DNA from: Candidatus Undinarchaeales archaeon
GTDB lineage: Archaea > SpSt-1190 > JASMDC01
DNA: 64,000 nt
Assembly: GCA_030753015.1 (NCBI GenBank)
Contig: JASMDC010000012.1
Location: forward strand, 28,734-92,733
Direction: 5' to 3'
Shown here: positions 1 through 64,000 of the stretch, one piece after another
Numbering within the stretch: position 1 is the first letter of the stretch
How the letters are laid out: each line of letters starts with the position of its first letter
Notes under the pieces: generated by a model
Database searches by the model: none
What the model was told of the DNA's origin: nothing
The model's input: only the letters and a program-made list of their open reading frames with translations
Program-made: the position numbers and the translations under genes

Positions 1-1048
1 ACCTGGCGCCGACGCCCATGAGCAGCCCCAGGCCAACGCCCACCAGGCATCCCAGGATGCCCCCCACGGTGCCCAGCATCCCAGACTCGATGAGAAAGAT
101 CATCATGATGTCCCCGTTGCGGGCGCCCACGGCCTTGAGTATGCCGATCTCCTGGGTGCGCTCCAGCACGGACGTATACATGGTGTTCATGATGCCGATG
201 CCGCCCACCACCAGTGATATGGCGGCCATGCCGATGATCAGGCCTTGGACGGCAAGCATGCCGGCCATGACCATCGCGCTCATGGTGGCTAGGGTATTGA
301 CCGCAAAATCCTCCTTGCCCCGATGGTCCTCTAGCTCCTCGCGGATGTCCGCGGCCACCTTCTCCACGTCGAACCCGTTCTTTGCGGTCGCGTAGATCAT
401 GGACACCTCGTCCCCGACGCCCAGGACCTCCTTGCCCTTGTCCCAGGGGACGTAGATGGTGGAGTCCTTCTGCACGGCCCCAATGGCCTCCAGGAGGCCC
501 ACGACCTTGAACTCGTGGCCACGGACGGTGAGCTTGCTGTGCATGGTAACGGGTTTGTCGTACATATCGCCCACGAACTCGGTCCCCACGACGATCGCGT
601 CCCGGTCACTGGTCCGCAGGGGCCGGCCCTGGGTCACGTAGTACCCGAACATCTTGCCCACCACGTCGTCCGTGATGTGGTTGGGGATGACGCCGATGAA
701 TCCCTTCCTCTCCTGGCCCGCGTGCTCAATGGTCACCAAGGACATTATCATCGGCATGACCAGGTCCACTCCGCGCACCCGCTCGATGATTTTGACGTCC
801 TTGCTGGTGAACGGTTCGATGGACAGCCCCCCGGCACCCATGGTGCCTCCCACACCGGGCATGATCATGATCTTGTCATACCCCACCTTCGAATAGGCAT
901 CGTCCATGAAGTTCTTTAGCCCGGTCCCCATGGAGACCAGGGACACCACGGCAGCGATGCCGATGAAGATGCCGAGCACGGTGAGGAACGAGCGGGTTCC
1001 GCGACTGCGCAGGTTCCGGAACGCGATCCTGAAGTACTCGGTGAACAC
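1..1048 (-). CDS. MacB/FtsX-like ABC transporter permease, partial
   Basis: Reading the minus strand from a GTG at 1048 gives about 349 residues that run off the left edge. The N-terminus (VFTEYFRIAFRNLRSRGTRS, then a membrane helix LTVLGIFIGIAAVVSLV) is typical of MacB/LolC-type permeases. It is followed by an extracytoplasmic MacB-like domain and, near the edge, two further helices with the FtsX-like stretch MNTMYTSVLERTQEIGILKA. The start is fixed by GGAAGTGAT four bases before the GTG. It is the last gene of a run that includes the ATPase and CARDB protein upstream, so it probably forms the membrane part of that exporter or mechanotransmission-type ABC system. The C-terminal helix is missing because of the window edge. 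Substrate unknown. Confidence 0.88.
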   Translation of the reverse strand, partial: MFTEYFRIAFRNLRSRGTRSFLTVLGIFIGIAAVVSLVSMGTGLKNFMDDAYSKVGYDKIMIMPGVGGTMGAGGLSIEPFTSKDVKIIERVRGVDLVMPMIMSLVTIEHAGQERKGFIGVIPNHITDDVVGKMFGYYVTQGRPLRTSDRDAIVVGTEFVGDMYDKPVTMHSKLTVRGHEFKVVGLLEAIGAVQKDSTIYVPWDKGKEVLGVGDEVSMIYATAKNGFDVEKVAADIREELEDHRGKEDFAVNTLATMSAMVMAGMLAVQGLIIGMAAISLVVGGIGIMNTMYTSVLERTQEIGILKAVGARNGDIMMIFLIESGMLGTVGGILGCLVGVGLGLLMGVGAR

Positions 1049-1093
1049 GGTATCACTTCCCTATCATGGTCCTGTGCCCTCCCGGGCAGGGGC

Positions 1094-3070
1094 TCACTTG
1101 GAGCCCCTGCGCCAGAAGAAGCGGTACGCGCCGTACAGGCCGCCGACGAATACCAAGAGACCCGTCACTATACCGATGACAGCTCCGGTCCCCATGGTGA
1201 ACTCGAGCCCTAGGCGCTTGATGTCCTCTGCCCCGTAGATGGTCAGTTCGATATTCTCCGTCTTGGTGTAGATCTTCCGACTGGAGTCCTGATATTCTAC
1301 GGTCACGGGGAACTCCAGGTTCCCGGGTGCGGCATCGGCATTGACCTTGAGCTCGAACTCCGCCGTCTCGAAGTCGTCGGAGTCCATCTTGCCCACGTAG
1401 ATTCGGTCCGAGGACAGGACCTCCAGAGCGTCGGTGGGGGCCACCGAGACCGTCAGGAACTTGATGTTCTCTGTGCCCTTGTTCACGAAGTTCAGGGTCA
1501 CGGTCCCCTTCTGTCCCGCCTTGTAAAGGGGCGACTTCTCAAGTCCGATCTGGAGGCGCGGGACCTCGCCCGTGAGCTCGCCTATGGGATCGCCAGCCAA
1601 GTAGAGCCGGAGCAGTGTGTGCTTCTCCTCGGTATACTCGTGGTTCTGGGTGTCGCTGAATCTCAGCTGGAGTTCGAGGTCAGAGGTTGCCGCAGCGAAC
1701 ACCTCGGGCACGTGGATTGTGTAGGTGAGGGTGGCCTTTGCGTTGGCCGCAAGGCTCTCCACGAACGTCGTGGGCGAGGAGAGCACCTTCACTCTCTTGG
1801 GTACCAGTAGCTGGGCCACCACGGACCGGGCCTCCTCGGCGCCCACGTTGAGCAGCTCGATGGACACGTCCTGGGTGGTCCCCTTCTTGAACAGGTCGGG
1901 GGCAGCCACCCGCAGGTCCAGGTCGGGCTTCGAACCCACCACGAGGGTGAGGATGCTCATGCGGGTGAAGCGTTCGCCCAAGCTGTCCAGGTAGGAGATG
2001 CCTACTGGGACCTTGTAGATACCAGGAGCGGCGGTTCCTGCCGCCGACAGGTCGAACTGCACGGTGCCCTCGGTACCTGGAGCAAGGCTGTCCAGTACCC
2101 GTTCTGCCGACGACTGGCTTGTTGCGAAGGGGAGGGTCTCTGACGAGAGGACCAGGCCAACGGTGATGCTCCGCAGGGGCACGTCCGAGGCGCTCTTCAA
2201 GGTGAGGTAGACGCTGGCGTCCCCGCCGGGCGGGATGCGCACGGGATCGGTTGTCGTACCTGCAACGAGCAGGTCGCGTCCGACCGCCTTGCGCACGTTC
2301 AACGCGAGCTCGAGGCTCTTTGTAGCCGTTGCGCCTTTGCTCTTGTAGGTGAGGGTGAGCGGAAGGATATAGATACCGTCCGCACCGTCACCGATCCCCA
2401 GGGAGATGTACACCTTCTTCGCGGATCGGGGGCCCATATCCCCCAGCCATCGGCTGTTACCGGTACTTAGGAGATAGAAGAGGCTGGAGTCCGTGGATCC
2501 CTTGGGCGTGGTGCTGATGTCCAGCTGAACGTCCTGGGCCTTCCCAAGGCCCGAGTTCTCGAGGGTAAGGGCTGCAGTGACGGTCCCGCCCGGTACGAGG
2601 TGCTCGGGTTCAAGGACAATCTCTTTGAGCGTGAAGTCCGCTCCGGACTCCACGTCGATGCTCACCTTATTGACTGTCACTTCCTCGCCCTCGGCGCACG
2701 TGTCGGGGCAAGCGGCTATCTCAAGCTCATATGTGTCCTCCGGCGCGTCCTCGGCCACGATGACATAGAACTTGCGGTACACTTCCGTCTTGGGTGCGAG
2801 ACTGCCGATATGGAACGATTCGCTCTCACCCGGTTTCAGGCTGAACGGGTACTTGGGCCGCACCTCAAGCACAAGATCGGACGCTGTGTTCTGTGCGTAG
2901 TTGTCCACCTTGATGCTCACCTCCACCTGGCGCCCGGGCTCGGCAGGGGCCGGGTCATAGCTCAATCCGAGCACGCGGATGTTCGGCTCCGTCGGGAGGA
3001 AGTCGGCCCCGGCCGAAAGGGCTAGAATCAGGGCGCATACGATACCGGCTACGATCTTCTTGTCAGTCAT
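1094..3070 (-). CDS. CARDB/COG1361-type extracellular repeat protein with C-terminal membrane anchor
   Basis: A 658-residue exported protein: signal helix (residues 5-22), then about five Ig-like CARDB/NEW3-type beta domains recognisable by phrases such as PGRQVEVSIKVDN, VPGGTVTAALTLENSG and AGQKGTVTLNFVNKG. It ends in a transmembrane helix (about 630-650) with a basic tail RFFWRRGSK. The ATG overlaps the stop of the ABC ATPase gene by an ATGA junction, and a MacB-like permease gene follows 45 nt later. Known archaeal COG1361 proteins often sit beside such ABC genes. The inferred role is an extracellular partner or adaptor of this transporter. It has only two cysteines in one loop (CPDTC, about 121-125). 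No enzyme domain is visible. Confidence 0.8.
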   Translation of the reverse strand: MTDKKIVAGIVCALILALSAGADFLPTEPNIRVLGLSYDPAPAEPGRQVEVSIKVDNYAQNTASDLVLEVRPKYPFSLKPGESESFHIGSLAPKTEVYRKFYVIVAEDAPEDTYELEIAACPDTCAEGEEVTVNKVSIDVESGADFTLKEIVLEPEHLVPGGTVTAALTLENSGLGKAQDVQLDISTTPKGSTDSSLFYLLSTGNSRWLGDMGPRSAKKVYISLGIGDGADGIYILPLTLTYKSKGATATKSLELALNVRKAVGRDLLVAGTTTDPVRIPPGGDASVYLTLKSASDVPLRSITVGLVLSSETLPFATSQSSAERVLDSLAPGTEGTVQFDLSAAGTAAPGIYKVPVGISYLDSLGERFTRMSILTLVVGSKPDLDLRVAAPDLFKKGTTQDVSIELLNVGAEEARSVVAQLLVPKRVKVLSSPTTFVESLAANAKATLTYTIHVPEVFAAATSDLELQLRFSDTQNHEYTEEKHTLLRLYLAGDPIGELTGEVPRLQIGLEKSPLYKAGQKGTVTLNFVNKGTENIKFLTVSVAPTDALEVLSSDRIYVGKMDSDDFETAEFELKVNADAAPGNLEFPVTVEYQDSSRKIYTKTENIELTIYGAEDIKRLGLEFTMGTGAVIGIVTGLLVFVGGLYGAYRFFWRRGSK

Positions 3071-3849
3071 GATTTCTCACCTTTCTTTGTATCCTTCTTC
3101 TTCTCTTTCTTTGCTTCCAAAGCATGGTTCTCTTTGTACTTCAAACGGTCGACGACAGCGCCGTCCAGGAGATAGACGGTCCGCTTCGCATACGTGGCGA
3201 GGTGGTCGTCGTGGGTCACCATGATGATGGTCTTGCCCTCCTTGTGGAGCTTGGAAAGCATGGTCATGATGTCCCGCCCCATCTTCGAGTCCACGTTCCC
3301 GGTGGGCTCATCAGCGAGTATGATATCGGGATCGTTGCACAGCGCACGAGCGATGGCCACGCGCTGCTGCTGGCCCCCTGACAGTTCAGAGGGCAGATGG
3401 TCCATGCGGTTGCCCAGCTCCATCTTCTCCAAAAGCTCAGTGGCCCGTTCAAACCGTTCGTCCGAGCTGTATCCCTGGAATACCATGGGCAGCATGACGT
3501 TCTCGAGAGCGGTGAGCCCCGGGATGAGGTTGAACTGCTGGAAGATGAACCCGATATTCTGCCCACGGATCTGGGCCAGATCGCTCTCCTCCAGTTCGGC
3601 GATGTCCTGGCCCTCCAGGAGGATGGTCCCGTCCGTAGGCACGTCCAAGCATCCCACCATGTTCATGGCGGTGCTCTTCCCCGAGCCCGAGGGTCCCATG
3701 ATGGCCACGAACTCCCCCTGGTGAATGGTAAGATCGATACCGCGAAGGGCATGGACGGCAGCGTCACCCTCGCCGTAGATCTTCGTGACCCCCTTGAGGA
3801 TAAGCAGGGTGGTCCCCCCGTCACCGCTGGTTTTCTCGTCCTTGGCCAT
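3067..3849 (-). CDS. ABC transporter ATP-binding protein, LolD/MacB class
   Basis: 260 residues with Walker A GPSGSGKST (about 53-61), Q-loop, signature LSGGQQQRVAIARAL, Walker B IILADEPTGNVDS and switch His in MVTHD. This set, including the DEPTGNVDS form, is characteristic of the LolD/MacB/FtsE group that drives mechanotransmission or lipoprotein-type export. The ribosome site AAGGTGAGACC lies directly before the ATG. The C-terminal tail is very lysine-rich. It is translationally coupled to the downstream CARDB gene (ATGA overlap) and follows the regulator gene by 24 nt, so regulator, ATPase, CARDB protein and permease look like one operon. Confidence 0.93.
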   Translation of the reverse strand: MAKDEKTSGDGGTTLLILKGVTKIYGEGDAAVHALRGIDLTIHQGEFVAIMGPSGSGKSTAMNMVGCLDVPTDGTILLEGQDIAELEESDLAQIRGQNIGFIFQQFNLIPGLTALENVMLPMVFQGYSSDERFERATELLEKMELGNRMDHLPSELSGGQQQRVAIARALCNDPDIILADEPTGNVDSKMGRDIMTMLSKLHKEGKTIIMVTHDDHLATYAKRTVYLLDGAVVDRLKYKENHALEAKKEKKKDTKKGEKS

Positions 3850-3873
3850 GGTCTCACCTTCTGTTCTTGTCTC

Positions 3874-4440
3874 CTATCTCTTCAGAGCCTCGAAGCTATT
3901 CTCCAAGGGAATGCCGTGCTTCTCCTCGAGGAAATTGAAGATGTCCTCGTAGATCTCTATGACCTGTGTGTACTCGTTCTCGAGCTTGCGGAGGGTCTTG
4001 ATCCGGTACTCCAGGTCAGCCCGCTCCTCGGGCGATGCCTTGGAGCTCTTCTGCAATCCCTCGAAGTCCGCAAGAGCAGTGCGCACCGCATCACGGAGCG
4101 TGCGGGACATGACGGGAATCTGGGTCATGAGGATGAGCAAGGCCTTCCCCAGTTCGAGGGTCATCACCGAGAAGTACAGCTTCTTGCTCCCCGGCCGGGT
4201 CTCATGCCGGACCTTCTTGAGCCCCACTAGCAGTTTGAGGTTGGTGGAGAGGGAGGAGAGGCTGTAGCCCGTGCGCGCAGAGAGCTCCTGCATGGTGACG
4301 GGCTCGGGAGAGAACATGAGCGTGAACATGATCCTGCCAAAGATGGGGGACATGCCCATGGGCGCCATGACCGGGATGACGTTCGTCAGCAGATCATCCT
4401 CGATGCCCTTTATCTCCGATGCGAGCGTTTTCATAGCCAT
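3874..4440 (-). CDS. GbsR/MarR-like winged-helix transcriptional regulator
   Basis: 188 residues. Residues 30-95 form a winged helix (FGRIMFTLMFSPEPVTMQEL, TGYSLSSLSTNLKLL) typical of the GbsR (COG1510) group, followed by a long helical, probably dimerising C-terminus. It is a paralogue of the next gene upstream (4536-5093), sharing the VTMQELS/TGYSL and RPGSKK core. It lies 24 nt before the ABC ATPase gene, so it probably regulates that operon and itself. A perfect palindrome AGTATATACT (4512-4521) lies in its promoter region. The effector is unknown. Confidence 0.8.
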   Translation of the reverse strand: MAMKTLASEIKGIEDDLLTNVIPVMAPMGMSPIFGRIMFTLMFSPEPVTMQELSARTGYSLSSLSTNLKLLVGLKKVRHETRPGSKKLYFSVMTLELGKALLILMTQIPVMSRTLRDAVRTALADFEGLQKSSKASPEERADLEYRIKTLRKLENEYTQVIEIYEDIFNFLEEKHGIPLENSFEALKR

Positions 4441-4511
4441 GTCATCCCCTGGATATTCGAATTTTATATTATTTACTGTATTTTTAGAACATTCCGAATT
4501 TAAATAATTTT

Positions 4512-4521
4512 AGTATATACT
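4512..4521. promoter_or_regulatory. Palindromic candidate operator AGTATATACT
   Basis: A 10-bp perfect palindrome flanked by TTTT and GAAAA, in the very AT-rich 95-bp gap between two GbsR-like regulator genes. It overlaps the zone where the promoter of the downstream regulator/ABC operon should lie. An operator role is inferred from position and symmetry only. Confidence 0.35.
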
Positions 4522-4535
4522 GAAAATACCGAATA

Positions 4536-5093
4536 TCATCCGACACTCTCCTCTCCTTCGATGATGAACCTGCCTATGAGCATCATGAACCGCTCCATTA
4601 GCTGATAGTCCTTTTCCATCCCATCGACTATCTCGAGCCGCTTCCGGAGTGCCTCACGTTCCTCTGCGGTCGCGCCCTCCTCATCCAAGCGCTCCTCCAC
4701 GGCCAAGTACCCCTTGCGGATGCGCGGGAGGTCCCTGAGCATCACCTTGACCTCTCGTTCGTACCCGATGCGCATGATGTTCATCATGATCTCAAGGAGC
4801 TTCTTGGATCTGATCGATATGTACGACTTCTTGCTCCCAGGTCGTTTATCACGTCGCACAATACCCATACCGTCGAGGGCACGGACGTTCCTGCTGAGGG
4901 TCGGAAGGCTGTAGCCCGTCTTTTCCGAGAGCTCCTGCATGGTGACTGGCCCCTCTACCAGGAAGAGCTCGGCCATGATTCTTCCCGGAGCGGCGGGGAG
5001 CCCGAAGCTGGTCGTGACATCAACGAAGAGCTGATGGAACTCTTCATCGGCGGTCTTGATGAGAGCGTCATGTGGCGATGTGTGCGAGGTCAT
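4536..5093 (-). CDS. GbsR/MarR-like winged-helix transcriptional regulator (paralogue)
   Basis: 185 residues, closely resembling the 3874-4440 product: winged helix at about 33-100 (PGRIMAELFLVEGPVTMQEL, KTGYSLPTLSRNVRALDGMG) with the shared RPGSKKSYISI wing, then a helical tail. The two regulators probably arose by tandem duplication. An AT-rich promoter (AAATATAAAAG on the minus strand near 5121-5131) precedes the ATG. A long perfect inverted repeat (5127-5150) overlaps this promoter and is a good candidate autoregulatory operator. The product could control the ABC operon, the divergent large exoprotein gene, or both. Confidence 0.78.
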   Translation of the reverse strand: MTSHTSPHDALIKTADEEFHQLFVDVTTSFGLPAAPGRIMAELFLVEGPVTMQELSEKTGYSLPTLSRNVRALDGMGIVRRDKRPGSKKSYISIRSKKLLEIMMNIMRIGYEREVKVMLRDLPRIRKGYLAVEERLDEEGATAEEREALRKRLEIVDGMEKDYQLMERFMMLIGRFIIEGEESVG

Positions 5094-5126
5094 AGGTGGA
5101 CAAGTATATGGCGTTTGTTACTTTTA

Positions 5127-5150
5127 TATTTTTCTTAATTATGAAAAATA
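5127..5150. promoter_or_regulatory. Perfect inverted repeat TATTTTTC-N8-GAAAAATA, candidate operator
   Basis: Two 8-bp arms, perfectly complementary, separated by TTAATTAT. The repeat lies between a regulator gene (minus) and a divergent large exoprotein gene (plus) and overlaps the AT-rich promoter element of the regulator. The size and symmetry suit a dimeric winged-helix repressor. The assignment is inference. Confidence 0.45.
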
Positions 5151-5285
5151 AGCAACAAGTGAAATCTTCTATGCTACATATCCGTTTTTGTTACAATTTA
5201 GAAACGCTAGGCGGCGGATACGTCCGGCCGGTTTCGTAAGGTTTTTAAGCCCCGCCGGGTAATATAACTACGGAGTGGTAACTAG

Positions 5286-8200
5286 GTGTTGCCCCGGAGT
5301 GTGTTCATCTTGGTAGGGCGAACTTCGTTGGTCGTGCTCATCGCATTAACATTGCTCATGCTCCCCGTTGTTGGGAACGGTGAGGGCACGGGGACAGGCA
5401 CCGGTTCCGGCACGGGTGCACCCCAGAACACCGCGGACAATGCAATAGACTTCTCCCAGTTTTTCAGCGAGAGCGAACAAGAGATGCTCGAGACAAACGA
5501 GGAACTGGAAGCCGTAAGAGCGAACCTCCAGATAGCCATCCAGGAATGCTCGGCCAAGGAGGAAGAACGCCTCCAGAAGTGGCAGACGCTTGAGCAGAAA
5601 CGTGTGGTCATGGAGCAGCGTCAGGAGGTCCTTGACCAGCGGACGGAAGAGCGTGTCCAGAAGGAGACAGTGCGCGACGAGAAACAGGTGAACAAGAACA
5701 ACGCTGATGCGGCATTATCAGATTGCCAGGACTGCTCGTGCCCCGAGGGTGAGGAGAACTGCGGCTGCGACTGCGGCGACGAGGAGGCCGCCGTAGCGAC
5801 CGCTCAGGCGGAGCTCACTGCCGCCCAGACCGAGCACACGACGGCCGAGACCGAGTTCAACGATGCTGATGAGTATGCCGCCGCCGCTTGTCTAGTCCAG
5901 GGCGACCTTGACGGTGTTGACCTCCGGGAGGGCGGATGTAGTGGCGGCGCTTGTGTGACCTTTTCGACCGATGAAGAAACGATCACGCAGGACGTCGAAT
6001 CACTGACAGAAGAGGACCCCTTGGCTATTGAGACATCCACGAACGCCGAAGCAGACGATGTTTTTTCAGATATGGATACACCAGAAGCGACGACCACCGA
6101 CTTCGATGCAGCGGCTGGCGACTTCCTGATAAACGGCGTGGACCGGCTCGAGGACCTCATAACCTACACCGAGACTATGGCGGAGGCCTATGATAGACTG
6201 GAGACAGCTATGGAGGAGGACAACGAGGAGCTTACGGCCTATCTCGAGGGAAAGGACCCCATGGGTCTCACACCTGCTGAGCTCGAGGACCTCTTCACGT
6301 TCGTGATGGAGACAAAGGATGAGCTACCTGTGGACGACAACCACTTTTTCGACGCCATGCACTACCTCTCGAGCGAGGAGGGCGAGCTCTTCCTGGCGGA
6401 TGTAGAGGAGAAATCACTGGCCGGCACGATCAGTGGCCTGAACATGGACAAGGAGAACATCGAGAACGTCATCGACGCGCTCCAATCGGAGAAGGAGTTC
6501 TATACGATGCTCCTGTTCTGGGCCGCGGATCCCGAGGACATCGCCTGGGTCTTGGAGGAGATCGCCCTCATCGAGGAATTCCAGGACGCTCTCAAGGACG
6601 AGGTCACTCGGATCGACACTGAGATGGTTAAGCTCAACGAACAGCGAGAGAAGGCAGAGGAGGCGAAGACGGCCATCGTGGAGAGCTTAACGGCGGCCGA
6701 GGCGAAGGTGACGACGGCCACGAACGCCCTCAACGAGTGTAGTGGGGATACGGTCGAGTGCGACGAGGACACGGTGACACAACTCCAGCTAGATCTGCAG
6801 ACGGCGGAAGAGGAAAGGAACCTGTTGCAGACCCAGCTCGATGAGACGAACACGCTGCTCGAAGAACTGGACGCGAAGGGGGGTGCGCTCGAGGAGGAGA
6901 AGGAAAATATCGAGACCACTGTGGACACCTTCGACGATATCATCGGTGGCGAGGAAGTGGACCCTGACGCGCTCAACACCCTGGTGGGCATCACAACAAA
7001 CAGGGCGACGGAAACGGTCGACACCATCGATGAGCAGATAGATCTGAAGAAGGACGAGCAGGGTCAGATCACCATCACGATCGACCAGAGCCAGAACGAC
7101 CTGGAGGACAAGCAGGCCCAGACCGAGAAGGAGCGGCAGGAGCTGGCGCAGAGACAGCTCGAGGAGGCCCAGAAGAAGGAGCTGGAGCTTCAGCAGACCA
7201 AGACCGAACTCTCCACGGACCTCACAGCAGCAGAGGAAAAGCTCGCCTATATCGAGGAACAGCTCAAGGCAGCGACCGAGGAGGGGGACAAGAATACGCT
7301 CGAGGATCTCAAGCAGCAGATCCTCAAGGAACGTGAGGAGCTGGAGACCAAGCTCGGGGAGATAACGAACCAGATCGATGACGCGCGGGACCGTCGCCAT
7401 GAGATCGAGGATAAGTACGGTGTAGGCAATCCCGAACAGCGGACCGCTGAGAACCAGATCGACGAGGCGAAGGCCCAGGAGACGCAGCTCAAGGAGAACC
7501 GTGAGCAGCTCACCACCGACATCAAGGAGAAGGACCAAGTGCTCGCGACCATCGAGGAGCAGCTCAAGGGGGTTTCCAATGACGAGGAACGGAAGCAGCT
7601 CGAGGAGCAGAAGGCGATCGTGCTCAACGAGCGCGAGCAGCTATCCACACAGCTCGAGGACGTGACACAGGACATCGAAGAGGCCGCTACCAAGCGTCAG
7701 GAGCTCGAGACGAAGTACGAGGAGCAGTACGGGGCAGCTCCGCCGGAGGCCGAGCCCAAGGCCACCGATACAAAGGAGGACAAGCCCGGGACGGTGGAGG
7801 AGGCGACCAATGCTTTCGAGTCGGTCATCGAGAACATCGAGCAGGCCGGCGTGGGGATCGAGGGCGAGGAAGCCGTGACCGAGGCCCCACCCAACACCAA
7901 TCCGAATGTTGAGTTCCTCAACGCCGTGACGGAGACACTGGAACGGGTGGGCCAGTCAACTGCCAAGGAAGAACCTGACGAGGGGACGCCCGAGCCGTCG
8001 GAACCCGAGCCCCCGAAGAAGGAGAGAAGACGGCTCGAACCGGTGATCATCCCTCCGCCAGTGGCGTCGTACATCGATCCGTTCCCCACCCAGTACAGCC
8101 CTATAGGGATCATGACGATTATCGAGGAGCCGCTCGTTGCTGTGAAGGCCGCACCGCCCCCGTCACCACCCTCGACATCGTCGCCCGTCACCCCTGCAGG

Positions 8201-8900
8201 CCCGGTCCAACCGTTGCAACCCGGAGAGATCGTAACAGCACCGCCCCAGCTCGATCCGGTGGATGCGGCAAATCTAGCGGCCGTGTTCGTGGACGGGGAA
8301 CAGCTCGAAACGCCGGACGGCGCTACCATCCTCGTGGACTCGACGACCAACGAGGTGTACAAGGTGACCCAGGAGGGAGTGGAGACCACAGGGACCGACC
8401 AGCTCCACATCCAGGAACGGGTGGACCCCCTCACAGGGGATACCGACTACTATGCCGTTGTGGGCAACGTGACCGATGAGAACTCCACTCTCAACGATAT
8501 CGCAGCAGGGAACGTGACAGACATAACCGAGGGAGCCATCATCGAGATCCGCTACCTGGACGATGCCAAGAACGTCCTTTTCATCGGCCCACGATGCCAG
8601 ATGACAAACCTCACGGACGTGGATGTGCGCGTCGTGACCCTCAACGATACGGTCATCAACGCCACCAAGAACGAGACCAACGCCACCGTGATGCTGTTGG
8701 ACATCTCGTGCGTCCCAGCCGTGATCGTGGACAAGGACGATCCCGAGGCCAACGTCGTCACATTCCTTGAGGAGATGGAATGCTTCGGTGCCGATGTGGG
8801 CCGGTGCTTGGACATCGAACTGTACATGGTGGTCATAGGTAAGGACGAGAACCTCTGGGAGGTCCAGTGCATCGAGAAGCTCTATTCAGGGATCGAATGA
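5286..8900 (+). CDS. Large secreted coiled-coil protein with N-glycosylation-rich C-terminal domain
   Basis: 1204 residues starting at GTG, with GGAGTGGT six bases upstream and a TATA-like TTTTTAAG near 5242. An N-terminal hydrophobic helix (about 12-30) and a Gly/Thr linker are followed by long acidic coiled coils (about 55-130, 420-850). A short Cys cluster (DCQDCSCPEGEENCGCDCGD, about 148-167) interrupts the first coil. The second coil contains a two-copy internal repeat (IEEQLK...L..REQL, about 645-830). After a Pro/Glu-rich spacer, the last 180 residues form a globular domain with eight N-x-S/T sequons (NVT, NST, NVT, NLT, NDT, NAT, NET, NAT). It overlaps the following membrane-protein gene by ATGA. 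Probably a cell-surface structural protein; no family recognised. Confidence 0.8.
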   Translation: MLPRSVFILVGRTSLVVLIALTLLMLPVVGNGEGTGTGTGSGTGAPQNTADNAIDFSQFFSESEQEMLETNEELEAVRANLQIAIQECSAKEEERLQKWQTLEQKRVVMEQRQEVLDQRTEERVQKETVRDEKQVNKNNADAALSDCQDCSCPEGEENCGCDCGDEEAAVATAQAELTAAQTEHTTAETEFNDADEYAAAACLVQGDLDGVDLREGGCSGGACVTFSTDEETITQDVESLTEEDPLAIETSTNAEADDVFSDMDTPEATTTDFDAAAGDFLINGVDRLEDLITYTETMAEAYDRLETAMEEDNEELTAYLEGKDPMGLTPAELEDLFTFVMETKDELPVDDNHFFDAMHYLSSEEGELFLADVEEKSLAGTISGLNMDKENIENVIDALQSEKEFYTMLLFWAADPEDIAWVLEEIALIEEFQDALKDEVTRIDTEMVKLNEQREKAEEAKTAIVESLTAAEAKVTTATNALNECSGDTVECDEDTVTQLQLDLQTAEEERNLLQTQLDETNTLLEELDAKGGALEEEKENIETTVDTFDDIIGGEEVDPDALNTLVGITTNRATETVDTIDEQIDLKKDEQGQITITIDQSQNDLEDKQAQTEKERQELAQRQLEEAQKKELELQQTKTELSTDLTAAEEKLAYIEEQLKAATEEGDKNTLEDLKQQILKEREELETKLGEITNQIDDARDRRHEIEDKYGVGNPEQRTAENQIDEAKAQETQLKENREQLTTDIKEKDQVLATIEEQLKGVSNDEERKQLEEQKAIVLNEREQLSTQLEDVTQDIEEAATKRQELETKYEEQYGAAPPEAEPKATDTKEDKPGTVEEATNAFESVIENIEQAGVGIEGEEAVTEAPPNTNPNVEFLNAVTETLERVGQSTAKEEPDEGTPEPSEPEPPKKERRRLEPVIIPPPVASYIDPFPTQYSPIGIMTIIEEPLVAVKAAPPPSPPSTSSPVTPAGPVQPLQPGEIVTAPPQLDPVDAANLAAVFVDGEQLETPDGATILVDSTTNEVYKVTQEGVETTGTDQLHIQERVDPLTGDTDYYAVVGNVTDENSTLNDIAAGNVTDITEGAIIEIRYLDDAKNVLFIGPRCQMTNLTDVDVRVVTLNDTVINATKNETNATVMLLDISCVPAVIVDKDDPEANVVTFLEEMECFGADVGRCLDIELYMVVIGKDENLWEVQCIEKLYSGIE

Positions 8901-9481
8901 TGGTGCGGCCGACCACGGTCATGAAAGTCCTGATAATCCTCACCACTTCACTGGCGCTCGCCGAGCCGGGATTCGCACGCGTCAACCTTAGCCATACCAC
9001 GGGAAAGGTCTGTCCCGGACAAAGGATATCCATGGCCGTGGACATAACGAACGAGCTCAACACGGCAGCATTGTTCACCGTGGACGTCAGGTTCTCACTG
9101 CCGGGCCGTTCGCTGCGCGTGAACGAGGTTGTGAACATCGGGACGGGCGAGAGCTACAGCTACCCGGTGACCGCCAAGCTCCACGCGGTGGATCCAGATA
9201 CTTATCCCTTCACGGTGACCGTGTCCACGGACATCACCAGGGGGGCCGAGGTCGTCGAGGGTACGTTGGACGTGGTCGCCTGCACGGACGAACCACCCGT
9301 GTCCGAACAACCTGCTGCCCCGGGCGGTAATAGCGGGGCCATCTCGGCCAGCCTTGTCGGACTTATCATGCTCCTACTGCTGGGCGTCGTTGTGCGCATG
9401 CGCCGGAACGTGAACCGGGCCGCCCAGACCCCTGTCTACCAGGGCTACTACAACCAGCCGGTCTATCGGCGGCCCTACTGA
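8897..9481 (+). CDS. Secreted beta-domain protein with C-terminal membrane anchor
   Basis: 194 residues from the ATG that overlaps the preceding stop (ATGA). An N-terminal signal helix (MKVLIILTTSLALAEPG) leads to an Ig/CARDB-like domain of about 90 residues (PGQRISMAVDITNELN and GESYSYPVTAKL). A Pro-rich linker, one transmembrane helix (SASLVGLIMLLLLGVVV) and a short cytoplasmic tail with Tyr/Gln/Pro (YQGYYNQPVYRRPY) follow. The coupling with the 1204-residue exoprotein suggests it anchors or stabilises that protein. It is convergent with the minus-strand gene that ends at the next base. Confidence 0.7.
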   Translation: MMVRPTTVMKVLIILTTSLALAEPGFARVNLSHTTGKVCPGQRISMAVDITNELNTAALFTVDVRFSLPGRSLRVNEVVNIGTGESYSYPVTAKLHAVDPDTYPFTVTVSTDITRGAEVVEGTLDVVACTDEPPVSEQPAAPGGNSGAISASLVGLIMLLLLGVVVRMRRNVNRAAQTPVYQGYYNQPVYRRPY

Positions 9482-10480
9482 TCATGACAAGGACGATGCA
9501 TCGCTTCCTTCCAGCGATTCAACGGTCTCCTCGAGTGCCTCTAGCGGATCCTTGCCCTTGATGCGCGCGACCCTATCCCTGAGACCCGCGATCTTCTTCT
9601 CGAACCGCCCCCGTTCCTCGATGTCGAAGGGGAAGAGGTCCTCCTCCGCCTCGTCAAGGCGCGCAAGAAGGCTGGGCTTGAGGGCAGGATCATGTTCCTT
9701 GATGTCCTTCTCGATGGCCTCGAGGAGCTTGGTCATGATGCGCGAGTTGGGCGTCTCGATATAGGTGCGCTTCTCGTGCTTGCGCTTGCGTGGCTGGTGC
9801 GGGCGGTGGGTCCGTGGCGGCATGTACACCATCCTGAGGTCGAACGTGCTAGAGAGCCGGGACATGAGGCCGATGATACGTCCCAGTCGCCGGTCCACCT
9901 CCTCAACGATATGGAAGCGCTTCCGGTTCACGGTAAGGGTGTCGGCGATGGACCGCAGGTCGTCCACGAGGCTCTCGGCGCGTGGGGGGTCCTGGCAGGT
10001 GCGGACCTGACGGTCGAACTTCGCGAGGTCGCGATCGACCCGCGCGAGGACCAATTCCTGAGTGGAAAGTTCGAGCGGGAGGTCGGCGGTATCGACCCCC
10101 ACCGAGGCCAACATGTTCAGGAGTCCTGTATGGACCTGCATGACCTCTTTCCGTGCTTCGGCGTTCTCCTCGCCGGTGAGCGAGCGCTCGATGTCATACA
10201 GGTCGCGAAGGAGCTCCCGGGCGAGGTCGACCTTCGGGATATAGCGCGCCGTGTCGATGCAACGCTCAAGGCGCTGCCTGATCTCTGGCGTTAGCACCGA
10301 TGCATTGAGCCGTACATCGGACCTGTCCTTCCTCTCAGTGGCGTGTTCCTTATCCGATCCGCTCTCGAGCGCATCGACACGTGAGAGGATGGCGTCCTGC
10401 TGCGAACCCATCCGCTCGAGCTGTAAGAACATCTCCTTCTGCTGGGCGAGCAGCTTCCGGAGTAGTTCGGTCTCCTCCAT
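9482..10480 (-). CDS. Coiled-coil protein of unknown function
   Basis: 332 residues starting at MEETELLRKLLAQQKEMFLQ. An in-frame extension upstream exists, but it crosses the promoter and part of the tRNA gene, so the ATG at 10480 is preferred. It sits 28 nt from the centre of the TTTTTTAAATA box, consistent with a leaderless mRNA. The sequence is nearly all charged helix, with a basic segment in the middle (THRPHQPRKRKHEKRT, about 230-245). It has no signal peptide or membrane segment, so it is probably cytoplasmic. No family recognised. Confidence 0.7.
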   Translation of the reverse strand: MEETELLRKLLAQQKEMFLQLERMGSQQDAILSRVDALESGSDKEHATERKDRSDVRLNASVLTPEIRQRLERCIDTARYIPKVDLARELLRDLYDIERSLTGEENAEARKEVMQVHTGLLNMLASVGVDTADLPLELSTQELVLARVDRDLAKFDRQVRTCQDPPRAESLVDDLRSIADTLTVNRKRFHIVEEVDRRLGRIIGLMSRLSSTFDLRMVYMPPRTHRPHQPRKRKHEKRTYIETPNSRIMTKLLEAIEKDIKEHDPALKPSLLARLDEAEEDLFPFDIEERGRFEKKIAGLRDRVARIKGKDPLEALEETVESLEGSDASSLS

Positions 10481-10502
10481 CGCATCGAGCCTTGAAGGGT
10501 AA

Positions 10503-10513
10503 TTTTTTAAATA
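10503..10513. promoter_or_regulatory. Shared TATA-like box for tRNA-Trp (+) and coiled-coil gene (-)
   Basis: TTTTTTAAATA is nearly symmetric. Rightward, a start about 26 nt downstream falls about 10 nt before the tRNA 5' end. Leftward, the ATG at 10480 is 28 nt from its centre. No second AT box lies between the two genes. Confidence 0.5.
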
Positions 10514-10544
10514 CCTCCCGCCAATCCAGAAAACACACTCTTGT

Positions 10545-10638
10545 GGGGACATAGTGTAGCTAGGCAGCACGGTGGGCTCCAGAATCCATTCACGGCTGTG
10601 GAAACCCGCAAACTAGGGTTCAAATCCCTATGTCCCCA
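10545..10638 (+). tRNA. trnW: tRNA-Trp (anticodon CCA) with a 21-nt intron
   Basis: The acceptor stem GGGGACA/TGTCCCC (10545-10551/10631-10637) is followed by discriminator A. The D stem is GTGT/GCAC, the anticodon stem GTGGG/CCCGC, and the T arm TAGGG-TTCAAAT-CCCTA. The anticodon C79-C80-A81 (10579-10581) sits in loop CTCCAG|A. Removing 10583-10603 gives a 73-nt mature tRNA. TCCA (10578-10581) can pair with TGGA (10599-10602), giving the 4-bp central helix of a bulge-helix-bulge splice motif at the canonical 37/38 site. CCA is not encoded. The intron is much shorter than the box C/D-containing tRNA-Trp introns known from many Euryarchaeota. Confidence 0.93.
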
Positions 10639-10697
10639 CTCCTTCACCCTTCCCTGTCCGAACACTTTTTAACGCTTCAGGCTTTCGTCCAGCGCCC

Positions 10698-11282
10698 ATG
10701 TCCATCGAGGAGGAGTTCGGTGTCAAGATCGTCGCCGAGAGCGCGATGTGCCCCATCTGCGGCAAGGATACCGTTGTGGTCTCCAAGCGCGAGCACATGG
10801 GCGGGGATCTCGAGGGCGTGACGGAGATCTTCAACCAGTGCCGCTCGTGCTCGTATTGCGCCTCCGATGTGTTCCCTTCAGCAGGAGGTGAGCCAAAACG
10901 CTATACTTTCCGCGTGCGTTCCAGCAAGGACCTGGATGTACGGATCGTGAAGTCCTCCACCGCGACCGTGCACATCCCCGAGCTCGGCGTTGATATCGAG
11001 CCCGGACCCGCGTCCAAGGGATATATCACAAACGTGCAGGGCGTGCTCGAGCGAGTGAAGGACGCGATACACATGGCCCGGTCCTGGGAGACGACGGACG
11101 AGGGAAAGGCGCGCTGTGACGAGAAGCTCGCCTCCATCGATGCCATAATCGATGGGAACTCCTTTACACCCTTTCGTCTAATTCTCGAGGACATATTCGG
11201 TAACTGCATCATCATCGCGAAGCAGGCCAAGGCCGCGGCCCTCTCACCTGAAGAGGTCGATCGGATAGTCACACGGGGATAG
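10698..11282 (+). CDS. ZPR1-type zinc-finger protein
   Basis: 194 residues. The N-terminal zinc finger has CPICGKDT (18-25) and CRSCSYC (48-54), followed by the ZPR1 signature region with PKRYTFRVRSSKDLDVRIVK and IPELGVDIEPGP, and the helical tail. Archaeal ZPR1 homologues have a single ZPR1 module, which fits this length; in eukaryotes ZPR1 binds translation factor eEF1A. The ATG lies 27 nt after the A residues of an ACTTTTTAAC box (10664-10672), so the transcript is probably leaderless. Confidence 0.9.
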   Translation: MSIEEEFGVKIVAESAMCPICGKDTVVVSKREHMGGDLEGVTEIFNQCRSCSYCASDVFPSAGGEPKRYTFRVRSSKDLDVRIVKSSTATVHIPELGVDIEPGPASKGYITNVQGVLERVKDAIHMARSWETTDEGKARCDEKLASIDAIIDGNSFTPFRLILEDIFGNCIIIAKQAKAAALSPEEVDRIVTRG

Positions 11283-11292
11283 AGAAAGGGTG

Positions 11293-11319
11293 GGCGCCCG
11301 GCCTCTTGTGGACCGGGCG
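11293..11319. terminator. Hairpin between converging zpr1 and rubrerythrin genes
   Basis: GCGCCCGG (11293-11300) pairs with CCGGGCGC (11312-11319) around an 11-nt loop, just after the ZPR1 stop and before the rubrerythrin stop. It could end transcripts from both sides. There is no clear T-run. Confidence 0.45.
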
Positions 11320-11335
11320 CACACAGAAGGGCGTC

Positions 11336-11911
11336 TCACCAGTTCTCGGCAAGGAGCTGGAAGTGTTCCTGACCATGGGCGCAGGCGGGGCATTCCGCGG
11401 GGGCCTCGGGCCCCTCGTGGACGTATCCGCAGTTGTCGCACTTCCACTTCACCGACCGGTCCTTCTTGAACACGGTGCCGTTCTCGATGTTCGCAAGGAG
11501 GCCGAGGTAGCGCTTCTCATGCTGCTTCTCGGCGACGGCGATGGACCGCATGACCGCAGCGATCTCTGGGAAGCCCTCCTCGTCAGCGATGTCGGCGAAC
11601 CCCGGGTACATGGTGGTGTGCTCGAAATTCTCGCCGGCAGCGGAGGCCTTGAGGTTCTCGGCGGTCGAGCCGATGATACCTGCAGGGAAAGCCCCGGTGA
11701 TCTCGACCTCGCCTCCCTTGAGGAACTCGAAGAGCTTCTTCGCATGCTCCCTCTCATTGTCGGCCGTCTCCAGGAAGACGTTCTGGATCTGGACGAAGCC
11801 GTCCTTCTTGGCCTTGGAGGCAAAGAAACCGTAGCGGTTCCGTGCCTGGGACTCTCCAGCGAACGCTGTGAGTATGTTCTTTTCGGTCTTTGTTCCTTTC
11901 AGTTCAGGCAT
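11336..11911 (-). CDS. rbr: Rubrerythrin
   Basis: 191 residues starting [14 protein letters not shown], with AGGTGA seven bases before the ATG. The N-terminal four-helix diiron domain shows [12 protein letters not shown], the EREHAKKL motif and [10 protein letters not shown]. The C-terminal rubredoxin-like domain shows [10 protein letters not shown] and [11 protein letters not shown]. Rubrerythrins reduce hydrogen peroxide with electrons from rubredoxin or NADH-linked donors, and a rubredoxin gene occurs in the divergent arm. It is the last gene of the minus arm of the redox island, 39 nt after the superoxide reductase gene, whose product makes the peroxide that rubrerythrin removes. Confidence 0.96.
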
Positions 11912-11950
11912 TTTCAATTCACCTTCTCAGACAGAGTTATGGTCATCACT

Positions 11951-12340
11951 TCAGACCTTCGCCGACCATAGGCCGTGGACAGTACAGTACTCCCTGACCA
12001 GAAAGACCTTCTCGGCGGTACAGTTGCAGAAAAGGGCCTCAGGTGCCTGCCCCGGTTTCAGGAACGCTTTGTGCGTACCCGTGTCCGTGACTAGCTCGAT
12101 CATTTCGATGTAGTGCTCAGCCTCCATCGGATGTGCCACAGAGCCCACGGTCACCTTGAGTCCGGTATCTGTATCCTGCACTACGGGCACATGCTTCTCC
12201 TTGCCCTGGTCTTCGTTCTTTCCGGGAAGCAGTGTCATCCGCTGGCCGCAGCACACAAGCTCGGCGCCACCTCCGTGGATCAGCTCAACGATGTTCCCGC
12301 AAAACTCGCACTCATACACTTCCAATCGGTTCGTCGTCAT
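11951..12340 (-). CDS. dfx: Desulfoferrodoxin (superoxide reductase), two-iron type
   Basis: 129 residues. The N-terminal desulforedoxin-like domain has CEFC (11-14) and LVCCGQRM, the four Cys for the FeS4 centre. The C-terminal neelaredoxin domain has EKHVPVV, VGSVAHPMEAEHYIEMIEL and CTVHGLW, which supply the His4Cys iron site that reduces superoxide to peroxide without releasing oxygen. AGGTGATT precedes the ATG. It lies between iscU and rubrerythrin genes in the same direction, so superoxide removal, peroxide removal and Fe-S assembly appear co-transcribed. Confidence 0.96.
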   Translation of the reverse strand: MTTNRLEVYECEFCGNIVELIHGGGAELVCCGQRMTLLPGKNEDQGKEKHVPVVQDTDTGLKVTVGSVAHPMEAEHYIEMIELVTDTGTHKAFLKPGQAPEALFCNCTAEKVFLVREYCTVHGLWSAKV

Positions 12341-12361
12341 AGAAAATCACCTTTTTCATCT

Positions 12362-12826
12362 TCAAGCTTTATTATCAGTACCCGCCGGAGGGTGGGGCGT
12401 ATCACAGCTATCACAATCATGGTCGCAGCTAGCGTGCACGGTGTGTTCTCCATTCCGTGCCCTGTAGTCCTTGATGGCCGCGTGCAGGGCATCGGCGGCG
12501 AGGTTCGAGCAGTGCATCTTCTTGGGCGGGAGCCCGTCCAGTTCGTCCGCCACGTCCTGACGCGTGATCTTCATGGCCTCGTCCACGTGCATGCCCATGG
12601 CCAGCTCGGTGACCATGCTGCTCGTGGCGATGGCAGAACCGCACCCGAATGTCCGGAACTTGATCTCGGAAATGATGTCTTCCTTGACGTTGATGAAGAT
12701 CTCCATGAGGTCGCCGCAGACAGGATTACCTACCTTCCCGTAGCCGTCAGCTTCCTCGATGACGCCGACGTTGCGGGGATTCATGAAGTGCTCCATCACC
12801 TTCTTGCTGTAGCCGATTTGTGTCAT
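12362..12826 (-). CDS. iscU: IscU/NifU-like Fe-S cluster assembly scaffold
   Basis: 154 residues. The three scaffold cysteines are present: NPVCGD (Cys37, with the conserved Asp39), FGCGSAIA (Cys62) and MHCSNLA (Cys106). Beyond the usual length there is a short tail with three more cysteines (CDHDCDSC, 134-141), which is unusual and could bind a metal. GGTGGTCAC precedes the ATG. It lies 12 nt after the IscS-like gene, the usual partner order, though that IscS has lost its PLP lysine. The role is to build and hand on Fe-S clusters in the cytoplasm. Confidence 0.95.
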   Translation of the reverse strand: MTQIGYSKKVMEHFMNPRNVGVIEEADGYGKVGNPVCGDLMEIFINVKEDIISEIKFRTFGCGSAIATSSMVTELAMGMHVDEAMKITRQDVADELDGLPPKKMHCSNLAADALHAAIKDYRARNGEHTVHASCDHDCDSCDTPHPPAGTDNKA

Positions 12827-12838
12827 GTGACCACCTTC

Positions 12839-13990
12839 TCATAATGGGGATAGGTTTCTTAACCTTTCGACTGTGCCCCGGGCGGCGTCGACCACCGCGG
12901 GCACCTGGGCCATTGTGTTTGACCGTCCGAGGGTGAGCACCATGGACCCATGTGCCTGCTCATGCTTGAGCCCTATAGCGAGGAGTACATGGGACGCCTC
13001 CAGCGTGCGCGAGGTGCAGGCCGAGCCGGTGGCCATGGCGATACCGTACATGTCCATGCTCAGCAGGATGCTCTCGCCTTCGATCCGGCCGAACCGGAAA
13101 CTGGCGTGATGGGGTAATCGTCGCTCGGGATGACCGGTAAGATGGGAGTCCTCGATAGCGAGGATGCCTTTGACAAGCGCGTCCCTGACACCCTGCAACC
13201 GATTGCTCTCTTTGGCCATCTCGTCCCGGGCCAGACGGGCCGCTTCTCCCATCCCCGCGATGGCGAACACGTTCTCGGTACCCGAGCGAAGACCCTGCTC
13301 CTGGCCGCCGCCGGGGAGCACCGTCTGGAGCTTCACACCGGGAGCAACATAGAGGGCGCCGGCACCGGGCGGCCCCCCCATTGCATTCCCGGAGAGGGTG
13401 AGCAGGTCGATACCGTCCCGCTGGACATCGATGGGGATGCGCCCCGCCGTTGCGGTGGCGTCCACATGAAGGTATCTGCCCTTCTCATGGACTATCGTGG
13501 ACACTTCCTTGATGGGTTCGATGGTGCCGATCTCGTTGTTGGCGTACATGACCGAGGTCACAACGGTGGCATCGGTCAACAGCCCCTCCAGCGCCCCGAG
13601 GTCGATGAGCCCCCTCCCGTCCACCGGAGCGAGGGCCAACTCGAAACCATGCTTAGCGAGGTCCTTCATTGGATTGAGCACGGAGATGTGCTCGATGGCG
13701 CTGGCCACCACGGCCTTTCCCTTGCCCATATTCCGGATAGCGGTACCCCTTACGGCGAGATTGTTCGCCTCAGTGGCGCCGCTCGTGAAGATGAGCTTGC
13801 CCTTCTCATCGGCATTGATAAGAGCGGCAAGCCGTTCCCGAGCGTCCTCCACCGCTTGCTTGGTACCGAGACCGTCCGAGTGCAGAGATGATGGATTCCC
13901 GACGTCCTCTACGAGGTACCTCTGGGCAAAGGCGAGGACCCGCGGGTCCACTGGTGTCGCCGAGCCATGGTCCAAGTAGATTCGGTCCAT
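12839..13990 (-). CDS. iscS: IscS/NifS-like cysteine desulfurase homologue lacking the PLP lysine
   Basis: 383 residues from ATG 13990 (MDRIYLDHGSATPVD); a GTG at 14014 is an alternative. The fold motifs are clear: TSGATEANNLAV, the His of SAIEH, MYANNEIGTIEPI, GGGQEQGLRSGTENV and the sulfur-carrier Cys in GSACTSRTLEASH. However, the segment that normally reads SxHKxxGPKG reads SGNAMGGPPG: the PLP-binding Lys is Ala (codon GCA, 13382-13384) and the preceding His is Asn. The normal DATQ is DATA. PLP chemistry is therefore unlikely. A. fulgidus IscS is known to have Asp at this Lys position. The protein may act as an IscU partner supplying a Cys ligand where free sulfide is available. Confidence 0.93.
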   Translation of the reverse strand: MDRIYLDHGSATPVDPRVLAFAQRYLVEDVGNPSSLHSDGLGTKQAVEDARERLAALINADEKGKLIFTSGATEANNLAVRGTAIRNMGKGKAVVASAIEHISVLNPMKDLAKHGFELALAPVDGRGLIDLGALEGLLTDATVVTSVMYANNEIGTIEPIKEVSTIVHEKGRYLHVDATATAGRIPIDVQRDGIDLLTLSGNAMGGPPGAGALYVAPGVKLQTVLPGGGQEQGLRSGTENVFAIAGMGEAARLARDEMAKESNRLQGVRDALVKGILAIEDSHLTGHPERRLPHHASFRFGRIEGESILLSMDMYGIAMATGSACTSRTLEASHVLLAIGLKHEQAHGSMVLTLGRSNTMAQVPAVVDAARGTVERLRNLSPL

Positions 13991-14004
13991 CTCCATCTCT
14001 CCGA

Positions 14005-14367
14005 TCAGAACCACATGGCCGCGTTAGCGTCCAGGGCGAGGTCATTGAGGGTGGCGGCTCCGACGATCTTGACGCCGTCCCGCAGCTCAACCTTCTCCCA
14101 GCCGAGCATCCGCTTTGAGGCTTCGCACACGTAAACGGGGATTCCCATCTCGACGGTCTTCTGGAGCATCTCGCCCACGCTGGGGAAGTCGCCGAGCTTG
14201 ATCTTCTCGGCCTCTCCCGGCCGCAACACCTTTAACGCCATCCCGAGGTAGTACACAATAGGTTCAAGGTCCATGGCCTTTGCCGTCTGTGCAAGGACCA
14301 GGGGTGAGTACTGCCGCTCGGGCGCATCGCTCGTCTGGACATAGAGGATCGATTTTTCGTTCTTCAT
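14005..14367 (-). CDS. DsrE/DsrF-like sulfur-relay family protein
   Basis: 120 residues with the small alpha/beta DsrE fold: ILYVQTSDAPERQYSPLVLAQTAKAM at the N-terminus, a GMALKVL helix, and the conserved Cys in GIPVYVCEASKRML (about 81). Family members carry persulfide sulfur or are of unknown function. It is the first gene of the minus arm, with AAGGAGATC before the ATG and a promoter shared with the divergent PerR-type regulator. Its stop overlaps the start region of the IscS-like gene. Together with TusA at the far end of the other arm it suggests a sulfur-relay theme. Confidence 0.8.
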   Translation of the reverse strand: MKNEKSILYVQTSDAPERQYSPLVLAQTAKAMDLEPIVYYLGMALKVLRPGEAEKIKLGDFPSVGEMLQKTVEMGIPVYVCEASKRMLGWEKVELRDGVKIVGAATLNDLALDANAAMWF

Positions 14368-14421
14368 CGTTCCGATCTCCTTGGAGGTCTAATCCGCCAA
14401 TAGTATTATGTACGGGATAAC

Positions 14422-14429
14422 TATAAATA
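14422..14429. promoter_or_regulatory. TATAAATA box between divergent redox operons
   Basis: TATAAATA lies 71 nt before the regulator ATG at 14493. On the minus strand it reads TATTTATA, about 55 nt before the DsrE-like start. It could place start sites near 14451 (plus) and near 14398 (minus), so it may serve both arms. Confidence 0.5.
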
Positions 14430-14433
14430 CTTT

Positions 14434-14450
14434 ATTGTACTAATTACAAT
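14434..14450. promoter_or_regulatory. 17-bp palindrome ATTGTACTAATTACAAT, candidate PerR/Fur-type operator
   Basis: Seven of the eight base pairs of the dyad match (arms ATTGTA and TACAAT). It is five bases downstream of the TATAAATA box, overlapping the expected start site of the regulator operon and lying just upstream of the minus-strand promoter. A 15-19 bp AT-rich dyad in this place is typical of autoregulating Fur/PerR proteins. No binding data; the link is inferred from position and symmetry. Confidence 0.6.
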
Positions 14451-14492
14451 GTAGTAATCATAACAAATCATGTTATTGGAGTGCACGAAATC

Positions 14493-14924
14493 ATGGCCGA
14501 TGATGCGATCGAACGCGGAGTGAAGCTTCTCAGGGACCATGGATTGAAGGTGACGCCCCAGAGGCTCGTGATCCTTCGATACCTTGAGAAATATCGTAAT
14601 CACCCTAATGCGGACGAGATCTACAATGCCCTGAAGTCACGGAATCCCTCGCTCTCGAAGACGACCGTCTACAATACACTTGAGACTATGCATAAGCAAA
14701 GGCTCGTCGATGTACTGACTATATCTGAGTCCGAACGCAGGTACGACCTTAGACGAGAGTCCCACCATCACTTCATGTGTCAGGAATGCGGGCGGATCCT
14801 CGACATAGAGATCGCATGCCCGAACTGTCACCGGATCATAAACGGAGAGCACCGGGTCGACGAGGTCCACGGTTACTTCAAAGGAATCTGCAGCGAGTGC
14901 CTGACCAAGGAAGATAAACTATGA
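14493..14924 (+). CDS. Fur family regulator, PerR-like
   Basis: 143 residues from ATG 14493, with TTGGAGTG about ten bases upstream; a GTG at 14481 is an alternative start. The N-terminal winged helix has GLKVTPQRLVILRYLEKY, HPNADEIYNALK and LSKTTVYNTLETM. The dimer/metal domain has HHHFMCQECGRILDIE, the second pair CPNC, and CSEC near the end, giving CxxC pairs for structural zinc. Regulatory metal ligands cannot be assigned by eye, so PerR versus Fur is inferred from the neighbours, all peroxide/superoxide defence genes. It overlaps the flavodiiron gene by four bases and heads the plus arm. Confidence 0.9.
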   Translation: MADDAIERGVKLLRDHGLKVTPQRLVILRYLEKYRNHPNADEIYNALKSRNPSLSKTTVYNTLETMHKQRLVDVLTISESERRYDLRRESHHHFMCQECGRILDIEIACPNCHRIINGEHRVDEVHGYFKGICSECLTKEDKL

Positions 14925-16117
14925 GTGAGAGATGGACCATGGAGACCACCGAGATCAAACCGGGCGTGTACTGGGTCGGTGCCATCGACTGGGACGTCAG
15001 GAACTTCCACGGGTACCTGACCCAACGGGGGACCACATACAACGCCTACCTCATCATTGATGAGAAGGTCGTGCTGGTTGACACGGTCAAGGCACACCTG
15101 GCCGATGAGATGCTCGCGCGTATCCGTGCGATCATCGATCCCGCAAAGATCGACTACATAGTCTCTAATCACGTAGAGATGGATCACTCCGGCTCCATCT
15201 CTGCAGTCCTCGAGCACGCTCCGAGCGCGAAGGTCATCACCTCTACCATGGGCGCCAAAGGTCTCAAGCGCCACTACAAGGCGGACTGGGACCTCCAGGT
15301 GGTCAAGAGCGGCGACACCCTGTCCATCGGCAAGCGGACACTGGCATTCGTCCACGTCCCCATGGTCCACTGGCCCGACTCCATGGTCACCTACATCCAC
15401 GAGGACCGTCTCCTGCTCCCCAACGACGGGTTCGGCCAGCATATAGCTTCCTCTGAGCGGTTCGACGACGAGCTCGACTGGGGCATCCTGCGGGAGGAGG
15501 CCGCCAAGTACTACGCGAACATAATCCTCCCCTTCGGCGCGAACGTCCAGAAGGCCATGGAGTCTCTTGGCGGCCTCGATATCGACATGATCGCTCCAAG
15601 TCATGGCATCATCTGGCGCTCGCATATCCCTGACATCCTGGCAGAGTATCAGAAATGGTCGACCTATGCCACCGAGACATGCGCGGTCATCGTCTACGAC
15701 TCCATGTGGGGCTCGACCCAGAAGATGGCGCACGCTCTCGGGGACGGGCTGCGCGAGACCGGCGTACATGTCCACCACCACAATCTCAAGCACACCCACA
15801 TCTCCGATGTGATGACCGACGTCCTCACGGCCCGACTGGTCTGCATCGGCTCACCCACGTTGAACAATGGTATACTCCCGACGGTGGGGGCGTTCCTCAC
15901 CTATGTAAAGGGCCTCCGCCCTGAGAAACGGTTCGGGTTCGCCTTCGGCTCCTATGGCTGGGGCGGACAGGCCGTCAAGGAGATCGAGACCGTCATGGAC
16001 GGGCTCAAATGGGAGCGGCCCGAGGACGGGGTTCGTATCACGTACATCCCGGACGAGGATGAGCTCGACGCGGTGCGGGAGACCGGCCGGGCCCTCGGGA
16101 AACAAATAAGAGACTGA
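14921..16117 (+). CDS. fprA: Flavodiiron protein (A-type flavoprotein, FprA family)
   Basis: 398 residues. The N-terminal metallo-beta-lactamase-like diiron domain contains HVEMDH (84-89, the H-x-E-x-D-H motif) and further His and Asp ligands around MVHWPDSM. The C-terminal flavodoxin domain starts near 253 (CAVIVYDSMWGSTQKMAHAL) and includes GSPTLNNGILPTV and FGSYGWGGQA for FMN. These enzymes reduce oxygen to water (in methanogens with F420H2) or NO to N2O. Its ATG overlaps the regulator stop. Electron input could come from the rubredoxin or the thioredoxin-reductase-like protein of the same operon. Confidence 0.96.
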   Translation: MSERWTMETTEIKPGVYWVGAIDWDVRNFHGYLTQRGTTYNAYLIIDEKVVLVDTVKAHLADEMLARIRAIIDPAKIDYIVSNHVEMDHSGSISAVLEHAPSAKVITSTMGAKGLKRHYKADWDLQVVKSGDTLSIGKRTLAFVHVPMVHWPDSMVTYIHEDRLLLPNDGFGQHIASSERFDDELDWGILREEAAKYYANIILPFGANVQKAMESLGGLDIDMIAPSHGIIWRSHIPDILAEYQKWSTYATETCAVIVYDSMWGSTQKMAHALGDGLRETGVHVHHHNLKHTHISDVMTDVLTARLVCIGSPTLNNGILPTVGAFLTYVKGLRPEKRFGFAFGSYGWGGQAVKEIETVMDGLKWERPEDGVRITYIPDEDELDAVRETGRALGKQIRD

Positions 16118-16145
16118 TGTAAGATAATGAAAAGGAGGAATCGAC

Positions 16146-16382
16146 ATGGCAGACATAACCGTATACTCAACGCCAACCTGCCCCTATTGCAAGATGGTCA
16201 AGGCGTTCCTGAACGAGAAAGGGGTCGAGTTCAAGGACATTGACGTATCGACCGATCGCGATGCGGGCAAGACGATGATCGAGAAGTCCGGCCAGATGGG
16301 TGTACCCCAGATCGAGATCAACGACAAGATCATCGTGGGGTTCAACAAGGAAGCGCTAGAGAGGGAACTTGAGAGTGTATGA
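16146..16382 (+). CDS. Glutaredoxin-like thiol-disulfide protein
   Basis: 78 residues with CPYC (12-15) in STPTCPYCKMVKAFL, the cis-Pro in MGVPQIEI and the GFNKEAL end, which is the classic short glutaredoxin/NrdH-like fold. AAAGGAGGAATCGAC precedes the ATG. It overlaps the thioredoxin-reductase-like gene that follows, so the two probably form a disulfide-reducing pair, as known for archaeal Grx-like/TrxR systems. The redox partner is inferred from the gene order. Confidence 0.93.
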   Translation: MADITVYSTPTCPYCKMVKAFLNEKGVEFKDIDVSTDRDAGKTMIEKSGQMGVPQIEINDKIIVGFNKEALERELESV

Positions 16383-17295
16383 TGTCATCATCGTGGGCGC
16401 GGGCCCCGCCGGAATAACCGCGGCTGTGTACGCCGCGCGGAAGAAGATGAGGACGCTGGTCCTCACCAAGAACATCGGCGGGCAGGCGGCCCTCTCGGGA
16501 GATGTCGAAAACTACACAGGCTTCCAGTTCATCACCGGAATCGAGCTGGCCCAGAAGTTCGAGGAACATCTCAAGGGCTTCGACATCGAGGTCCGGATCG
16601 ACGTGGAGGCGTCGTGCATCAATAAGGAGGGCGACCATCTTCTGGTCAATACGCCATCGGGTGATATCTCCGCTCGGAGCGTGATCCTCGCCACAGGAAG
16701 ACGTCCTCGGAACCTGAACGTACCGGGCGAGCAGGAATACCGCAACCGGGGTGTGACCTGGTGCGCCACATGCGACGCGCCCCTGTTCAGTGGTATGGAC
16801 GTGGCGGTCATCGGCGGGGGGAACTCCGCCATGGATGCTGCGCTCCAGCTGGACACTATCGCGAACAAGGTCTACCTGGTCAACAGGAACGACGATCTAG
16901 CAGGTGACGAGATAATGAAGGAGAAGCTACTGGCCTCCGAGAAGGTCGAGGTTCTCAATCTAGCAGAGACGAACGAGATCATCGGTGATGACTTCGTGAC
17001 CAATCTCAGAGTGCTCGTGGACGGTGAGGAGCGCCTACTGGTGGTCGGGGGCGTGTTCATCGAGATCGGCTCCGTGCCCGTTAACGCTCCAGCTTGCGAG
17101 GCCGAGAAGAACGAGTGGGGCGAGGTCATCGTCAACGAGCGGTGCGAGACGAACGTCCCCGGACTGTTCGCAGCGGGTGATGTCACGGACATACCGGAGA
17201 AACAGATAATCGCTGCGGCTGGTCAGGGATGTATCGCACTCCTCTCGGCGTTCAAGTACTTATCAACCCACAAGTTCGAAAATGAAACGAAATGA
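16369..17295 (+). CDS. trxB: Thioredoxin reductase (FAD, CxxC type)
   Basis: 308 residues from TTG 16369 (GTG 16375 is an alternative). The FAD Rossmann motif is VGAGPAGITAAVYAARK (9-25); the catalytic pair is WCATCDAPLF (Cys132, Cys135); the second dinucleotide motif is VIGGGNSAMDAAL, and the FAD end is LFAAGDVTD. The basic HRR..R NADPH motif seen in many bacterial enzymes is absent: the region reads YLVNRNDDLAGDE. The reductant may therefore not be NADPH; NADH, F420H2 or ferredoxin are possible. It is coupled to the glutaredoxin gene by a 14-bp overlap. Confidence 0.94.
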   Translation: MRVYDVIIVGAGPAGITAAVYAARKKMRTLVLTKNIGGQAALSGDVENYTGFQFITGIELAQKFEEHLKGFDIEVRIDVEASCINKEGDHLLVNTPSGDISARSVILATGRRPRNLNVPGEQEYRNRGVTWCATCDAPLFSGMDVAVIGGGNSAMDAALQLDTIANKVYLVNRNDDLAGDEIMKEKLLASEKVEVLNLAETNEIIGDDFVTNLRVLVDGEERLLVVGGVFIEIGSVPVNAPACEAEKNEWGEVIVNERCETNVPGLFAAGDVTDIPEKQIIAAAGQGCIALLSAFKYLSTHKFENETK

Positions 17296-17337
17296 GACGT
17301 GACTGACGATAGAACAGTAACTATTGGAGTGATCAAA

Positions 17338-17850
17338 ATGTTATCGGAAAGGATGCAAGAGGCCTTGAACAAGCAGGTCAACGCGGAGCTCTACTCCTCG
17401 TACCTTTACCTCTCCATGGCGGCCTACTTCTCCGCCAAGAACCTGCCAGGATTCGCCAGCTGGATGACCTGTCAGGTACAGGAGGAGATCGTGCATGCTA
17501 TGAAGATACATCAGCATGTGCTCGGGCGTGGTGGGGGAGCGACCCTTCTACCTATCGAGGGCCCACCCCTCGACTGGGAGTCACCTCGGGCCGTGTTCGA
17601 GGCTACCTATGCCCACGAGCAGAAGGTCACGGGGCTCATCAACGGCCTCGTCGACCTTGCACAGGAGGAAAAGGATCATGCAACAGTGAACTTCCTCCAG
17701 TGGTTCGTCGCGGAGCAGGTAGAGGAGGAGGAATCCGCTAGTGGGGCGCTCGAGAAGGTAAAGCTCGCAGGGGACGGCGCAGGTCTGTTCATGCTTGATC
17801 AGGAGCTCGCTCAGCGGATCTTTACAATCCCCCCCGTCCCTAGTGAATGA
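17338..17850 (+). CDS. ftn: Ferritin
   Basis: 170 residues starting [18 protein letters not shown], with GGAGTGATC three bases before the ATG; an in-frame extension upstream is not needed. The ferroxidase residues are visible: [32 protein letters not shown] and [13 protein letters not shown], as in prokaryotic FtnA-type ferritins. It stores iron and consumes peroxide or oxygen. Its place between thioredoxin reductase and a hemerythrin gene in a PerR-headed operon fits removal of free iron during oxidative stress. The Cys in WMTCQVQ is not a usual ligand. Confidence 0.95.
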
Positions 17851-17870
17851 ATATGATGGAGGAACTGACT

Positions 17871-18305
17871 ATGGCTAACGATGTTGAGATTTGGGATCAC
17901 ATGACAAAGGACCATGCACGGATCATAGGATTCCTTGAGGGGCTGCGCGTGAGCTTCGGCAAGGAGCCCTCGGTGATCAGACAGGCTTTCGAGCGGTTCC
18001 GTTGGACACTGGAGAAGCACTTCTTCACAGAGGAACGTGCCATCTTCACCTTCCTCAAGCAGGAGGATGAGACCGGTGGGATGATCAATGACATCCTCCG
18101 CGAGCACAGTGAGATCCTGGGGATGCTGGATGCGCTCGGTAAGGACATAGATGACGAGCGACACATCGACATCACGGGATTGAGCGACCTGCTGGTCCGA
18201 CATAGCCAGTTCGAGGAGAAGGTGCTCTATCCCCGACTTGATCGGGAGCTGTCCGCCGAGCATAAGCGGTTCATCCTTGGGCGCATAACCTCGATCGTGG
18301 AGTAA
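17871..18305 (+). CDS. Hemerythrin HHE-domain protein
   Basis: 144 residues from ATG 17871, with ATGGAGGA seven bases upstream. The four-helix diiron ligands of the HHE family are visible as H in WDHMTKDHARI, EKHFFTEERAIF, REHSEIL and RHSQFEEKVLYP. Such proteins bind oxygen, NO or iron and often accompany flavodiiron proteins. It follows the ferritin gene by 20 nt. The precise role (O2 carriage, NO sensing or iron-sulfur repair) cannot be read from the sequence. Confidence 0.9.
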   Translation: MANDVEIWDHMTKDHARIIGFLEGLRVSFGKEPSVIRQAFERFRWTLEKHFFTEERAIFTFLKQEDETGGMINDILREHSEILGMLDALGKDIDDERHIDITGLSDLLVRHSQFEEKVLYPRLDRELSAEHKRFILGRITSIVE

Positions 18306-18329
18306 GGTTCTTCTGTGGAGGGTCCTACC

Positions 18330-18641
18330 ATGTCGAGTTCTGATGTGAACAAGGGGGATGAAGCAGCAAGTGGCCCAACGGTAGTGCTATCGGACGATGC
18401 TCCGAGCTGCACTTCCCCGAGCTGTCCCCTCTGTCGGTGGGAAACCTTGGCCTTCATCATCCTTGGTTTCTCCCTCGTGATGACCGGCCGGCGGGACTTT
18501 ATGCTCTCAGGCTATCTCATCATATTGGTTGCTTACTCCCTGGCATTCCTCGGCATTCCCCTTCCCGATCCATTCAGGATACAGTCGCGGACCGCTCCCG
18601 CGGCGGGATCGATCGGAGAGGGACCGGAGGCGGATGAATGA
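18330..18641 (+). CDS. Small two-helix membrane protein with Cys motif
   Basis: 103 residues starting at MSSSDVNKGD (GGAGGGT lies six bases before the ATG). A polar N-terminus ends with SCTSPSCPLCRWE, three cysteines right at the membrane face, followed by two hydrophobic helices (TLAFIILGFSLVMTG and YLIILVAYSLAFLGI) and a polar tail. It overlaps the next gene (korA) by four bases, so it is a true operon member. No family recognised. The Cys cluster could bind a metal or be redox active. Confidence 0.7.
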   Translation: MSSSDVNKGDEAASGPTVVLSDDAPSCTSPSCPLCRWETLAFIILGFSLVMTGRRDFMLSGYLIILVAYSLAFLGIPLPDPFRIQSRTAPAAGSIGEGPEADE

Positions 18642-20293
18642 CCAAGGACGTGTTCACGTTCCTCGTCGGCGGTAAGGCCGGTGAGGGCACGAAGAAGGCA
18701 GGGCTCACGGCAGGTCGCCTGTTCACAGGACGAGGGCTCCATGTGTTCTTGATGGACGATTACATGAGCCTCATCAGAGGAGGCCATAACTTCTCTGTCA
18801 TCAGCACGACCTCCAGCCCTATCTCCAGCCATTACATGGCCGCCGATCTCGTAGTAGCGCTCGACCAACGAAGTTACGACAACCATAGAGGACATCTGGC
18901 AAAGGACGGTGTGATGGTCTATAACGCCGATGTTGTCAAGGACGCGGAGGGGATCGGACTCCCGCTCACATCCCTGGCCAAGACCTTCCCCAACCCATCC
19001 TTGCGTATCGGTGTGGGTACCATCGCCGTGCTGGCAGCGGCAATCGGGATTACCGGCGACGGGCTGGAGGCATTGGTCAGGGCCGAGTATCCCCGGGATA
19101 TTGAGAACAACATAGCCTATGCTCGGGCCGTGCACGACGCGGTCCCTCAAGAGCTTCATGGCAGGTTCACACTTCCAGAAGGTGACGAGGCGCGGGCCTT
19201 TCTGACCGGGAACGAGGCCATAGCCCTGGGCGCGGTCGCTGGCGGGCTGGACCTTTATGTGGCCTATCCAATGACCCCTGCATCCTCCATCCTCCACTAC
19301 CTAGCGGCTCATGAGGAGGAACTGGGGATCACGACGATGCACGCCGAGAGCGAGCTTGCCGTCATCAACCTGGCCGTTGGTGCTGCCTCTGTAGGGGCCC
19401 GGACGATGGTAGGGACCAGCGGGGGAGGTTTCGCCCTCATGGAGGAGGGGCTCTCTTTGGCAGGGATGGCAGAGGTCCCCATGCTGACGGTACTCTCACA
19501 ACGACCGGGGCCCGCAACGGGCGTCCCCACCTATACATTACAGGGCGACCTCCTCTTCGCCCTCCACTATGGGCATGGTGAGTTCCCCCGCATTGTCGCT
19601 TCCCCGGCGACCGTGGGCGAAGCGTTCTCGGTTACAGCCGAGCTCCTCGACCTCTCGTGGCGGTTCCAGACGCCTGCAGTGCTGCTCACCGAAAAACACC
19701 TATCAGAGTCACGTATGACCACTGAGCTTGCCCTCGACGCAGCCCCCGAGGCCACAGGCATTATGCACGCCGAGGGGGAGTACGCGCGTTACCGGCTCAC
19801 TGAGGACGGCATCTCGCCATTGCTATTCCCCCCGACGACAGAGCTCGTCAAGTGGTCGAGCTACGAGCATGATGAACGGGGCGTCACCACTGAGGCCCCC
19901 AATGCTATCATGTCGATGCAGGAGAAACGCGTACGCAAGAACAAGGCCCTGGTCGCTCATATGCAGCGCATGCGGACTGTCAACGTGTACGGTGACAAGG
20001 GACCTATCATCCTCACCTATGGGTCCACCACCATGAGCGTCCTTGAAGCGCTCAGAGCGGGCGGGCTCGAGGCGATTGTGGTACAGCCCCTGTACCTCGA
20101 ACCGTTCCCATGGTGGGAGCTCAAACGGTTCGCCGATGAACGTATCGTGGTCGTGGAGCAGAGCGCAACAGGCCAGTTCGCGCGCCTCGTCAGTGAGCGC
20201 GGTGGGCTGGTCCCGCGGGCCGTCGTCACCCTCTTCGATGGAAGGCCCTTCGATCCACACGAGCTCGCTGATGAGCTGAGGGGGTGCTTGTGA
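18638..20293 (+). CDS. korA: 2-oxoacid:ferredoxin oxidoreductase, fused gamma-alpha subunit
   Basis: 551 residues. Residues 1-185 are the gamma domain (VGGKAGEGTKKAGLTAGRLF, SLIRGGHNFSVI). Residues 190-551 are the alpha domain with VAYPMTPASSILHYL, GTSGGGFALMEEGLSLAGM, the conserved QRPGPATGVPT and a C-terminal domain II. The fused layout is common in KorA/2-oxoglutarate-type enzymes. With KorB it oxidises a 2-oxoacid to acyl-CoA and CO2 while reducing ferredoxin. No delta ferredoxin subunit is present nearby. Placement in an oxidative-defence operon is unusual: this enzyme class is oxygen-sensitive, or it may feed electrons to the flavodiiron/rubredoxin system. Confidence 0.92.
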   Translation: MTKDVFTFLVGGKAGEGTKKAGLTAGRLFTGRGLHVFLMDDYMSLIRGGHNFSVISTTSSPISSHYMAADLVVALDQRSYDNHRGHLAKDGVMVYNADVVKDAEGIGLPLTSLAKTFPNPSLRIGVGTIAVLAAAIGITGDGLEALVRAEYPRDIENNIAYARAVHDAVPQELHGRFTLPEGDEARAFLTGNEAIALGAVAGGLDLYVAYPMTPASSILHYLAAHEEELGITTMHAESELAVINLAVGAASVGARTMVGTSGGGFALMEEGLSLAGMAEVPMLTVLSQRPGPATGVPTYTLQGDLLFALHYGHGEFPRIVASPATVGEAFSVTAELLDLSWRFQTPAVLLTEKHLSESRMTTELALDAAPEATGIMHAEGEYARYRLTEDGISPLLFPPTTELVKWSSYEHDERGVTTEAPNAIMSMQEKRVRKNKALVAHMQRMRTVNVYGDKGPIILTYGSTTMSVLEALRAGGLEAIVVQPLYLEPFPWWELKRFADERIVVVEQSATGQFARLVSERGGLVPRAVVTLFDGRPFDPHELADELRGCL

Positions 20294-21141
20294 TGGATGA
20301 TCTCGGTACTGGGGCGGAGAACACATGGTGCCCCGGATGTGCCAATTTCGGCATCCTCAACGCTACCAAGAAGGCCGTCAAGAAGCTCGAAGAGCGCGGG
20401 GTTGGACGTGACCGACTCCTCATGTCCGCAGGCATCGGCTGCCACGCCAAGATGTTCGACTACTTGGCGCTCTCGGGCCTCTATTCCCTCCATGGTCGCT
20501 CCATCGCCACCGCGCAGGGCATGAAGCTGGCGAATCCCGACCTGAAGGTCATCACGTTCGTCGGGGACGGCGACTCCCTCGGAGAGGGGCTGGCCCACCT
20601 GATGTTCGCCGCGAAGAGGAACGCGGACATCACCGTCATCCTGCATGACAATGGTGTGTACGCATTGACCACCGGGCAGTTCAGTCCCTTGGCATGCAAG
20701 GGCTTCAAAGGGCCCTCAACCCCACGCGGGAGCATCGAGGAGCCCTTCAATCCACTGACCCTCATGTTGGAGGCCGGTGCCACCTTCGTGGCCCGGGGAT
20801 TCCCTGGGCGACAGGACCATCTGGTCGACCTCATGGTGGCGGCAGTGGAGCACGAGGGCTTCGCGGTCATCGATGTGCTCCAGTCGAGCATCACTTTCCA
20901 TGACACCTTCAAGGAGCACAACGGCCTCGTCGATGAGCTCGACCATATCCCTGATACGATCGATGATGCCCGGGTGCTCGCGGTCCGACGAGACCGACTT
21001 CCCATAGGGATCATCTACAAGGTTCAGCGGCCTGTGTACCACACGGAATTGTATGGCGATGCGAATCCCGTGGCACGGCGAAAGCCAAGGGGAGAACGTC
21101 TTGCGGCGATCAGGACGCTGATCACCCCACGAAAGAAATAA
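20293..21141 (+). CDS. korB: 2-oxoacid:ferredoxin oxidoreductase, beta (TPP) subunit
   Basis: 282 residues from ATG 20293, which overlaps the korA stop (TGATG) and has GGGGGTG just upstream. The beginning shows [14 protein letters not shown] (one CPGC pair), [13 protein letters not shown] and [16 protein letters not shown]. The TPP/Mg motif is GDGDSLGEG followed by [13 protein letters not shown], all typical of KorB/PorB. With only part of the Fe-S cysteines, it carries a single cluster at most. Substrate: 2-oxoglutarate is likely from the KorB-like form, but pyruvate cannot be excluded. Confidence 0.93.
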
Positions 21142-21166
21142 AGAACTCAAAGGAGATGAAAGGGCA

Positions 21167-21325
21167 ATGCAGAAGTTCCAATGTACAGTGTGCAACTATG
21201 TCTACGACCCCGAGCAGGGCGATCTGGAGAACGACGTGGAACCGGGAACGGTCTTCGAGGACCTTCCCAACGACTGGGTTTGCCCCGTGTGCGGTGTGGA
21301 TAAGGACCAGTTCGAGCCGGTATAG
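21167..21325 (+). CDS. rub: Rubredoxin
   Basis: A 52-residue ORF from ATG 21167 to TAG 21323-21325, with AGGAGATGAAAGGGCA upstream. It has the two Cys knuckles of rubredoxin: [12 protein letters not shown] (Cys6, Cys9) and [15 protein letters not shown], with the usual spacing and DLPNDW before the second. Rubredoxins shuttle electrons to flavodiiron proteins, superoxide reductase and rubrerythrin, all encoded in this island. It lies 25 nt after korB and 23 nt before tusA. Confidence 0.97.
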
Positions 21326-21348
21326 GCTACGATCGAAGGTGCGTTTCC

Positions 21349-21594
21349 ATGACCCACGATGAAATAACTCCTGCCAAGGAGCTGGATTGTGTGGGCCTCT
21401 ACTGCCCCATACCAATCGCCCAGACCAAGGAGGCCATAGAGACCGTCAAGGTGGGCGAGGTGCTGATGGTGGAGGCCGACGATCCCGCCGCCGAGGAGGA
21501 CATCAAGGCCTGGGCGAAGCATACCGGGCACGAGCTGATGAAAATCGAGCGTGCAGGTTCGATCATGACCTTCTACATCAAGCGTACGAAGTGA
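21349..21594 (+). CDS. tusA: TusA/SirA-like sulfur carrier
   Basis: 81 residues with the signature LDCVGLYCPIPIAQTKEAIE (CPxP, Cys19), VKVGEVLMVEADDPAAEEDI and WAKHTGHEL, which is the full TusA fold. AAGGTGCG precedes the ATG. It carries persulfide sulfur in tRNA thiolation or Moco pathways in bacteria. Here it ends the redox operon and may pair with the DsrE-like protein of the opposite arm. It converges with the next minus-strand gene. Confidence 0.93.
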   Translation: MTHDEITPAKELDCVGLYCPIPIAQTKEAIETVKVGEVLMVEADDPAAEEDIKAWAKHTGHELMKIERAGSIMTFYIKRTK

Positions 21595-21649
21595 TCAGAG
21601 GACACTGCTCACGCTAGGACCGTAGGATGCGCCGGGAGGGGTGTCTTGC

Positions 21650-22120
21650 CTACTCCCCGTCCCATGTCATAACGCGCTCGTAGTGGTTGTAGTACCCGTT
21701 GTGGGTATCCTCGATCTCTATGAGCTCTGCCTTGACCTTGTGCTCCTTGATGACGCCCCTTGTGGCGAAGAACGCCTTTGTGGACTCGATGGGGTGGAGG
21801 ATGGAGCCGAAGTGCGTCTTGTCCGGAGTACCGTAACCCATGTCCTTGATGGCCACGATGCACTCCTCCAGAGCGTCCTTGTCTCCGCTGAACTGAACGC
21901 GAGCACCCTCGGTGAAGGTACGGAGGTTGTAGACGCCGCCGTGGTCGCCATAGTGCTCCAGTGATGCGTTCCACTCGGGGTGGTCCGAGAAGAGCCCCGC
22001 AACGTCGGCCTCGAAGGTGTCCTCGGGCCGCTTGTCGTACACGGTGTTGTAGTCGTACAGACCGACCATGGTGTACCCGCGGTCATGCTCCCTCTCGATG
22101 TAGTCGAACTCGATATCCAT
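21650..22120 (-). CDS. Conserved-looking cytoplasmic protein of unknown function
   Basis: 156 residues from MDIEFDYIEREHDRGY (ATG 22120). A longer frame upstream exists, but a TTTATA box (near 22157) and GGTAATAATC before this ATG support the shorter form. It is mixed alpha/beta, rich in Tyr, His and acidic residues (HYGDHGGVYNLRT, YYNHYERVMTWDGE), with a single Cys (EECIVAIKDMGYG). No signal or membrane segment, no family recognised. It converges with the redox operon. It may be an effector-binding or stress-related domain, but nothing in the sequence proves this. Confidence 0.65.
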   Translation of the reverse strand: MDIEFDYIEREHDRGYTMVGLYDYNTVYDKRPEDTFEADVAGLFSDHPEWNASLEHYGDHGGVYNLRTFTEGARVQFSGDKDALEECIVAIKDMGYGTPDKTHFGSILHPIESTKAFFATRGVIKEHKVKAELIEIEDTHNGYYNHYERVMTWDGE

Positions 22121-22297
22121 GATTATTACCGAGCGGGCTTGCCTGTTACGGAGTATAAATAGGTTTCGTATATATTTTCTAGAGACGGCCAATATCCCGG
22201 GTGACAGGGCGCGGACCTCCATGGATGGATTTTTCGTGCTAAGATCATTGAATCATCCGAAGAATCCTTGGTGAGCGGCATGATTAGGTTTATAATT

Positions 22298-22307
22298 CTT
22301 GTACAAG
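22298..22307. promoter_or_regulatory. Palindrome CTTGTACAAG next to TATA box of small HTH gene
   Basis: A perfect 10-bp palindrome placed directly after GGTTTATAATT and about 15 nt before the GTG start of the small winged-helix gene at 22323. It is a candidate autoregulatory site, inferred from position only. Confidence 0.35.
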
Positions 22308-22322
22308 GGATGACTGACAGAG

Positions 22323-22565
22323 GTGGGATCCATCGACGAGTACGAGCTCCTCAAGCGGATGCATAACTACGGAGTGGTCAGCAGGCACAATGCCAAGACG
22401 GTGCAGGAGCTCGTCGGCATGATGAACATCGACGAGGGGGAGATCAAGGGACACCTCGAACGCCTTATCGAATTCAGCTATGTCCATACAATCACCTCTG
22501 ATGACGTGGCCCGGTATTACGTGACGGGTCCGGGCATCATCACGGTGTGTTCATTCTTTACCTGA
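22323..22565 (+). CDS. Small winged-helix DNA-binding protein
   Basis: 80 residues from GTG 22323, which lies about 30 nt after the TTTATAATT box, so the mRNA is probably leaderless. The sequence reads as one winged helix: YELLKRMHNYGVVSRHNAKT, VQELVGMMNIDEGEIKGHLE, LIEFSYVHTI and a wing. The end (GIITVCSFFT) is hydrophobic. It precedes the glycosyltransferase pair by 13 nt and may control it. No specific family named. Confidence 0.65.
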   Translation: MGSIDEYELLKRMHNYGVVSRHNAKTVQELVGMMNIDEGEIKGHLERLIEFSYVHTITSDDVARYYVTGPGIITVCSFFT

Positions 22566-22578
22566 GGGCGGAGAGACC

Positions 22579-23214
22579 ATGCAGACGAACATCGAACGTG
22601 CGCTCGTGCTCACCTGGGAGTACCCTCCCCGAGTCGTCGGTTCCATCGCCCCACATTGCGAATCGCTGGCCCGGGGCCTGGCCAGGAAGAAGGTGGCCGT
22701 TGACGTGGTGACCTTCGATCACTGGGCAGAGGGTATCACCAAGGGAACGGGTAAGGACCGGGGTATCACAGTCCATCGCGCAGCCAATCCCATCTCACCA
22801 TGTACAAGTACGCTCACATGGGCGCTCACCGCGGGCGTCGAGCTCGAACGGCTCGCAGCCGACGTGATCCACGCCGCCAAAGGCAAGGCGGACGTGATCC
22901 ACGCACATGACTGGGCGGCCATCCCCGCTGCCGTGGCTCTACGCCACGAGTTCGAGATTCCGATGGTGCTCACGCTTCATTCCACAGAGACTCACCGCAG
23001 CGGGAAGGTGTTCACCCCCTACCTCGACGCGATCCGTAAGATCGAGTGGCAGGGGACCTTCGAGGCCGAGGCGGTCATCGTCGACACCGAGCAGATGCGC
23101 GAGGACGTGGTCGAGGAGTACCAGATACCCGAGCGGAAAGTGCACGTCGTCGAACCGGGGAAGCGCGGTTGGATCAATGCCCTACTGAAGCAGTACCGGG
23201 AGGCCATGCCATGA
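22579..23214 (+). CDS. GT-B glycosyltransferase N-terminal domain only
   Basis: 211 residues covering just the N-terminal Rossmann half of a GT4/GT5-like enzyme: VLTWEYPPRVVGSIAPHCES, VDVVTFDHW, DVIHAHDWAAIPAAVAL and MVLTLHSTE. It then stops after the linker VEPGKRG, without the nucleotide-sugar-binding C-terminal domain. The frame is clean, GGAGAG precedes the ATG, and its stop overlaps the ATG of the full-length paralogue next door (ATGA). It is therefore probably a real short protein, perhaps an acceptor-binding partner of the full enzyme, rather than a broken gene. Confidence 0.82.
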   Translation: MQTNIERALVLTWEYPPRVVGSIAPHCESLARGLARKKVAVDVVTFDHWAEGITKGTGKDRGITVHRAANPISPCTSTLTWALTAGVELERLAADVIHAAKGKADVIHAHDWAAIPAAVALRHEFEIPMVLTLHSTETHRSGKVFTPYLDAIRKIEWQGTFEAEAVIVDTEQMREDVVEEYQIPERKVHVVEPGKRGWINALLKQYREAMP

Positions 23215-24491
23215 GCCCCGCGAAGAAGGCCGCGCCCAAGCAGCGGAAGACGGCGAAGAAGCGGGACCGGCCTCTTACCGTGCTCCATCTCTGCTGGGAG
23301 TACCCTCCCCGGAGCGTTGGCGGGCTCGCTGCCCACGTGCACGACCTTTCGCGCGCGCTGGTGAAGAAGGATATCGAGGTCCACGTGGTGACCTGCGGAT
23401 TCCCCGGGACCAAGGACTACGAGCACTACGAGAACGTCCATGTCCACAGGTTCGATGCTTACACCATCCCGTCCGAGGACTTCCTCGGATGGGCGCTACA
23501 GATGAACCTATACAAGCGCATGAAGGCCGCTGACGTCATCCAGAACCTCGACGGTGAAGTGGACATCATCCACGCACATGACTGGCTCTCCGGACCGGCG
23601 GCCATCGCGCTGAAGAACGCCTTCCGCATCCCGCTCGTCTCGACTATCCACGCCACCGAACATGGCCGGCGGCAGGGCATCCACGATCCCTTCCAGCAGA
23701 TGATCCATGATATCGAAGGCTGGCTCTCCTATAACTCCTGGCGCGTCATCGTATGCTCGAAGTACATGGAGACCGAGGTGTCAAACGTCTTCGGTCAGCC
23801 ACGTGATAAGCTTGACATAATCCCCAACGGCGTGGACTACAAGAAGTTCGATCTTGAGTTCGACGCCAACGCGATCAAGTCCCAGTTCGCCATGCCCCAT
23901 GAGCGTATCGTGCTCTATGTAGGACGCATGGTGCACGAGAAGGGCCTTGGCGTGCTCGTCGGGTCAATCCCCCGTGTCCTTGAATCCTGCCCGGATGCGA
24001 AATTCGTGCTGGTGGGCAGCGGTTACATGAAGAGCAAGGTCAAACAGCTCGCCTGGGACATCGGTGTGGGCGATAAGACCCTCATCCCCGGGTATCTGGA
24101 CGAGGAGGTCCTTCTGGGCCTGTACAACGTAGCTGACGTGGCGGTGTTCCCGTCACTGTACGAACCATTCGGCATCGTGGCCCTGGAGGGGATGGCGGCC
24201 CGGACCCCTACCGTGGTCACCGACACTGGCGGGCTCGGAGAGATAGTCGATCATGACGAGACGGGTGTGAAGGTCTGGGTTAACAACTCGGAGTCTCTGG
24301 CCTGGGGCATCTCTCACGTGCTCAAAGATCCAGCACTCTCCAAGAAGCTTGGCAAGCAAGGGCGTCACAAGGTGGAGAAGGTCTACAACTGGGAGGTCAT
24401 CGCCGACCAGACCATCGACGTGTACCGCCGGGTGTTGGCGGAATACAAGAAGGGTGACTGGCAGCCCGGGTTCAAACCGGGCATACGGTGA
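23211..24491 (+). CDS. GT4-family glycosyltransferase, glycogen-synthase-like
   Basis: 426 residues from the ATG overlapping the previous stop. After a Lys-rich start it has the N-domain (LHLCWEYPPRSVGGLAAHVH, IIHAHDWLSGPAAIALKN, VSTIHATEHGRR), then PNGVDYKKF and the C-domain with LYVGRMVHEKGLGVLV and the EPFGIVALEGMA (E-x7-E) motif. This places it with GT4/GT5 enzymes such as archaeal glycogen synthase-like or trehalose synthase-like enzymes. Donor and acceptor are unknown. The neighbouring half-length paralogue is almost certainly functionally linked. Confidence 0.93.
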   Translation: MSPAKKAAPKQRKTAKKRDRPLTVLHLCWEYPPRSVGGLAAHVHDLSRALVKKDIEVHVVTCGFPGTKDYEHYENVHVHRFDAYTIPSEDFLGWALQMNLYKRMKAADVIQNLDGEVDIIHAHDWLSGPAAIALKNAFRIPLVSTIHATEHGRRQGIHDPFQQMIHDIEGWLSYNSWRVIVCSKYMETEVSNVFGQPRDKLDIIPNGVDYKKFDLEFDANAIKSQFAMPHERIVLYVGRMVHEKGLGVLVGSIPRVLESCPDAKFVLVGSGYMKSKVKQLAWDIGVGDKTLIPGYLDEEVLLGLYNVADVAVFPSLYEPFGIVALEGMAARTPTVVTDTGGLGEIVDHDETGVKVWVNNSESLAWGISHVLKDPALSKKLGKQGRHKVEKVYNWEVIADQTIDVYRRVLAEYKKGDWQPGFKPGIR

Positions 24492-24573
24492 AGGCTCTCA
24501 CTCGAGCCTAACTCATATCCGTGTCCAGTAGTAATGACACTGACAGCCTATGAGCTGCATAATGGAAAGAAGT

Positions 24574-24595
24574 GGGGGCGTCCGAAGACGCCCCC
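24574..24595. terminator. GC-rich hairpin after glycosyltransferase and surface-protein genes
   Basis: GGGGGCGTC pairs perfectly with GACGCCCCC around a CGAA tetraloop, between the converging glycosyltransferase (plus) and giant surface-protein (minus) genes. It is a strong 9-bp stem suited to terminate either transcript. Confidence 0.6.
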
Positions 24596-24613
24596 GATAT
24601 TCTCTCAACTACC

Positions 24614-27600
24614 CTAGACCTTGCCACCGGAGCCGCACGTGTAGTCGTCGGGGAAACAACTGTGAGGGGCAGAGTCGCCCTCGCACCATTGGCATTCGGC
24701 CAGCTCCCCGCACGTGGCATCCGTGATGGCATCGTAGCAATCGGGGTGGTCGTCGCCACCCGTCGGATCTCCACCCGAGGTCATATCGCACCAGGGCGGA
24801 TCGGTCATACCGGGTCCGGGGCTGATGCAGTTGGCGGGTGCGTTGGGGTCCACCCACTCGTCCGGAAGGTCTTGGTACTTGTCCGGGCACGGCTGGTCGA
24901 GGTCGACGCGGCATGCGTCCATATCATCTGGGGACTGGCAGCACTTGTAGCCGCTCGGGCCGCCGTCAGTACTACCGCCGTCAGTACCATCGTCCTCGGG
25001 CTTGCAGATGTTCGACTCATACTCACAGTACTCGCCGCCGGTGCATCCGCAGTCCTTGCAGCAGTTGCCGGAATTCTCCTCACCGTTGCACTCATTGTCA
25101 CCGCAGAAGCCACCCTGGCTCCCACCGTCCTCGGGCTTGCAGATGTTCGATCCAGTATCGCAGAACTCACCGCCGGTGCATCCGCAGTCCTTGCAGCAGT
25201 TGCCTGTACTCTCCTCACCGTTGCACATACCATCACCGCAGTATGCTTCGATCCCGCCGCTGCTACCGCCGCTGCTACCGTCGCTGTTGGACTGCCAGTA
25301 GTTCTCAGACATCTCGTTGAACCGCTGTTCGAGGTCCCGCTGGAGCCTGTCCCAACCGCGGCCGTCGGACTCGAGCGCCTTCACGCGCATCTCCTCGTAG
25401 TACAGCTCGAGCTGCTTGAGTTGGGCCTGGTCGTGGTACTGTACGTCCTCGCGCATCTGGCGGAGGTCCCGGGACTTCCACAGGAGCCACTGCATCCGCC
25501 AGAATTGGAACCGGTAGCCCTCCCAATCGCGCTCGAAGCGTTCCATCACGCGACCGGCGTCGTAGGTGCCGTCGAGCTCGCCGCGGAACTCCTCGGCGCG
25601 AGCCTTCATATCGAGAAGGATGCGGTTAAGCTCCTCGGTACCGGGTACGTTCTCGTACTCCATACGATCGACCTCGTCCTCGAAACCCTGGAGCTCGTTC
25701 GTGAGACCGCTGAGGCGCTCGAGCATCCACAGGCTCTGTTGGAACTGCTCTAACTCACGCTGGAACGGCTCGAAGTGGCGCCAGATGTCCCTGACACCGG
25801 CCAAATCGCTCCCCATGGAGGCCAGCTTGTTCTGAAGTTCGCGGAACTGGGACTTTGCTCTGCTCACGTCCACACCGTCGTACTCCATGCGCTCGATCTG
25901 ATCCTCGATTTCCTCGAAGCGGCGCTGGAACTCTTGTGTGATCCGCTGGCCCTCGAGCTGCTGGAACACGGAGTTCTGGAACTCATCGACGCGGCGGTTG
26001 AACGTTTCCTGCTCACGCCAGATGCGGTCCATCTGCTCAGTGGTCCTCAGCTTCTCCTTGAACTCGTCCAGCTCGTACCAGAGGCTCTTGAGCCCACGGC
26101 GAGCATCGGCCGTATCGATACCATCGTACTCCATGTCCTCGAGGCGCTGTTCCATTTCCCTGAACCTGCGCTCGAACTCGCGGGGGATGGTGGCGATGGC
26201 GCGGCGCTGTTCGAGGGCGTTGATCTTGCGCTCGAACTCGTGGATGATCCTGTCCCACCTGCCGCCCTCCATCTCTTGGATCTCGCGCACCACGCGCCGC
26301 AGCTCGGCCCGAAGGTCGGCGAGCTCCTCGTAGAGGTCGTCGACGCGGATGCCGTTGTACTCATCGTCACGGAGCTGGTCCTCCATCTGACGCAGGCGAT
26401 CCTCGAGGCCGCCCAGCCATCGGCGGGACTCGAACTCGCGCTCGATTCGCTCGATGTCACGGTGGAACCGCTCGAGAGCGCGGCCGAGCCGGTGGCTCTG
26501 TATGCCCGAGCTGCGCATCTCTTCTATGCCCTCGCGGATGTCGTTGATGGCGGAGCGGTACGGCTTGGTGTCGACACCGTCATACTCGGCCTCATCGAGG
26601 CGCTGTTCGATATTGCTGAGCCTGTTCTCGATATCGATGAAAGCACCGCTCATCTCGATCTGTTCCCGTAGGTGCCAGAGCTTCTCGAACATCCGCTCAG
26701 CACGCCGGAAGTCGCCCTGCTTGGCCAGACCCTCGATAGTGCGGAGCACCTCTTCGTATTCCCTTCTGAGGTCCTCTACGAAGTCGGGGACCTTGAAACC
26801 ACTGTAGCTGGCGTCCTCGATGCGCCTGTCGATATCCTCAAGGAACCGATAGGCGTCCTCGATCTGATCGTTGAAGTGGCGCCATTGCATGAACGACTCG
26901 AACTCGCGGTGGAGCCGTTCCATCCTGTGATGGCACTTGCCCATGATGCGCTGGAACTCGTGCGGATTACGCACATTGCGCATCTCGTCCATCGCGTTGT
27001 CGAAGCAGAGGGCGACGTCCTTGAGCTTGGTCTCCATCTCGGAGACGTCGAAGCCCTCGTAGGCCATCTTGTCGAGCTCCTCGAACATGCGGTACAGGTT
27101 CTCATCGATCATGGTACGCTCGTAGAAGAAGTGCACAAGGGGCATCTTCTCCATAGCGTTGCGGAAGATCTTCTCGGCCGCCCTGGTTTGACCATTCATG
27201 GCTAGCTTGATGGCCTTGTCGATACCTTCTTCGATCTCGTCCAGAAGGGCGTTCAGGCGCGCACCGACATCGCCCGGAAGCTCTTCAGCGCGGAAGCGCA
27301 TCTCCTCGATCTCATACAGGATGTGCTCCTGCTCACGCAGGAAGTCGAAGTACATCCGCGTCTCGTCAAGAGCACGGTGGAGGCCGCCGAAGCGCTTCTC
27401 GATCTTGCCCAGGAGCTTACCGGCCGACTTGAACTTGCCGGCCTCGATGTCGTCCTGTACCTCCACGATCAAGTCCTCGATCTCGTTGAAGATGGACAGA
27501 GCGGGGCCTATGTCGACACCGTTGGCCACCATCTCCTCGACCTCCCAGGAGACGTCCTGATAGTGACGGAGGATGCCCTCCAGATGGCCGCGGATATGGA

Positions 27601-30178
27601 TCTCCTCAATAACGGTCCAGGCATTACCTATCTCCTTCCAGGCATTGTCCATGTCACCGCTCGCCGCAGCACTGTACGACTGGTAGAGATAGTCCTCTGC
27701 CACGCTTATGAGGTAGAGCATCTCCTCGATGTCGGCACCCATCATCTCCATCTCGAAAAGACGTTCCTGTGCTTCCTCGAGCTGGTTGTAGGCGTTCTCG
27801 AGCTCGTCCTCGAACGCGAAGCCTTCAGGCTCTCTGGCTCGCTGGAACGCGCGATTTATGAACTTGTGCACCCTGCGAGCGAAACCCTCGAAGCGGTGCT
27901 GGACATCGATGATGTATCCGATATCGCCGGAGCCCTCCGCTTCCGTGAGCTCGTTCTGGATGTTTTGGAGCTCCTCGAGGAGCCGGGAGAGCTCGATGCG
28001 GAACCTGCCCACGTCGGTGCCCTGTTCCTCAAGCTCGTTGAGCGACTCGTCAAAGGCAGTGATTTCAAGATCGAGATCCATGATGCCGATCGAGGTCTCC
28101 AGACGAGCTACGAGCATGTTCGCATTCTCGGCAAGGAAGTCGACCTCTTCGAGCTTGCCCTCGAGGATGAGCTGCTGGGCCTCATCGATAAGGAGGCGCA
28201 GCTCCTCGATGATCTCCTCTTCGACGGAGAGATCGTAGCCGGCACCCTTGAGCTCCTCGACCTTCTCAGCGAGACCTTCGATGTATTGCTTACCATCGTC
28301 TAGGTCGTGTTGGTAGCGTCGGTGGTCCTTCTTCCGGTCAAGCTGCTCACGGATATCCAGCACTTGATCCCAATTGTCTGAGCTGCTACCAGCATCCTTG
28401 AGCGCACCGAGCAGGTCCTGCAGGTCACCGAGGTCGACATTCTCGTCCTCGGCCTCTTCGAACTCGTACTGAAGGCTCTTGAGGGCGGAATCGAACTGCC
28501 GGCTCTCCACCTCGGAAGAAACATCCTCCTCATCGCTACCGAGTTGGGCTCTACCTATGAGTTTCCCGATCTCACCCACCTTGTGCTTGATCTCCTTACC
28601 CGCGTGCTTGAAGGCGTCGATGTCCTTCGCGTCGAGGGCGTAGAACTCAGCGTCCCTTCCTAGCCGCTGGACAGCCTTGAGGAGGTAGCGCATCTTCTTG
28701 TCCTCCCCGAACTCCTTCTCGAAGGACTCGACTTTCTCCTCAAGGGCGAGGATGATGTCCTTGATGTCCTTGAGCTCCTTGCGAACGTCGTTCTTCTCGG
28801 AATCTACCATTTCTTCGATTCGTTCGGCCCGGCGATCCTTGTCAAGGCTGGAGACAATCGCCCACTCGCTCTGTGAGGCGAGGTCCTGGGCCAGACGTGC
28901 CTGACGGAAGCCCTCTACGTACTTCTCTCCCGCCAGTGATTCCTGGGCTCTGGCGAGAGCGGCCTCTGCCTTGTCGATGAACTCGAGGGCCTTCTTTAGC
29001 ACACCCTCTTCGATGGTGATGTCGTCCTTGAAATTGGCGACGAGCACGCGCATTTCGCCAATGACAACCTCAGCGCGTCCAGCCTCGTCGACGGCCTTCT
29101 TGGCGAGCTGGAGCCGCGCGAGCTCCTTCTCAAGAGCACTGATCTTGGAAGCGAGGTCCTTGGCCTTCTTAGCATACTTCTCCTTGGCATCGCGGACCTG
29201 TTTCGCCACCGCGGCCACAGGGTCCTCTCCCTCCACCTTCTGGATGGCGTCCTCGGTAACGTTCTGCTCCTTGAAGCGCTCCACGAGCTCTTCCGAGAGA
29301 CCGCTGTCACCAACGACGATGATATTGGTGATGTTGTAGTTACGGACGAAGTCGGCCAGTTCCTTGGTCTTGCTGGTGTCAGAGATGACGAACACGACCG
29401 TGTCCTCGGCGTCCGCGGGCATCTTGAGGATGTCCTCGTAGTTATCCTCGGTGACGATGATACGTGCGGTGGTGATGCCCTCGATCTCGGTGAGCTTGCT
29501 CTTGATATGGCCGAGTATACGGTCGAGGGTCTTGTCGATGGAGGATCCGGCCACCTTTGTCAGTGTGGGTCCGATGGACTCTATCGCCGATGTAAGGTTC
29601 TCGGAGGGGTTGGTTCCCACGAGCACCACATTCGAGACATTGAGGCCGGTGAGGAGCGATGCCGCATCGACTGAGAGCGCGTCACAAGGAGTGAGCAGGA
29701 TAGGGGATTCATACATCCGTGCAAGGGACAACGATGCAGCCAGCTGCTTGTACTCCTCACCCACGGAGTATATGTTGTCGCATACTAGAACGGCGTTGTC
29801 AGTCCCCGTTGAGAACCAGAAGTACATACCGATGCTGGCGGCCGTACCATAGCGCGTCATGTCCCAAATGCGCTCGGTCGTGAAGCCAATCTCATTGATT
29901 TTTTTCTCGACGTCCTCACTGATGACGGCAGGCCCACCAATTATATAGACCGTCTTGGGATTAAGGTCCCGCAACGTGGCCTCCACCGCCTCGGAGAGCT
30001 CGTTCTCGTCCGTTACGATGACCGGTGCACCGATATGGTTCGCAGCGGCCGCCGCAACGACGGAATCAGGGTAGTTCACCGTGGTGGTGAGGAACACCGC
30101 GTCCACGGTCTCTTCTGCCATGGCCAAGGTGGCCATGAACACGGTTAATATGAGTAAAATGCGCAATCCTCTATACAT
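24614..30178 (-). CDS. Giant CWB2 coiled-coil surface protein with Cys-rich tail
   Basis: 1854 residues from ATG 30178 (CTTGGAGGCGA just upstream). After a signal peptide (LRILLILTVFMATLAMAEE), residues 25-310 hold cell-wall-binding repeat 2 (CWB2) units (DAVFLTTTVNYPDSVVAAAA, TVYIIGGPAVISEDVEKKI, NVVLVGTNPSENLT). About 1300 residues of charged coiled coil follow, with repeated motifs of the type EYDGIDV/MEYDGVDV, roughly one per 110-residue unit, so the rod is a tandem repeat of helical bundles. The tail has two CGDGxCNGEE...NCCKDCGC modules and further Cys-rich text. Probably a long surface stalk. Paralogous in plan to the 54.6-59.8 kb gene. Confidence 0.88.
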   Translation of the reverse strand: MYRGLRILLILTVFMATLAMAEETVDAVFLTTTVNYPDSVVAAAAANHIGAPVIVTDENELSEAVEATLRDLNPKTVYIIGGPAVISEDVEKKINEIGFTTERIWDMTRYGTAASIGMYFWFSTGTDNAVLVCDNIYSVGEEYKQLAASLSLARMYESPILLTPCDALSVDAASLLTGLNVSNVVLVGTNPSENLTSAIESIGPTLTKVAGSSIDKTLDRILGHIKSKLTEIEGITTARIIVTEDNYEDILKMPADAEDTVVFVISDTSKTKELADFVRNYNITNIIVVGDSGLSEELVERFKEQNVTEDAIQKVEGEDPVAAVAKQVRDAKEKYAKKAKDLASKISALEKELARLQLAKKAVDEAGRAEVVIGEMRVLVANFKDDITIEEGVLKKALEFIDKAEAALARAQESLAGEKYVEGFRQARLAQDLASQSEWAIVSSLDKDRRAERIEEMVDSEKNDVRKELKDIKDIILALEEKVESFEKEFGEDKKMRYLLKAVQRLGRDAEFYALDAKDIDAFKHAGKEIKHKVGEIGKLIGRAQLGSDEEDVSSEVESRQFDSALKSLQYEFEEAEDENVDLGDLQDLLGALKDAGSSSDNWDQVLDIREQLDRKKDHRRYQHDLDDGKQYIEGLAEKVEELKGAGYDLSVEEEIIEELRLLIDEAQQLILEGKLEEVDFLAENANMLVARLETSIGIMDLDLEITAFDESLNELEEQGTDVGRFRIELSRLLEELQNIQNELTEAEGSGDIGYIIDVQHRFEGFARRVHKFINRAFQRAREPEGFAFEDELENAYNQLEEAQERLFEMEMMGADIEEMLYLISVAEDYLYQSYSAAASGDMDNAWKEIGNAWTVIEEIHIRGHLEGILRHYQDVSWEVEEMVANGVDIGPALSIFNEIEDLIVEVQDDIEAGKFKSAGKLLGKIEKRFGGLHRALDETRMYFDFLREQEHILYEIEEMRFRAEELPGDVGARLNALLDEIEEGIDKAIKLAMNGQTRAAEKIFRNAMEKMPLVHFFYERTMIDENLYRMFEELDKMAYEGFDVSEMETKLKDVALCFDNAMDEMRNVRNPHEFQRIMGKCHHRMERLHREFESFMQWRHFNDQIEDAYRFLEDIDRRIEDASYSGFKVPDFVEDLRREYEEVLRTIEGLAKQGDFRRAERMFEKLWHLREQIEMSGAFIDIENRLSNIEQRLDEAEYDGVDTKPYRSAINDIREGIEEMRSSGIQSHRLGRALERFHRDIERIEREFESRRWLGGLEDRLRQMEDQLRDDEYNGIRVDDLYEELADLRAELRRVVREIQEMEGGRWDRIIHEFERKINALEQRRAIATIPREFERRFREMEQRLEDMEYDGIDTADARRGLKSLWYELDEFKEKLRTTEQMDRIWREQETFNRRVDEFQNSVFQQLEGQRITQEFQRRFEEIEDQIERMEYDGVDVSRAKSQFRELQNKLASMGSDLAGVRDIWRHFEPFQRELEQFQQSLWMLERLSGLTNELQGFEDEVDRMEYENVPGTEELNRILLDMKARAEEFRGELDGTYDAGRVMERFERDWEGYRFQFWRMQWLLWKSRDLRQMREDVQYHDQAQLKQLELYYEEMRVKALESDGRGWDRLQRDLEQRFNEMSENYWQSNSDGSSGGSSGGIEAYCGDGMCNGEESTGNCCKDCGCTGGEFCDTGSNICKPEDGGSQGGFCGDNECNGEENSGNCCKDCGCTGGEYCEYESNICKPEDDGTDGGSTDGGPSGYKCCQSPDDMDACRVDLDQPCPDKYQDLPDEWVDPNAPANCISPGPGMTDPPWCDMTSGGDPTGGDDHPDCYDAITDATCGELAECQWCEGDSAPHSCFPDDYTCGSGGKV

Positions 30179-30325
30179 AGCCTTCGCCTCCAAGTAACTT
30201 GACTTCCTAGTCTAGAACTCATTCGGTATGACATTTATAGGTTTCGTTCTGCTTATGAAGGATATAGACAATCTATACACGTCATTATATTTTCAGGAAC
30301 GAGGTAAGGGGACGAGGTTATCTGT

Positions 30326-31462
30326 ATGGACAAAACGGGACCAAGTGTGGAAGATGTGGTTTCCCAGCTGAAGGAATACGAGTTCTCCACCTTTCAACTC
30401 GGCACGACCTGCTTCCATGACAAGGACAATTTTATCCGGGCGATTACCGAGAGGTTCGGCGCCACCTTCGCAGAGAAACACCCCGACCTCACAATAGTGC
30501 TTGGACCGGGTACAATGGAGATCGTGACCCGCCCACTGTTCGTGTACGGGCGATACCTCAAGACCTCACGAGAGATACCACAGACAAGATGGCCCTGTCG
30601 CGTATGCAAGGGTGGCGGCTGTCCACGCTGCGATGGTACGGGGAAAATGTATCAGGAGAGCGTCGAGGAGATCTTGGGCGCTCCCCTTCTGGCAGATACC
30701 GGTGGGACGGGGACCCGGCTCCACGGCTGCGGTCGTGAGGACATCGACGCGCGGATGCTCGGTTCTGGACGGCCATTCGTGATCGAGGTAATCAATCCGC
30801 GCTGCCGCACCATCGACCTGCCAGAAATAACGCACGGGAAGGCCGACTACCTGTTCCTCAGGTTCTGCGAAAAGGGCATATCCAGGATGTTGAAGTCTTG
30901 TGCTGCGTTCAAACGTTATAGGGCGCAGGTCACCCTTGAGAACGAGGTCGACGATCTGCATCTCAAGAGGGTACACGATCTCTGTGGCGTCCGGATCGAC
31001 CAGCAGACACCTACCCGCGTCCTCCACCGTCGAAAGGACTTGAAGCGCGGCCGAGCGATAGCTAGTATAGTCTGTCGTCGCCGTGGGCCTACGGAGCTGG
31101 AGCTCGAGCTGGTCGTAGCCTCGGGCTTCTATGTCAAGGAGTTCGTCTCCGGTGACGGAGGGAGGAGCATACCGTCCCTTGCTGAGACCTTGGACGTCGG
31201 GTGTACGTGCTCACGCCTCGATGTATCGGCCGTGTTCGATCCCACGTTACTCGACCTCATCAGAGAGACCGGAGAGTCGGGCAGCGATCCTCATGAAGGA
31301 GCGCAAAGGATTGGTATGACGCTTTCCTGCGGCTGCAATCCTGAGACCCAGCTGGAGCGCATGTTCCCTGGTGATGAGCTGCCACCAGTGTTGGATGCGC
31401 TCTCATGTGCCGCCACCGCGGACGCATCGCTAGCGCTCACAAGACCTGACGATGACTTTTAA
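30326..31462 (+). CDS. pus10: tRNA pseudouridine synthase Pus10, archaeal
   Basis: 378 residues. The catalytic core is clear: HGCGREDIDARMLGSGRPFV (134-153) with the active-site Asp in REDID, FKRYRAQVTLEN, RVDQQTPTRVLHRR-like sequence near 237-248 and ASGFYVKEFVSGD. A CRVCKGGGCPRC metal-type motif (91-102) lies before the core. Pus10 makes pseudouridine 54/55 in archaeal tRNA. The usual N-terminal CxxC zinc-finger segment seems missing. Instead a C-terminal extension of about 60 residues after LIRETGESG is present. The start is preceded by GGGGACGAGG, and a TATA-like element lies near 30283. Confidence 0.92.
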   Translation: MDKTGPSVEDVVSQLKEYEFSTFQLGTTCFHDKDNFIRAITERFGATFAEKHPDLTIVLGPGTMEIVTRPLFVYGRYLKTSREIPQTRWPCRVCKGGGCPRCDGTGKMYQESVEEILGAPLLADTGGTGTRLHGCGREDIDARMLGSGRPFVIEVINPRCRTIDLPEITHGKADYLFLRFCEKGISRMLKSCAAFKRYRAQVTLENEVDDLHLKRVHDLCGVRIDQQTPTRVLHRRKDLKRGRAIASIVCRRRGPTELELELVVASGFYVKEFVSGDGGRSIPSLAETLDVGCTCSRLDVSAVFDPTLLDLIRETGESGSDPHEGAQRIGMTLSCGCNPETQLERMFPGDELPPVLDALSCAATADASLALTRPDDDF

Positions 31463-31487
31463 TTAGATGAGAGCTACTGCTCAGTCC

Positions 31488-32531
31488 ATGGATGAGGCTC
31501 ACGAGTCACTCGAGGACATCCTCAATAAGCGTCGCAAGATGGCAAATCGTCTCCAGGACGCCATAGCAGGCAGGGAGGACCCAGGGCTCCATCCAGGTGG
31601 TACAGCGCCTGATGAGGGGGAAGAACCAGCCCCTCTGGCCACGAGCGACCTTCATCCCCCCTCAGCAGATCTGTTCTCATCACCATCTCGTACTGCTGGC
31701 CCTGCTCCCTTTGACGAGGGCCTTCCGAGCATGAAGCGGGCCCCGAAGGGCGACGACTCCTTCCCTGAACCGGCAAGCCCTACCAAGGGGGACGATATGT
31801 TCCCTGAAGGCTCCGGTCCAGTAAAGGGTGACGATAGTTTCCCGGACGCTCCCGGTCCGACAAAGGGTGACGACCTTTTCCCCGAGCCTGTCTCGTTACC
31901 CGTTGATGACGGATTCCTACCTGAGGCAGAGCCTGATTCGTCAGCTACTGACGACGGATTCCTACCCGAGGCGAAGGAAGAGCCCGAGCCCATTGAGGAC
32001 GAATCCGAACCTGAATCCGAGGAGAAAGAACCAGAGCCCCTCCCTGTCCGGGAACCTGAGCTTATAGAAGATGAGCCCGAGCCCATAGAGGAAGAACCTG
32101 GACCTCTTCCAGTCCTCGAGCCCGAGCCCTTGGAGGAAGAACCTGAACGTCTCCCTGTCCTCGAGCCCGAGCCCGCAGAGGAAGAGCCTGAGCCCATCAC
32201 TCTACCCTTCCATGACGAGGAAGAGGAACTCGTTGTACCTTCACGTGAGCCTGTTGGACCACCTTCCGATGAGGAACCGGTTCCCGAGCCAAGTGAGGCA
32301 CCCCCGCGTGCAGTCCCTCTTGAGGAACCTCCAACTCGCTTCGAGCCTGAGACTATCCCCGAACCTGTGCACACGGGAGTCTCAGATATGGAGAAGGAGG
32401 TCCGTTCATTGAGCGAACAGCTTGACGGTCTCCTACGCGATCGCCAGCGGTTCCCCAACAGCGAGGTCTTCTACAACGTCCTTAACGAGGCCTCCAACGG
32501 ACTGAAGGACTCACTTGAGCTGCTACGGTGA
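31488..32531 (+). CDS. Acidic Pro/Glu-rich repeat protein
   Basis: 347 residues from ATG 31488, which is 27 nt after the A residues of ACTTTTAATTAG; an in-frame ATG at 31467 would be upstream of the expected transcript start. A short helical N-terminus (MDEAHESLEDILNKRRKMAN) is followed by low-complexity repeats. Four are copies of KGDDxFPE (31746-31890), then DDGFLPEA twice, then runs of EPEPIEEEP/LPVLEPEP. The last 50 residues form a helical segment (MEKEVRSLSEQLDGLLRDRQ). No membrane segment. Likely a disordered scaffold or cytosolic linker; function unknown. Confidence 0.7.
   Translation: MDEAHESLEDILNKRRKMANRLQDAIAGREDPGLHPGGTAPDEGEEPAPLATSDLHPPSADLFSSPSRTAGPAPFDEGLPSMKRAPKGDDSFPEPASPTKGDDMFPEGSGPVKGDDSFPDAPGPTKGDDLFPEPVSLPVDDGFLPEAEPDSSATDDGFLPEAKEEPEPIEDESEPESEEKEPEPLPVREPELIEDEPEPIEEEPGPLPVLEPEPLEEEPERLPVLEPEPAEEEPEPITLPFHDEEEELVVPSREPVGPPSDEEPVPEPSEAPPRAVPLEEPPTRFEPETIPEPVHTGVSDMEKEVRSLSEQLDGLLRDRQRFPNSEVFYNVLNEASNGLKDSLELLR
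31746..31890 (+). repeat. KGDDxFPE coding repeats
   Basis: The DNA of this stretch encodes four KGDD-x-FP(E/D) units spaced about 13 residues apart inside the acidic protein. The nucleotide copies are imperfect, so the repeat is best seen at protein level. Two DDGFLPEA units follow. Confidence 0.55.
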
Positions 32532-32547
32532 TTACGAGAGCCCCCGG

Positions 32548-33108
32548 TCACGACTCGCTGAGAACCTCGTAGAGCTCTCGGTTCAGAACGACACGGTTGA
32601 CCTTGCCGAGCCGCTCCTTCGCGATGATGCCCTTATTCTCGAGGTTCTTGAGGATACGGTGGGTCTTGACCTTGTTGAGGTTGGGAAGATGCGATAGCTC
32701 ATACTGTTGGACCTTTCCTCCGTTCTCAAGGATCGTGTCCACAACCTTCCGCTCGAGAGGATTGAGGAATTTGAGGATGATACGCGTGTTCTTCTGAAGG
32801 ACCGTCTCCTGATGGACGATTCGGTCGGCCATGATGTAGTAGACCACCGTCCCGACGAACAACCCGATGAACGCGAAGAAGGGAAAGAAGTAGTAGGGGC
32901 GGAGTGTGGGCATCGACGCGTACTGTGCCTCCAGCTTGCTCTTGATTTCCTCCTTGGTCATCTGGTCGATAGCGTCAGGTGTGAGCCGGCCGGCGGCACG
33001 CTCCTCGTGCAGGAGGTTGTAGAAGAGACTCACCGATATGACTAGGAGGGCAAAGGAGACGATGAGGCCGATGCCAAGTACCTTGTTCTTGTTCCCCTCA
33101 GTATCCAC
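32548..33108 (-). CDS. Membrane-anchored winged-helix protein
   Basis: 186 residues from GTG 33108. This start lies 26 nt from the centre of the GGTTAAAAAC box (minus strand); ATGs at 33129 and 33141 overlap that box. Two transmembrane helices (VLGIGLIVSFALLVISVSLF and YYFFPFFAFIGLFVGTVVYY) flank a short extracellular loop. The cytoplasmic C-terminus is a winged helix (ILKFLNPLERKVVDTILENG, QQYELSHLPNLNKVKTHRIL). It resembles archaeal membrane-bound HTH regulators that link an envelope signal to transcription. It is divergent from the DUF4405-type cassette. Confidence 0.75.
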   Translation of the reverse strand: MDTEGNKNKVLGIGLIVSFALLVISVSLFYNLLHEERAAGRLTPDAIDQMTKEEIKSKLEAQYASMPTLRPYYFFPFFAFIGLFVGTVVYYIMADRIVHQETVLQKNTRIILKFLNPLERKVVDTILENGGKVQQYELSHLPNLNKVKTHRILKNLENKGIIAKERLGKVNRVVLNRELYEVLSES

Positions 33109-33130
33109 TCCCTTTAGAAAGGGCGACATG

Positions 33131-33139
33131 TTTTTAACC
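33131..33139. promoter_or_regulatory. Central TTTTTAACC box between divergent genes
   Basis: The only AT-rich core between the membrane HTH gene (GTG 33108, minus) and the TAG-interrupted small gene (ATG 33175, plus). It could drive both: leaderless leftward, and rightward with a leader of about 13 nt. Confidence 0.45.
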
Positions 33140-33174
33140 ATTTCTTGGAGGCGGATGCGCCGGCCAACGGTTAC

Positions 33175-33435
33175 ATGATTTTGAAACCGTCATCGTTCAC
33201 GAATCTGATAGTTTCAATAGGTTGTGCACTCGCTCAGTAGGGTTCACCTGAAGCGGCCGCACCAGAGGTCAAGTATGGTGGTTGTCCGATAGGGAGGGTC
33301 AACGACCTGTACGCCGGTGACTGCGAACAGTACGTGGATTCAGACCGGAACGGGTATTGTGATTTAAGCGAATACGTCATATTGGATATAGGGACGACCG
33401 TCGTCCCTTCCTCTGTACAGGTGTGTACTCCATGA
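33175..33435 (+). pseudogene. Small secreted CPxGxVND-motif protein, frame interrupted by TAG
   Basis: One frame from ATG 33175 to TGA 33433-33435 has a single TAG at 33238-33240. Before it is a signal-like 21-residue segment (TNLIVSIGCALAQ). After it come GSPEAAAPEVKYGG, CPIGRVNDLYAGDCEQYVD and DSDRNGYCDLSEYVI, a C-P-x-G-x-V-N-D...C..Y.D.D.NG.CD pattern that I recall from exported segments of DUF4405/FMN-binding membrane proteins. The distal part has no ATG, GTG or TTG early enough for restart. The TGA overlaps the ATG of the DUF4405-like gene (ATGA), as in an intact operon. It may be a nonsense mutation (CAG to TAG is one step), a readthrough site, or an assembly error. Confidence 0.6.
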
Positions 33436-33719
33436 AACGGACAGACATCAACTACATCGTCGACCTTGCCATGGCTGTATTCTTTCTCCTGAGCTTCATC
33501 ACCGGCCTCATCAAGTTCCCCGCCGTCCTCGTGTACGTACTACAGGTGTACAGTTCCCTTCCCATGTACAAAATCAACTGGGTGCACGACTACAGCGGGC
33601 TCGCTTTCGGCAGCCTTGGCGTGATCCACATAGTACTGCATTGGGATTGGCTCGTAGCGATGACACGAGGGAAGCTGGGTACAACGAAGCGCGAGACCAA
33701 AGAGCACAGTGATCAATGA
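33432..33719 (+). CDS. DUF4405-like membrane protein (b-type cytochrome-like)
   Basis: 95 residues from ATG 33432, overlapping the TGA of the preceding small gene. It has two or three hydrophobic helices: YIVDLAMAVFFLLSFITGLI, then VLQVYSSLPMYK, then VHDYSGLAFGSLGVIHIVLH. Two histidine positions, in WVHDYSG and GVIHIVLHWDW, fit the heme-binding style of DUF4405/small cytochrome b proteins. The C-terminus is basic and cytoplasmic (RGKLGTTKRETKEH). Probably a membrane redox subunit working with the upstream exported Cys-containing peptide. Confidence 0.7.
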   Translation: MKRTDINYIVDLAMAVFFLLSFITGLIKFPAVLVYVLQVYSSLPMYKINWVHDYSGLAFGSLGVIHIVLHWDWLVAMTRGKLGTTKRETKEHSDQ

Positions 33720-33776
33720 ACAGGGCAGGGCGCATCACGAGAAACCTTTTAATATCCGCTGAACCTCTCAGGCGCC

Positions 33777-34604
33777 ATGGCCCATTGTGCCGAGTGCGGC
33801 AAGGACGTCACCATGCCCTACAGGTGCAAGTTCTGCAGCCAGCATTTCTGCGATGACCACCGACTGCCCGAGAACCACAGCTGCTCGGGATTGGAGGAGT
33901 ACAAACGCAAACGTCGTGAGGGCCGCACAGATCCTGTAAAGGCCCGAAAAACGAGAGAGGAGCACGAGTCGCATATCATCTACACACCTTCACGGGTGCG
34001 GCATGAGGTCGTGATCGGGCCACCGGATGCCTTCCGTGTGACGAACCGGGCCCTCGTCCCTAAGATCGTTGGGTTGTGCGTGGCAGTGTACATACTTCAG
34101 TTCTATATTCTGGGTCCAGGGTTCACCAAAGCCTTCATGCTCTATCCCATTTATGCGTTCTCGCGACCTTGGACACTGGTCACGCACATGCTACTTCACG
34201 CGAATATAAGTCATTTATTCTTCAACATGTGGATCCTGTACCTCTTCGGCAACCGCCTGGAACAGGACATAGGGAGCGAGACCTTCATCACCATCTTCCT
34301 TCTTGCGGGTCTCTCTGGTGGACTGGCCTATGTGGTATTGAACCCGGGTTCACCCATGCCCGCCCTAGGGGCGAGCGGTGCGATCTATGGTGTGTTCGGC
34401 TGTCTTGCGATCCTGCGGCCGAACCTCACGGTGCTCATCCAGTTCCTCATACCCATGCGGCTCATCCACGCGGCCTTTCTTTACGCAGCCATCGACCTGA
34501 TGCAGTTCGGAGCCGCGGACAACGTGGGCCACGCAGCCCATCTGGCAGGTATCTTGGTGGGCTTTGCGGCAGGTAAGTACCTGCATGACCATGGTGTGCA
34601 CTGA
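33777..34604 (+). CDS. AN1 zinc finger fused to rhomboid protease
   Basis: 275 residues. Residues 4-36 form an AN1-type zinc finger (CAECGKDVTMPYRCKFCSQH, then C..H.....H.C). Residues 85-270 form a six-helix rhomboid domain with HANISHLFFNMW, the catalytic Ser in LGASGAIYGVFG and the catalytic His in VGHAAHLAGILVG. Rhomboids cut transmembrane helices; the AN1 finger may bind ubiquitin-like or protein partners. This fusion is known in archaea. The ATG is 26 nt after the A residues of CCTTTTAATA, so the mRNA is leaderless. Confidence 0.93.
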   Translation: MAHCAECGKDVTMPYRCKFCSQHFCDDHRLPENHSCSGLEEYKRKRREGRTDPVKARKTREEHESHIIYTPSRVRHEVVIGPPDAFRVTNRALVPKIVGLCVAVYILQFYILGPGFTKAFMLYPIYAFSRPWTLVTHMLLHANISHLFFNMWILYLFGNRLEQDIGSETFITIFLLAGLSGGLAYVVLNPGSPMPALGASGAIYGVFGCLAILRPNLTVLIQFLIPMRLIHAAFLYAAIDLMQFGAADNVGHAAHLAGILVGFAAGKYLHDHGVH

Positions 34605-34682
34605 ACTGACCGCCCACTGCGTCGTTGGGCGTGGACCCTAAGAAAATCCTACTCTATATAAAGCGAGAAAACAAAGAGTGTA

Positions 34683-35804
34683 ATGGGCACGATGGCCAAG
34701 GACGATGTGGGGAAGGAAACGTCATCTGAAGGGCCAAAGGACGATGCGGCCCGTAAGGATGAGGCTCCACCTAAGGCAACTGGTAAGAAGAAGAGCTCAT
34801 CCAAAGACGAGACCCCCCCCTCCAAGAAAGATGGTAGTGAACCCGCGGATGAAGCCCTCGATACGGAGGGTAAGGGAACAGCTCCGCCACCGGTGACCTG
34901 GGGGCAGTGGTTCCATGCCGAGCTCCTCGACTTGGAAAAGACCGTTGCTGCGCTCCTGGTGACCGCCCTCGTGGTCGTCGCGTTCAATAGCCTCGGCGGT
35001 ATATCAAAGTCATCTTCCGAAGTGATGATGACGGACCATGTGACGTCTGATTATGTCGCCGAACCGCCCCCGCCTCCCGAACCGACGGCCGATCTTAGTG
35101 TTAAGGGTCGTATGGGACCTGCTCCGACGATGGCTACACAGCGCGAGGGAGGAGGCACGGAGGGCACAGCTGACACGGGCTCCGAGACGGCAGGACCCGA
35201 TCCTATCCTCGACTTGGCCATTGAAGGACGCGAAACAGACCCGGCGCCGGTCAAGGACGAGGACACCTCCGACTATGAAGATATCGGAGGCGGCCCTGGA
35301 GGCGACGGGACGGGAGCGAGTGCAGCCATGGGATCCGCATTGGGCCGAGGTAACACCGCCCCCCCTAGCCCCCTGGAGCCTGATGCTGACGCTGCCTCTC
35401 CTGCTTTGCAGGAACCTGATGTTGGGCTGGGCGAGCCGAACTCCAAACGGCTGGACCAGGATGCTGCTACCGCACCGGACAAGGAAAAGAATAGCAGTGG
35501 CGTTTCGAACACCCTCCGCAACATGCTCGACCTCAAGGACATAGCGGAGATCTTCATCATCGTGCGCGCCTTCTTCCTCCTGAACGTCCGCCGGTTCCTG
35601 TGGACACAGCCCGCGTCCCCTTACCCCATGTCATATGCGGGCGCCCCTGGCTATCCTCAACAAGGGTACGGGTACCAGCAGTATGGCGCCCAGGGAGGCT
35701 ACCAGGATCAAGCGGCCATGTACCAGGGGCAGAGCTACCCACAGCAGCAAGCCTATCAGGGCCAAAGCAATCCTGCCCAACAACGCCCTTACCGCCAGTA
35801 TTGA
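34683..35804 (+). CDS. Low-complexity membrane protein with Gln/Tyr/Gly-rich tail
   Basis: 373 residues; ATG 34683 is about 27 nt after TATATAAAG (34653-34661). A Lys/Glu/Ser-rich N-terminus leads to one hydrophobic helix (VAALLVTALVVVAFNSLGGI, about 89-108). Then come about 180 acidic, Pro/Gly/Thr-rich residues, a second hydrophobic segment (DLKDIAEIFIIVRAFFLLNV) and a tail rich in Gln, Tyr, Gly and Pro (GYPQQGYGYQQYGAQGGYQD). The tail resembles prion-like or adhesive low-complexity domains. No cysteines in the middle part. Function unknown. Confidence 0.7.
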   Translation: MGTMAKDDVGKETSSEGPKDDAARKDEAPPKATGKKKSSSKDETPPSKKDGSEPADEALDTEGKGTAPPPVTWGQWFHAELLDLEKTVAALLVTALVVVAFNSLGGISKSSSEVMMTDHVTSDYVAEPPPPPEPTADLSVKGRMGPAPTMATQREGGGTEGTADTGSETAGPDPILDLAIEGRETDPAPVKDEDTSDYEDIGGGPGGDGTGASAAMGSALGRGNTAPPSPLEPDADAASPALQEPDVGLGEPNSKRLDQDAATAPDKEKNSSGVSNTLRNMLDLKDIAEIFIIVRAFFLLNVRRFLWTQPASPYPMSYAGAPGYPQQGYGYQQYGAQGGYQDQAAMYQGQSYPQQQAYQGQSNPAQQRPYRQY

Positions 35805-35850
35805 TCGCTGAGCGATAGGTTCTTAAACGGCTGGCGACATCCTCTTTTCG

Positions 35851-36276
35851 ATGGAGGTCGCCCTCTCCGCCATGGACGTCGCCCGCGCGTTCCACGTGGT
35901 CTTCCTTGCCGGCGTCGCCGTTGGGCTCGTGGCCGTGCTCGTTGCAGAGCTCATCCCGGCCGTGTACGATCCCGTCGTCTCCCCTACCCTATTCGTCCTG
36001 GGAGCGATAGCCCTATCGTTCCCACCCTTGATCATCTACTTCCTTATGCGTGGGCTCGCACGGAACCTCTTGATGGTGAACACCTACGTCCTCATCTCGT
36101 TCTTCTTCTCACGGCTACGACTGGCCATCGCGTTCATTATTGGGACGACCGTGGCGACCATCGTGCTCTGTGTCCTCTACCCCCAGCAGGGACTGCCCTA
36201 CGCGCTATTCGGTGCGGGTGTGGGAATCATCGGTACGCTGACGCTACTCTGGAACGAGATGGTCTCTCCGGAGTGA
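35851..36276 (+). CDS. Four-helix membrane protein of unknown function
   Basis: 141 residues with four clear hydrophobic helices: AFHVVFLAGVAVGLVAVLVA, PTLFVLGAIALSFPPLIIYF, LAIAFIIGTTVATIVLCVLY and ALFGAGVGIIGTLTLLW. The ATG is 26 nt after the A residues of TTCTTAAAC, so it is probably a leaderless transcript. Basic residues lie in the loop FFFSRLRLAIA. No family recognised. It converges with the ABC ATPase gene with only 8 nt between stops. Confidence 0.65.
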   Translation: MEVALSAMDVARAFHVVFLAGVAVGLVAVLVAELIPAVYDPVVSPTLFVLGAIALSFPPLIIYFLMRGLARNLLMVNTYVLISFFFSRLRLAIAFIIGTTVATIVLCVLYPQQGLPYALFGAGVGIIGTLTLLWNEMVSPE

Positions 36277-36284
36277 GCTTGTCG

Positions 36285-37181
36285 TCACTCCTTCCGGTCG
36301 AGGACATAGTGCGTGAACACGCGCTCGAGAGACGGGTAGAGCAGACGGGTCTCCACGATCTGTGCCTTCGCCTTCTTCACGGCCTTCCGTACGTCCTCCT
36401 CCTCTCCCCGGAGTACCCGTACGGCGAAGTCACGGGGGCCCACCCGACGAGCCCCCTTCAGGTCCGGGACCTCGCCACGAAAGGTGACCTCCACTCGCTG
36501 ATCCTTCTCGATACGACGCTTGAGCTCGCCCGGAGCACCTGTCACGAGTACGCGACCGTCATCGATGATGGCCACCCGGTCGCACAGCTTGTCGGCCTCC
36601 GTGAGGTCGTGCGTGCAGAGGAGGATGGTCTTCCCTTCGGACTGCAGGTCCACGACCAGCTCGTGCATGGTGGCCCGAGTGAGTGGGTCAAGACCGGTGG
36701 TTGGCTCGTCGAGGAAGAGGATATGGGGATCATTGATCACGGCTCGCGCGAGGGCGACACGACGGGCCATGCCCTTGGATAGGATCGAGATCCGGCTGTC
36801 CATGAGCTCTTCCAGCCTGAAGCGTTCGGAAAGCATGTCCAAGCGTGCCTCGACATCGATGGGATAGAAACCGCCCATGAACCGCAGGAACTCGCCGGCG
36901 GTCATGGCGCCGTACATCGCCGTCACCTCAGGGAGATAACCGATGCGCTCCTTCACACGGATCGGTTCATCAGTCACGTCGATGCCGTCAACGAACGCCG
37001 CGCCCGATGTGGGTAAGATGAGGCCAGTGAGTATCTTGATGAGGGTCGTCTTGCCAGCACCATTGGGCCCCAGGAGGCCCACTACCTCGCCCTTCTCAAC
37101 CGACAAGGACACACCTCGGAGCGCATTGGTCGCTCCGTACGTCCTCACAAGCTCCGTGGTCTTGATCGCGGGTTCCGCCAT
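36285..37181 (-). CDS. ABC-2 type transporter ATP-binding protein
   Basis: 298 residues from ATG 37181 (MAEPAIKTTELVRTYG). A much longer in-frame reading upstream is the antisense of the permease gene and is rejected. Walker A GLLGPNGAGKTTLIK, signature ILSKGMARRVALARAVI, Walker B ILFLDEPTTGLDPL and His switch LLCTHDLTEAD mark a drug- or Na-export-type (CcmA/NatA) ATPase with a C-terminal extension. It is transcribed away from the two permease genes from one shared promoter box (37205-37213), so it is the likely energy unit for them. Confidence 0.93.
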   Translation of the reverse strand: MAEPAIKTTELVRTYGATNALRGVSLSVEKGEVVGLLGPNGAGKTTLIKILTGLILPTSGAAFVDGIDVTDEPIRVKERIGYLPEVTAMYGAMTAGEFLRFMGGFYPIDVEARLDMLSERFRLEELMDSRISILSKGMARRVALARAVINDPHILFLDEPTTGLDPLTRATMHELVVDLQSEGKTILLCTHDLTEADKLCDRVAIIDDGRVLVTGAPGELKRRIEKDQRVEVTFRGEVPDLKGARRVGPRDFAVRVLRGEEEDVRKAVKKAKAQIVETRLLYPSLERVFTHYVLDRKE

Positions 37182-37204
37182 CCTGAGACGGTAATTTGTT
37201 GAAG

Positions 37205-37213
37205 ATTTATATC
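37205..37213. promoter_or_regulatory. Shared symmetric TATA box ATTTATATC
   Basis: It lies 28 nt from the ATG of the ABC ATPase (37181, minus) and 27 nt from the GTG of the permease-protease (37236, plus). The 54 bases between the start codons hold no other AT box, so both transcripts are probably leaderless from this one element. Confidence 0.6.
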
Positions 37214-37235
37214 GCTTTTGCACTGAATCCTCTCT

Positions 37236-39047
37236 GTGAGAGCCAGCCAAGTGGCGCGCATGGAGTTCTCCCTCCTCCGAGGTGAGGGCCCACTCTTCAT
37301 CAGCGTGATTGTGCTCCCCCTGGCAGCCTTCCTGCTGTACAGCGCGTTCCAGACGGTGCTCCTCTCGGAGGAACACCTCCAGGTATCGGCAGCCTTCAAG
37401 GGATTCATCCCCGTGGCTGTGTACTCGAACAACGATAATATAGTCATTCAAGCGCTCACGAACTTCACACGGTTCGAGCTGGTTCGCGCCCGCGATCCGG
37501 ACGATGCACTTGCCATGGTCACGCGTCGTCAAGTGTGCATGGCCGTGGTGTTGAAGGACTTCTACGTGGCCGTCAACCACACAGGGACCGTCCTGATCTA
37601 CACCGACATGACCAATCCCAAGACCAAACTGGCATTGCGCGATCTCGTTGACATAGTCAGGACCATCGCTCGTCCGGTGGTCAGGGAGAACCTGAGGTTC
37701 GCTGTGGAGGTAGAGGCGCCCATCGCTATAGAGACGGTGTACCCCGACGATTATGCGGATGCCCGGGACCGTCCGCTCACTACCGGGGACACTACTGAGG
37801 AGCAAGGGTTGACCGATACTGGGACGGGGGCGGATGAGGCCGAGAACGAGGGCAGGCTCGCTGAGCAGTCCATCCCGCTCAATGTAATCTTCGTGATCTC
37901 CGCGTTCCTCGTCGGTGCCTTTCTTATCAGCGGCATGTGCGCCATGTCCCTGGCCAACGAACGTGTGCGTCGCCAGGGTGAGTTCCTTTTCTCGGCTCCC
38001 ATGGAGGCCAGCGAGGTGCTTCTGGGAAAGGTAGCGCCCTACGCTGGGCTCATCATCTACATGATGGTCGCCGTGTCCGGCTACTTGGCATGGTCCGGAT
38101 TGATATCTAATCCAGTTCTCTCATTCCCCCTTCTGGGGGTGGTCGGTGCGTTACCGCTGGCCATTGCCTGTCTCATCGGGACCGTTGCCGCTTCGTTCCA
38201 CCAGCTGACCTTCCTCCTGACCTTCTCGTACTTCCTTCTATTCCTGGTGTTCGTGCTCCCGGCGTTGCTGGTGAAGCTCACACTTGCATCCTTCGTCTCC
38301 CCTGTGACCGTGCTCATCCTCCTTGCGCTCAAGGCACCGCTGATACCGGTGCGAGTGGCGATCTCTCTGACACCTTCCCTCGTCATCATACTTGTCACCA
38401 TGGCGGCCACTCGGGTGCTCTTCACGGCCGAAAACCTTCTGTATGAAGCGCCATCCCTATTGACCGTTGTCCTCTCCCTGGCCGACGCCGTCCTTGCCCA
38501 TTTCCGGGGATGGTTCGGGGAGGTGATCGTGTTCCCCTTCATTGTTGCGGTGGCCGTGTTCCCACTGGCTTTCATCGTCGAGCTCGTTTCCCTATTCATC
38601 CTATTCTCGCTCTTCTCATCCCTTACGACCTTCACACTCATACTCACCGTACCCGTGTGGGCCCTTGCCGAAGAGGTGGCCAAGTCGGCAGGAGTGTTCA
38701 TATTGGCCTATAGGAGACCTGAGGTCCGATCGCCCCTTGCCTTCGCGGCGATGGGCGCTGCCGCGGGATTGGGCTTCTTCGCAGCGGAGAAAACACTGAA
38801 CATCCTCCTCTTGGCCAACGCCGTCACCTTGGACCGCTACCTACTGGGTATCGTGCTCGTAGCCACGACCATATCGGCGGCCATACAGGCAGGCTGCTCG
38901 GCCATCTATGGGCTCGGAATCTACTTCCTCGTACGAAGACGTAACGCGATAGCGTTCGCAGCATTATTCTTCCTTGCGGTCGCTCTCCATTTTGTCGCTG
39001 ACGTGATCATCATCTCTCGCTCGCTGGGGGTGATGGGATGGGGCTGA
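37236..39047 (+). CDS. ABC-2 permease fused to PrsW-like intramembrane protease domain
   Basis: 603 residues from GTG 37236. Residues 1-400 form an ABC-2/NatB-like permease: first helix at 21-40, an extracytoplasmic domain (about 45-210) and helices from 215 (IFVISAFLVGAFLISGMCAM) to 395. Residues 410-600 add another multi-helix domain with AEEVAK (478-483), GFFAAEK (513-518, with E517) and HFVAD (585-589). These are the E-E-x-x-K, F-x-x-x-E and H-x-x-x-D motifs of PrsW-type membrane proteases. Its stop overlaps the second permease gene. An exporter joined to a site-1-like protease suggests coupled cutting and export, or protease control of the transporter. Confidence 0.82.
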   Translation: MRASQVARMEFSLLRGEGPLFISVIVLPLAAFLLYSAFQTVLLSEEHLQVSAAFKGFIPVAVYSNNDNIVIQALTNFTRFELVRARDPDDALAMVTRRQVCMAVVLKDFYVAVNHTGTVLIYTDMTNPKTKLALRDLVDIVRTIARPVVRENLRFAVEVEAPIAIETVYPDDYADARDRPLTTGDTTEEQGLTDTGTGADEAENEGRLAEQSIPLNVIFVISAFLVGAFLISGMCAMSLANERVRRQGEFLFSAPMEASEVLLGKVAPYAGLIIYMMVAVSGYLAWSGLISNPVLSFPLLGVVGALPLAIACLIGTVAASFHQLTFLLTFSYFLLFLVFVLPALLVKLTLASFVSPVTVLILLALKAPLIPVRVAISLTPSLVIILVTMAATRVLFTAENLLYEAPSLLTVVLSLADAVLAHFRGWFGEVIVFPFIVAVAVFPLAFIVELVSLFILFSLFSSLTTFTLILTVPVWALAEEVAKSAGVFILAYRRPEVRSPLAFAAMGAAAGLGFFAAEKTLNILLLANAVTLDRYLLGIVLVATTISAAIQAGCSAIYGLGIYFLVRRRNAIAFAALFFLAVALHFVADVIIISRSLGVMGWG

Positions 39048-40210
39048 CATTGCGTCATACCGGCCGCATGGTCAAGCATGAGCTGGCCGCCCTACTCAGG
39101 GAGCGCACCTATGTGCTCATGGTGCTGGTCCAGCTACTCATGGTGTGCTCGGCCCTGTTCTTTGCTGTCGGGTACTCGGTCATATTCTCCTCATTATCGG
39201 GCCAGCCTCAGGTCTTTCCCGACCAGACACTGGCCATCGGCTTCTATTCTACCGATTACTACAACGAGGTCCTCGATGTGCTCAGCACACAGAAGGAGCT
39301 GCGGGTCATCAAGATGCCGAGTGAAGCGGTCACACTGAAGGCGGTGCGGGATGGCAATCTCGTGGGCGCTGTCATCGTCCGCGACGAATTCCGCTATGCA
39401 TACCAGAGCGGGGACCGGATGCGGGTCTTCTGGGTGACGGAGCCCGGGAACCTCCTCGGCGCCTATGCCTCGCGCTCCGTAGCAGATGTACTGACCGAGT
39501 ACGGACGGACGATCGGTCGGGACAGAGCAGGGAAGCAAGGGCTCGTGTACGATCCCATCCTAGTTGCCGAACTGGAGGACAGTACCAACGTAAAACCAGA
39601 ACCCATCTACCCGAATCCTGCGCTCGGCTCCGGAGGCGTGATGCAGGGTGCCTTCGAGATAACCTATACTCTGGTCATCCCTCTCCTCCTTCTTTTTTCC
39701 CTGATGATCGCCACATCGGTCGTCATGGATTCCATCACCGAGGAGCTTGAGAGCGGCACCCTAACCAATGTATTGGTAAGCCCGGTGTCAACCCACGCCA
39801 TCGTGCTGGGAAAAACAATGCCCATCATCCTCCTCACCCTCTTCCAGATCCTGGTGTGGACCGCGATCCTCCGTCTCCAGGGCATCATGGTGGAGAACGT
39901 GTTGGTGGTGTTCCTTTACCTTGTCCTTGTGCTGCTCGTGTTCACAGGGATGGGCGTCATGGCCGCGGCCGTTACTAAGCGACGCCGATCGTCCCACGCG
40001 ATCTATTCGCTCTTCCTCTTAGTATTTGTGTACTACACCTTCGTAGGGGGGAGCTACGCGGAGTACTCTCCGGCCAACGTCATCACCGCGATAATATCAA
40101 ATCCCGTGGTGCTCCCTGCGGTATGGGGGCGTATCGCCCTCATGGCCGCGCTCGCAGTGGTCGTGTACGGAGGGAGCTTCCCGATCTTTCGGCGGTCGGT
40201 GATAAACTAG
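39038..40210 (+). CDS. ABC-2 type transporter permease
   Basis: 390 residues; ATG 39038 overlaps the previous gene by ten bases, with GGGGTGATGGG just before it. Topology: one N-terminal helix (VLMVLVQLLMVCSALFFAVG), a large extracytoplasmic domain (residues 55-210), then five helices beginning at YTLVIPLLLLFSLMIATSVV. The motif SITEELESGTLTNVLVSPVS before the second helix is typical of ABC-2/NatB permeases. It is probably a heterodimer partner of the permease-protease fusion, with the divergent ATPase as the energy unit. Confidence 0.9.
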   Translation: MGLTLRHTGRMVKHELAALLRERTYVLMVLVQLLMVCSALFFAVGYSVIFSSLSGQPQVFPDQTLAIGFYSTDYYNEVLDVLSTQKELRVIKMPSEAVTLKAVRDGNLVGAVIVRDEFRYAYQSGDRMRVFWVTEPGNLLGAYASRSVADVLTEYGRTIGRDRAGKQGLVYDPILVAELEDSTNVKPEPIYPNPALGSGGVMQGAFEITYTLVIPLLLLFSLMIATSVVMDSITEELESGTLTNVLVSPVSTHAIVLGKTMPIILLTLFQILVWTAILRLQGIMVENVLVVFLYLVLVLLVFTGMGVMAAAVTKRRRSSHAIYSLFLLVFVYYTFVGGSYAEYSPANVITAIISNPVVLPAVWGRIALMAALAVVVYGGSFPIFRRSVIN

Positions 40211-40211
40211 A

Positions 40212-40442
40212 CTAGTTCTTACGCTGCATGTCCGGGTCCCCCGCCTCCTCGGCGGCAGCCACGACCCGGTCCTGGTAGGCCTTGACCAAGAGCAGGAGCA
40301 TACCCAACATCATGGCCCAATAGCCGAGGCTTATTCCCAGAGGTACCTCCTTGTCCTCCAGCATCATGAACATCGGACCCACGGTGAGGACCACCAGCCC
40401 GATTAGGAATAGCCCGATACCTAGAGTTTTCAGTATGTCCAT
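40212..40442 (-). CDS. Small two-helix membrane protein
   Basis: 76 residues from ATG 40442; GGAGGTGA five bases upstream decides this start over the in-frame GTG at 40451. There are two hydrophobic helices (GIGLFLIGLVVLTVGPMFMM and YWAMMLGMLLLLVKAY) and a charged tail. It is the third gene of a minus-strand run after a membrane HTH protein and a YbjQ-like protein. Unknown function. Confidence 0.7.
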   Translation of the reverse strand: MDILKTLGIGLFLIGLVVLTVGPMFMMLEDKEVPLGISLGYWAMMLGMLLLLVKAYQDRVVAAAEEAGDPDMQRKN

Positions 40443-40466
40443 GAGATTCACCTCCAGGATAATTCT

Positions 40467-40787
40467 CTAGCGAATCGTCACGGCGGTGCCGTAGGCCAGC
40501 ATCTCGGCGGCGCCTGCAGCGACCATACTGGTGGTGAAGCGCACGTTCACGACGGCGTTGGCGCCAAGCCGCTCTGCGTCCTCGAGCATGCGCTTGAGGG
40601 CCTGTTCCCGCGTCTCGGCCAGCATCTCCGTGTACTCGGTCATCTCGCCACCAACGATGTTGCGTAGGCCGGCCATGATGTCTTTGCCAATCCACTTGGC
40701 CCGGATGGTCGATCCGCGGACCAGACCAAGTACCTCGGTAATCTCCTTTCCAGGTATAGTCTCAGTATTTACGACTTGTATATTCAT
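40467..40787 (-). CDS. YbjQ/UPF0145 family protein
   Basis: 106 residues from ATG 40787, preceded by GGAGGATGATGACG, a near-perfect ribosome site. The family pattern is clear: TETIPGKEITEVLGLVRGS, a middle helix AETREQALKRMLEDAERLGA, NAVVNVRF and a GTAVTI end. YbjQ-like proteins form pentamers; their biochemical role is not established (heavy-metal-binding has been proposed). Its start lies inside the end of the upstream membrane HTH gene, so the two are translationally coupled. Confidence 0.9.
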   Translation of the reverse strand: MNIQVVNTETIPGKEITEVLGLVRGSTIRAKWIGKDIMAGLRNIVGGEMTEYTEMLAETREQALKRMLEDAERLGANAVVNVRFTTSMVAAGAAEMLAYGTAVTIR

Positions 40788-41301
40788 CGTCATCATCCTC
40801 CTTCTCAGCGTTCTTACGGTCCCTCATGGCCGCAACGAGCAGTATTACCACACCCAGGACAATTGCAGTAACCCCGAGACCGATGACCGCAGGGGTGTCC
40901 TCGGCGAACAGAGCGACCGTGAGGAACATGTAAAGTGGATAGGCAAGAAGCATGAGCATCCCTCCACCGAACAGCACAAGTCCTGCCCGCTGGATGGGAT
41001 CGGCCGGGGGCGAACTCCGGCCTCCCGATGTCGCGCTTGTGACGGTGAGTCGCTTCCCCGTGTCCAGGTAGGCGAGCACGTCGGCAGCCCTCACACCCTC
41101 GTCCGTCAGCTCGTAGCGCTTCTTGTCATCCTGATCGAGGAGCGTTCGCATCTTTTTCAGGTGGAACGAGAGCTTCGAGGTCTCGATGTCTGCATGGCGC
41201 AGCAGGGTGGAGAACGACACGGGGCCGTGCTCTGAGATGAAGCGAAGGAGCTTACATCGTAGTGGATTGTCCAGCGCCGCGAGCACCTCGTCGGTTCCCA
41301 T
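40762..41301 (-). CDS. ArsR-like winged-helix protein with two transmembrane helices
   Basis: 179 residues. Residues 1-75 form an ArsR-like winged helix (EVLAALDNPLRCKLLRFISE, SFSTLLRHADIETSKLSFHL). A linker leads to two helices (GLVLFGGGMLMLLAYPLYMF and VIGLGVTAIVLGVVILLVAA) and a Lys/Asp-rich tail. Membrane-tethered HTH proteins of this plan are common in Thermoplasmatota and Methanosarcinales. ATG 41301 is about 30 nt after GGATTTAAACC, so it is probably leaderless. It heads a three-gene run with YbjQ and a small membrane protein. Confidence 0.8.
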   Translation of the reverse strand: MGTDEVLAALDNPLRCKLLRFISEHGPVSFSTLLRHADIETSKLSFHLKKMRTLLDQDDKKRYELTDEGVRAADVLAYLDTGKRLTVTSATSGGRSSPPADPIQRAGLVLFGGGMLMLLAYPLYMFLTVALFAEDTPAVIGLGVTAIVLGVVILLVAAMRDRKNAEKEDDDDEYTSRKY

Positions 41302-41413
41302 GTACCTACTCTATGGTCCTCCCGGTTTAAATCCACATATGCCTGAAAGAACCGACCGTGCCAGGTCAATAAAAGTTGACAAAGGGCTTTCATTACTGCG
41401 TTATACTGGTAAA

Positions 41414-42859
41414 TTACGATAGAACTGAGTCTCCTGCACGTCGCAGACGTTCAGCACCGAGGAGCTTCTCGAGAGCGTCACGAGTGAGCTTGGGATCCGA
41501 CTTACCACCGGAAGTCTTCATCACCATCCCGACAAGGAAGTTCAGGGAGTTGACCTTACCGTCAAGGTAGTCGTCCACGGCCTTCGGGTGATCCTCTATG
41601 ACCTGCCGGGCCATACGGGTGAGCTCGTCCTCGCCAGCGATACGACCGAGACCCAATCGGCCGATGAGCTGGCGGATGGAGCGCGGCTCTGCAGCCAGCC
41701 ACTCAAAGAGCCGACGAGCGGTGAGGTCGGTGATAGTGCCGTCGCGGAAGAGCTTGAGCACCTCCACGATCTCGTCCGCCGTTATGGTAGTCTCACTCAG
41801 ACGCAGGTTGTTGTAGTTGAGCACGCGCCGCAGCTCGTCCTTGAGCCAGGCAGCGGCGGTGACCGGATCGGTCCGTTTAGCGACCTTCTCGAACAGGTCC
41901 GCAACCTCCAGGTCGAGGACCAGGACCGAGGAGGTGTACGGATCCAGGCCGTACCGCTTGACGAAACGCGCCTCCTTCTCGGTGGGACGCTCGGGGAGGC
42001 CTTCCTCTAGCCGCGTTACGAGGGCGTTGTCGATGACCAGGGGTGGGACATCCGGATCGGGGATGAAGCGGTAATCGGCGGCCCCCTCCTTCTTACGTAG
42101 AGGGATGGTGATCATCTTCGCCTCGTCCCAGTGGCGGGTCTCTCGCACAACGCGCTTACCGAACCGCTGGAACCGGCGGTGGCGTCGGATCTCGCTGTCC
42201 AGGGCACGGTACACACCCTTGAAGGAGTTGATGTTCTTCACCTCGACGCGGGTCCCCTCGCCCACTGAGACGTTCGCGTCACAACGCATACTCCCCGGCT
42301 CGTCACGGGCGACGCCCAGGTAGCTCAGGGCCAGGGAGAGGGCGCGGAGGAAGTCACGGGCCTCCTGTGGTGTGCTCATGTCCGGCTCGGTGACGATCTC
42401 TACAAGCGGAATACCAGAGCGGTTATAGTCCACCTGGCCGTCCCGAAGCTCGTATCGACCGGGATCCTCCTCGAGGTGGACCTCACGGATGCGAATCGAT
42501 GCGAACCTGCCGTCCACTCCCACGGGGAGGGATGTGCGCTGATAGTTGGAGGGAAGATCCGGATAGAAGTAATGCTTGCGCAGCATTCGGACCTCCTCGC
42601 CCTTGATCACACGGCAGCCTATGAATAGGGCGATACGAACGATCGCGTCCAGGGCCGTGGCGTTAAGACCGTTCGGCTTTGAGCCGGGTTGTGCCGTGCA
42701 TACGGGACAGATGTTGGAATTGGGCTCGGCGTCTCGATAGTCGGTGGGACAAGTACAGAATAGCTTGGTATTGGTCTTGAGCTGGACGTGGACCTCCAGA
42801 CCTATGCGGACCCGTTCCAGGGGTTCCTTTCCCGCGCCCTTGACCTTCTCGTCGCTCAT
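41414..42859 (-). CDS. gatB: Aspartyl/glutamyl-tRNA amidotransferase subunit B
   Basis: 481 residues. The characteristic motifs are present: RIGLEVHVQLKT, the zinc-site cysteines in FCTCPTDY and CPVC, YFYPDLPSNYQ, RSGIPLVEIVTEPDM and SMRCDANVSV, with a C-terminal helical/YqeY-like domain from about residue 330. GatB binds the misacylated tRNA and phosphorylates its acyl group before transfer of ammonia from GatA. The ATG overlaps the gatA stop. It is the third gene of gatC-gatA-gatB, which means the organism makes Asn- or Gln-tRNA indirectly. Confidence 0.97.
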   Translation of the reverse strand: MSDEKVKGAGKEPLERVRIGLEVHVQLKTNTKLFCTCPTDYRDAEPNSNICPVCTAQPGSKPNGLNATALDAIVRIALFIGCRVIKGEEVRMLRKHYFYPDLPSNYQRTSLPVGVDGRFASIRIREVHLEEDPGRYELRDGQVDYNRSGIPLVEIVTEPDMSTPQEARDFLRALSLALSYLGVARDEPGSMRCDANVSVGEGTRVEVKNINSFKGVYRALDSEIRRHRRFQRFGKRVVRETRHWDEAKMITIPLRKKEGAADYRFIPDPDVPPLVIDNALVTRLEEGLPERPTEKEARFVKRYGLDPYTSSVLVLDLEVADLFEKVAKRTDPVTAAAWLKDELRRVLNYNNLRLSETTITADEIVEVLKLFRDGTITDLTARRLFEWLAAEPRSIRQLIGRLGLGRIAGEDELTRMARQVIEDHPKAVDDYLDGKVNSLNFLVGMVMKTSGGKSDPKLTRDALEKLLGAERLRRAGDSVLS

Positions 42860-44268
42860 CGACCACCCTCCACCGCCGACATGGCGCGCACGAGCGTTCC
42901 TTCGTCGAAGGGTCTGCCATGGAGCTGGACTGCAGTGGGGAGGCCCTTATGCTCGCCCACTGGAACCGTTCCAGCACACACGCCAGCTAGGTTCGCGGAC
43001 ACTGTCATGACGTCCATGAGGTACATGGAAACGGGATCGTCCACGAGTTCACCGAGCTTCCAAGGGAGGCAGGGCATTGTGGCCCCTAGGAGCACGTCCG
43101 CCTTCTCTAACCGGTCGAGGAACTCCTGCCGGAGGACCGACCGTGCTCGCAGCGCTCGCGTGTACCAGGCATCCCGGTGCTCGCGCATGGTGACATAAGT
43201 GCCCAACAGTACACGACGCTTCACCTCTCTGCCGAAGGCCTGGGACCTTGTGCGGCTCACCGAAACCTCCAATCCATCGAGGTCAGCGTCTCCACGATGG
43301 CCGTATCGGAAACCATCGAACTTGGCCATAGCCGACGAGAACTCGGAGAACATGACAACGTAGTACATGGGGACAGCGTACCTGACCGATGGGATGGTGA
43401 GCTCAACGAGCTCGGCACCTGCCTTCTCGAGACGACGGCCGGCCTTCTTGATCGCCCGTGCTATCGGAGCGTCCACGCCATCGATGAACTCTTTTACCAA
43501 TCCCACCCGGAGACCATCTGCATCACCGGTGGCCGCGGTTGTGTAGTCCGTTCCGGGCTCGCTCGTTACACAGTCCGCAGGATCAGCCCCCGATAGTACC
43601 GAGAGGAGCAGAGCGGCCCCGAACACATCGGAGGCCACGGGGCCGGGGCCCTCCAAGCTCATGGCCATGTCGCTCATACCGTACCGCGATACCAATCCAT
43701 AGGTGGGCTTGATACCGACAGCACCGCAGAAGGCAGCGGGGCAGCGGATGGAGCCGCCCGTGTCCGTTCCCACGGAGAGGTCCGCAAGACCGCCCCCTAC
43801 TGAGGCGCATGAGCCCGAGGATGAGCCGCCCGGGACACGCTTTGGATCACGAGGATTAAGTGTGGGGCCGAAGGCAGACGTCTCTCCCGAGGAGCCGCAT
43901 GCGAACTCGTCCATATTCGCCTTGCCCAGGATAATGGCCCCCGCGTCACGGATGTGCTTTGTAACGGTGGCGTCGTAGGGTGCCACATAGTCGGCGAGCA
44001 TGCGCGAAGCGCAAGTCATCTGTAGACCGCGGACGGCGATGTTGTCCTTCAGCGAGATGCCGAGGCCCGCCATGGGGCCGGGATCGCGTCCTGCTGCGAT
44101 GGTCTTATCGATAGCTACGGCAGCAGCTCGTGCACCCCGCTCGTCCACTGTAATGTAGGCATTGAGCTCACTGACCTTGATGGTTTCTAAAAGCCCCTCT
44201 ACACGTTCCGCAGCTGTGACAGAGCCATTGTGTACCCCCTCTAGCCACTCACGCGTTCCCTCGACCAC
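42856..44268 (-). CDS. gatA: Aspartyl/glutamyl-tRNA amidotransferase subunit A
   Basis: 470 residues from GTG 44268 (VVEGTREWLEG), with GAGG eight bases before it; an in-frame extension upstream overlaps gatC and is rejected. The amidase signature is complete: catalytic Lys in GLGISLKDNIAV, and GGSSSGSCASVGGGLADLSV with TDTGGSIRCPAAFCG containing the Ser-cisSer pair. GatA hydrolyses Gln and passes ammonia to GatB. It starts 10 nt after the gatC stop. Confidence 0.96.
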   Translation of the reverse strand: MVEGTREWLEGVHNGSVTAAERVEGLLETIKVSELNAYITVDERGARAAAVAIDKTIAAGRDPGPMAGLGISLKDNIAVRGLQMTCASRMLADYVAPYDATVTKHIRDAGAIILGKANMDEFACGSSGETSAFGPTLNPRDPKRVPGGSSSGSCASVGGGLADLSVGTDTGGSIRCPAAFCGAVGIKPTYGLVSRYGMSDMAMSLEGPGPVASDVFGAALLLSVLSGADPADCVTSEPGTDYTTAATGDADGLRVGLVKEFIDGVDAPIARAIKKAGRRLEKAGAELVELTIPSVRYAVPMYYVVMFSEFSSAMAKFDGFRYGHRGDADLDGLEVSVSRTRSQAFGREVKRRVLLGTYVTMREHRDAWYTRALRARSVLRQEFLDRLEKADVLLGATMPCLPWKLGELVDDPVSMYLMDVMTVSANLAGVCAGTVPVGEHKGLPTAVQLHGRPFDEGTLVRAMSAVEGGR

Positions 44269-44278
44269 AGTCCAGCCT

Positions 44279-44572
44279 CTATAGGTTCTTGGGGACCACG
44301 ACGTGGCCGGCGGCGAACCGCGGGGCTTGGCCTTGGATGTCCTTAACACCCTCGAAACGGCTCGGTTCGCGATCTTCACGGAGGGCATTTCGACGCCCGC
44401 TCACTTCGTGCGTCTCCTCGGCAGCGTCCTCCCCGATCTCCTCTAGTATGGAGAACTGGTTAAGGATGGCCAGGAGGTCACGCTGAATCGTGGCACGCTC
44501 CTCATCATCGAGAGCGAGACGTGAAAGTATGCCAATCCTATCCAGGTCAAGCTCGATGTCGGGCGCGGGCAC
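44279..44572 (-). CDS. gatC: Aspartyl/glutamyl-tRNA amidotransferase subunit C
   Basis: 97 residues from GTG 44572, 28 nt from the centre of the TATTTTTAAG box, so probably leaderless. The GatC pattern is visible: IDLDRIGILSRLALDDEERA-like start, ILNQFSILEEI, then the extended loop and the end NALREDREPSRFEGVKDIQG with an APRF end, as in other GatC proteins. It holds GatA and GatB together. A longer in-frame reading crosses the promoter and antisense of the next gene and is rejected. Confidence 0.9.
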   Translation of the reverse strand: MPAPDIELDLDRIGILSRLALDDEERATIQRDLLAILNQFSILEEIGEDAAEETHEVSGRRNALREDREPSRFEGVKDIQGQAPRFAAGHVVVPKNL

Positions 44573-44594
44573 GGCGGGGCGCACGATGGCATCA

Positions 44595-44606
44595 CTTAAA
44601 AATATT
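44595..44606. promoter_or_regulatory. Shared box CTTAAAAATATT for gatCAB (-) and a membrane gene (+)
   Basis: It lies 28 nt from the gatC GTG (44572) and about 25 nt from the plus-strand GTG at 44625. The only AT-rich core in a 52-bp gap, it suits two divergent leaderless transcripts. Confidence 0.6.
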
Positions 44607-44624
44607 CCGGCGCCCCGTGGAACC

Positions 44625-45029
44625 GTGACACCGCTCGATAGCGTGGCAGTTGGTCTCTTCTTCTTGGACCTCGTGCTCGATGGCCTCACCACCAAGATCG
44701 TGTTCATCCTCGGGCGAGAGCGTCTTGAGGGAGATGAGAGCGGACTTCTCCACCTCGAACGGAATCCTTTCGCACGAAGCCTCATGGGTCTGGTGGGTGT
44801 GGACCGCATGCTCGTGGCCTCCCGTGTGCTGGGCGCAGTGGCCGCTGTGGCGCTCGTTTCACTGGATGGGACTACGTTCTTGCTTGGACTGGCAGCAGCC
44901 TACGCAATCGTTCCGGTGTGGAACCTCACGGTCATCCTCCATTATTTGGACGAGCCGGAGTACCTCAAGACGCGGGTACCGGCCGGAGTACACGTACGCT
45001 GGTGCCTTCGATGCGCCTCGGGCCGCTAA
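44625..45029 (+). CDS. Membrane protein, DUF5658-like topology
   Basis: 134 residues from GTG 44625 (leaderless position relative to the shared box). About three to four hydrophobic helices: SVAVGLFFLDLVLDGLTTKI, SRVLGAVAAVALVSL and FLLGLAAAYAIVPVWNLTVI. The pattern D-x-x-T plus H-x-E-x-N-P (LHLERNPFAR) resembles DUF5658-type proteins. Its C-terminus has two Cys (WCLRCASGR). Function unknown; a longer reading frame upstream overlaps gatC on the other strand and is not used. Confidence 0.65.
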   Translation: MTPLDSVAVGLFFLDLVLDGLTTKIVFILGRERLEGDESGLLHLERNPFARSLMGLVGVDRMLVASRVLGAVAAVALVSLDGTTFLLGLAAAYAIVPVWNLTVILHYLDEPEYLKTRVPAGVHVRWCLRCASGR

Positions 45030-45071
45030 ATCGGTACGTTTAAATGCCCTCGTGTCGTACATACAGTTTCA

Positions 45072-45230
45072 ATGGGAGAGAAAGGCGTGGCCATCGGTTT
45101 CATCGACCGCCTAAACAAAAAGGTCCGAAAGACAAAGGACTATCGCGAAGGAATGGTCGAGAATAAGAAGTCAGCTGAGGAAACGGCCGCGTTGCTCAAC
45201 GTCCTCCGAGAACTCGACGAGGACGAGTGA
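45072..45230 (+). CDS. Small charged protein (52 residues)
   Basis: ORF from ATG 45072 to TGA 45228-45230: GVAIGFIDRLNKKVRKTKDY, then helical and acidic (NKKSAEETAALLNVLRELDE). The ATG is about 30 nt after GTTTAAATG (45038-45046), fitting a leaderless mRNA. It lies 25 nt before the next ORF. No family recognised. Confidence 0.6.
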   Translation: MGEKGVAIGFIDRLNKKVRKTKDYREGMVENKKSAEETAALLNVLRELDEDE

Positions 45231-45255
45231 GCACTTCCGGGACGGGGAGTCCATC

Positions 45256-45693
45256 GTGGTGCTCGACGAGACCACTCTGCGCGCACGTGCTCACGCCTAC
45301 TTCGTGGCATGTGCCATGACGTCACAGAACGAAGGCCTGTGTACTTCTACATTCGATGCCCTTTTAAGGTCATTCCTCCAGAGCGAGGAGCGTGATGAGC
45401 TCCTGCGGGCGGCCATCGTCACCATCAACATCTATGTGGACACGGGTTCTGAGCATGACTTGTTAACAACGAACCTACCACCACGTGAGCTACTGCACGA
45501 CCATCTCCAGGATGCACTTGAGAGCCATGAGCGCGACATGCTGGATGATGAGGATTGGGACAACCTGCTCCTCTTTCTCGAGGCGAAACTCTTCCATGCG
45601 AACATACTTGTGAGCCCCGCTCTCCAGTCCCATTCGAACCTGGACCTGATGCAGGTCGATCCGCTGATGTTCGAGCTCGAGCATCTCTTCTAG
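45256..45693 (+). CDS. Hypothetical acidic helical protein
   Basis: 145 residues from GTG 45256, with GGGGAGTCC upstream. The sequence is helical and acidic (RARAHAYFVACAMTSQNEGL, LLRSFLQSEERDELLRAA, DDEDWDNLLLFLEAKLFHAN), with no membrane segment. It follows the 52-residue gene at 25 nt and probably shares its transcript. No family recognised. Confidence 0.6.
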   Translation: MVLDETTLRARAHAYFVACAMTSQNEGLCTSTFDALLRSFLQSEERDELLRAAIVTINIYVDTGSEHDLLTTNLPPRELLHDHLQDALESHERDMLDDEDWDNLLLFLEAKLFHANILVSPALQSHSNLDLMQVDPLMFELEHLF

Positions 45694-45767
45694 TGGATCT
45701 CTCCAGACGCTCCCGAAACCCATTCTGTTAGTACGGAGTCGTCCTTTCCAAGGCCAAGAACGGGCGC

Positions 45768-47447
45768 TTAGGCGGTTCTGACATTCGCCGCGTCCTTGAG
45801 GTCCTGCTCTTTAATAGCCCATTCTCGCAGCTTGAACTTCTGTACCTTGCCAGAAGCGGTCATTGGGTACTCCTCCAAGAAGAAGAAGTACTTCGGAATC
45901 TTGTGGCGAGCGATGCGGTCCATAGAGTACTCACGCAGCTCACCTTCGGTAAGTTCCTGGCCCTCAGCGGTAATGATGGCGCAGGCCACCTGTTCACCGT
46001 ACTTTACGTCCGGTACGCCGAACACCTGCACATCCTTGACCTTGTCGTGTGTGTAGTAGAACTCCTCGATCTCCCGGGGAAAGATGTTCTCACCACCACG
46101 GATGATCATGTTCTTGATGCGGCCGGTGATCTTGCAGTACCCGGCCTCGTCCATGGTGGCAAGGTCGCCCGTGTGGAGCCAACCTTCGGCGTCTATGGTA
46201 TTGGCCGTGGCGTCCTCCATCTTATAGTACCCCTTCATGACCAGATAACCCCTTGTGCACAGTTCGCCCTGGACGCTCCGGGGCACCTCCGCGCCGGTCT
46301 CTGTGTCCACGATCTTGACATCCACGTCTGGAAGGGCCCGGCCAACCGTCTCCACGCGCAGCTTGACAGGGTCCTTGGTGCGGGTCTGGGTGATGACCGG
46401 CGACGCCTCGGTCTGGCCATAAGCGATGGTTATCTCGGTCATGTTCATCTTGTCCATCACCTGCTTCATGACCTCGAGGGGGCAGGGTGCCCCCGCCATG
46501 ATGCCCGTGCGCAATGAGGAGACGTCGTACTTCGCGAAGTCCGGGTGGTTAAGCTCCATGATGAACATGGTGGGCACGCCCACCAGTATGGTGCACTGCG
46601 CCTTGGACACGGCCTCGAGCACCTCCTTGGGATTGAAAGTAACGATAGGGATCATTGTGACGGCATAGCAGACGCAGTTGAGCGTGGACAGCACGCACCC
46701 GAAGCAGTGGAAGAACGGGACTGGGATGCACATGCGCTCCTGCCCCTCTTTGAGGTCCATGCAGGCACCCACGTTGTACGCGTTGTTGACGATGTTGAAG
46801 TGGGTGAGCATCACGCCCTTGGGGAATCCTGTAGTGCCCGAGGTGTACTGCATGTTGATGGTCTCGTTCGGATCGCAGCTGGACTGGACAATGGCCAGTT
46901 CCTCGTCAGTGACATCCTTCCCGAGATCCTCGAGAACCGAGAAGTTGAACATACCGTCCGGCCTCCCCTCACCCATGTACAGGACGTTCTTGAGGTATGG
47001 GATCTTGCTGCATGAGAGCCTCCCGGGCTCAGAGTCCTTCAGCTCGGGGATCACCATATTGATGGTCTCGATGTAGTCGCAGTCACGGAACCTGTCGATG
47101 AGGAAGAGGGTGGTCGCATCGGACTGCTTGAGGATGTACTCGAGCTCGTGTGCCTTGTAGCTCGTGTTGACCGTGACCAGGATGGCACCGATCTTACCGG
47201 TGGCGAACTGGAGGATGACCCACTCAGGTATATTCGTGGCCCAGATAGCCACATGGTCCCCCTTCTTTATACCTAGTCGCAGCAGGCCTTTGGCGACGAT
47301 GTTGCACTTCTCGCGAAACTGAGCGTAAGTGTAGCGCAGGTCCCGGTCCGCGTAGACCAAGGCTTCCGTGTCCGGGTAATTGGTTGCGGTCCTGTCCAGC
47401 AGGTCGCCGACGGTGATCTTCATTTCGGATGACAATGCACGTTCCAC
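45768..47447 (-). CDS. Acyl-CoA synthetase (AMP-forming)
   Basis: 559 residues from GTG 47447, about 29 nt after ATTTAAAAAC, so leaderless; ATG 47423 (MKITVGDLL) is an alternative. ANL-superfamily motifs: YTSGTTGFPKGVMLTHFNIV, GQTEASPVITQT, GWLHTGDLATMDEAGY, GRIKNMIIRGGENIFPREIE and the adenylation Lys in TASGKVQKFKLRE. This is closest to the medium/long-chain or aryl acyl-CoA synthetases of the FadD/AcsM type. The substrate cannot be told from sequence alone. In an anaerobic archaeon it suggests activation of fatty or aromatic acids. No beta-oxidation gene is nearby. Confidence 0.93.
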   Translation of the reverse strand: MERALSSEMKITVGDLLDRTATNYPDTEALVYADRDLRYTYAQFREKCNIVAKGLLRLGIKKGDHVAIWATNIPEWVILQFATGKIGAILVTVNTSYKAHELEYILKQSDATTLFLIDRFRDCDYIETINMVIPELKDSEPGRLSCSKIPYLKNVLYMGEGRPDGMFNFSVLEDLGKDVTDEELAIVQSSCDPNETINMQYTSGTTGFPKGVMLTHFNIVNNAYNVGACMDLKEGQERMCIPVPFFHCFGCVLSTLNCVCYAVTMIPIVTFNPKEVLEAVSKAQCTILVGVPTMFIMELNHPDFAKYDVSSLRTGIMAGAPCPLEVMKQVMDKMNMTEITIAYGQTEASPVITQTRTKDPVKLRVETVGRALPDVDVKIVDTETGAEVPRSVQGELCTRGYLVMKGYYKMEDATANTIDAEGWLHTGDLATMDEAGYCKITGRIKNMIIRGGENIFPREIEEFYYTHDKVKDVQVFGVPDVKYGEQVACAIITAEGQELTEGELREYSMDRIARHKIPKYFFFLEEYPMTASGKVQKFKLREWAIKEQDLKDAANVRTA

Positions 47448-47722
47448 TCCATTACGTGCCTTTTGAAATTGTTTTTAAATCTTGGCTTGATAGTTTTAAA
47501 AGACTAAGACATAAGGCACTATTCCCTAAGAATACTAGGGATTACTCATCTGATATGATAAAGTTTTAACAACGGGAAATGTACAAATGGCAACATGCCA
47601 GTCCGCTCACTCACTCCATCTTCCCTCTCAGACATACTCACCTTCTCCCTCTTCAGCAGCATGGGGACGACCTGCAAAACCTTTTTAACCATCGGCCTGG
47701 CAGCTGGCGACAGGTTAACAAC
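47448..47722. other. Intergenic region, AT-rich left part, no gene seen
   Basis: The left 120 bases are AT-rich and hold promoter-like elements for the acyl-CoA synthetase (ATTTAAAAAC on minus) and others of the TTTTAAAAG kind. The right part contains CTTTTTAACC (47682-47691), the probable adk promoter, about 36 nt before its ATG. An open frame continues upstream of adk here but has no coding character. Confidence 0.5.
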
Positions 47723-48376
47723 ATGCGCATCATCATGCTCGGCCCCCCCGGGGCAGGAAAAGGCACCTATGCCAAGCGGCTCGTCCAGAGGTTCGACATC
47801 CCCCAGATCTCCACGGGGGACATCCTCCGCGCCGCGGTAAAGGAGGGCTCGGAACTTGGGAAGAAGGCCAAGTCATTCATGGACTCCGGTTCCCTTGTCC
47901 CTGACGACCTCATCATGGATATAATCCGTGAGAGGATATCTCAGGACGACTGCGGATCCGGCTTCATCTTCGATGGCTTCCCCCGCACCATCCCTCAGGC
48001 TGAGTCTCTCAGTGTGCTCCTGAAGGAGCTGAACATCCGACTCAATGCCGTGGTCAATGTGGACCTCGCTGATGATATCCTCGTCCGTCGGCTAACCAGT
48101 CGCCGAACATGTGCCAAGTGCGGCGAGATCTTCAACGTGCTGAGCATGCCCCCAAAGGTCGAGGGTGTGTGCGACAAGTGCGGTGGAGAGCTGATGCAGC
48201 GGGACGATGAGAAAGAGGACACTATCCGCCACCGTCTCGAGGTGTACAAGGAGGAGACGTACCCTCTCATCGCCTTTTACAAGGATTCCGGATTGCTCAA
48301 GAGCATCGCGCCCGAGGCTGACGGTTCCGTCGAAGCCAACGTGGCCGCGATCCTCAAAGCACTCGGTACTGAGTGA
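47723..48376 (+). CDS. adk: Adenylate kinase, long zinc-lid form
   Basis: 217 residues from ATG 47723 (MRIIMLGPPGAGKGTYAKRL). The P-loop GPPGAGKGT, STGDILRAAV, IFDGFPRTIPQA and a long LID with the zinc cysteines CAKCGEIF and CDKCGGEL are all present. This is the bacterial-type long adenylate kinase rather than the AdkA form of methanogens, as also seen in some Thermoplasmatota. It converts AMP and ATP to two ADP. A strong hairpin follows the stop. Confidence 0.96.
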   Translation: MRIIMLGPPGAGKGTYAKRLVQRFDIPQISTGDILRAAVKEGSELGKKAKSFMDSGSLVPDDLIMDIIRERISQDDCGSGFIFDGFPRTIPQAESLSVLLKELNIRLNAVVNVDLADDILVRRLTSRRTCAKCGEIFNVLSMPPKVEGVCDKCGGELMQRDDEKEDTIRHRLEVYKEETYPLIAFYKDSGLLKSIAPEADGSVEANVAAILKALGTE

Positions 48377-48385
48377 ACAATGGGC

Positions 48386-48414
48386 GCCGCGTCCCCCGTT
48401 CTGGGGGGCGCGGC
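48386..48414 (+). terminator. Strong hairpin after adk
   Basis: GCCGCGTCCCCC (48386-48397) pairs with GGGGGGCGCGGC (48403-48414) around GTTCT, a 12-bp stem with one T-G pair, starting ten bases after the adk stop. Confidence 0.65.
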
Positions 48415-48486
48415 AGCGGCATATACCGGACGAATCTTTAAAAACGATCAGCGTTCCTTACTAATCTACCCCCCCCGGTGGTTTCA

Positions 48487-50538
48487 ATGGAACGATTCAA
48501 CGAGTTATACCTCCGTTTCAAGCCCGAGATAACACTTGCGGCCATTGTCCTTGTGTTCAGTACACTGCTATCCCTCACCTTCCATATAGGAACGGATGTC
48601 GCTGCACTGGAAACGGGAATAGTGGCGCACGCACCCCCAGCGGCCCCGGAGCCGCCCCCTGTGACCAATGCACCTGTGGTCCAGCCACCCACTGAGTCGG
48701 TCATCATCGATCCGACCCTGTCTACAGAGCAACCAATCGAGGAACCGGTCGAAGAGGACGTGCCTGTCGAGGAGGCTCCCGCGCCCACTCCCGCCCCGGA
48801 CATCGACACCGATGCCGAGGACGCTGATGTGCTCGTTACCGAGGAGGTGTACGGCACTATCGACGGTGACACGTTCACCATCGATCGAAGTGATGGTAGG
48901 GTGCGCATCAGGAACGAAGGCACCCGTGACCGTATCTGGGACATCAATCTTTACATCGAGGACCAGGAGAATACGTCCTTCGAGGTCGATGTCGTGCATG
49001 TGCCGGAGCTCAAACCCGGGGCACAGGAAGAGCTCTCCTACGAAGTCACCCTCGATGAGAGCCCCATCATCGTGGAGGAGTCCTACGACGCCGATGCGGA
49101 CATGAAGGGCACCCAGGCTTACATGGTGTACGGTGACGAAACGACCTTCGAGCTCACCATCACTCTCACCAATCCCCAAGAGTTCCCCCTGGAGGTCGAC
49201 CTTACCAAGCCCGCCCCTGAGGGGATGGCCTCGGTGCGCCTCGACGCTTCGTCCGGTGAAGCGTACTACGATGAGGAAAAGCGGCTCTTCACCTGGAAAG
49301 GCTCAATGGAGCCTAACGAGACCGTCGATCTCACTCTGGCCGGGAAGATCAGCGTTGACAATGAGGAAGTTTTCACAATGGAGCCCGGCACCCTATCAGT
49401 CACTGCTGAGGGCCTTTTCTCACACATGAAGCTGGTCCGGAGCGAGGGGATGTCCTCCAACAGGTTCGCGATCGACAAGAGGCAGGATGCCAAGAATCCC
49501 GACAAATGGTACGTCACCGTGTTCCTCAAGAACCTCTCGGAGTTCGACTGCCGAGTGAACCAGGTGGACATCCACGAGAACGGGATGGAGGCCGGTCTCC
49601 TCGAGCGGTTCATGCCTGACGAGCTCCTTGAGCCCGGGGCCACGTGGGAAGCGGACTTCGTGGTCCGGTCGGAGGACGTGCCTGCTCTCGGTCACAGGAC
49701 GAGCATTACGATGCTCCCCGGTATCGTCACACGCCAGAAGGGTGAGTTCAAGTTCGGAGGGCTCGAGGTCGATGTGGCGCGCGCTACCATCAGCAAGGAG
49801 CTTGATCGTGCTGTCCTCAAGCTCGGTGAGAAGGAGAAGGTGGGTGTTGTCATCTTCGTGGAGAGCCTGGGACCGGCAACCATCCACTCGATAACTGTGG
49901 AGGACGAGGTCCCCGCCGGGTTCGACATCCGTGATATCAAGGTGGAGTTCGAGGACCACACTATCCGCAAGGACATAACCTCGGACACCACCCGCAAAAA
50001 GGGTGATGGTAAGATCACCTTCATCGTGGATGATATCGAAGAGGCCTTCGGTAAGGACATGGAGCGTGGTGATTTCTTCGAGATCACGTACGAGCTCCTC
50101 TCGACAGGCGCCATCGAGGGTACGTACGAGACCGATATCTGGGGACACGCGAACACGGACCCCGCCGGCACTCCCATCCCACTGGAAGCTGTGGAGGAGG
50201 TACCGCTCATGAAGGTCACCAAGGGCCTTCAGGGTATCTTCATGAGCAAGGACCTGGTCTCCACACTGCGGGACGATGAGATCAAGTTCGTCATCTACAT
50301 GAAGAACAAGGGTCATGTCCCCTTGGAGGGCCTCGTCATCAGGGACCTGTTCCCCGATGGCTTTGATCTGGTCAGCTCCTCAGAGGAGTACGAGATCGTC
50401 CACACGACAGAGAAGGGTGTGGTCGCACAGTGGACCGTGGACCGACTTGAGATTGACGCTGAGCACGAGCTCACGTACGTCCTCCGTGGCTCGGGGGACT
50501 ACAGCATTTCCGATGCTGTGGTCATGATTGGTGGATAG
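48487..50538 (+). CDS. Membrane-anchored CARDB/DUF11-like exoprotein
   Basis: 683 residues from ATG 48487, with GGTGGTTTC before it and CTTTAAAAA about 45 nt upstream. A short cytoplasmic start is followed by one signal-anchor helix (ITLAAIVLVFSTLLSLTFHI). A Pro/Glu/Thr-rich stalk (about 50-115) precedes four to five beta domains (VRIRNEGTRDRIWDINLYIE, TVFLKNLSEFDCRVNQVDIH, VVIFVESLGPATIHSITVED, VIYMKNKGHVPLEGLVIRDL), like CARDB or DUF11 domains of archaeal surface proteins. It has one Cys (EFDCRVN). It converges with the zinc-ribbon gene. Inferred: an envelope structural protein. Confidence 0.75.
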   Translation: MERFNELYLRFKPEITLAAIVLVFSTLLSLTFHIGTDVAALETGIVAHAPPAAPEPPPVTNAPVVQPPTESVIIDPTLSTEQPIEEPVEEDVPVEEAPAPTPAPDIDTDAEDADVLVTEEVYGTIDGDTFTIDRSDGRVRIRNEGTRDRIWDINLYIEDQENTSFEVDVVHVPELKPGAQEELSYEVTLDESPIIVEESYDADADMKGTQAYMVYGDETTFELTITLTNPQEFPLEVDLTKPAPEGMASVRLDASSGEAYYDEEKRLFTWKGSMEPNETVDLTLAGKISVDNEEVFTMEPGTLSVTAEGLFSHMKLVRSEGMSSNRFAIDKRQDAKNPDKWYVTVFLKNLSEFDCRVNQVDIHENGMEAGLLERFMPDELLEPGATWEADFVVRSEDVPALGHRTSITMLPGIVTRQKGEFKFGGLEVDVARATISKELDRAVLKLGEKEKVGVVIFVESLGPATIHSITVEDEVPAGFDIRDIKVEFEDHTIRKDITSDTTRKKGDGKITFIVDDIEEAFGKDMERGDFFEITYELLSTGAIEGTYETDIWGHANTDPAGTPIPLEAVEEVPLMKVTKGLQGIFMSKDLVSTLRDDEIKFVIYMKNKGHVPLEGLVIRDLFPDGFDLVSSSEEYEIVHTTEKGVVAQWTVDRLEIDAEHELTYVLRGSGDYSISDAVVMIGG

Positions 50539-50541
50539 GGC

Positions 50542-50862
50542 CTAGCCCTTTCCCCCCTTTCCCTTCTTCTTCTTCTTCTTCTTCTTCTTCCCCCCTTTCT
50601 TCAGCAGTTCCTCCACACGCTTCTTTGTACCTTCGTCAAGGGCGGCCGGCTTGATGAGCTCATCAGCGGGCTTCACCTCGAAGGGTGACGTAGGTTTTTT
50701 GCCATACTTCTTGAGGAAATCAGCGATGCTCACGGTGATGCCCTGAGCGCACACTTCGCACAGTTTCGCTATCCGCTCGTCATGAGCGATGATACGCACC
50801 TGCTTCCGCTTCTTGCACACAGAGCAAATGCCTTCCTCGAACTGGAGGGAAATCCCGGCCAT
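50542..50862 (-). CDS. Zinc-ribbon protein with poly-lysine tail
   Basis: 106 residues. The N-terminal half has two CxxC knuckles (GICSVCKKRKQV and LCEVCAQG), a treble-clef/zinc ribbon. The middle is basic, and the C-terminus is KKGG followed by nine lysines and GKGGKG. The lysine run is encoded by a CTT microsatellite on the plus strand. The highly basic tail suggests nucleic-acid or ribosome binding. ATG 50862 is 29 nt from the symmetric box at 50888-50895 (leaderless). Confidence 0.7.
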   Translation of the reverse strand: MAGISLQFEEGICSVCKKRKQVRIIAHDERIAKLCEVCAQGITVSIADFLKKYGKKPTSPFEVKPADELIKPAALDEGTKKRVEELLKKGGKKKKKKKKKGKGGKG

Positions 50863-50887
50863 GGTAACTTATCGCCTTCAGTGAAAA

Positions 50888-50895
50888 GCTTAAGT
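50888..50895. promoter_or_regulatory. Shared symmetric box GCTTAAGT
   Basis: Exactly midway (about 29.5 nt) between the ATGs of the zinc-ribbon gene (50862, minus) and the AsnC-like gene (50921, plus). It has AAAA on one side and GTTTA on the other. A single bidirectional promoter core for two leaderless genes is inferred. Confidence 0.5.
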
Positions 50896-50920
50896 GTTTA
50901 TCAGCCGGTCCCGTGCATCA

Positions 50921-51451
50921 ATGGGCGCAGGCTTTATCGAGGTGGCACTCAAGCCCAAGAGTGAAAGCCGGTTCTTCCAGGACTTCCGTTCGCGTGTGAA
51001 GAACCTCTTCTTCGTTGCAGGAAAGTACGACCTGTTCGTGGAGGTGAACATCGGGGACATGGCAGAGCTCCTCGACTTCCTCCATGAGGTCCAGCATCAG
51101 GAGTACGTGATACGTTCACGTGTATCCTTGGTGCTCAAGGTGCTCAAGGATGAGGAGCGGACCTTAAAGGACCTATCCGAGGAGGAGAAGGACGGGATGT
51201 TCAATGAATCGATCCACGCGTTCATCGGCATCCATTCCAAGGATGGCTGTGCTGCCGCGACCGTCAAGGACCTGCCTGATATCAAGCGGCTGTTCACCAT
51301 CCGCGGCCATCATGAGATGCTCGCCTACCTCATGTGCGCGAACATGTCGGACGTACTGCATAACCTAATGGAGATCCGTACTAAGCATGCTGTCAGCGAC
51401 ACACAGACGTACTTCATCCTCCGTGCAGAGCGGGCACCGCAATTCGTATAG
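50921..51451 (+). CDS. AsnC/RAM-like ligand-binding domain protein
   Basis: 176 residues from ATG 50921 (MGAGFIEVALKPKSESRFFQ). It reads as two ferredoxin-like alpha/beta domains without an HTH: VKNLFFVAGKYDLFVEVNIG with LLDFLHEVQHQEYVIRSRVS, then ESIHAFIGIHSKDGCAAATV with MLAYLMCANMSDVLHNLMEI. AVSDTQTYFILRAE at the end is typical of the AsnC/Lrp RAM domain. It could be a stand-alone effector sensor. The start lies 29-30 nt from the shared box. Confidence 0.75.
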   Translation: MGAGFIEVALKPKSESRFFQDFRSRVKNLFFVAGKYDLFVEVNIGDMAELLDFLHEVQHQEYVIRSRVSLVLKVLKDEERTLKDLSEEEKDGMFNESIHAFIGIHSKDGCAAATVKDLPDIKRLFTIRGHHEMLAYLMCANMSDVLHNLMEIRTKHAVSDTQTYFILRAERAPQFV

Positions 51452-51460
51452 TCGAACTGC

Positions 51461-52816
51461 TCACCGGCGGTACATCACCGTGTAGGTGAGCTCTGCCTCA
51501 CCACGGTTGGGCACAGGAATTGAAAACTCTACTGCCTTCGGCTTCTTATCATAGGTCCTGTCAGATGTGACAACGGACCAGTCGCCGCTGTGGTGCTCCA
51601 CGACGCTCACCGCGACCTCTGTGTACTTCTGGTTGATGAACTTAATGTGATAGCTCTCGCGGAAAGCGGTTTCGGTTAGATTCATGCTCTCTGGGACGGT
51701 GCGCTCTACTCTGATATCGGGCTCGTTCCGCACAAGGAATCGGATGGCCTCGTTACGGGGCGTGTGGAACAGGGCGTGCTCGTTCAGGTAATGGAGGCTC
51801 CCGTCCTCTTTTATAATGTAAATCCGGACCCGGCCCGGGGGGAGGGGGCTTCCGAGGCCGGACTCCTCGTTATTGGAGAACTCTACCATGGCACCCACCT
51901 TTCCTGGACTGATGGTGTGGTCGTAGAGGTACCCCGTGGTCGCCCGTACATCGTCGGTGCCGGCCAGTGCGACCTGGCGGGTCATGAGGGCGGGGAGAGT
52001 GACCGTTCGAGGGAGCTCATAGACATGGTACTCGGAAGCGGATTCAGTGGGCGCGCCCTCGGTGTGGACGAGGTTGATACGAGCATTCGTGAAGGCCGCT
52101 CCGCACTGGTTGTCTATGGACGCCCACGTGGCGAGGTCGACGGTCGTGCCGTCATCGCCCTCGTTCACAATGGCAACGTACTCGCCCTTCCAGGAAAGTC
52201 CGGTCGTGCTGTACGTGAGCTCGGTGAGATGCTCGCCTTCCTGGCCGTTCCGCAGCCGGAGCACTAGTGCAGGGCTCGAGATGATGGCACCTGCATCGGT
52301 GGAGAACGTCATGCGCCCCACATCGTTGCGTGCAACGAGCGTGAGCTCGTCATCTGTTCCCTCGAGCGCCAGGTATTTACCGTTCGCTGACATGAGACGC
52401 CCGGTCAGCACTTCGCCGTTGGCGTGGATGGTGACGTTGTTCCCCACCGAACGCTCCAGCAGTGCCTCGGTGGTCGCCAGGTCGTGACGGAAGGCCTGGT
52501 CCTGCACCATGAACGTTCCTGGGGCCGAGATCGATGAGAAGTGGACGGATGTCGGGTCCATGAACGAGGAAATGTCGCGGAAACGGACCTCGTTGATGTT
52601 CGCTTTGAGAGGGATCGTGCGCCGGTCGCGGACGAGAGCGAGCCCGTCGTCGTACAGAGTTAGGGCGATACCGGACTCCAGCTCACCGTTATCGGCGAGG
52701 TGGATTGTCGCGGGGGGCGCGTCCAGACCGTTCGCAGGCCAGGTCGGGATGGTCACCAGGACCAGGGCCGCGGTCACGATGATGGCGAGAATGATGGCCG
52801 TGTGGCTCATTGCCAT
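51461..52816 (-). CDS. Exported DUF4139-like protein
   Basis: 451 residues with an N-terminal helix (TAIILAIIVTAALVLVTIPT), then an Ig-like region (VTIHANGEVLTGRLM) and the DUF4139-like core (LTELTYSTTGLSWKGEYVAI, LATWASIDNQCGAAFTNARI, LVHTEG and a closing beta region). DUF4139 is found in mucoidy-inhibitor-A-like and other envelope proteins of unclear function. ATG 52816 is 25 nt from the box at 52837-52846, so the mRNA is leaderless. It is divergent from a small Pro-rich gene. Confidence 0.8.
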   Translation of the reverse strand: MAMSHTAIILAIIVTAALVLVTIPTWPANGLDAPPATIHLADNGELESGIALTLYDDGLALVRDRRTIPLKANINEVRFRDISSFMDPTSVHFSSISAPGTFMVQDQAFRHDLATTEALLERSVGNNVTIHANGEVLTGRLMSANGKYLALEGTDDELTLVARNDVGRMTFSTDAGAIISSPALVLRLRNGQEGEHLTELTYSTTGLSWKGEYVAIVNEGDDGTTVDLATWASIDNQCGAAFTNARINLVHTEGAPTESASEYHVYELPRTVTLPALMTRQVALAGTDDVRATTGYLYDHTISPGKVGAMVEFSNNEESGLGSPLPPGRVRIYIIKEDGSLHYLNEHALFHTPRNEAIRFLVRNEPDIRVERTVPESMNLTETAFRESYHIKFINQKYTEVAVSVVEHHSGDWSVVTSDRTYDKKPKAVEFSIPVPNRGEAELTYTVMYRR

Positions 52817-52836
52817 GGGGGGCCGTGAGGCCGGTA

Positions 52837-52846
52837 AGCTTTAAGT
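52837..52846. promoter_or_regulatory. Box AGCTTTAAGT between divergent genes
   Basis: The only AT core in the 69-bp gap between 52816 (minus ATG) and 52886 (plus GTG). Leftward it gives a leaderless mRNA; rightward a leader of about 16 nt containing GGAGGGGG. Confidence 0.5.
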
Positions 52847-52885
52847 GCGTTTAGGCATCTCGCTCACGACCACGGAGGGGGCAAG

Positions 52886-53254
52886 GTGAGGACCGTTATA
52901 AAGCCGTTCCGGACACGGACCGTGAGCCGTGTCGCCATTCGGCCATTCATTCTCATCATTATCCTGTGTGCGATGTGCTTGTGCTTCGGCCCACGACGGC
53001 CTCCACCTAGCGCCACACCCTCCCCTACTCCGAGCCTTCCACCGACCGTTGTGGACGTGGCTTCCCAGCCACCGTCAGAGCAGCAACCCCATAGTGTTGA
53101 CGTGCCCGTGGACGATGAGTCAGATGATCATGCTGTCGTGGAATCCCGAGCACTCTCGGCAACAGGCGAGGGCGATGAGCTCATAGAGGTCCCATCACCT
53201 GCGATCAACGCTTCCGAGCCTGCGCTCGTAGATTCGCACAACAATGGCGGGTGA
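52886..53254 (+). CDS. Small secreted Pro/Ser-rich protein
   Basis: 122 residues from GTG 52886, with GGAGGGGG before it. A basic start (RTVIKPFRTRTVSRVAIRPF) precedes a hydrophobic helix (ILIIILCAMCLCF) with three cysteines. A Pro/Ser/Thr/Glu-rich exported tail without structure follows. It could be a lipoprotein-like or anchored peptide. No family recognised; it converges with the AI-2E permease gene. Confidence 0.55.
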   Translation: MRTVIKPFRTRTVSRVAIRPFILIIILCAMCLCFGPRRPPPSATPSPTPSLPPTVVDVASQPPSEQQPHSVDVPVDDESDDHAVVESRALSATGEGDELIEVPSPAINASEPALVDSHNNGG

Positions 53255-53265
53255 ACGTTACCCGC

Positions 53266-54519
53266 TCACGCCTTCTTCTTCTTCGAACGCTTCTTGGACT
53301 TGGCGACGGCGGGATCTTTTCCCTTACGGGATTCCTCCGCGGCCTGGAAGACCATCTGTGCAGAGGCATGGTCCCGCCACATGGTCAGGTCCCGCTTCTC
53401 ACGCAGCGACTTCCCATAGATCTCCACGGCGTTCGCAAAGGCTCCGAGGATGATCGGACCGATAAAGAATCCGGAGATACCGTACACGAAGGGTCCTGAG
53501 ATCATCCCCAGTAGAAGATAGAACGGGTGAAGTGTATCGGTCTTTCGGGACACCCATGCGTACATCATTTGGCTGACTATGGTGAGGATGACGGCCAGGA
53601 GGAGCATTTCGATCCCTGTTCGCCACTCGAAAGAAGCGAAATTGAAGAGAGCCAGCACGAAAGGGACCAGAGATCCACCGATGATGGGGACGAGGGCCAC
53701 TATGGTCGTCACCACGGCCAGGAGGAGCGGATCGCCGTAGCCGATGGCCACGTAGCCGGGGAACGAAACGACACCGATGAGAAAAGAGAGCGAAAAGTGG
53801 GAGAAGATTACCCCGCGTGCCATGCGGTCCGTCTCTCCAAGGAATTCCTGGACCATGCCGACCTTCTCAGAGGGGAACATGAGCACAATACCAAGAATAG
53901 CCTTCTCACCGTCCAGGAGAAAGTAGTAGGTCAGGAACATTATCAGCAGGAGTGCGAAGAAGAGACTGGAGAGCTCGGAGAGGGATCCGAGTATATTCTG
54001 TGTCACGGCTTCTGAAGACACGGCCTCATTGATGTACTCGCCAATCTTGATGTTCGTCACGTTGATGCCTAGATCGGCCCCGGTACGCATCTCTACGGTA
54101 TCAATGAGCCCATTGGCCTTACCGATAAGCTCCTCTTTGTTGCCCTCGTAGAATTCGGAGCCATGCTGAAAGACCTGGTTGAGGATGAAGATGGAGTAGA
54201 CGAACATGATGAGCCCGGCCACGCTGATAAAGAGGGCGATGAAGAAGATGGATATGTCGCGCTTCCCGACCTTGCTTGAGAAGGCCTTCTCAAGGGGGTG
54301 GAAGAGATAAGCCAGGAAGGCGGATGCCAGGACCAGGTTGAAGAAAGGGTAGACCGTGTAGAACGAGACGAGCCCGAGCACGATGCAAAGGGCGAGGAAG
54401 AAGCTTACGTTCCCTGACGCGCGCTCGACCTCCTTGTCAAGCGCCTCCCGCTGGAGCTGGGCGTCATCGTAGTGCTCGTGGAGGGTCGCAGCGACCTCAT
54501 CGCTGGTAGGGTATTCCAC
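53266..54519 (-). CDS. AI-2E/PerM-family membrane transporter
   Basis: 417 residues from GTG 54519 (VEYPTSDEVAATLHEHYDD); a TTG at 54540 overlaps the GGTTAAAAAAGC promoter box and is less likely. Six to eight transmembrane helices (FFLALCIVLGLVSFYTVYPF, LIMFVYSIFILNQVF, LSSLFFALLLIMFLTYYFLL, and FGPDPLLLAVVTTIVALVPI-like near the end), with the FYLLLGMISGPFVYGISGFF motif and GPIILGAF typical of the family. The tail is very basic (KSKKRSKKKKA). Members export autoinducer-2 or act as Na/H antiporters; the substrate here is unknown. Confidence 0.9.
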   Translation of the reverse strand: MEYPTSDEVAATLHEHYDDAQLQREALDKEVERASGNVSFFLALCIVLGLVSFYTVYPFFNLVLASAFLAYLFHPLEKAFSSKVGKRDISIFFIALFISVAGLIMFVYSIFILNQVFQHGSEFYEGNKEELIGKANGLIDTVEMRTGADLGINVTNIKIGEYINEAVSSEAVTQNILGSLSELSSLFFALLLIMFLTYYFLLDGEKAILGIVLMFPSEKVGMVQEFLGETDRMARGVIFSHFSLSFLIGVVSFPGYVAIGYGDPLLLAVVTTIVALVPIIGGSLVPFVLALFNFASFEWRTGIEMLLLAVILTIVSQMMYAWVSRKTDTLHPFYLLLGMISGPFVYGISGFFIGPIILGAFANAVEIYGKSLREKRDLTMWRDHASAQMVFQAAEESRKGKDPAVAKSKKRSKKKKA

Positions 54520-54580
54520 CGGGGAGGAAATGGTCTTCAAGCTTTTTTAACCTGAGCGTTAACCTTTGGGAAAAAGGGAG

Positions 54581-54605
54581 AAGGCCGGGACAGGATCCCG
54601 GCCTT
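54581..54605 (-). terminator. Hairpin after giant Cys-rich surface-protein gene
   Basis: AAGGCCGGGA (54581-54590) pairs perfectly with TCCCGGCCTT (54596-54605) around CAGGA. In minus orientation the stem is followed by CTCCCTTTTTCCC, so it looks like a terminator for the gene at 54618-59786. Confidence 0.65.
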
Positions 54606-54617
54606 CGTTCTTTCTGC

Positions 54618-57600
54618 TCAAGGGCTGAGGTTGGACTTACTGTCGTCGGTGGGGATGCCGCTGTCGGACTTACAGACACCGGTATAGCAGTGCTCACCCT
54701 CCGGGCACTTGCAGTCCTTTTCACAAGAGCAGTCCTCATTGACATCACATGTGCCGTCGCCGCAGAATGGATCTGGTTTGCCGCAACCCGATATGGGAGC
54801 ATACTTGCAGACACCACCGTCATTCGCATCGCAGAAATCTTCCGTGCACGGGTTCTTGTCGTCGCAGTCGAGCTTCTTGCCGAGGCACTCCCCATCCTGG
54901 CAGGTGTCGCTCTTGGTACACGCCGAGCCGTCATCGCAGGCGATATCGCCCTTGAGCGACTTGAAGACACACTTGCCCGTCTTCTTGTCACAACTGTCGC
55001 TGGTGCAGGCCTCTTTGTCGTCGCATGTCCTCAGCTCGCCGCCTCTACATTTGCCACTGTCGCAGATGTCATACTCCGTGCACCCGTCGCCGTCGTCGCA
55101 GATAGTTCCATCTTCCGGATAGTTATTGCACTTGCCGGTCTCAGGATCACAGGCGTCGATCGTGCAGGGATTACCGTCATCGCAGTTCTTCCCCGCGCAG
55201 AGATCTTGTGGCTCTCCGCAGTCACCGGTGGTGATCTTCTCGTGCCTGCACTGACCCTCGGCGCAGAAGTCCTTTGTGCACGGATCGTTGTCGTCTCCGC
55301 AGAACATGCTGGCGCAAGGATCCTGAGTGCCCGTGTCCTCGCAATGATCGACACAGTCCTGCTTGCACTGCTCCTCGGGGAGACCGTCCTCGTACCGGCA
55401 GTACCAGATGCAGGTTCCGCAGTAGTTGTCCGCGGGCGGCTTGGGCGGTTTCTGGATCTCCCCGCACACACATTGCCCACTGCTGTCACACATCGGATCT
55501 ATGCACTTGAGGTTGGAACAGTCGTCATCGTTCTGGCAGCCGGGATCGTCGATCGGGGTGGGTACGGGGGAGGGCCCCTCACTACCAAGGCACTGTTTGG
55601 CACACTCAAGCTTCACACCACAGGCCTCTGCCTCAGCGCTTGAGGGATTCACAACGCCTAATGCCCTAACGATGCCCGCGAGGCACTCGTTGTCCCCGCC
55701 GCAATCGAGAGCGCACTCACAGGAGCGCTTGCAGCGGTAGTCGTCCCCGCATTCCTTGAAACAATCCCCATATTCCTCTGGTCCGAGGCACGGATTGATA
55801 CAGTCCCAGTCGCCCTTGCACTCGTTCTTGACATCGCACTTGCACATTCGAATGCAGCGCGGGTGGTCAGTGCCCGAGTCCGGGCATTTATCCTGGATAC
55901 ACACTTCGACCGGGTTCACGGGCATGGATGTCGGTGACGGGATGCCGGGATCGAAGCCCATGCACTCCTCGACGCACCGGTAGTCGCCCTCGCACTTGAC
56001 GAAACACTCGCACTTGAGCTTGCAGCGGTCCTGCTCCGCAGCCGGCGCATATCGGCACCGCTCTTCGTAGCACTGCCTGATCATGGTTTCCGGGTCCTCG
56101 GGCATGGGCGGTTTATCGTCCATCTTCTCACAACAGACCTCTTCTTCAAACTTGCAGGAGAAGGGCGCACCATAGGTGCCCGGCGGACAGCCCTTGGCAT
56201 AGTGCGCGCAGAAGGTACGCGGTACCTGACCGCATTCCTTTTCTCTTTCGGGCCGAGGCATACAGCAGACTTCGCGTGAGTCCGCACAGGGGATGTCAAT
56301 CTTCTCCATATCACTGGAGCATCCCTCGATGTAGTAGTTACATAAGCCGTTGTGCTGCTGACAGGGTGATGTCTCCCAGGTCCCTCCGGAGCCGATATCG
56401 CCCTCGGCCGGCCGGCAACCGCGATCGTCGGCGTTCGGGTGGCCGATGTCGCACACGGGCAGTTCGGACAGGTCGCACGGACAGTCTATCTTGCAATTGC
56501 AGTCCTCGCCAACGGTGTAGTCGCACACACCGTCGCCGCAGAAACCCTCGTCGGCCTGACCGCCGATCCGACATATCGGACCACACTTCTGCTTGCACTC
56601 CTCCTCGCGGAGGTTGTTGCGCTTGCACATCTGCTTGCACTCGTCGCAGGGATTGAATTCGATAGGTGGCATCGGCATGGGGATGGGTCCGGGCATTATC
56701 CCGGGCGGCCTCCCGGGCTCGCCGAGGAACCGCTCCATGCAGGCCCGCATACAGAATCCGCGATCGATACTGCGCTCATGGCGGCACTTATCCTCGCAGA
56801 TGCGGCCAGGATCCTCGGGCTTGTCGTCACTGATTCTGTCTAGGAACCTGTCGCTCGGACCGCATACGCACATGCCGTCGAAGCAGCGGGGTGTGTCCTG
56901 TCCGATCATCATGGGGCATATGAGGTCGCGACAGTCGCCGTCCTGGCGGCACTCCTTCTCCTCCTCGCGTCCTTCGCGTTCCTTGCCCATGCACTTGGAC
57001 ACGCAGAGCTTCTTCTCGGTGAAGTCGCGAGCGTCAGCGCACTTCTTCGCGATACAGTAATCGAGCAGGCGCTTTGCCTTGTTGCCCGAGTCACGCCGTT
57101 CATCCATGCACCGGTCCATGCACTCGAAGCGGTCGCGGCCCTTCTTCTCCTTACAGGCGTTCTGACACCGGCCCACGCCCTCGTCGCCGATTATGTTATC
57201 TGACTTCTCCTCGGCGCAGTCGTACACGAACTCCTTGACCTTGTGCTCGCAGACGTCCTCGCACTTACGCTTGCACAGACCCTTCGAGAAGCGCTTCACT
57301 TCCTTGCACTCCTTATAGACCTTGCACTTCTCCTCACCTGTCGAGGTTTCCTCGCACTTCTTCGTAGCGCGACAGACCTCCTCTACGACCTCATCGCCTT
57401 CACCACAGTCGCCGAGGCAGGAGTCGAAACAGAGACCGCGGATCTGGTGAGCCTCCTTCATGCACTGGCGCTTGACGTCGTCGCGCTCTCCGCGGGCCAT
57501 GAGATCGGCCTCGCAGGACATGTGGCATTCGTCGCGGTCGATACTGGAATCCACCTCGCACTTGAAGTGGCAGACCTCCATGGCGAACCGCGGATCGGTA

Positions 57601-59786
57601 AAGAAGCGCTCGCCGACACACGAGGGCACGCACTCCTTCAGTTCGGTCCGACATTTCTCGTCGCCCATATCTTCGCACTTATTGAAGCAGCTGTTAGCGT
57701 CATCGTGACATTCATTGGCGAACTTGTCGACATCCTGGAAGCACTCATCGACGGCACGGCGACCCTCCTCATCGATCTCGTCACACTTGAGGTAGCAATA
57801 CTCGGCCTCGTTGGGATCCTCGATAGTGTCACACTCTTCGAAGCAGCGACCGATGATCTCATCGAACTCGTACTGCTTGTTGATCTGTTCCTCACAGCGT
57901 CGCCGGAGCTTTTCTGCGCCATCTTCGCAACGTCGCCCAAGCCCCTCGCACCGCTGACCACAGTCCCCGATGCGTCGCATGCAGCGGTCCATGCCGCCCA
58001 TGCACTTGTCGCGGCACATCATGATGCGGTCCTCGAACACGGCCTCCTTGCGGTGTGATTTGAGCTCCTGCCTGAAGTTGGCGAGGCCTTCTTTGTCGTC
58101 CTTGCCCTTTTGCATGGTGAGGGTAACGCACTTCTGGAGATTCTCCTTGATCTTGGATGCCAGTGCCTTTACCTTGGCGTAATCGTTCGCGTTGAAGGCC
58201 TCCTCGCCCTCGGTGTAGAGCTGCTCGGCCTTGTCGACCAGCTCACCGCAATCATCGGCGAGCAGACCGGCCTCTTCGGCACGCTCGTAGAACGCCTTGA
58301 ACTTATCGAGCTCACGATGGAACTGCTCTACGAACTTGTCCATGTTATTGCGCTCACGGTCGAGGAATCCCTCGATGACCTCGCGCTTCCGCTCGGTATC
58401 TGCGCCATAGAATTCGTTGGCGCCCTCATAACTGGCGCTCTTTGCGAGGTTGAAGGCCTTCTTGATGAGTTGGTGTGCGCGAACGTAGTCGTCCACGTTG
58501 TTGGAACCCTCGGCGGTTGTGAACGCCTCCTCAGCCTCAGCGATGATCTTCTTTGCTTCCTCAAGGACCGTCTTTGCCTTCGCGAGGTCCTCGATCTGAT
58601 CATCGCTCTCGGCTTCCGCCTCGAGCGAAAGGAGGTAACTGTCCGCTTCGTCGAGCAGGGCAGTGGCCTTCTCTAGCTCGGCGGCGACGCGCTTTGCGAT
58701 CTGAGCGCGCTTCTCAAGGAGCTTCTCCTGTGTCTTCTTGAGCTCGTTCACACGCTTCTGCTTCCATTTGGCCTTGTTGCGATTGACGAAGTCCACGAGC
58801 TTCTTCTCGACGTTGGCCGTGGAGAGCGCCTCGACATGGATGCCCTCCATGAGGAGGAGCTGGGCTGCTACCTTGCTGACGAGTACAGGGATCCCAACGA
58901 CCTTGACGTTCTTGATCTCGTTGGTCTTGACGAACTCGATGACGTCGGGGATCTCACTCTCGTCGGAGATGATCTTCCGGGCGGACACATCAGCAGTGGT
59001 GGGCATGGAGATGGCCGACAAGAAGTCGTTCGCACCGGTCGCGATCACAACGAGGTCCTCTATGACGGTCTCCTTCTTGAGCTCTTCAAAAGCCTTGTCC
59101 TCGAGCTTCTTGATGACCTCCTTCTCGTCCTCGCCGGAGATGACCTCGATTTCGATGTCGAGGTTCTTGAGCTCAGTGGTGACGTTCTCACCGAATCTGG
59201 TACCAACAAGGAAGACCTTGATGACACCGAGATCATTAAGGGCATTGCTTGTCTCGGCAGAGAGCGCGTCCCCCGATGTGAGCAGCACGGGTATCTTCTT
59301 CGCGGACGCAAGGCCCTTCGCCATGCTCAGTTGCATATGCTCATATCCTTCGGATCCATCGGCGTCCCCGATGATGTCGTACACGAGCACGGCTTCGTCA
59401 GCACCCTCCTGCCACATATAGGTGGCGAACTCTGCGGCCGTTCCAAAACGGGATACACCCCAGGTACGTATGACCTCGAAGCCGTCCGCTTTGAGCTTTT
59501 CTTCGATATCTGTGGAAATGACGGAACTGCCACCCACGAGGATGATATTCTGTGGCCGTGTGTCGCTAAGGAACGTGGCCACCTCCTCTGGCAGTTCATC
59601 GGCGGGCGTCAGAAGAACGGGGATTCCCGCTTTGTCCGATCCTGCACCCGCGATAATAGCATCAGGGTAGTTGTCTCTGGTCGCCAGGATAACTGCGTCC
59701 AGCTCTCCTCCCGACTGGGAGGTACACAGCACGGCGATCATGAGCATGATGACCGTGAACATACGGAGGTTACGCGGAGGTACCAT
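54618..59786 (-). CDS. Giant CWB2 coiled-coil protein with very Cys-rich stalk
   Basis: 1722 residues from ATG 59786 (MVPPRNLRMFTVIMLMIAVL), about 30 nt after TTATATATACC; further in-frame ATGs upstream lie before the promoter. After the signal peptide come CWB2 repeats (DAVILATRDNYPDAIIAGAG, NIILVGGSSVISTDIEEKL, VFLVGTRFGENV), a coiled coil (about 58060-58870) and then about 1100 residues extremely rich in Cys. These include CxxxC helices (CRDKCMGGMDRCMRR), a CGDGVCDYTVGEDCNCKIDC module, repeated CDDG..CT..D.CD..G.C units and a terminal CGDGTCDVNEDC module. Such Cys-rich domains should be disulfide-linked outside the cell. Same plan as 24614-30178, with a different tail. Confidence 0.87.
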   Translation of the reverse strand: MVPPRNLRMFTVIMLMIAVLCTSQSGGELDAVILATRDNYPDAIIAGAGSDKAGIPVLLTPADELPEEVATFLSDTRPQNIILVGGSSVISTDIEEKLKADGFEVIRTWGVSRFGTAAEFATYMWQEGADEAVLVYDIIGDADGSEGYEHMQLSMAKGLASAKKIPVLLTSGDALSAETSNALNDLGVIKVFLVGTRFGENVTTELKNLDIEIEVISGEDEKEVIKKLEDKAFEELKKETVIEDLVVIATGANDFLSAISMPTTADVSARKIISDESEIPDVIEFVKTNEIKNVKVVGIPVLVSKVAAQLLLMEGIHVEALSTANVEKKLVDFVNRNKAKWKQKRVNELKKTQEKLLEKRAQIAKRVAAELEKATALLDEADSYLLSLEAEAESDDQIEDLAKAKTVLEEAKKIIAEAEEAFTTAEGSNNVDDYVRAHQLIKKAFNLAKSASYEGANEFYGADTERKREVIEGFLDRERNNMDKFVEQFHRELDKFKAFYERAEEAGLLADDCGELVDKAEQLYTEGEEAFNANDYAKVKALASKIKENLQKCVTLTMQKGKDDKEGLANFRQELKSHRKEAVFEDRIMMCRDKCMGGMDRCMRRIGDCGQRCEGLGRRCEDGAEKLRRRCEEQINKQYEFDEIIGRCFEECDTIEDPNEAEYCYLKCDEIDEEGRRAVDECFQDVDKFANECHDDANSCFNKCEDMGDEKCRTELKECVPSCVGERFFTDPRFAMEVCHFKCEVDSSIDRDECHMSCEADLMARGERDDVKRQCMKEAHQIRGLCFDSCLGDCGEGDEVVEEVCRATKKCEETSTGEEKCKVYKECKEVKRFSKGLCKRKCEDVCEHKVKEFVYDCAEEKSDNIIGDEGVGRCQNACKEKKGRDRFECMDRCMDERRDSGNKAKRLLDYCIAKKCADARDFTEKKLCVSKCMGKEREGREEEKECRQDGDCRDLICPMMIGQDTPRCFDGMCVCGPSDRFLDRISDDKPEDPGRICEDKCRHERSIDRGFCMRACMERFLGEPGRPPGIMPGPIPMPMPPIEFNPCDECKQMCKRNNLREEECKQKCGPICRIGGQADEGFCGDGVCDYTVGEDCNCKIDCPCDLSELPVCDIGHPNADDRGCRPAEGDIGSGGTWETSPCQQHNGLCNYYIEGCSSDMEKIDIPCADSREVCCMPRPEREKECGQVPRTFCAHYAKGCPPGTYGAPFSCKFEEEVCCEKMDDKPPMPEDPETMIRQCYEERCRYAPAAEQDRCKLKCECFVKCEGDYRCVEECMGFDPGIPSPTSMPVNPVEVCIQDKCPDSGTDHPRCIRMCKCDVKNECKGDWDCINPCLGPEEYGDCFKECGDDYRCKRSCECALDCGGDNECLAGIVRALGVVNPSSAEAEACGVKLECAKQCLGSEGPSPVPTPIDDPGCQNDDDCSNLKCIDPMCDSSGQCVCGEIQKPPKPPADNYCGTCIWYCRYEDGLPEEQCKQDCVDHCEDTGTQDPCASMFCGDDNDPCTKDFCAEGQCRHEKITTGDCGEPQDLCAGKNCDDGNPCTIDACDPETGKCNNYPEDGTICDDGDGCTEYDICDSGKCRGGELRTCDDKEACTSDSCDKKTGKCVFKSLKGDIACDDGSACTKSDTCQDGECLGKKLDCDDKNPCTEDFCDANDGGVCKYAPISGCGKPDPFCGDGTCDVNEDCSCEKDCKCPEGEHCYTGVCKSDSGIPTDDSKSNLSP

Positions 59787-60316
59787 GGCCTCATACTCTG
59801 TCTGGAACGGTATATATAATCTCCTCGGAACCGTTCCTGTAACGAAATTCGTAACGACGTTGAATCTGTAAAATACCGAAAAACGGGAGATTATTGTTCC
59901 TGACGGTTCCATGGACGTAGAAATCGATTGGATTCAGAAATGGACCACATATATCTCGCTTAATAACATATGATAAGGAACAGTGCGAGAATATCACACT
60001 TTTTTCGCACGTTACGATCAATAGAACAAAGTGGATGTGTCCATAGGTTTTGTGAAAACCGCTCTTTCGAGGCTTTCTTTATAATCCTGGGGGTTCCAGT
60101 GTGAGGTAGAAATAAATCGATACTACGATGATCAGAAGCCCTGTCCCGACGACCAGAATCTCATGGATCATAATTATTTTCCCGTGTATGTGAAACGTCC
60201 GATAAAGTTTATACAAGCTGTGTATATACTCTATTGACCATCGGTCCTGAACACTGAAGGAAACGTGATGTATTTTAAACTTGGGGCCAAGGGATGGACT
60301 CGACGTGGTGGGGACC
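59787..60316. other. Long AT-rich intergenic region
   Basis: Between the divergent giant surface-protein gene and the fumarase gene. It holds the TTATATATACC promoter (59813-59823, minus) and ATTTTAAAC (60271-60279, plus, for the fumarase). Between them is low-GC sequence with one short membrane-type ORF (60079-60171). No tRNA or repeat array was seen. Confidence 0.5.
60079..60171 (-). CDS. Possible 30-residue membrane microprotein
   Basis: ATG 60171 to TAA 60079 gives IHEILVVGTGLLIIVVSIYF with a short YLTLEPPGL end, one clean transmembrane helix. A TATAAAC element lies about 45 nt upstream. The ORF is too short for coding statistics, and there is no clear ribosome site. Tentative. Confidence 0.3.
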   Translation of the reverse strand: MIHEILVVGTGLLIIVVSIYFYLTLEPPGL

Positions 60317-61201
60317 ATGATTCCTGATGCCGTGATTGAGGACGTGACCGTGGGCCTTCTTAGGAGGGCCACTGTGGACCTCCCTACGGACGTGGAACAA
60401 ACCCTTCGGAAGGCAGAGGGCGATGAGACTGATCCCCTTGCTAAAAGTGAGCTCAGATGCGTACTGGACAACAGTATAGCTGCAAGGGAGGATGGAGTGC
60501 CACTCTGTCAGGATACCGGACTGCCCGTGTTCTTCATACTGCTCGGTGCCCACGCACGCACAGCCGACCTCCCAGGTGCAATCAGACGCGGAGTTGTGAG
60601 GGCCACGGATGAGCTTCCCTTGCGACCGAACGCAGTCCATCCTCTCTCACGGGAAAACACAGGAACCAACACCGGTCAGGGCGTACCGCACCTCATCATC
60701 GAGCTTGTACCCGGTCGCGATGATGTGGAGCTTTGGGCTGTCCCCAAGGGTGCCGGCTCGGAGAACATGAGCGCGCTCGCAATGCTCAATCCGGACGACG
60801 GGGAAGAGGGTGTCGAGCGGTTCGTGGTCGACACTGTTCTCGCAGCAGGGGGGCGACCATGCCCACCGACCGTTGTGGGGGTCGGCATCGGAGGGTGCGC
60901 TGACGAAGCGCTCCTTCTCGCACGGCGAGCGCTCCTTCGTACTCTCGGGACGCCTCATGATGATCCGGAACTGGGTGCGTTCGAGCACCGATGCCAAGAG
61001 CGGCTCAACGCGTCTGGGATCGGCCCCATGGGTCTTGGTGGTGATACCACAGTCCTTGCAGTGCATGCTCTTTCTGCCTGCTGTCACACAGCTTCGCTCC
61101 CTGTAGGTGTCGTGGTCCAGTGCTGGGCTGACCGACGTGCAGGTGCACGCATCACCGCCGATGGCGCCGTGGTGGAGCTCACAGGGGGTCTGTCACTGTG
61201 A
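60317..61201 (+). CDS. fumA: Fumarate hydratase class I, alpha (N-terminal) subunit
   Basis: 294 residues from ATG 60317 (GGTGGGGACC just upstream); GTG 60305 would fit a leaderless start. Iron-sulfur hydratase motifs: [13 protein letters not shown] (first Cys), [38 protein letters not shown] and [15 protein letters not shown], the three Cys of the [4Fe-4S] site. With the beta subunit it interconverts fumarate and malate (or acts as tartrate dehydratase). ATTTTAAAC lies about 40 nt upstream. Confidence 0.93.
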
Positions 61202-61773
61202 AGGACCGCAACGTCATACGGCTCAAAGTCCCATTGACCCGGGGCGATGTCTCACTCCTTAAGGTGGGTGACCGTGTTCTTCTGTCAGGTACAATCGTGA
61301 CGGCCCGGGACCGGGCCCATCGACGCATCATCGAAGTACTTGATACCGGGACTCCCCTTCCCGTGGACCTTACCCGTGGCGTGATTTTCCATTGTGGACC
61401 CCTTGTCCGGAAGGACGGCCCGGGATGGCATGTCGTCTCCGCAGGTCCCACGACATCTGCCCGACTGGATGAGCTGGCGCCGGAGGTAATTCACAGGTGC
61501 GGTGTGCGAGCTATCATCGGCAAGGGCGGGATGGGCTCCAGGACCGCAACCGCTCTGCAGAATGACACTTGCGTGTACCTCGCAATGACCGGTGGTACGG
61601 CTGCCCTTGGTGCCCGGGCAGTACGCCGTGTCCGTGAGGTCCATTGGCTCGACCTTGGGATGCCCGAGGCACTCTGGGTAATGGATGTGGAGGACCTCGG
61701 TCCGCTCACAGTTGCCATGGATGCCCATGGTGGCGACCTCTACGACCGGGCAACGGGAGCACATGGTACTTAG
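61198..61773 (+). CDS. fumB: Fumarate hydratase class I, beta (C-terminal) subunit
   Basis: 191 residues from GTG 61198, overlapping the alpha stop (GTGA). Motifs: LKVGDRVLLSGTIVTARDRA, GVIFHCGPLVRKD, GPTTSARLDELAPEVI, IGKGGMGSRT and AMTGGTAALGARAVRRV, which form the swivelling domain of the two-subunit enzyme. Together with the upstream subunit this is the normal archaeal fumarase arrangement, suggesting at least a partial citric-acid cycle, consistent with the KorAB enzyme. Confidence 0.94.
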   Translation: MKDRNVIRLKVPLTRGDVSLLKVGDRVLLSGTIVTARDRAHRRIIEVLDTGTPLPVDLTRGVIFHCGPLVRKDGPGWHVVSAGPTTSARLDELAPEVIHRCGVRAIIGKGGMGSRTATALQNDTCVYLAMTGGTAALGARAVRRVREVHWLDLGMPEALWVMDVEDLGPLTVAMDAHGGDLYDRATGAHGT

Positions 61774-62002
61774 GCGCGCTTCGTACGTCCACCAGGATCC
61801 ACAATAGATGTATCTCCCGGGTACGGGGGGATCGCATCGTACAGACCGATTGGTGTACACATCAGCTGTTCACACACAATCGCCAAGAAGAATGCGACAG
61901 CGGTACCCAAATCCCCGAACGGTCTGACATCGCGTTATCCCTTCAGGTATTCCACGCCTTCGCATGTGTTGCTTTTTATATCATTATTGACATAGAGCGA
62001 CC
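61774..62002. other. Intergenic region without recognised gene
   Basis: No ORF with coding character. The right end contains GCTTTTTATATC (61969-61980), the probable promoter of the next gene, about 28 nt before its ATG. Confidence 0.5.
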
Positions 62003-62371
62003 ATGGTGGAAGATAGGACCACGCTGACCACGGGGTACGGTGTGATAATGGCCATTGTGCTCCTGGCGACGATCGTCCTTACCTATAATTTCGTTCAGGC
62101 GCAGGGATTCGACCGTCTGGGAGCAAGGGGGAACAGTGAGGAGCGGATGTTCTCATTGGCGTTCGTGTTCCTCCTCTCGTCACTTATCGGTCTGACTCTC
62201 GGGTTCGTGACCCTGTTCTACAAGATCGACCACATCCGGCTCGACCTCGTTGAGAGCCAGTCGGGCATCGCGGAGCGACTGGAACAGATCGCCGATACGC
62301 TTGCCCCCGAGGACGTGAGCGAAACGGTGGAGAAGGAGCCTAAGAAGACCTCAAAGCAGAAGGAGGAATAG
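62003..62371 (+). CDS. Small membrane protein, two helices plus coiled coil
   Basis: 122 residues from ATG 62003, leaderless position after CTTTTTATATC. Two helices (IMAIVLLATIVLTYNFV and FLLSSLIGLTLGFVTLF) are followed by YKIDHIRLDLVESQSGIAER and a charged tail. It is similar in topology and in the motif YKxDxIxLDxxE to the next gene, so the pair probably arose by duplication and may form a complex. No family recognised. Confidence 0.7.
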   Translation: MVEDRTTLTTGYGVIMAIVLLATIVLTYNFVQAQGFDRLGARGNSEERMFSLAFVFLLSSLIGLTLGFVTLFYKIDHIRLDLVESQSGIAERLEQIADTLAPEDVSETVEKEPKKTSKQKEE

Positions 62372-62375
62372 ACTA

Positions 62376-62702
62376 GTGTTCGAAGCCCGGCGTCAGCTTA
62401 ACCGGTATGCCTTCTTCGTGGAGATAGTGGTCATCCTCGTACTGGCCACTTACATCTCATCCCGGTTCTTCGGCGCAGCAAATTCGAGCCCTTCTAGGGC
62501 CCTCGGTCAGATGTACGATCAGACACTGGAGGTATCGTTCCTCCTCATGTTCCTCACTCTCATCACAGCTGTTCTTGGTTTGGCGACAGTGTACTACAAG
62601 GTGGACGGTATCAATCTCGATATCCTTGAGGGAAGGGCCAAGATGTTCTATGCCCTCGACCATGTCCTTGTCAGCGCCCGGACTCGACGCGAACGGAGAT
62701 AA
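62376..62702 (+). CDS. Small membrane protein, paralogue of preceding gene
   Basis: 108 residues from GTG 62376, with AGGAGG eleven bases before it, four bases after the previous stop. Two helices (FVEIVVILVLATYISSRFF and FLLMFLTLITAVLGLATVYY) then YYKVDGINLDILEGRAKMFY, which matches the YKxDxIxLDxxE motif of its neighbour, and a basic end (RTRRERR). Function unknown. Confidence 0.7.
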   Translation: MFEARRQLNRYAFFVEIVVILVLATYISSRFFGAANSSPSRALGQMYDQTLEVSFLLMFLTLITAVLGLATVYYKVDGINLDILEGRAKMFYALDHVLVSARTRRERR

Positions 62703-62706
62703 GGTC

Positions 62707-62826
62707 TCATTCGACTTTTTCGGTGGTGCTCATGTAGATATTGACGGAGAAATAGATGAGATAGATCCCGACAAAGAAATGAAGTTCATCGTACGTCATA
62801 TCCGGCCAGGACTTGTTATCGTGCAT
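62707..62826 (-). CDS. Possible 39-residue membrane microprotein
   Basis: ATG 62826 to TGA 62707-62709. A polar start (DNKSWPDMTYDELHF) is followed by one hydrophobic helix rich in Tyr/Phe/Ile (FFVGIYLIYFSVNIYM) and a polar end STTEKVE. The opposite frame is also open, so this could be chance. A TTAAAAAG box lies about 80 nt upstream. Tentative. Confidence 0.3.
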   Translation of the reverse strand: MHDNKSWPDMTYDELHFFVGIYLIYFSVNIYMSTTEKVE

Positions 62827-62940
62827 AGGTTGTCTTTTCCAGGACGTTGAATCCCCTCAGATGGAGTGAAGCACCCGGACATCGCAATTTTACACGCGTA
62901 TCTTTTTAAGAGTGGCTGCGCCAATTGGATGTGGCCTTCC

Positions 62941-63939
62941 ATGGCAACGGAGAAGAACCGTGCGGGCGGGGGACAAGCGTCTTCGTCGAAGAGTGATTCG
63001 GACCAAGGATCGAACAAAAGAGAGACGAAGGATTCCAGTGGACCTTCAAGGCCCAAGCTCTCGCGATCCGAGGCCCTTACCAAGGCACGTAAGGCTGCAT
63101 CCCAAAAGGACTGGAAAGAGGCTGCCGAACTGTTCGTTCAGGCAGAGGAATGGCTCCAAGCGGCCACTGCGCTCGAGAAATCGAAATCATGGATCGAGGC
63201 GGCCGATGCCTGGAAGAAGATGGGTGCCTGGGTCGATGCCGGTAGGTGCTATACGAAGGCGGGCGAACATCTTCAAGCTGCAGAGGCACTGGAGAAAGCA
63301 GAGAAGTATAATTATGCTGCCGAGTCCTACCGCTTGGCCGGATACCCGTCCAAGGCGGCCCGTCTTTGGATGATGCGGGGGGATCCAAGCAAAGCTCTTA
63401 CTCTTTACCAGCAAGGCGGAAATCCCGCCGGGGTTGGCCAATGCTATGCGGCCCTCGGCCAATGGAAGGATGCTGCATCTCATTACGAGAAGGGTGAGAA
63501 GTGGATCGAGGCCGCACGGTGCTGGGAACGCGTAGGTGAGCACCAAAAGGCCATCGACGACTACCTCAAGGGAGGCGATGCTATAGGTGCAACCTGGGCA
63601 AAGAAGCGCCTGGAGATGAAACGAGGCACAAGTGGGAAAGCGGCGCCCGCAAAGGCAGCCACTCCGGCTAAACGGCAACAACGGTCCTCGCTCGGGCGAT
63701 TGAAAGATAGACTAGTATCGGGAGACAAGAGAGAAGACTCCGGAGAGGAGCCCGAGAGAGAGGAGAAGGACGTTCTTGAGAAGTCCGTGGTCCCCGAGAA
63801 AGAGTTAAAACCTGCTGAGGAAGAGGCCCCCAAAGAGGAAGCGACTCCTGAAGCGGAAGAAGCCCCCGAAGCGGAAGAAGCCCCCGAAGCGGAAGAAGCT
63901 CCTGAAGAGGTACCAATTCAACACTGCTTTGTTGCATAA
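62941..63939 (+). CDS. TPR-like repeat protein with acidic tail
   Basis: 332 residues from ATG 62941 (ATCTTTTTAAG at 62900-62910 upstream). The N-terminus is Ser/Lys-rich. Residues 50-215 hold consecutive helical hairpins of about 20 residues that resemble short TPR/SEL1 units (DWKEAAELFVQAEEWLQAAT, SWIEAADAWKKMGAWVDAGR, QWKDAASHYEKGEKWIEAAR). A basic linker follows, then a Glu/Pro/Ala tail with three identical PEAEEA units. The frame ends in VPIQHCFVA. The repeats suggest protein-protein contacts, perhaps with a partner complex. No signal peptide. Confidence 0.78.
   Translation: MATEKNRAGGGQASSSKSDSDQGSNKRETKDSSGPSRPKLSRSEALTKARKAASQKDWKEAAELFVQAEEWLQAATALEKSKSWIEAADAWKKMGAWVDAGRCYTKAGEHLQAAEALEKAEKYNYAAESYRLAGYPSKAARLWMMRGDPSKALTLYQQGGNPAGVGQCYAALGQWKDAASHYEKGEKWIEAARCWERVGEHQKAIDDYLKGGDAIGATWAKKRLEMKRGTSGKAAPAKAATPAKRQQRSSLGRLKDRLVSGDKREDSGEEPEREEKDVLEKSVVPEKELKPAEEEAPKEEATPEAEEAPEAEEAPEAEEAPEEVPIQHCFVA
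63847..63900 (+). repeat. Three tandem 18-bp units coding PEAEEA
   Basis: CCTGAAGCGGAAGAAGCC followed by two CCCGAAGCGGAAGAAGC(C/T) copies, nearly identical at DNA level. A partial copy follows. A likely site for copy-number change. Confidence 0.8.
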
Positions 63940-64000
63940 CTAACCTTTTCTCGGCTCCAATCCCTTGTCCTCTTCGACAGTCAGGTCGACCACCCAGTTG
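63940..64000 (-). CDS. C-terminal end of a minus-strand gene, partial
   Basis: Reading the minus strand from the window edge gives NWVVDLTVEEDKGLEPRKG and TAG at 63940-63942, converging directly with the TPR-like gene. Too short to identify. Confidence 0.45.
   Translation of the reverse strand, partial: NWVVDLTVEEDKGLEPRKG

Follow-up and report, generated by a model that had tools for sequence, protein, structure and literature searches.

The window analysed here, a stretch of 64,000 nucleotides from a Candidatus Undinarchaeales archaeon, encodes an IscS-like protein that has lost both the pyridoxal phosphate (PLP) lysine and the arginine that holds the cysteine substrate, yet retains its loop cysteine and lies directly between genes for a DsrE-family carrier and the scaffold protein IscU. 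It belongs to a large kind of lysine-less IscS proteins, whose genes recur in other genomes in the order tusA-dsrE-iscS-iscU. We favour, with moderate confidence, the view that the protein is a pseudo-desulfurase hub of the kind represented by Archaeoglobus fulgidus IscS, which would hand carrier sulfur from TusA and DsrE to IscU and contribute a cysteine ligand.

An IscS homologue with an altered active site

The lysine-less iscS gene is a full-length reading frame (Table 1) with its ATG at 13990, its stop at 12839-12841 and no internal stop, and is as clean as the original prediction had described it. A profile search places the product in the class V aminotransferase family (Pfam PF00266, E 4.7e-69), although it scores below the curated equivalog cut-offs for both NifS (TIGR03402, 415.8 against 530.75) and IscS (TIGR02006, 359.4 against 643.2); its nearest solved relatives are the structures of A. 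fulgidus IscS (4eb5, E 5.8e-124). The PLP-lysine motif reads TLSGNAMGGPPGAG, with Asn and Ala where active IscS has His and the PLP lysine, while DATQ has become DATA (Ala180), GPKG has become GPPG, and His101 (in SAIEH) and Cys325 (in GSACTS) are retained. Codons and alignment agree in every respect with the residue description given in the original prediction. Measured against the features of a group I cysteine desulfurase (IscS/NifS), the protein lacks the PLP lysine and the substrate arginine and has the loop cysteine; of the features of the A. fulgidus type it has a replaced lysine preceded by Asn, Ala in place of Gln, the loop cysteine and an adjacent iscU.

Two trivial explanations were rejected. 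A sequencing error at the lysine site does not account for several pocket positions altered together in frame, in a pattern that recurs in relatives, and isolated decay into a pseudogene is at odds with the loop cysteine and 63-73% identity being retained across distant lineages.

Table 1. Features of the lysine-less iscS locus and its surroundings, in coordinates of the window.
Feature	Position	Strand	Basis or remark
iscS, lysine-less IscS/NifS-type protein, 383 aa	12839..13990	(-)	clean ORF, PF00266, 4eb5 match
Asn202 (13385-13387; His in active IscS) and Ala203 (13382-13384, codon GCA; PLP Lys in active IscS)	13382..13387	(-)	sequence
Ala180 codon, replaces PLP-contacting Gln	13451..13453	(-)	alignment
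Cys325 codon, mobile-loop persulfide/ligand cysteine	13016..13018	(-)	alignment
Val351 codon, replaces Arg holding the carboxylate of the cysteine substrate	12938..12940	(-)	alignment; Cys+26, as SspA Arg340
iscU scaffold, C37, D39, C62, H105, C106, LPPKK; 12 bases after iscS	12362..12826	(-)	PF01592 E 2.5e-49; TIGR03419 above cut-off
dsrE, DsrE-family carrier (Cys81); directly precedes iscS, from which 14 bases separate it	14005..14367	(-)	PF02635 E 8.5e-13
tusA, operon type (DCVGLYCPIP), 81 aa; redox region shared with iscS, non-adjacent	21349..21594	(+)	PF01206 E 2.1e-23
desulfoferrodoxin, follows iscU in the same direction	11951..12340	(-)	PF01880 and PF06397; also neighbours the block in several relatives
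rubrerythrin, follows desulfoferrodoxin on the same strand	11336..11917	(-)	PF02915; near the block in several relatives
Fur-family regulator, divergent from dsrE-iscS-iscU	14481..14924	(+)	PF01475 E 3.1e-29

Lysine-less IscS proteins are numerous and have lost more than the lysine

Genome contigs were scanned and about 930 genomes then searched, which recovered dozens of distinct relatives of the window protein at approximately 46-73% identity, all of them without the lysine; the alignment with archaeal IscS proteins that had been proposed as a check yields a coherent set. Members come from Thermoplasmatota, Halobacteriota and methanogens (Methanothrix, Methanomicrobiales), together with some metagenome-assembled genomes (MAGs) labelled as bacteria. 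For the tree and the column counts we compared 67 distinct lysine-less rows, A. fulgidus IscS included, with 56 lysine-bearing rows. The lysine site is occupied by Asp in 60 of the 67, by Ala, Gln and Ser in two each and by Glu in one, never by Lys, and is preceded by Asn in all 67. The Gln column (180) holds Ala in 63/67 lysine-less rows and Gln in 52/56 lysine-bearing rows. GPPG is also seen in three other members (L130, L174, L179). Alanine is a rare state at a site dominated by Asp, the second Ala row being L046/L125, from a MAG labelled bacterial. The window protein had been put forward as a second, differently substituted case after A. fulgidus IscS; in fact A. fulgidus IscS, Methanosarcina acetivorans IscS1 and dozens of loci share the kind, mostly with Asp.

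In a maximum-likelihood IscS tree built without most of the pocket columns that were counted, the lysine-less state requires a single change, on a separating branch whose support is weak (13). The Gln variants form the sister group of the window protein (support 88). As the second Ala row branches off in another part of the tree, Ala is likely to have originated at least twice.

The losses extend to the substrate site. Column 351 lies 26 residues beyond the loop cysteine, at the position of Arg340 in SspA, where Arg340 and Asn150 bind the substrate carboxylate and the substitutions R340E and N150D impair function (PMC7188994). Arg occupies this column in 56/56 lysine-bearing rows and in none of the 67 lysine-less rows, which have Val, Leu, Gln, Ile or Glu instead. 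The equivalent of SspA Asn150 (Asn152) is relaxed among lysine-less rows and retained in the window; the Asp that contacts PLP N1 has become Asn in seven lysine-less rows and is retained in the window as Asp177. Cys325, His101 and Thr73 are invariant (67/67), and Ser200 is also retained in the PLP pocket. Because the substrate arginine is gone from all 67 rows along with the lysine, the loss of ordinary desulfurase chemistry proposed in the original prediction is more certain than could then be appreciated, and ordinary cysteine desulfuration by the window protein is very unlikely on these residues. For the same reason the A-to-K revertant suggested as an assay would be an unfair test and was rejected as a sufficient one, since restoring the lysine alone, with Val351 still in place of Arg, should not restore activity.

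Erosion of the PLP pocket has gone further in certain sub-lineages (L207-L213, L218, L219; L124, L126), with NATA, in which the pyridine-binding Asp is Asn, or RPGTEN in place of RSGTEN, the loop cysteine remaining. Separately, one family of genomes (f4: L163, L169, L171, L014, L231) carries a second IscS in which the lysine is replaced by Arg or His (SAHRFYGPKG, TAHHFYGPKG). On the tree this protein falls well away from the main body of lysine-less rows, and its gene stands directly ahead of one for a lysine-bearing IscS and a pair of iscU genes; in L163, L169, L171 and L014 a tusA lies between the two IscS genes.

A conserved block of sulfur carriers and IscU

On the (-) strand of the window the order is dsrE, lysine-less iscS, iscU, desulfoferrodoxin and rubrerythrin, with a divergent Fur gene and further redox genes. 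The dsrE is directly upstream of iscS and iscU directly downstream; a tusA directly upstream is absent, and an operon-type tusA lies about 7 kb away, its product at most 68% identical to the TusA proteins of tusA-dsrE-iscS-iscU operons. Relatives have this block too, there headed by tusA. Only loci with 900 or more bases of sequence upstream were counted, 68 lysine-less and 118 lysine-bearing, the latter serving as controls. A tusA is found upstream at 65/68 of the former and 5/118 of the latter, and in four of these five exceptions the genome has another IscS, with Lys replaced by Arg, right beside that tusA. A dsrE is directly upstream at 54/68 lysine-less loci and at 0/118 lysine-bearing ones; Archaeoglobus-type loci have tusA and no dsrE. 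Where a genome has both types of IscS, neither carrier gene was found upstream of the lysine-bearing paralogue (0/24). Fisher p-values for this link were computed without regard to relatedness, and an independent-pairs test offers only one or two contrasts, since the lysine-less rows come close to forming a single clade; the link hence speaks for conservation and gives no evidence of having arisen repeatedly.

The cysteines through which sulfur might pass are kept: DsrE Cys81 in 62/62 rows with a letter at that column, the TusA CP-motif cysteine in 73/73, and C37, D39, C62, H105 and C106 of the partner IscU in 68/68, the window IscU having the three cluster cysteines and the Asp (C37, D39, C62, C106). 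The DsrE/TusA relay suggested in the original prediction accordingly gains strong support as far as conserved gene order is concerned, whereas flow of sulfur from TusA and DsrE to IscU is something we infer.

Some features of these proteins and loci are recorded here for their own sake. The C-terminal tail of the window IscU is rich in Cys and His (HASCDHDCDSC), and the IscU of L181 ends similarly (CVDDCHSC). In 69/73 cases the TusA proteins of the block have one more cysteine, ahead of the CP motif (DCxGxYCPxP). At L235, an Archaeoglobus-type tusA-iscS-iscU adjoins genes for ThiI, a DUF169 protein and a SepSecS-like protein.

Cysteine desulfurases and scaffolds elsewhere in the genome

The window genome (3.85 Mb, 98.9% complete, 5.0% contamination) does contain a lysine-bearing desulfurase candidate, for which the original prediction had advised a search. 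Contig C34 (G000; L230 7102-9567) carries in tandem a lysine-bearing IscS/NifS, with SSHKLHGPKG and Arg at column 351, and a SufS-like protein, and no iscU, tusA or dsrE was found beside them. Contamination is an unlikely source of this copy, C34 matching the window in GC and in tetranucleotides (0.953 against 0.959 within the window). A MOSC-domain gene follows the tandem.

The window IscU is the only NifU_N protein found in the genome, and the SufB/D core was not found in it at 98.9% completeness. About a dozen further genomes (G061, G062, G063, G070, G074, G075, G425, G476, G498, G511, G526, G771) likewise have one IscU, beside a lysine-less IscS, and no SufB/D, absences that are provisional in that some of these genomes are incomplete. 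SufB is present in most Halobacteriota members.

Proposed role and alternative explanations

We propose that the lysine-less IscS would be incapable of ordinary PLP chemistry on cysteine and has been retained as a docking hub, a partner of IscU in both sulfur transfer and ligand supply. Sulfur would arrive as a protein persulfide, moving from TusA to DsrE Cys81 and on to Cys325 of the lysine-less IscS, or there directly, and then to the cysteines of IscU; the lysine-bearing IscS or the SufS-like protein of C34 might charge the carriers in the window organism, or sulfide or polysulfide might do so. Physical contact among these proteins, the direction of flow and the origin of the sulfur are presumed parts of the model. 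Precedents exist for the contacts, since the sites of E. coli IscS for IscU and for TusA have both been mapped (PMC11302051), and for the ligand, since A. fulgidus IscS is reported to be inactive and nonetheless to give a cysteine ligand to the IscU cluster (PMC7585200). The retained cysteine and intact IscU fit that role, and to this extent the ligand or persulfide function foreseen in the original prediction stands; the transfer itself we infer. Against the hub, the association with carriers may go back to one event and have been inherited since, the window tusA is non-adjacent, Archaeoglobus-type loci do without dsrE, and gene order cannot give the direction of flow. A bolder extension, possible but somewhat doubtful, is that the window genome and about a dozen others have a cysteine-independent Fe-S line, in which the sole detected IscU would be served by an inactive IscS hub and TusA/DsrE persulfide, possibly derived from sulfide.

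IscS enzymes are dimers, and both IscS types co-occur in many genomes; a lysine-less copy might therefore pair with the lysine-bearing IscS, or sequester IscU, and so tune cluster assembly under oxidative stress, for which the redox genes that surround the locus in the window and in several relatives would be apt. Such a regulatory decoy is nevertheless very improbable, given that no lysine-bearing group I IscS appears among the matches listed for G061, G063, G070 and G074, and a pure inhibitor is hard to reconcile with genomes whose only IscU lies beside the lysine-less gene. It is even harder to credit that the protein is still a cysteine desulfurase, acting through unbound PLP or another base: His101, Thr73 and Ser200, with Asp177 and Asn152 in the window, could still allow PLP or PMP to bind, but none of the Lys, the phosphate-contacting His, the Gln and the substrate Arg remains, and PMC7585200 describes A. 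fulgidus IscS as inactive.

Where the sulfur comes from and where it goes are the subjects of the other two alternatives. The lysine-less IscS may be only a cysteine ligand and dimeric platform for the IscU cluster, with free sulfide as the sulfur and TusA and DsrE serving something else. This is the proposal published for A. fulgidus IscS, as cited in PMC7585200; it agrees with an invariant Cys325 and with the use of sulfide as the Fe-S sulfur source by Methanococcus maripaludis (PMC7585200, PMC10500019), but we judge it unlikely, because it leaves unexplained why two persulfide-carrier genes stand beside the lysine-less kind of IscS only. Alternatively, sulfur could leave IscU or the lysine-less IscS for DsrE and TusA, to serve tRNA thiolation or cluster breakdown. 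In E. coli, TusA and DsrE-type proteins do move sulfur away from IscS (PMC5372739), and ThiI adjoins an Archaeoglobus-type block; an IscS without desulfurase chemistry has, however, no sulfur of its own to donate, ThiI was seen beside the Archaeoglobus-type block only, and an outward relay is in our estimation quite improbable.

Relation to known systems

Lysine-less IscS proteins are already known from A. fulgidus and, as IscS1, from M. acetivorans (PMC7585200). A literature search combining DsrE, IscS, IscU and archaea found no published report of the tusA-dsrE-iscS-iscU module with a lysine-less IscS, its novelty being provisional, with Garcia 2022, Pagnier 2015, Yamanaka 2013 and Marinoni 2012 outside the coverage; a broader query that included TusA matched only the M. 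acetivorans paper, in which TusA goes unmentioned. Many archaea lack an evident donor of the sulfur in their sulfur-containing products, a matter listed as open (PMC5372739, PMC8351635). If the hub exists as proposed, a conserved four-gene block using sulfur brought by carriers in place of cysteine desulfuration would be a candidate donor route for Fe-S clusters, and the retention of an inactive IscS in A. fulgidus would be explained. Archaeal annotations of 'IscS' can conceal inactive proteins.

The closest known system is the A. fulgidus IscS-IscU pair (PDB 4eb5, 4eb7, 4hvk; 4r5f carries Lys at the site), whose IscS probably belongs to the same lysine-less clade, is 51% identical to the window protein, and shares with it DATA, the retained loop cysteine and the position beside iscU; it has SSND at the lysine site and Leu replacing the substrate Arg. 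The window differs in having Ala instead of Asp, Pro in GPPG and an adjacent dsrE, where Archaeoglobus-type loci have tusA without dsrE. IscS1-IscU1 of M. acetivorans (MA0808-MA0807) is similar in that IscS1 is reported in PMC7585200 to lack the PLP lysine and to lie beside iscU, in a cluster with four genes of unknown function; these neighbours are not named there as TusA or DsrE. The MIS system (MisS-MisU) is likewise a minimal two-gene IscS-IscU pair, found in archaea and some bacteria (PMC12442378), but MisS is described as a cysteine desulfurase, whereas the window IscS is by its residues predicted to be inactive and is linked to carriers. The Tus relay of E. coli (IscS, TusA, TusBCD, TusE, MnmA) employs the same TusA and DsrE-type carrier families with IscS as partner; there IscS is the active source and tRNA the end point, while in the window the IscS is predicted to be inactive and the constant partner is IscU.
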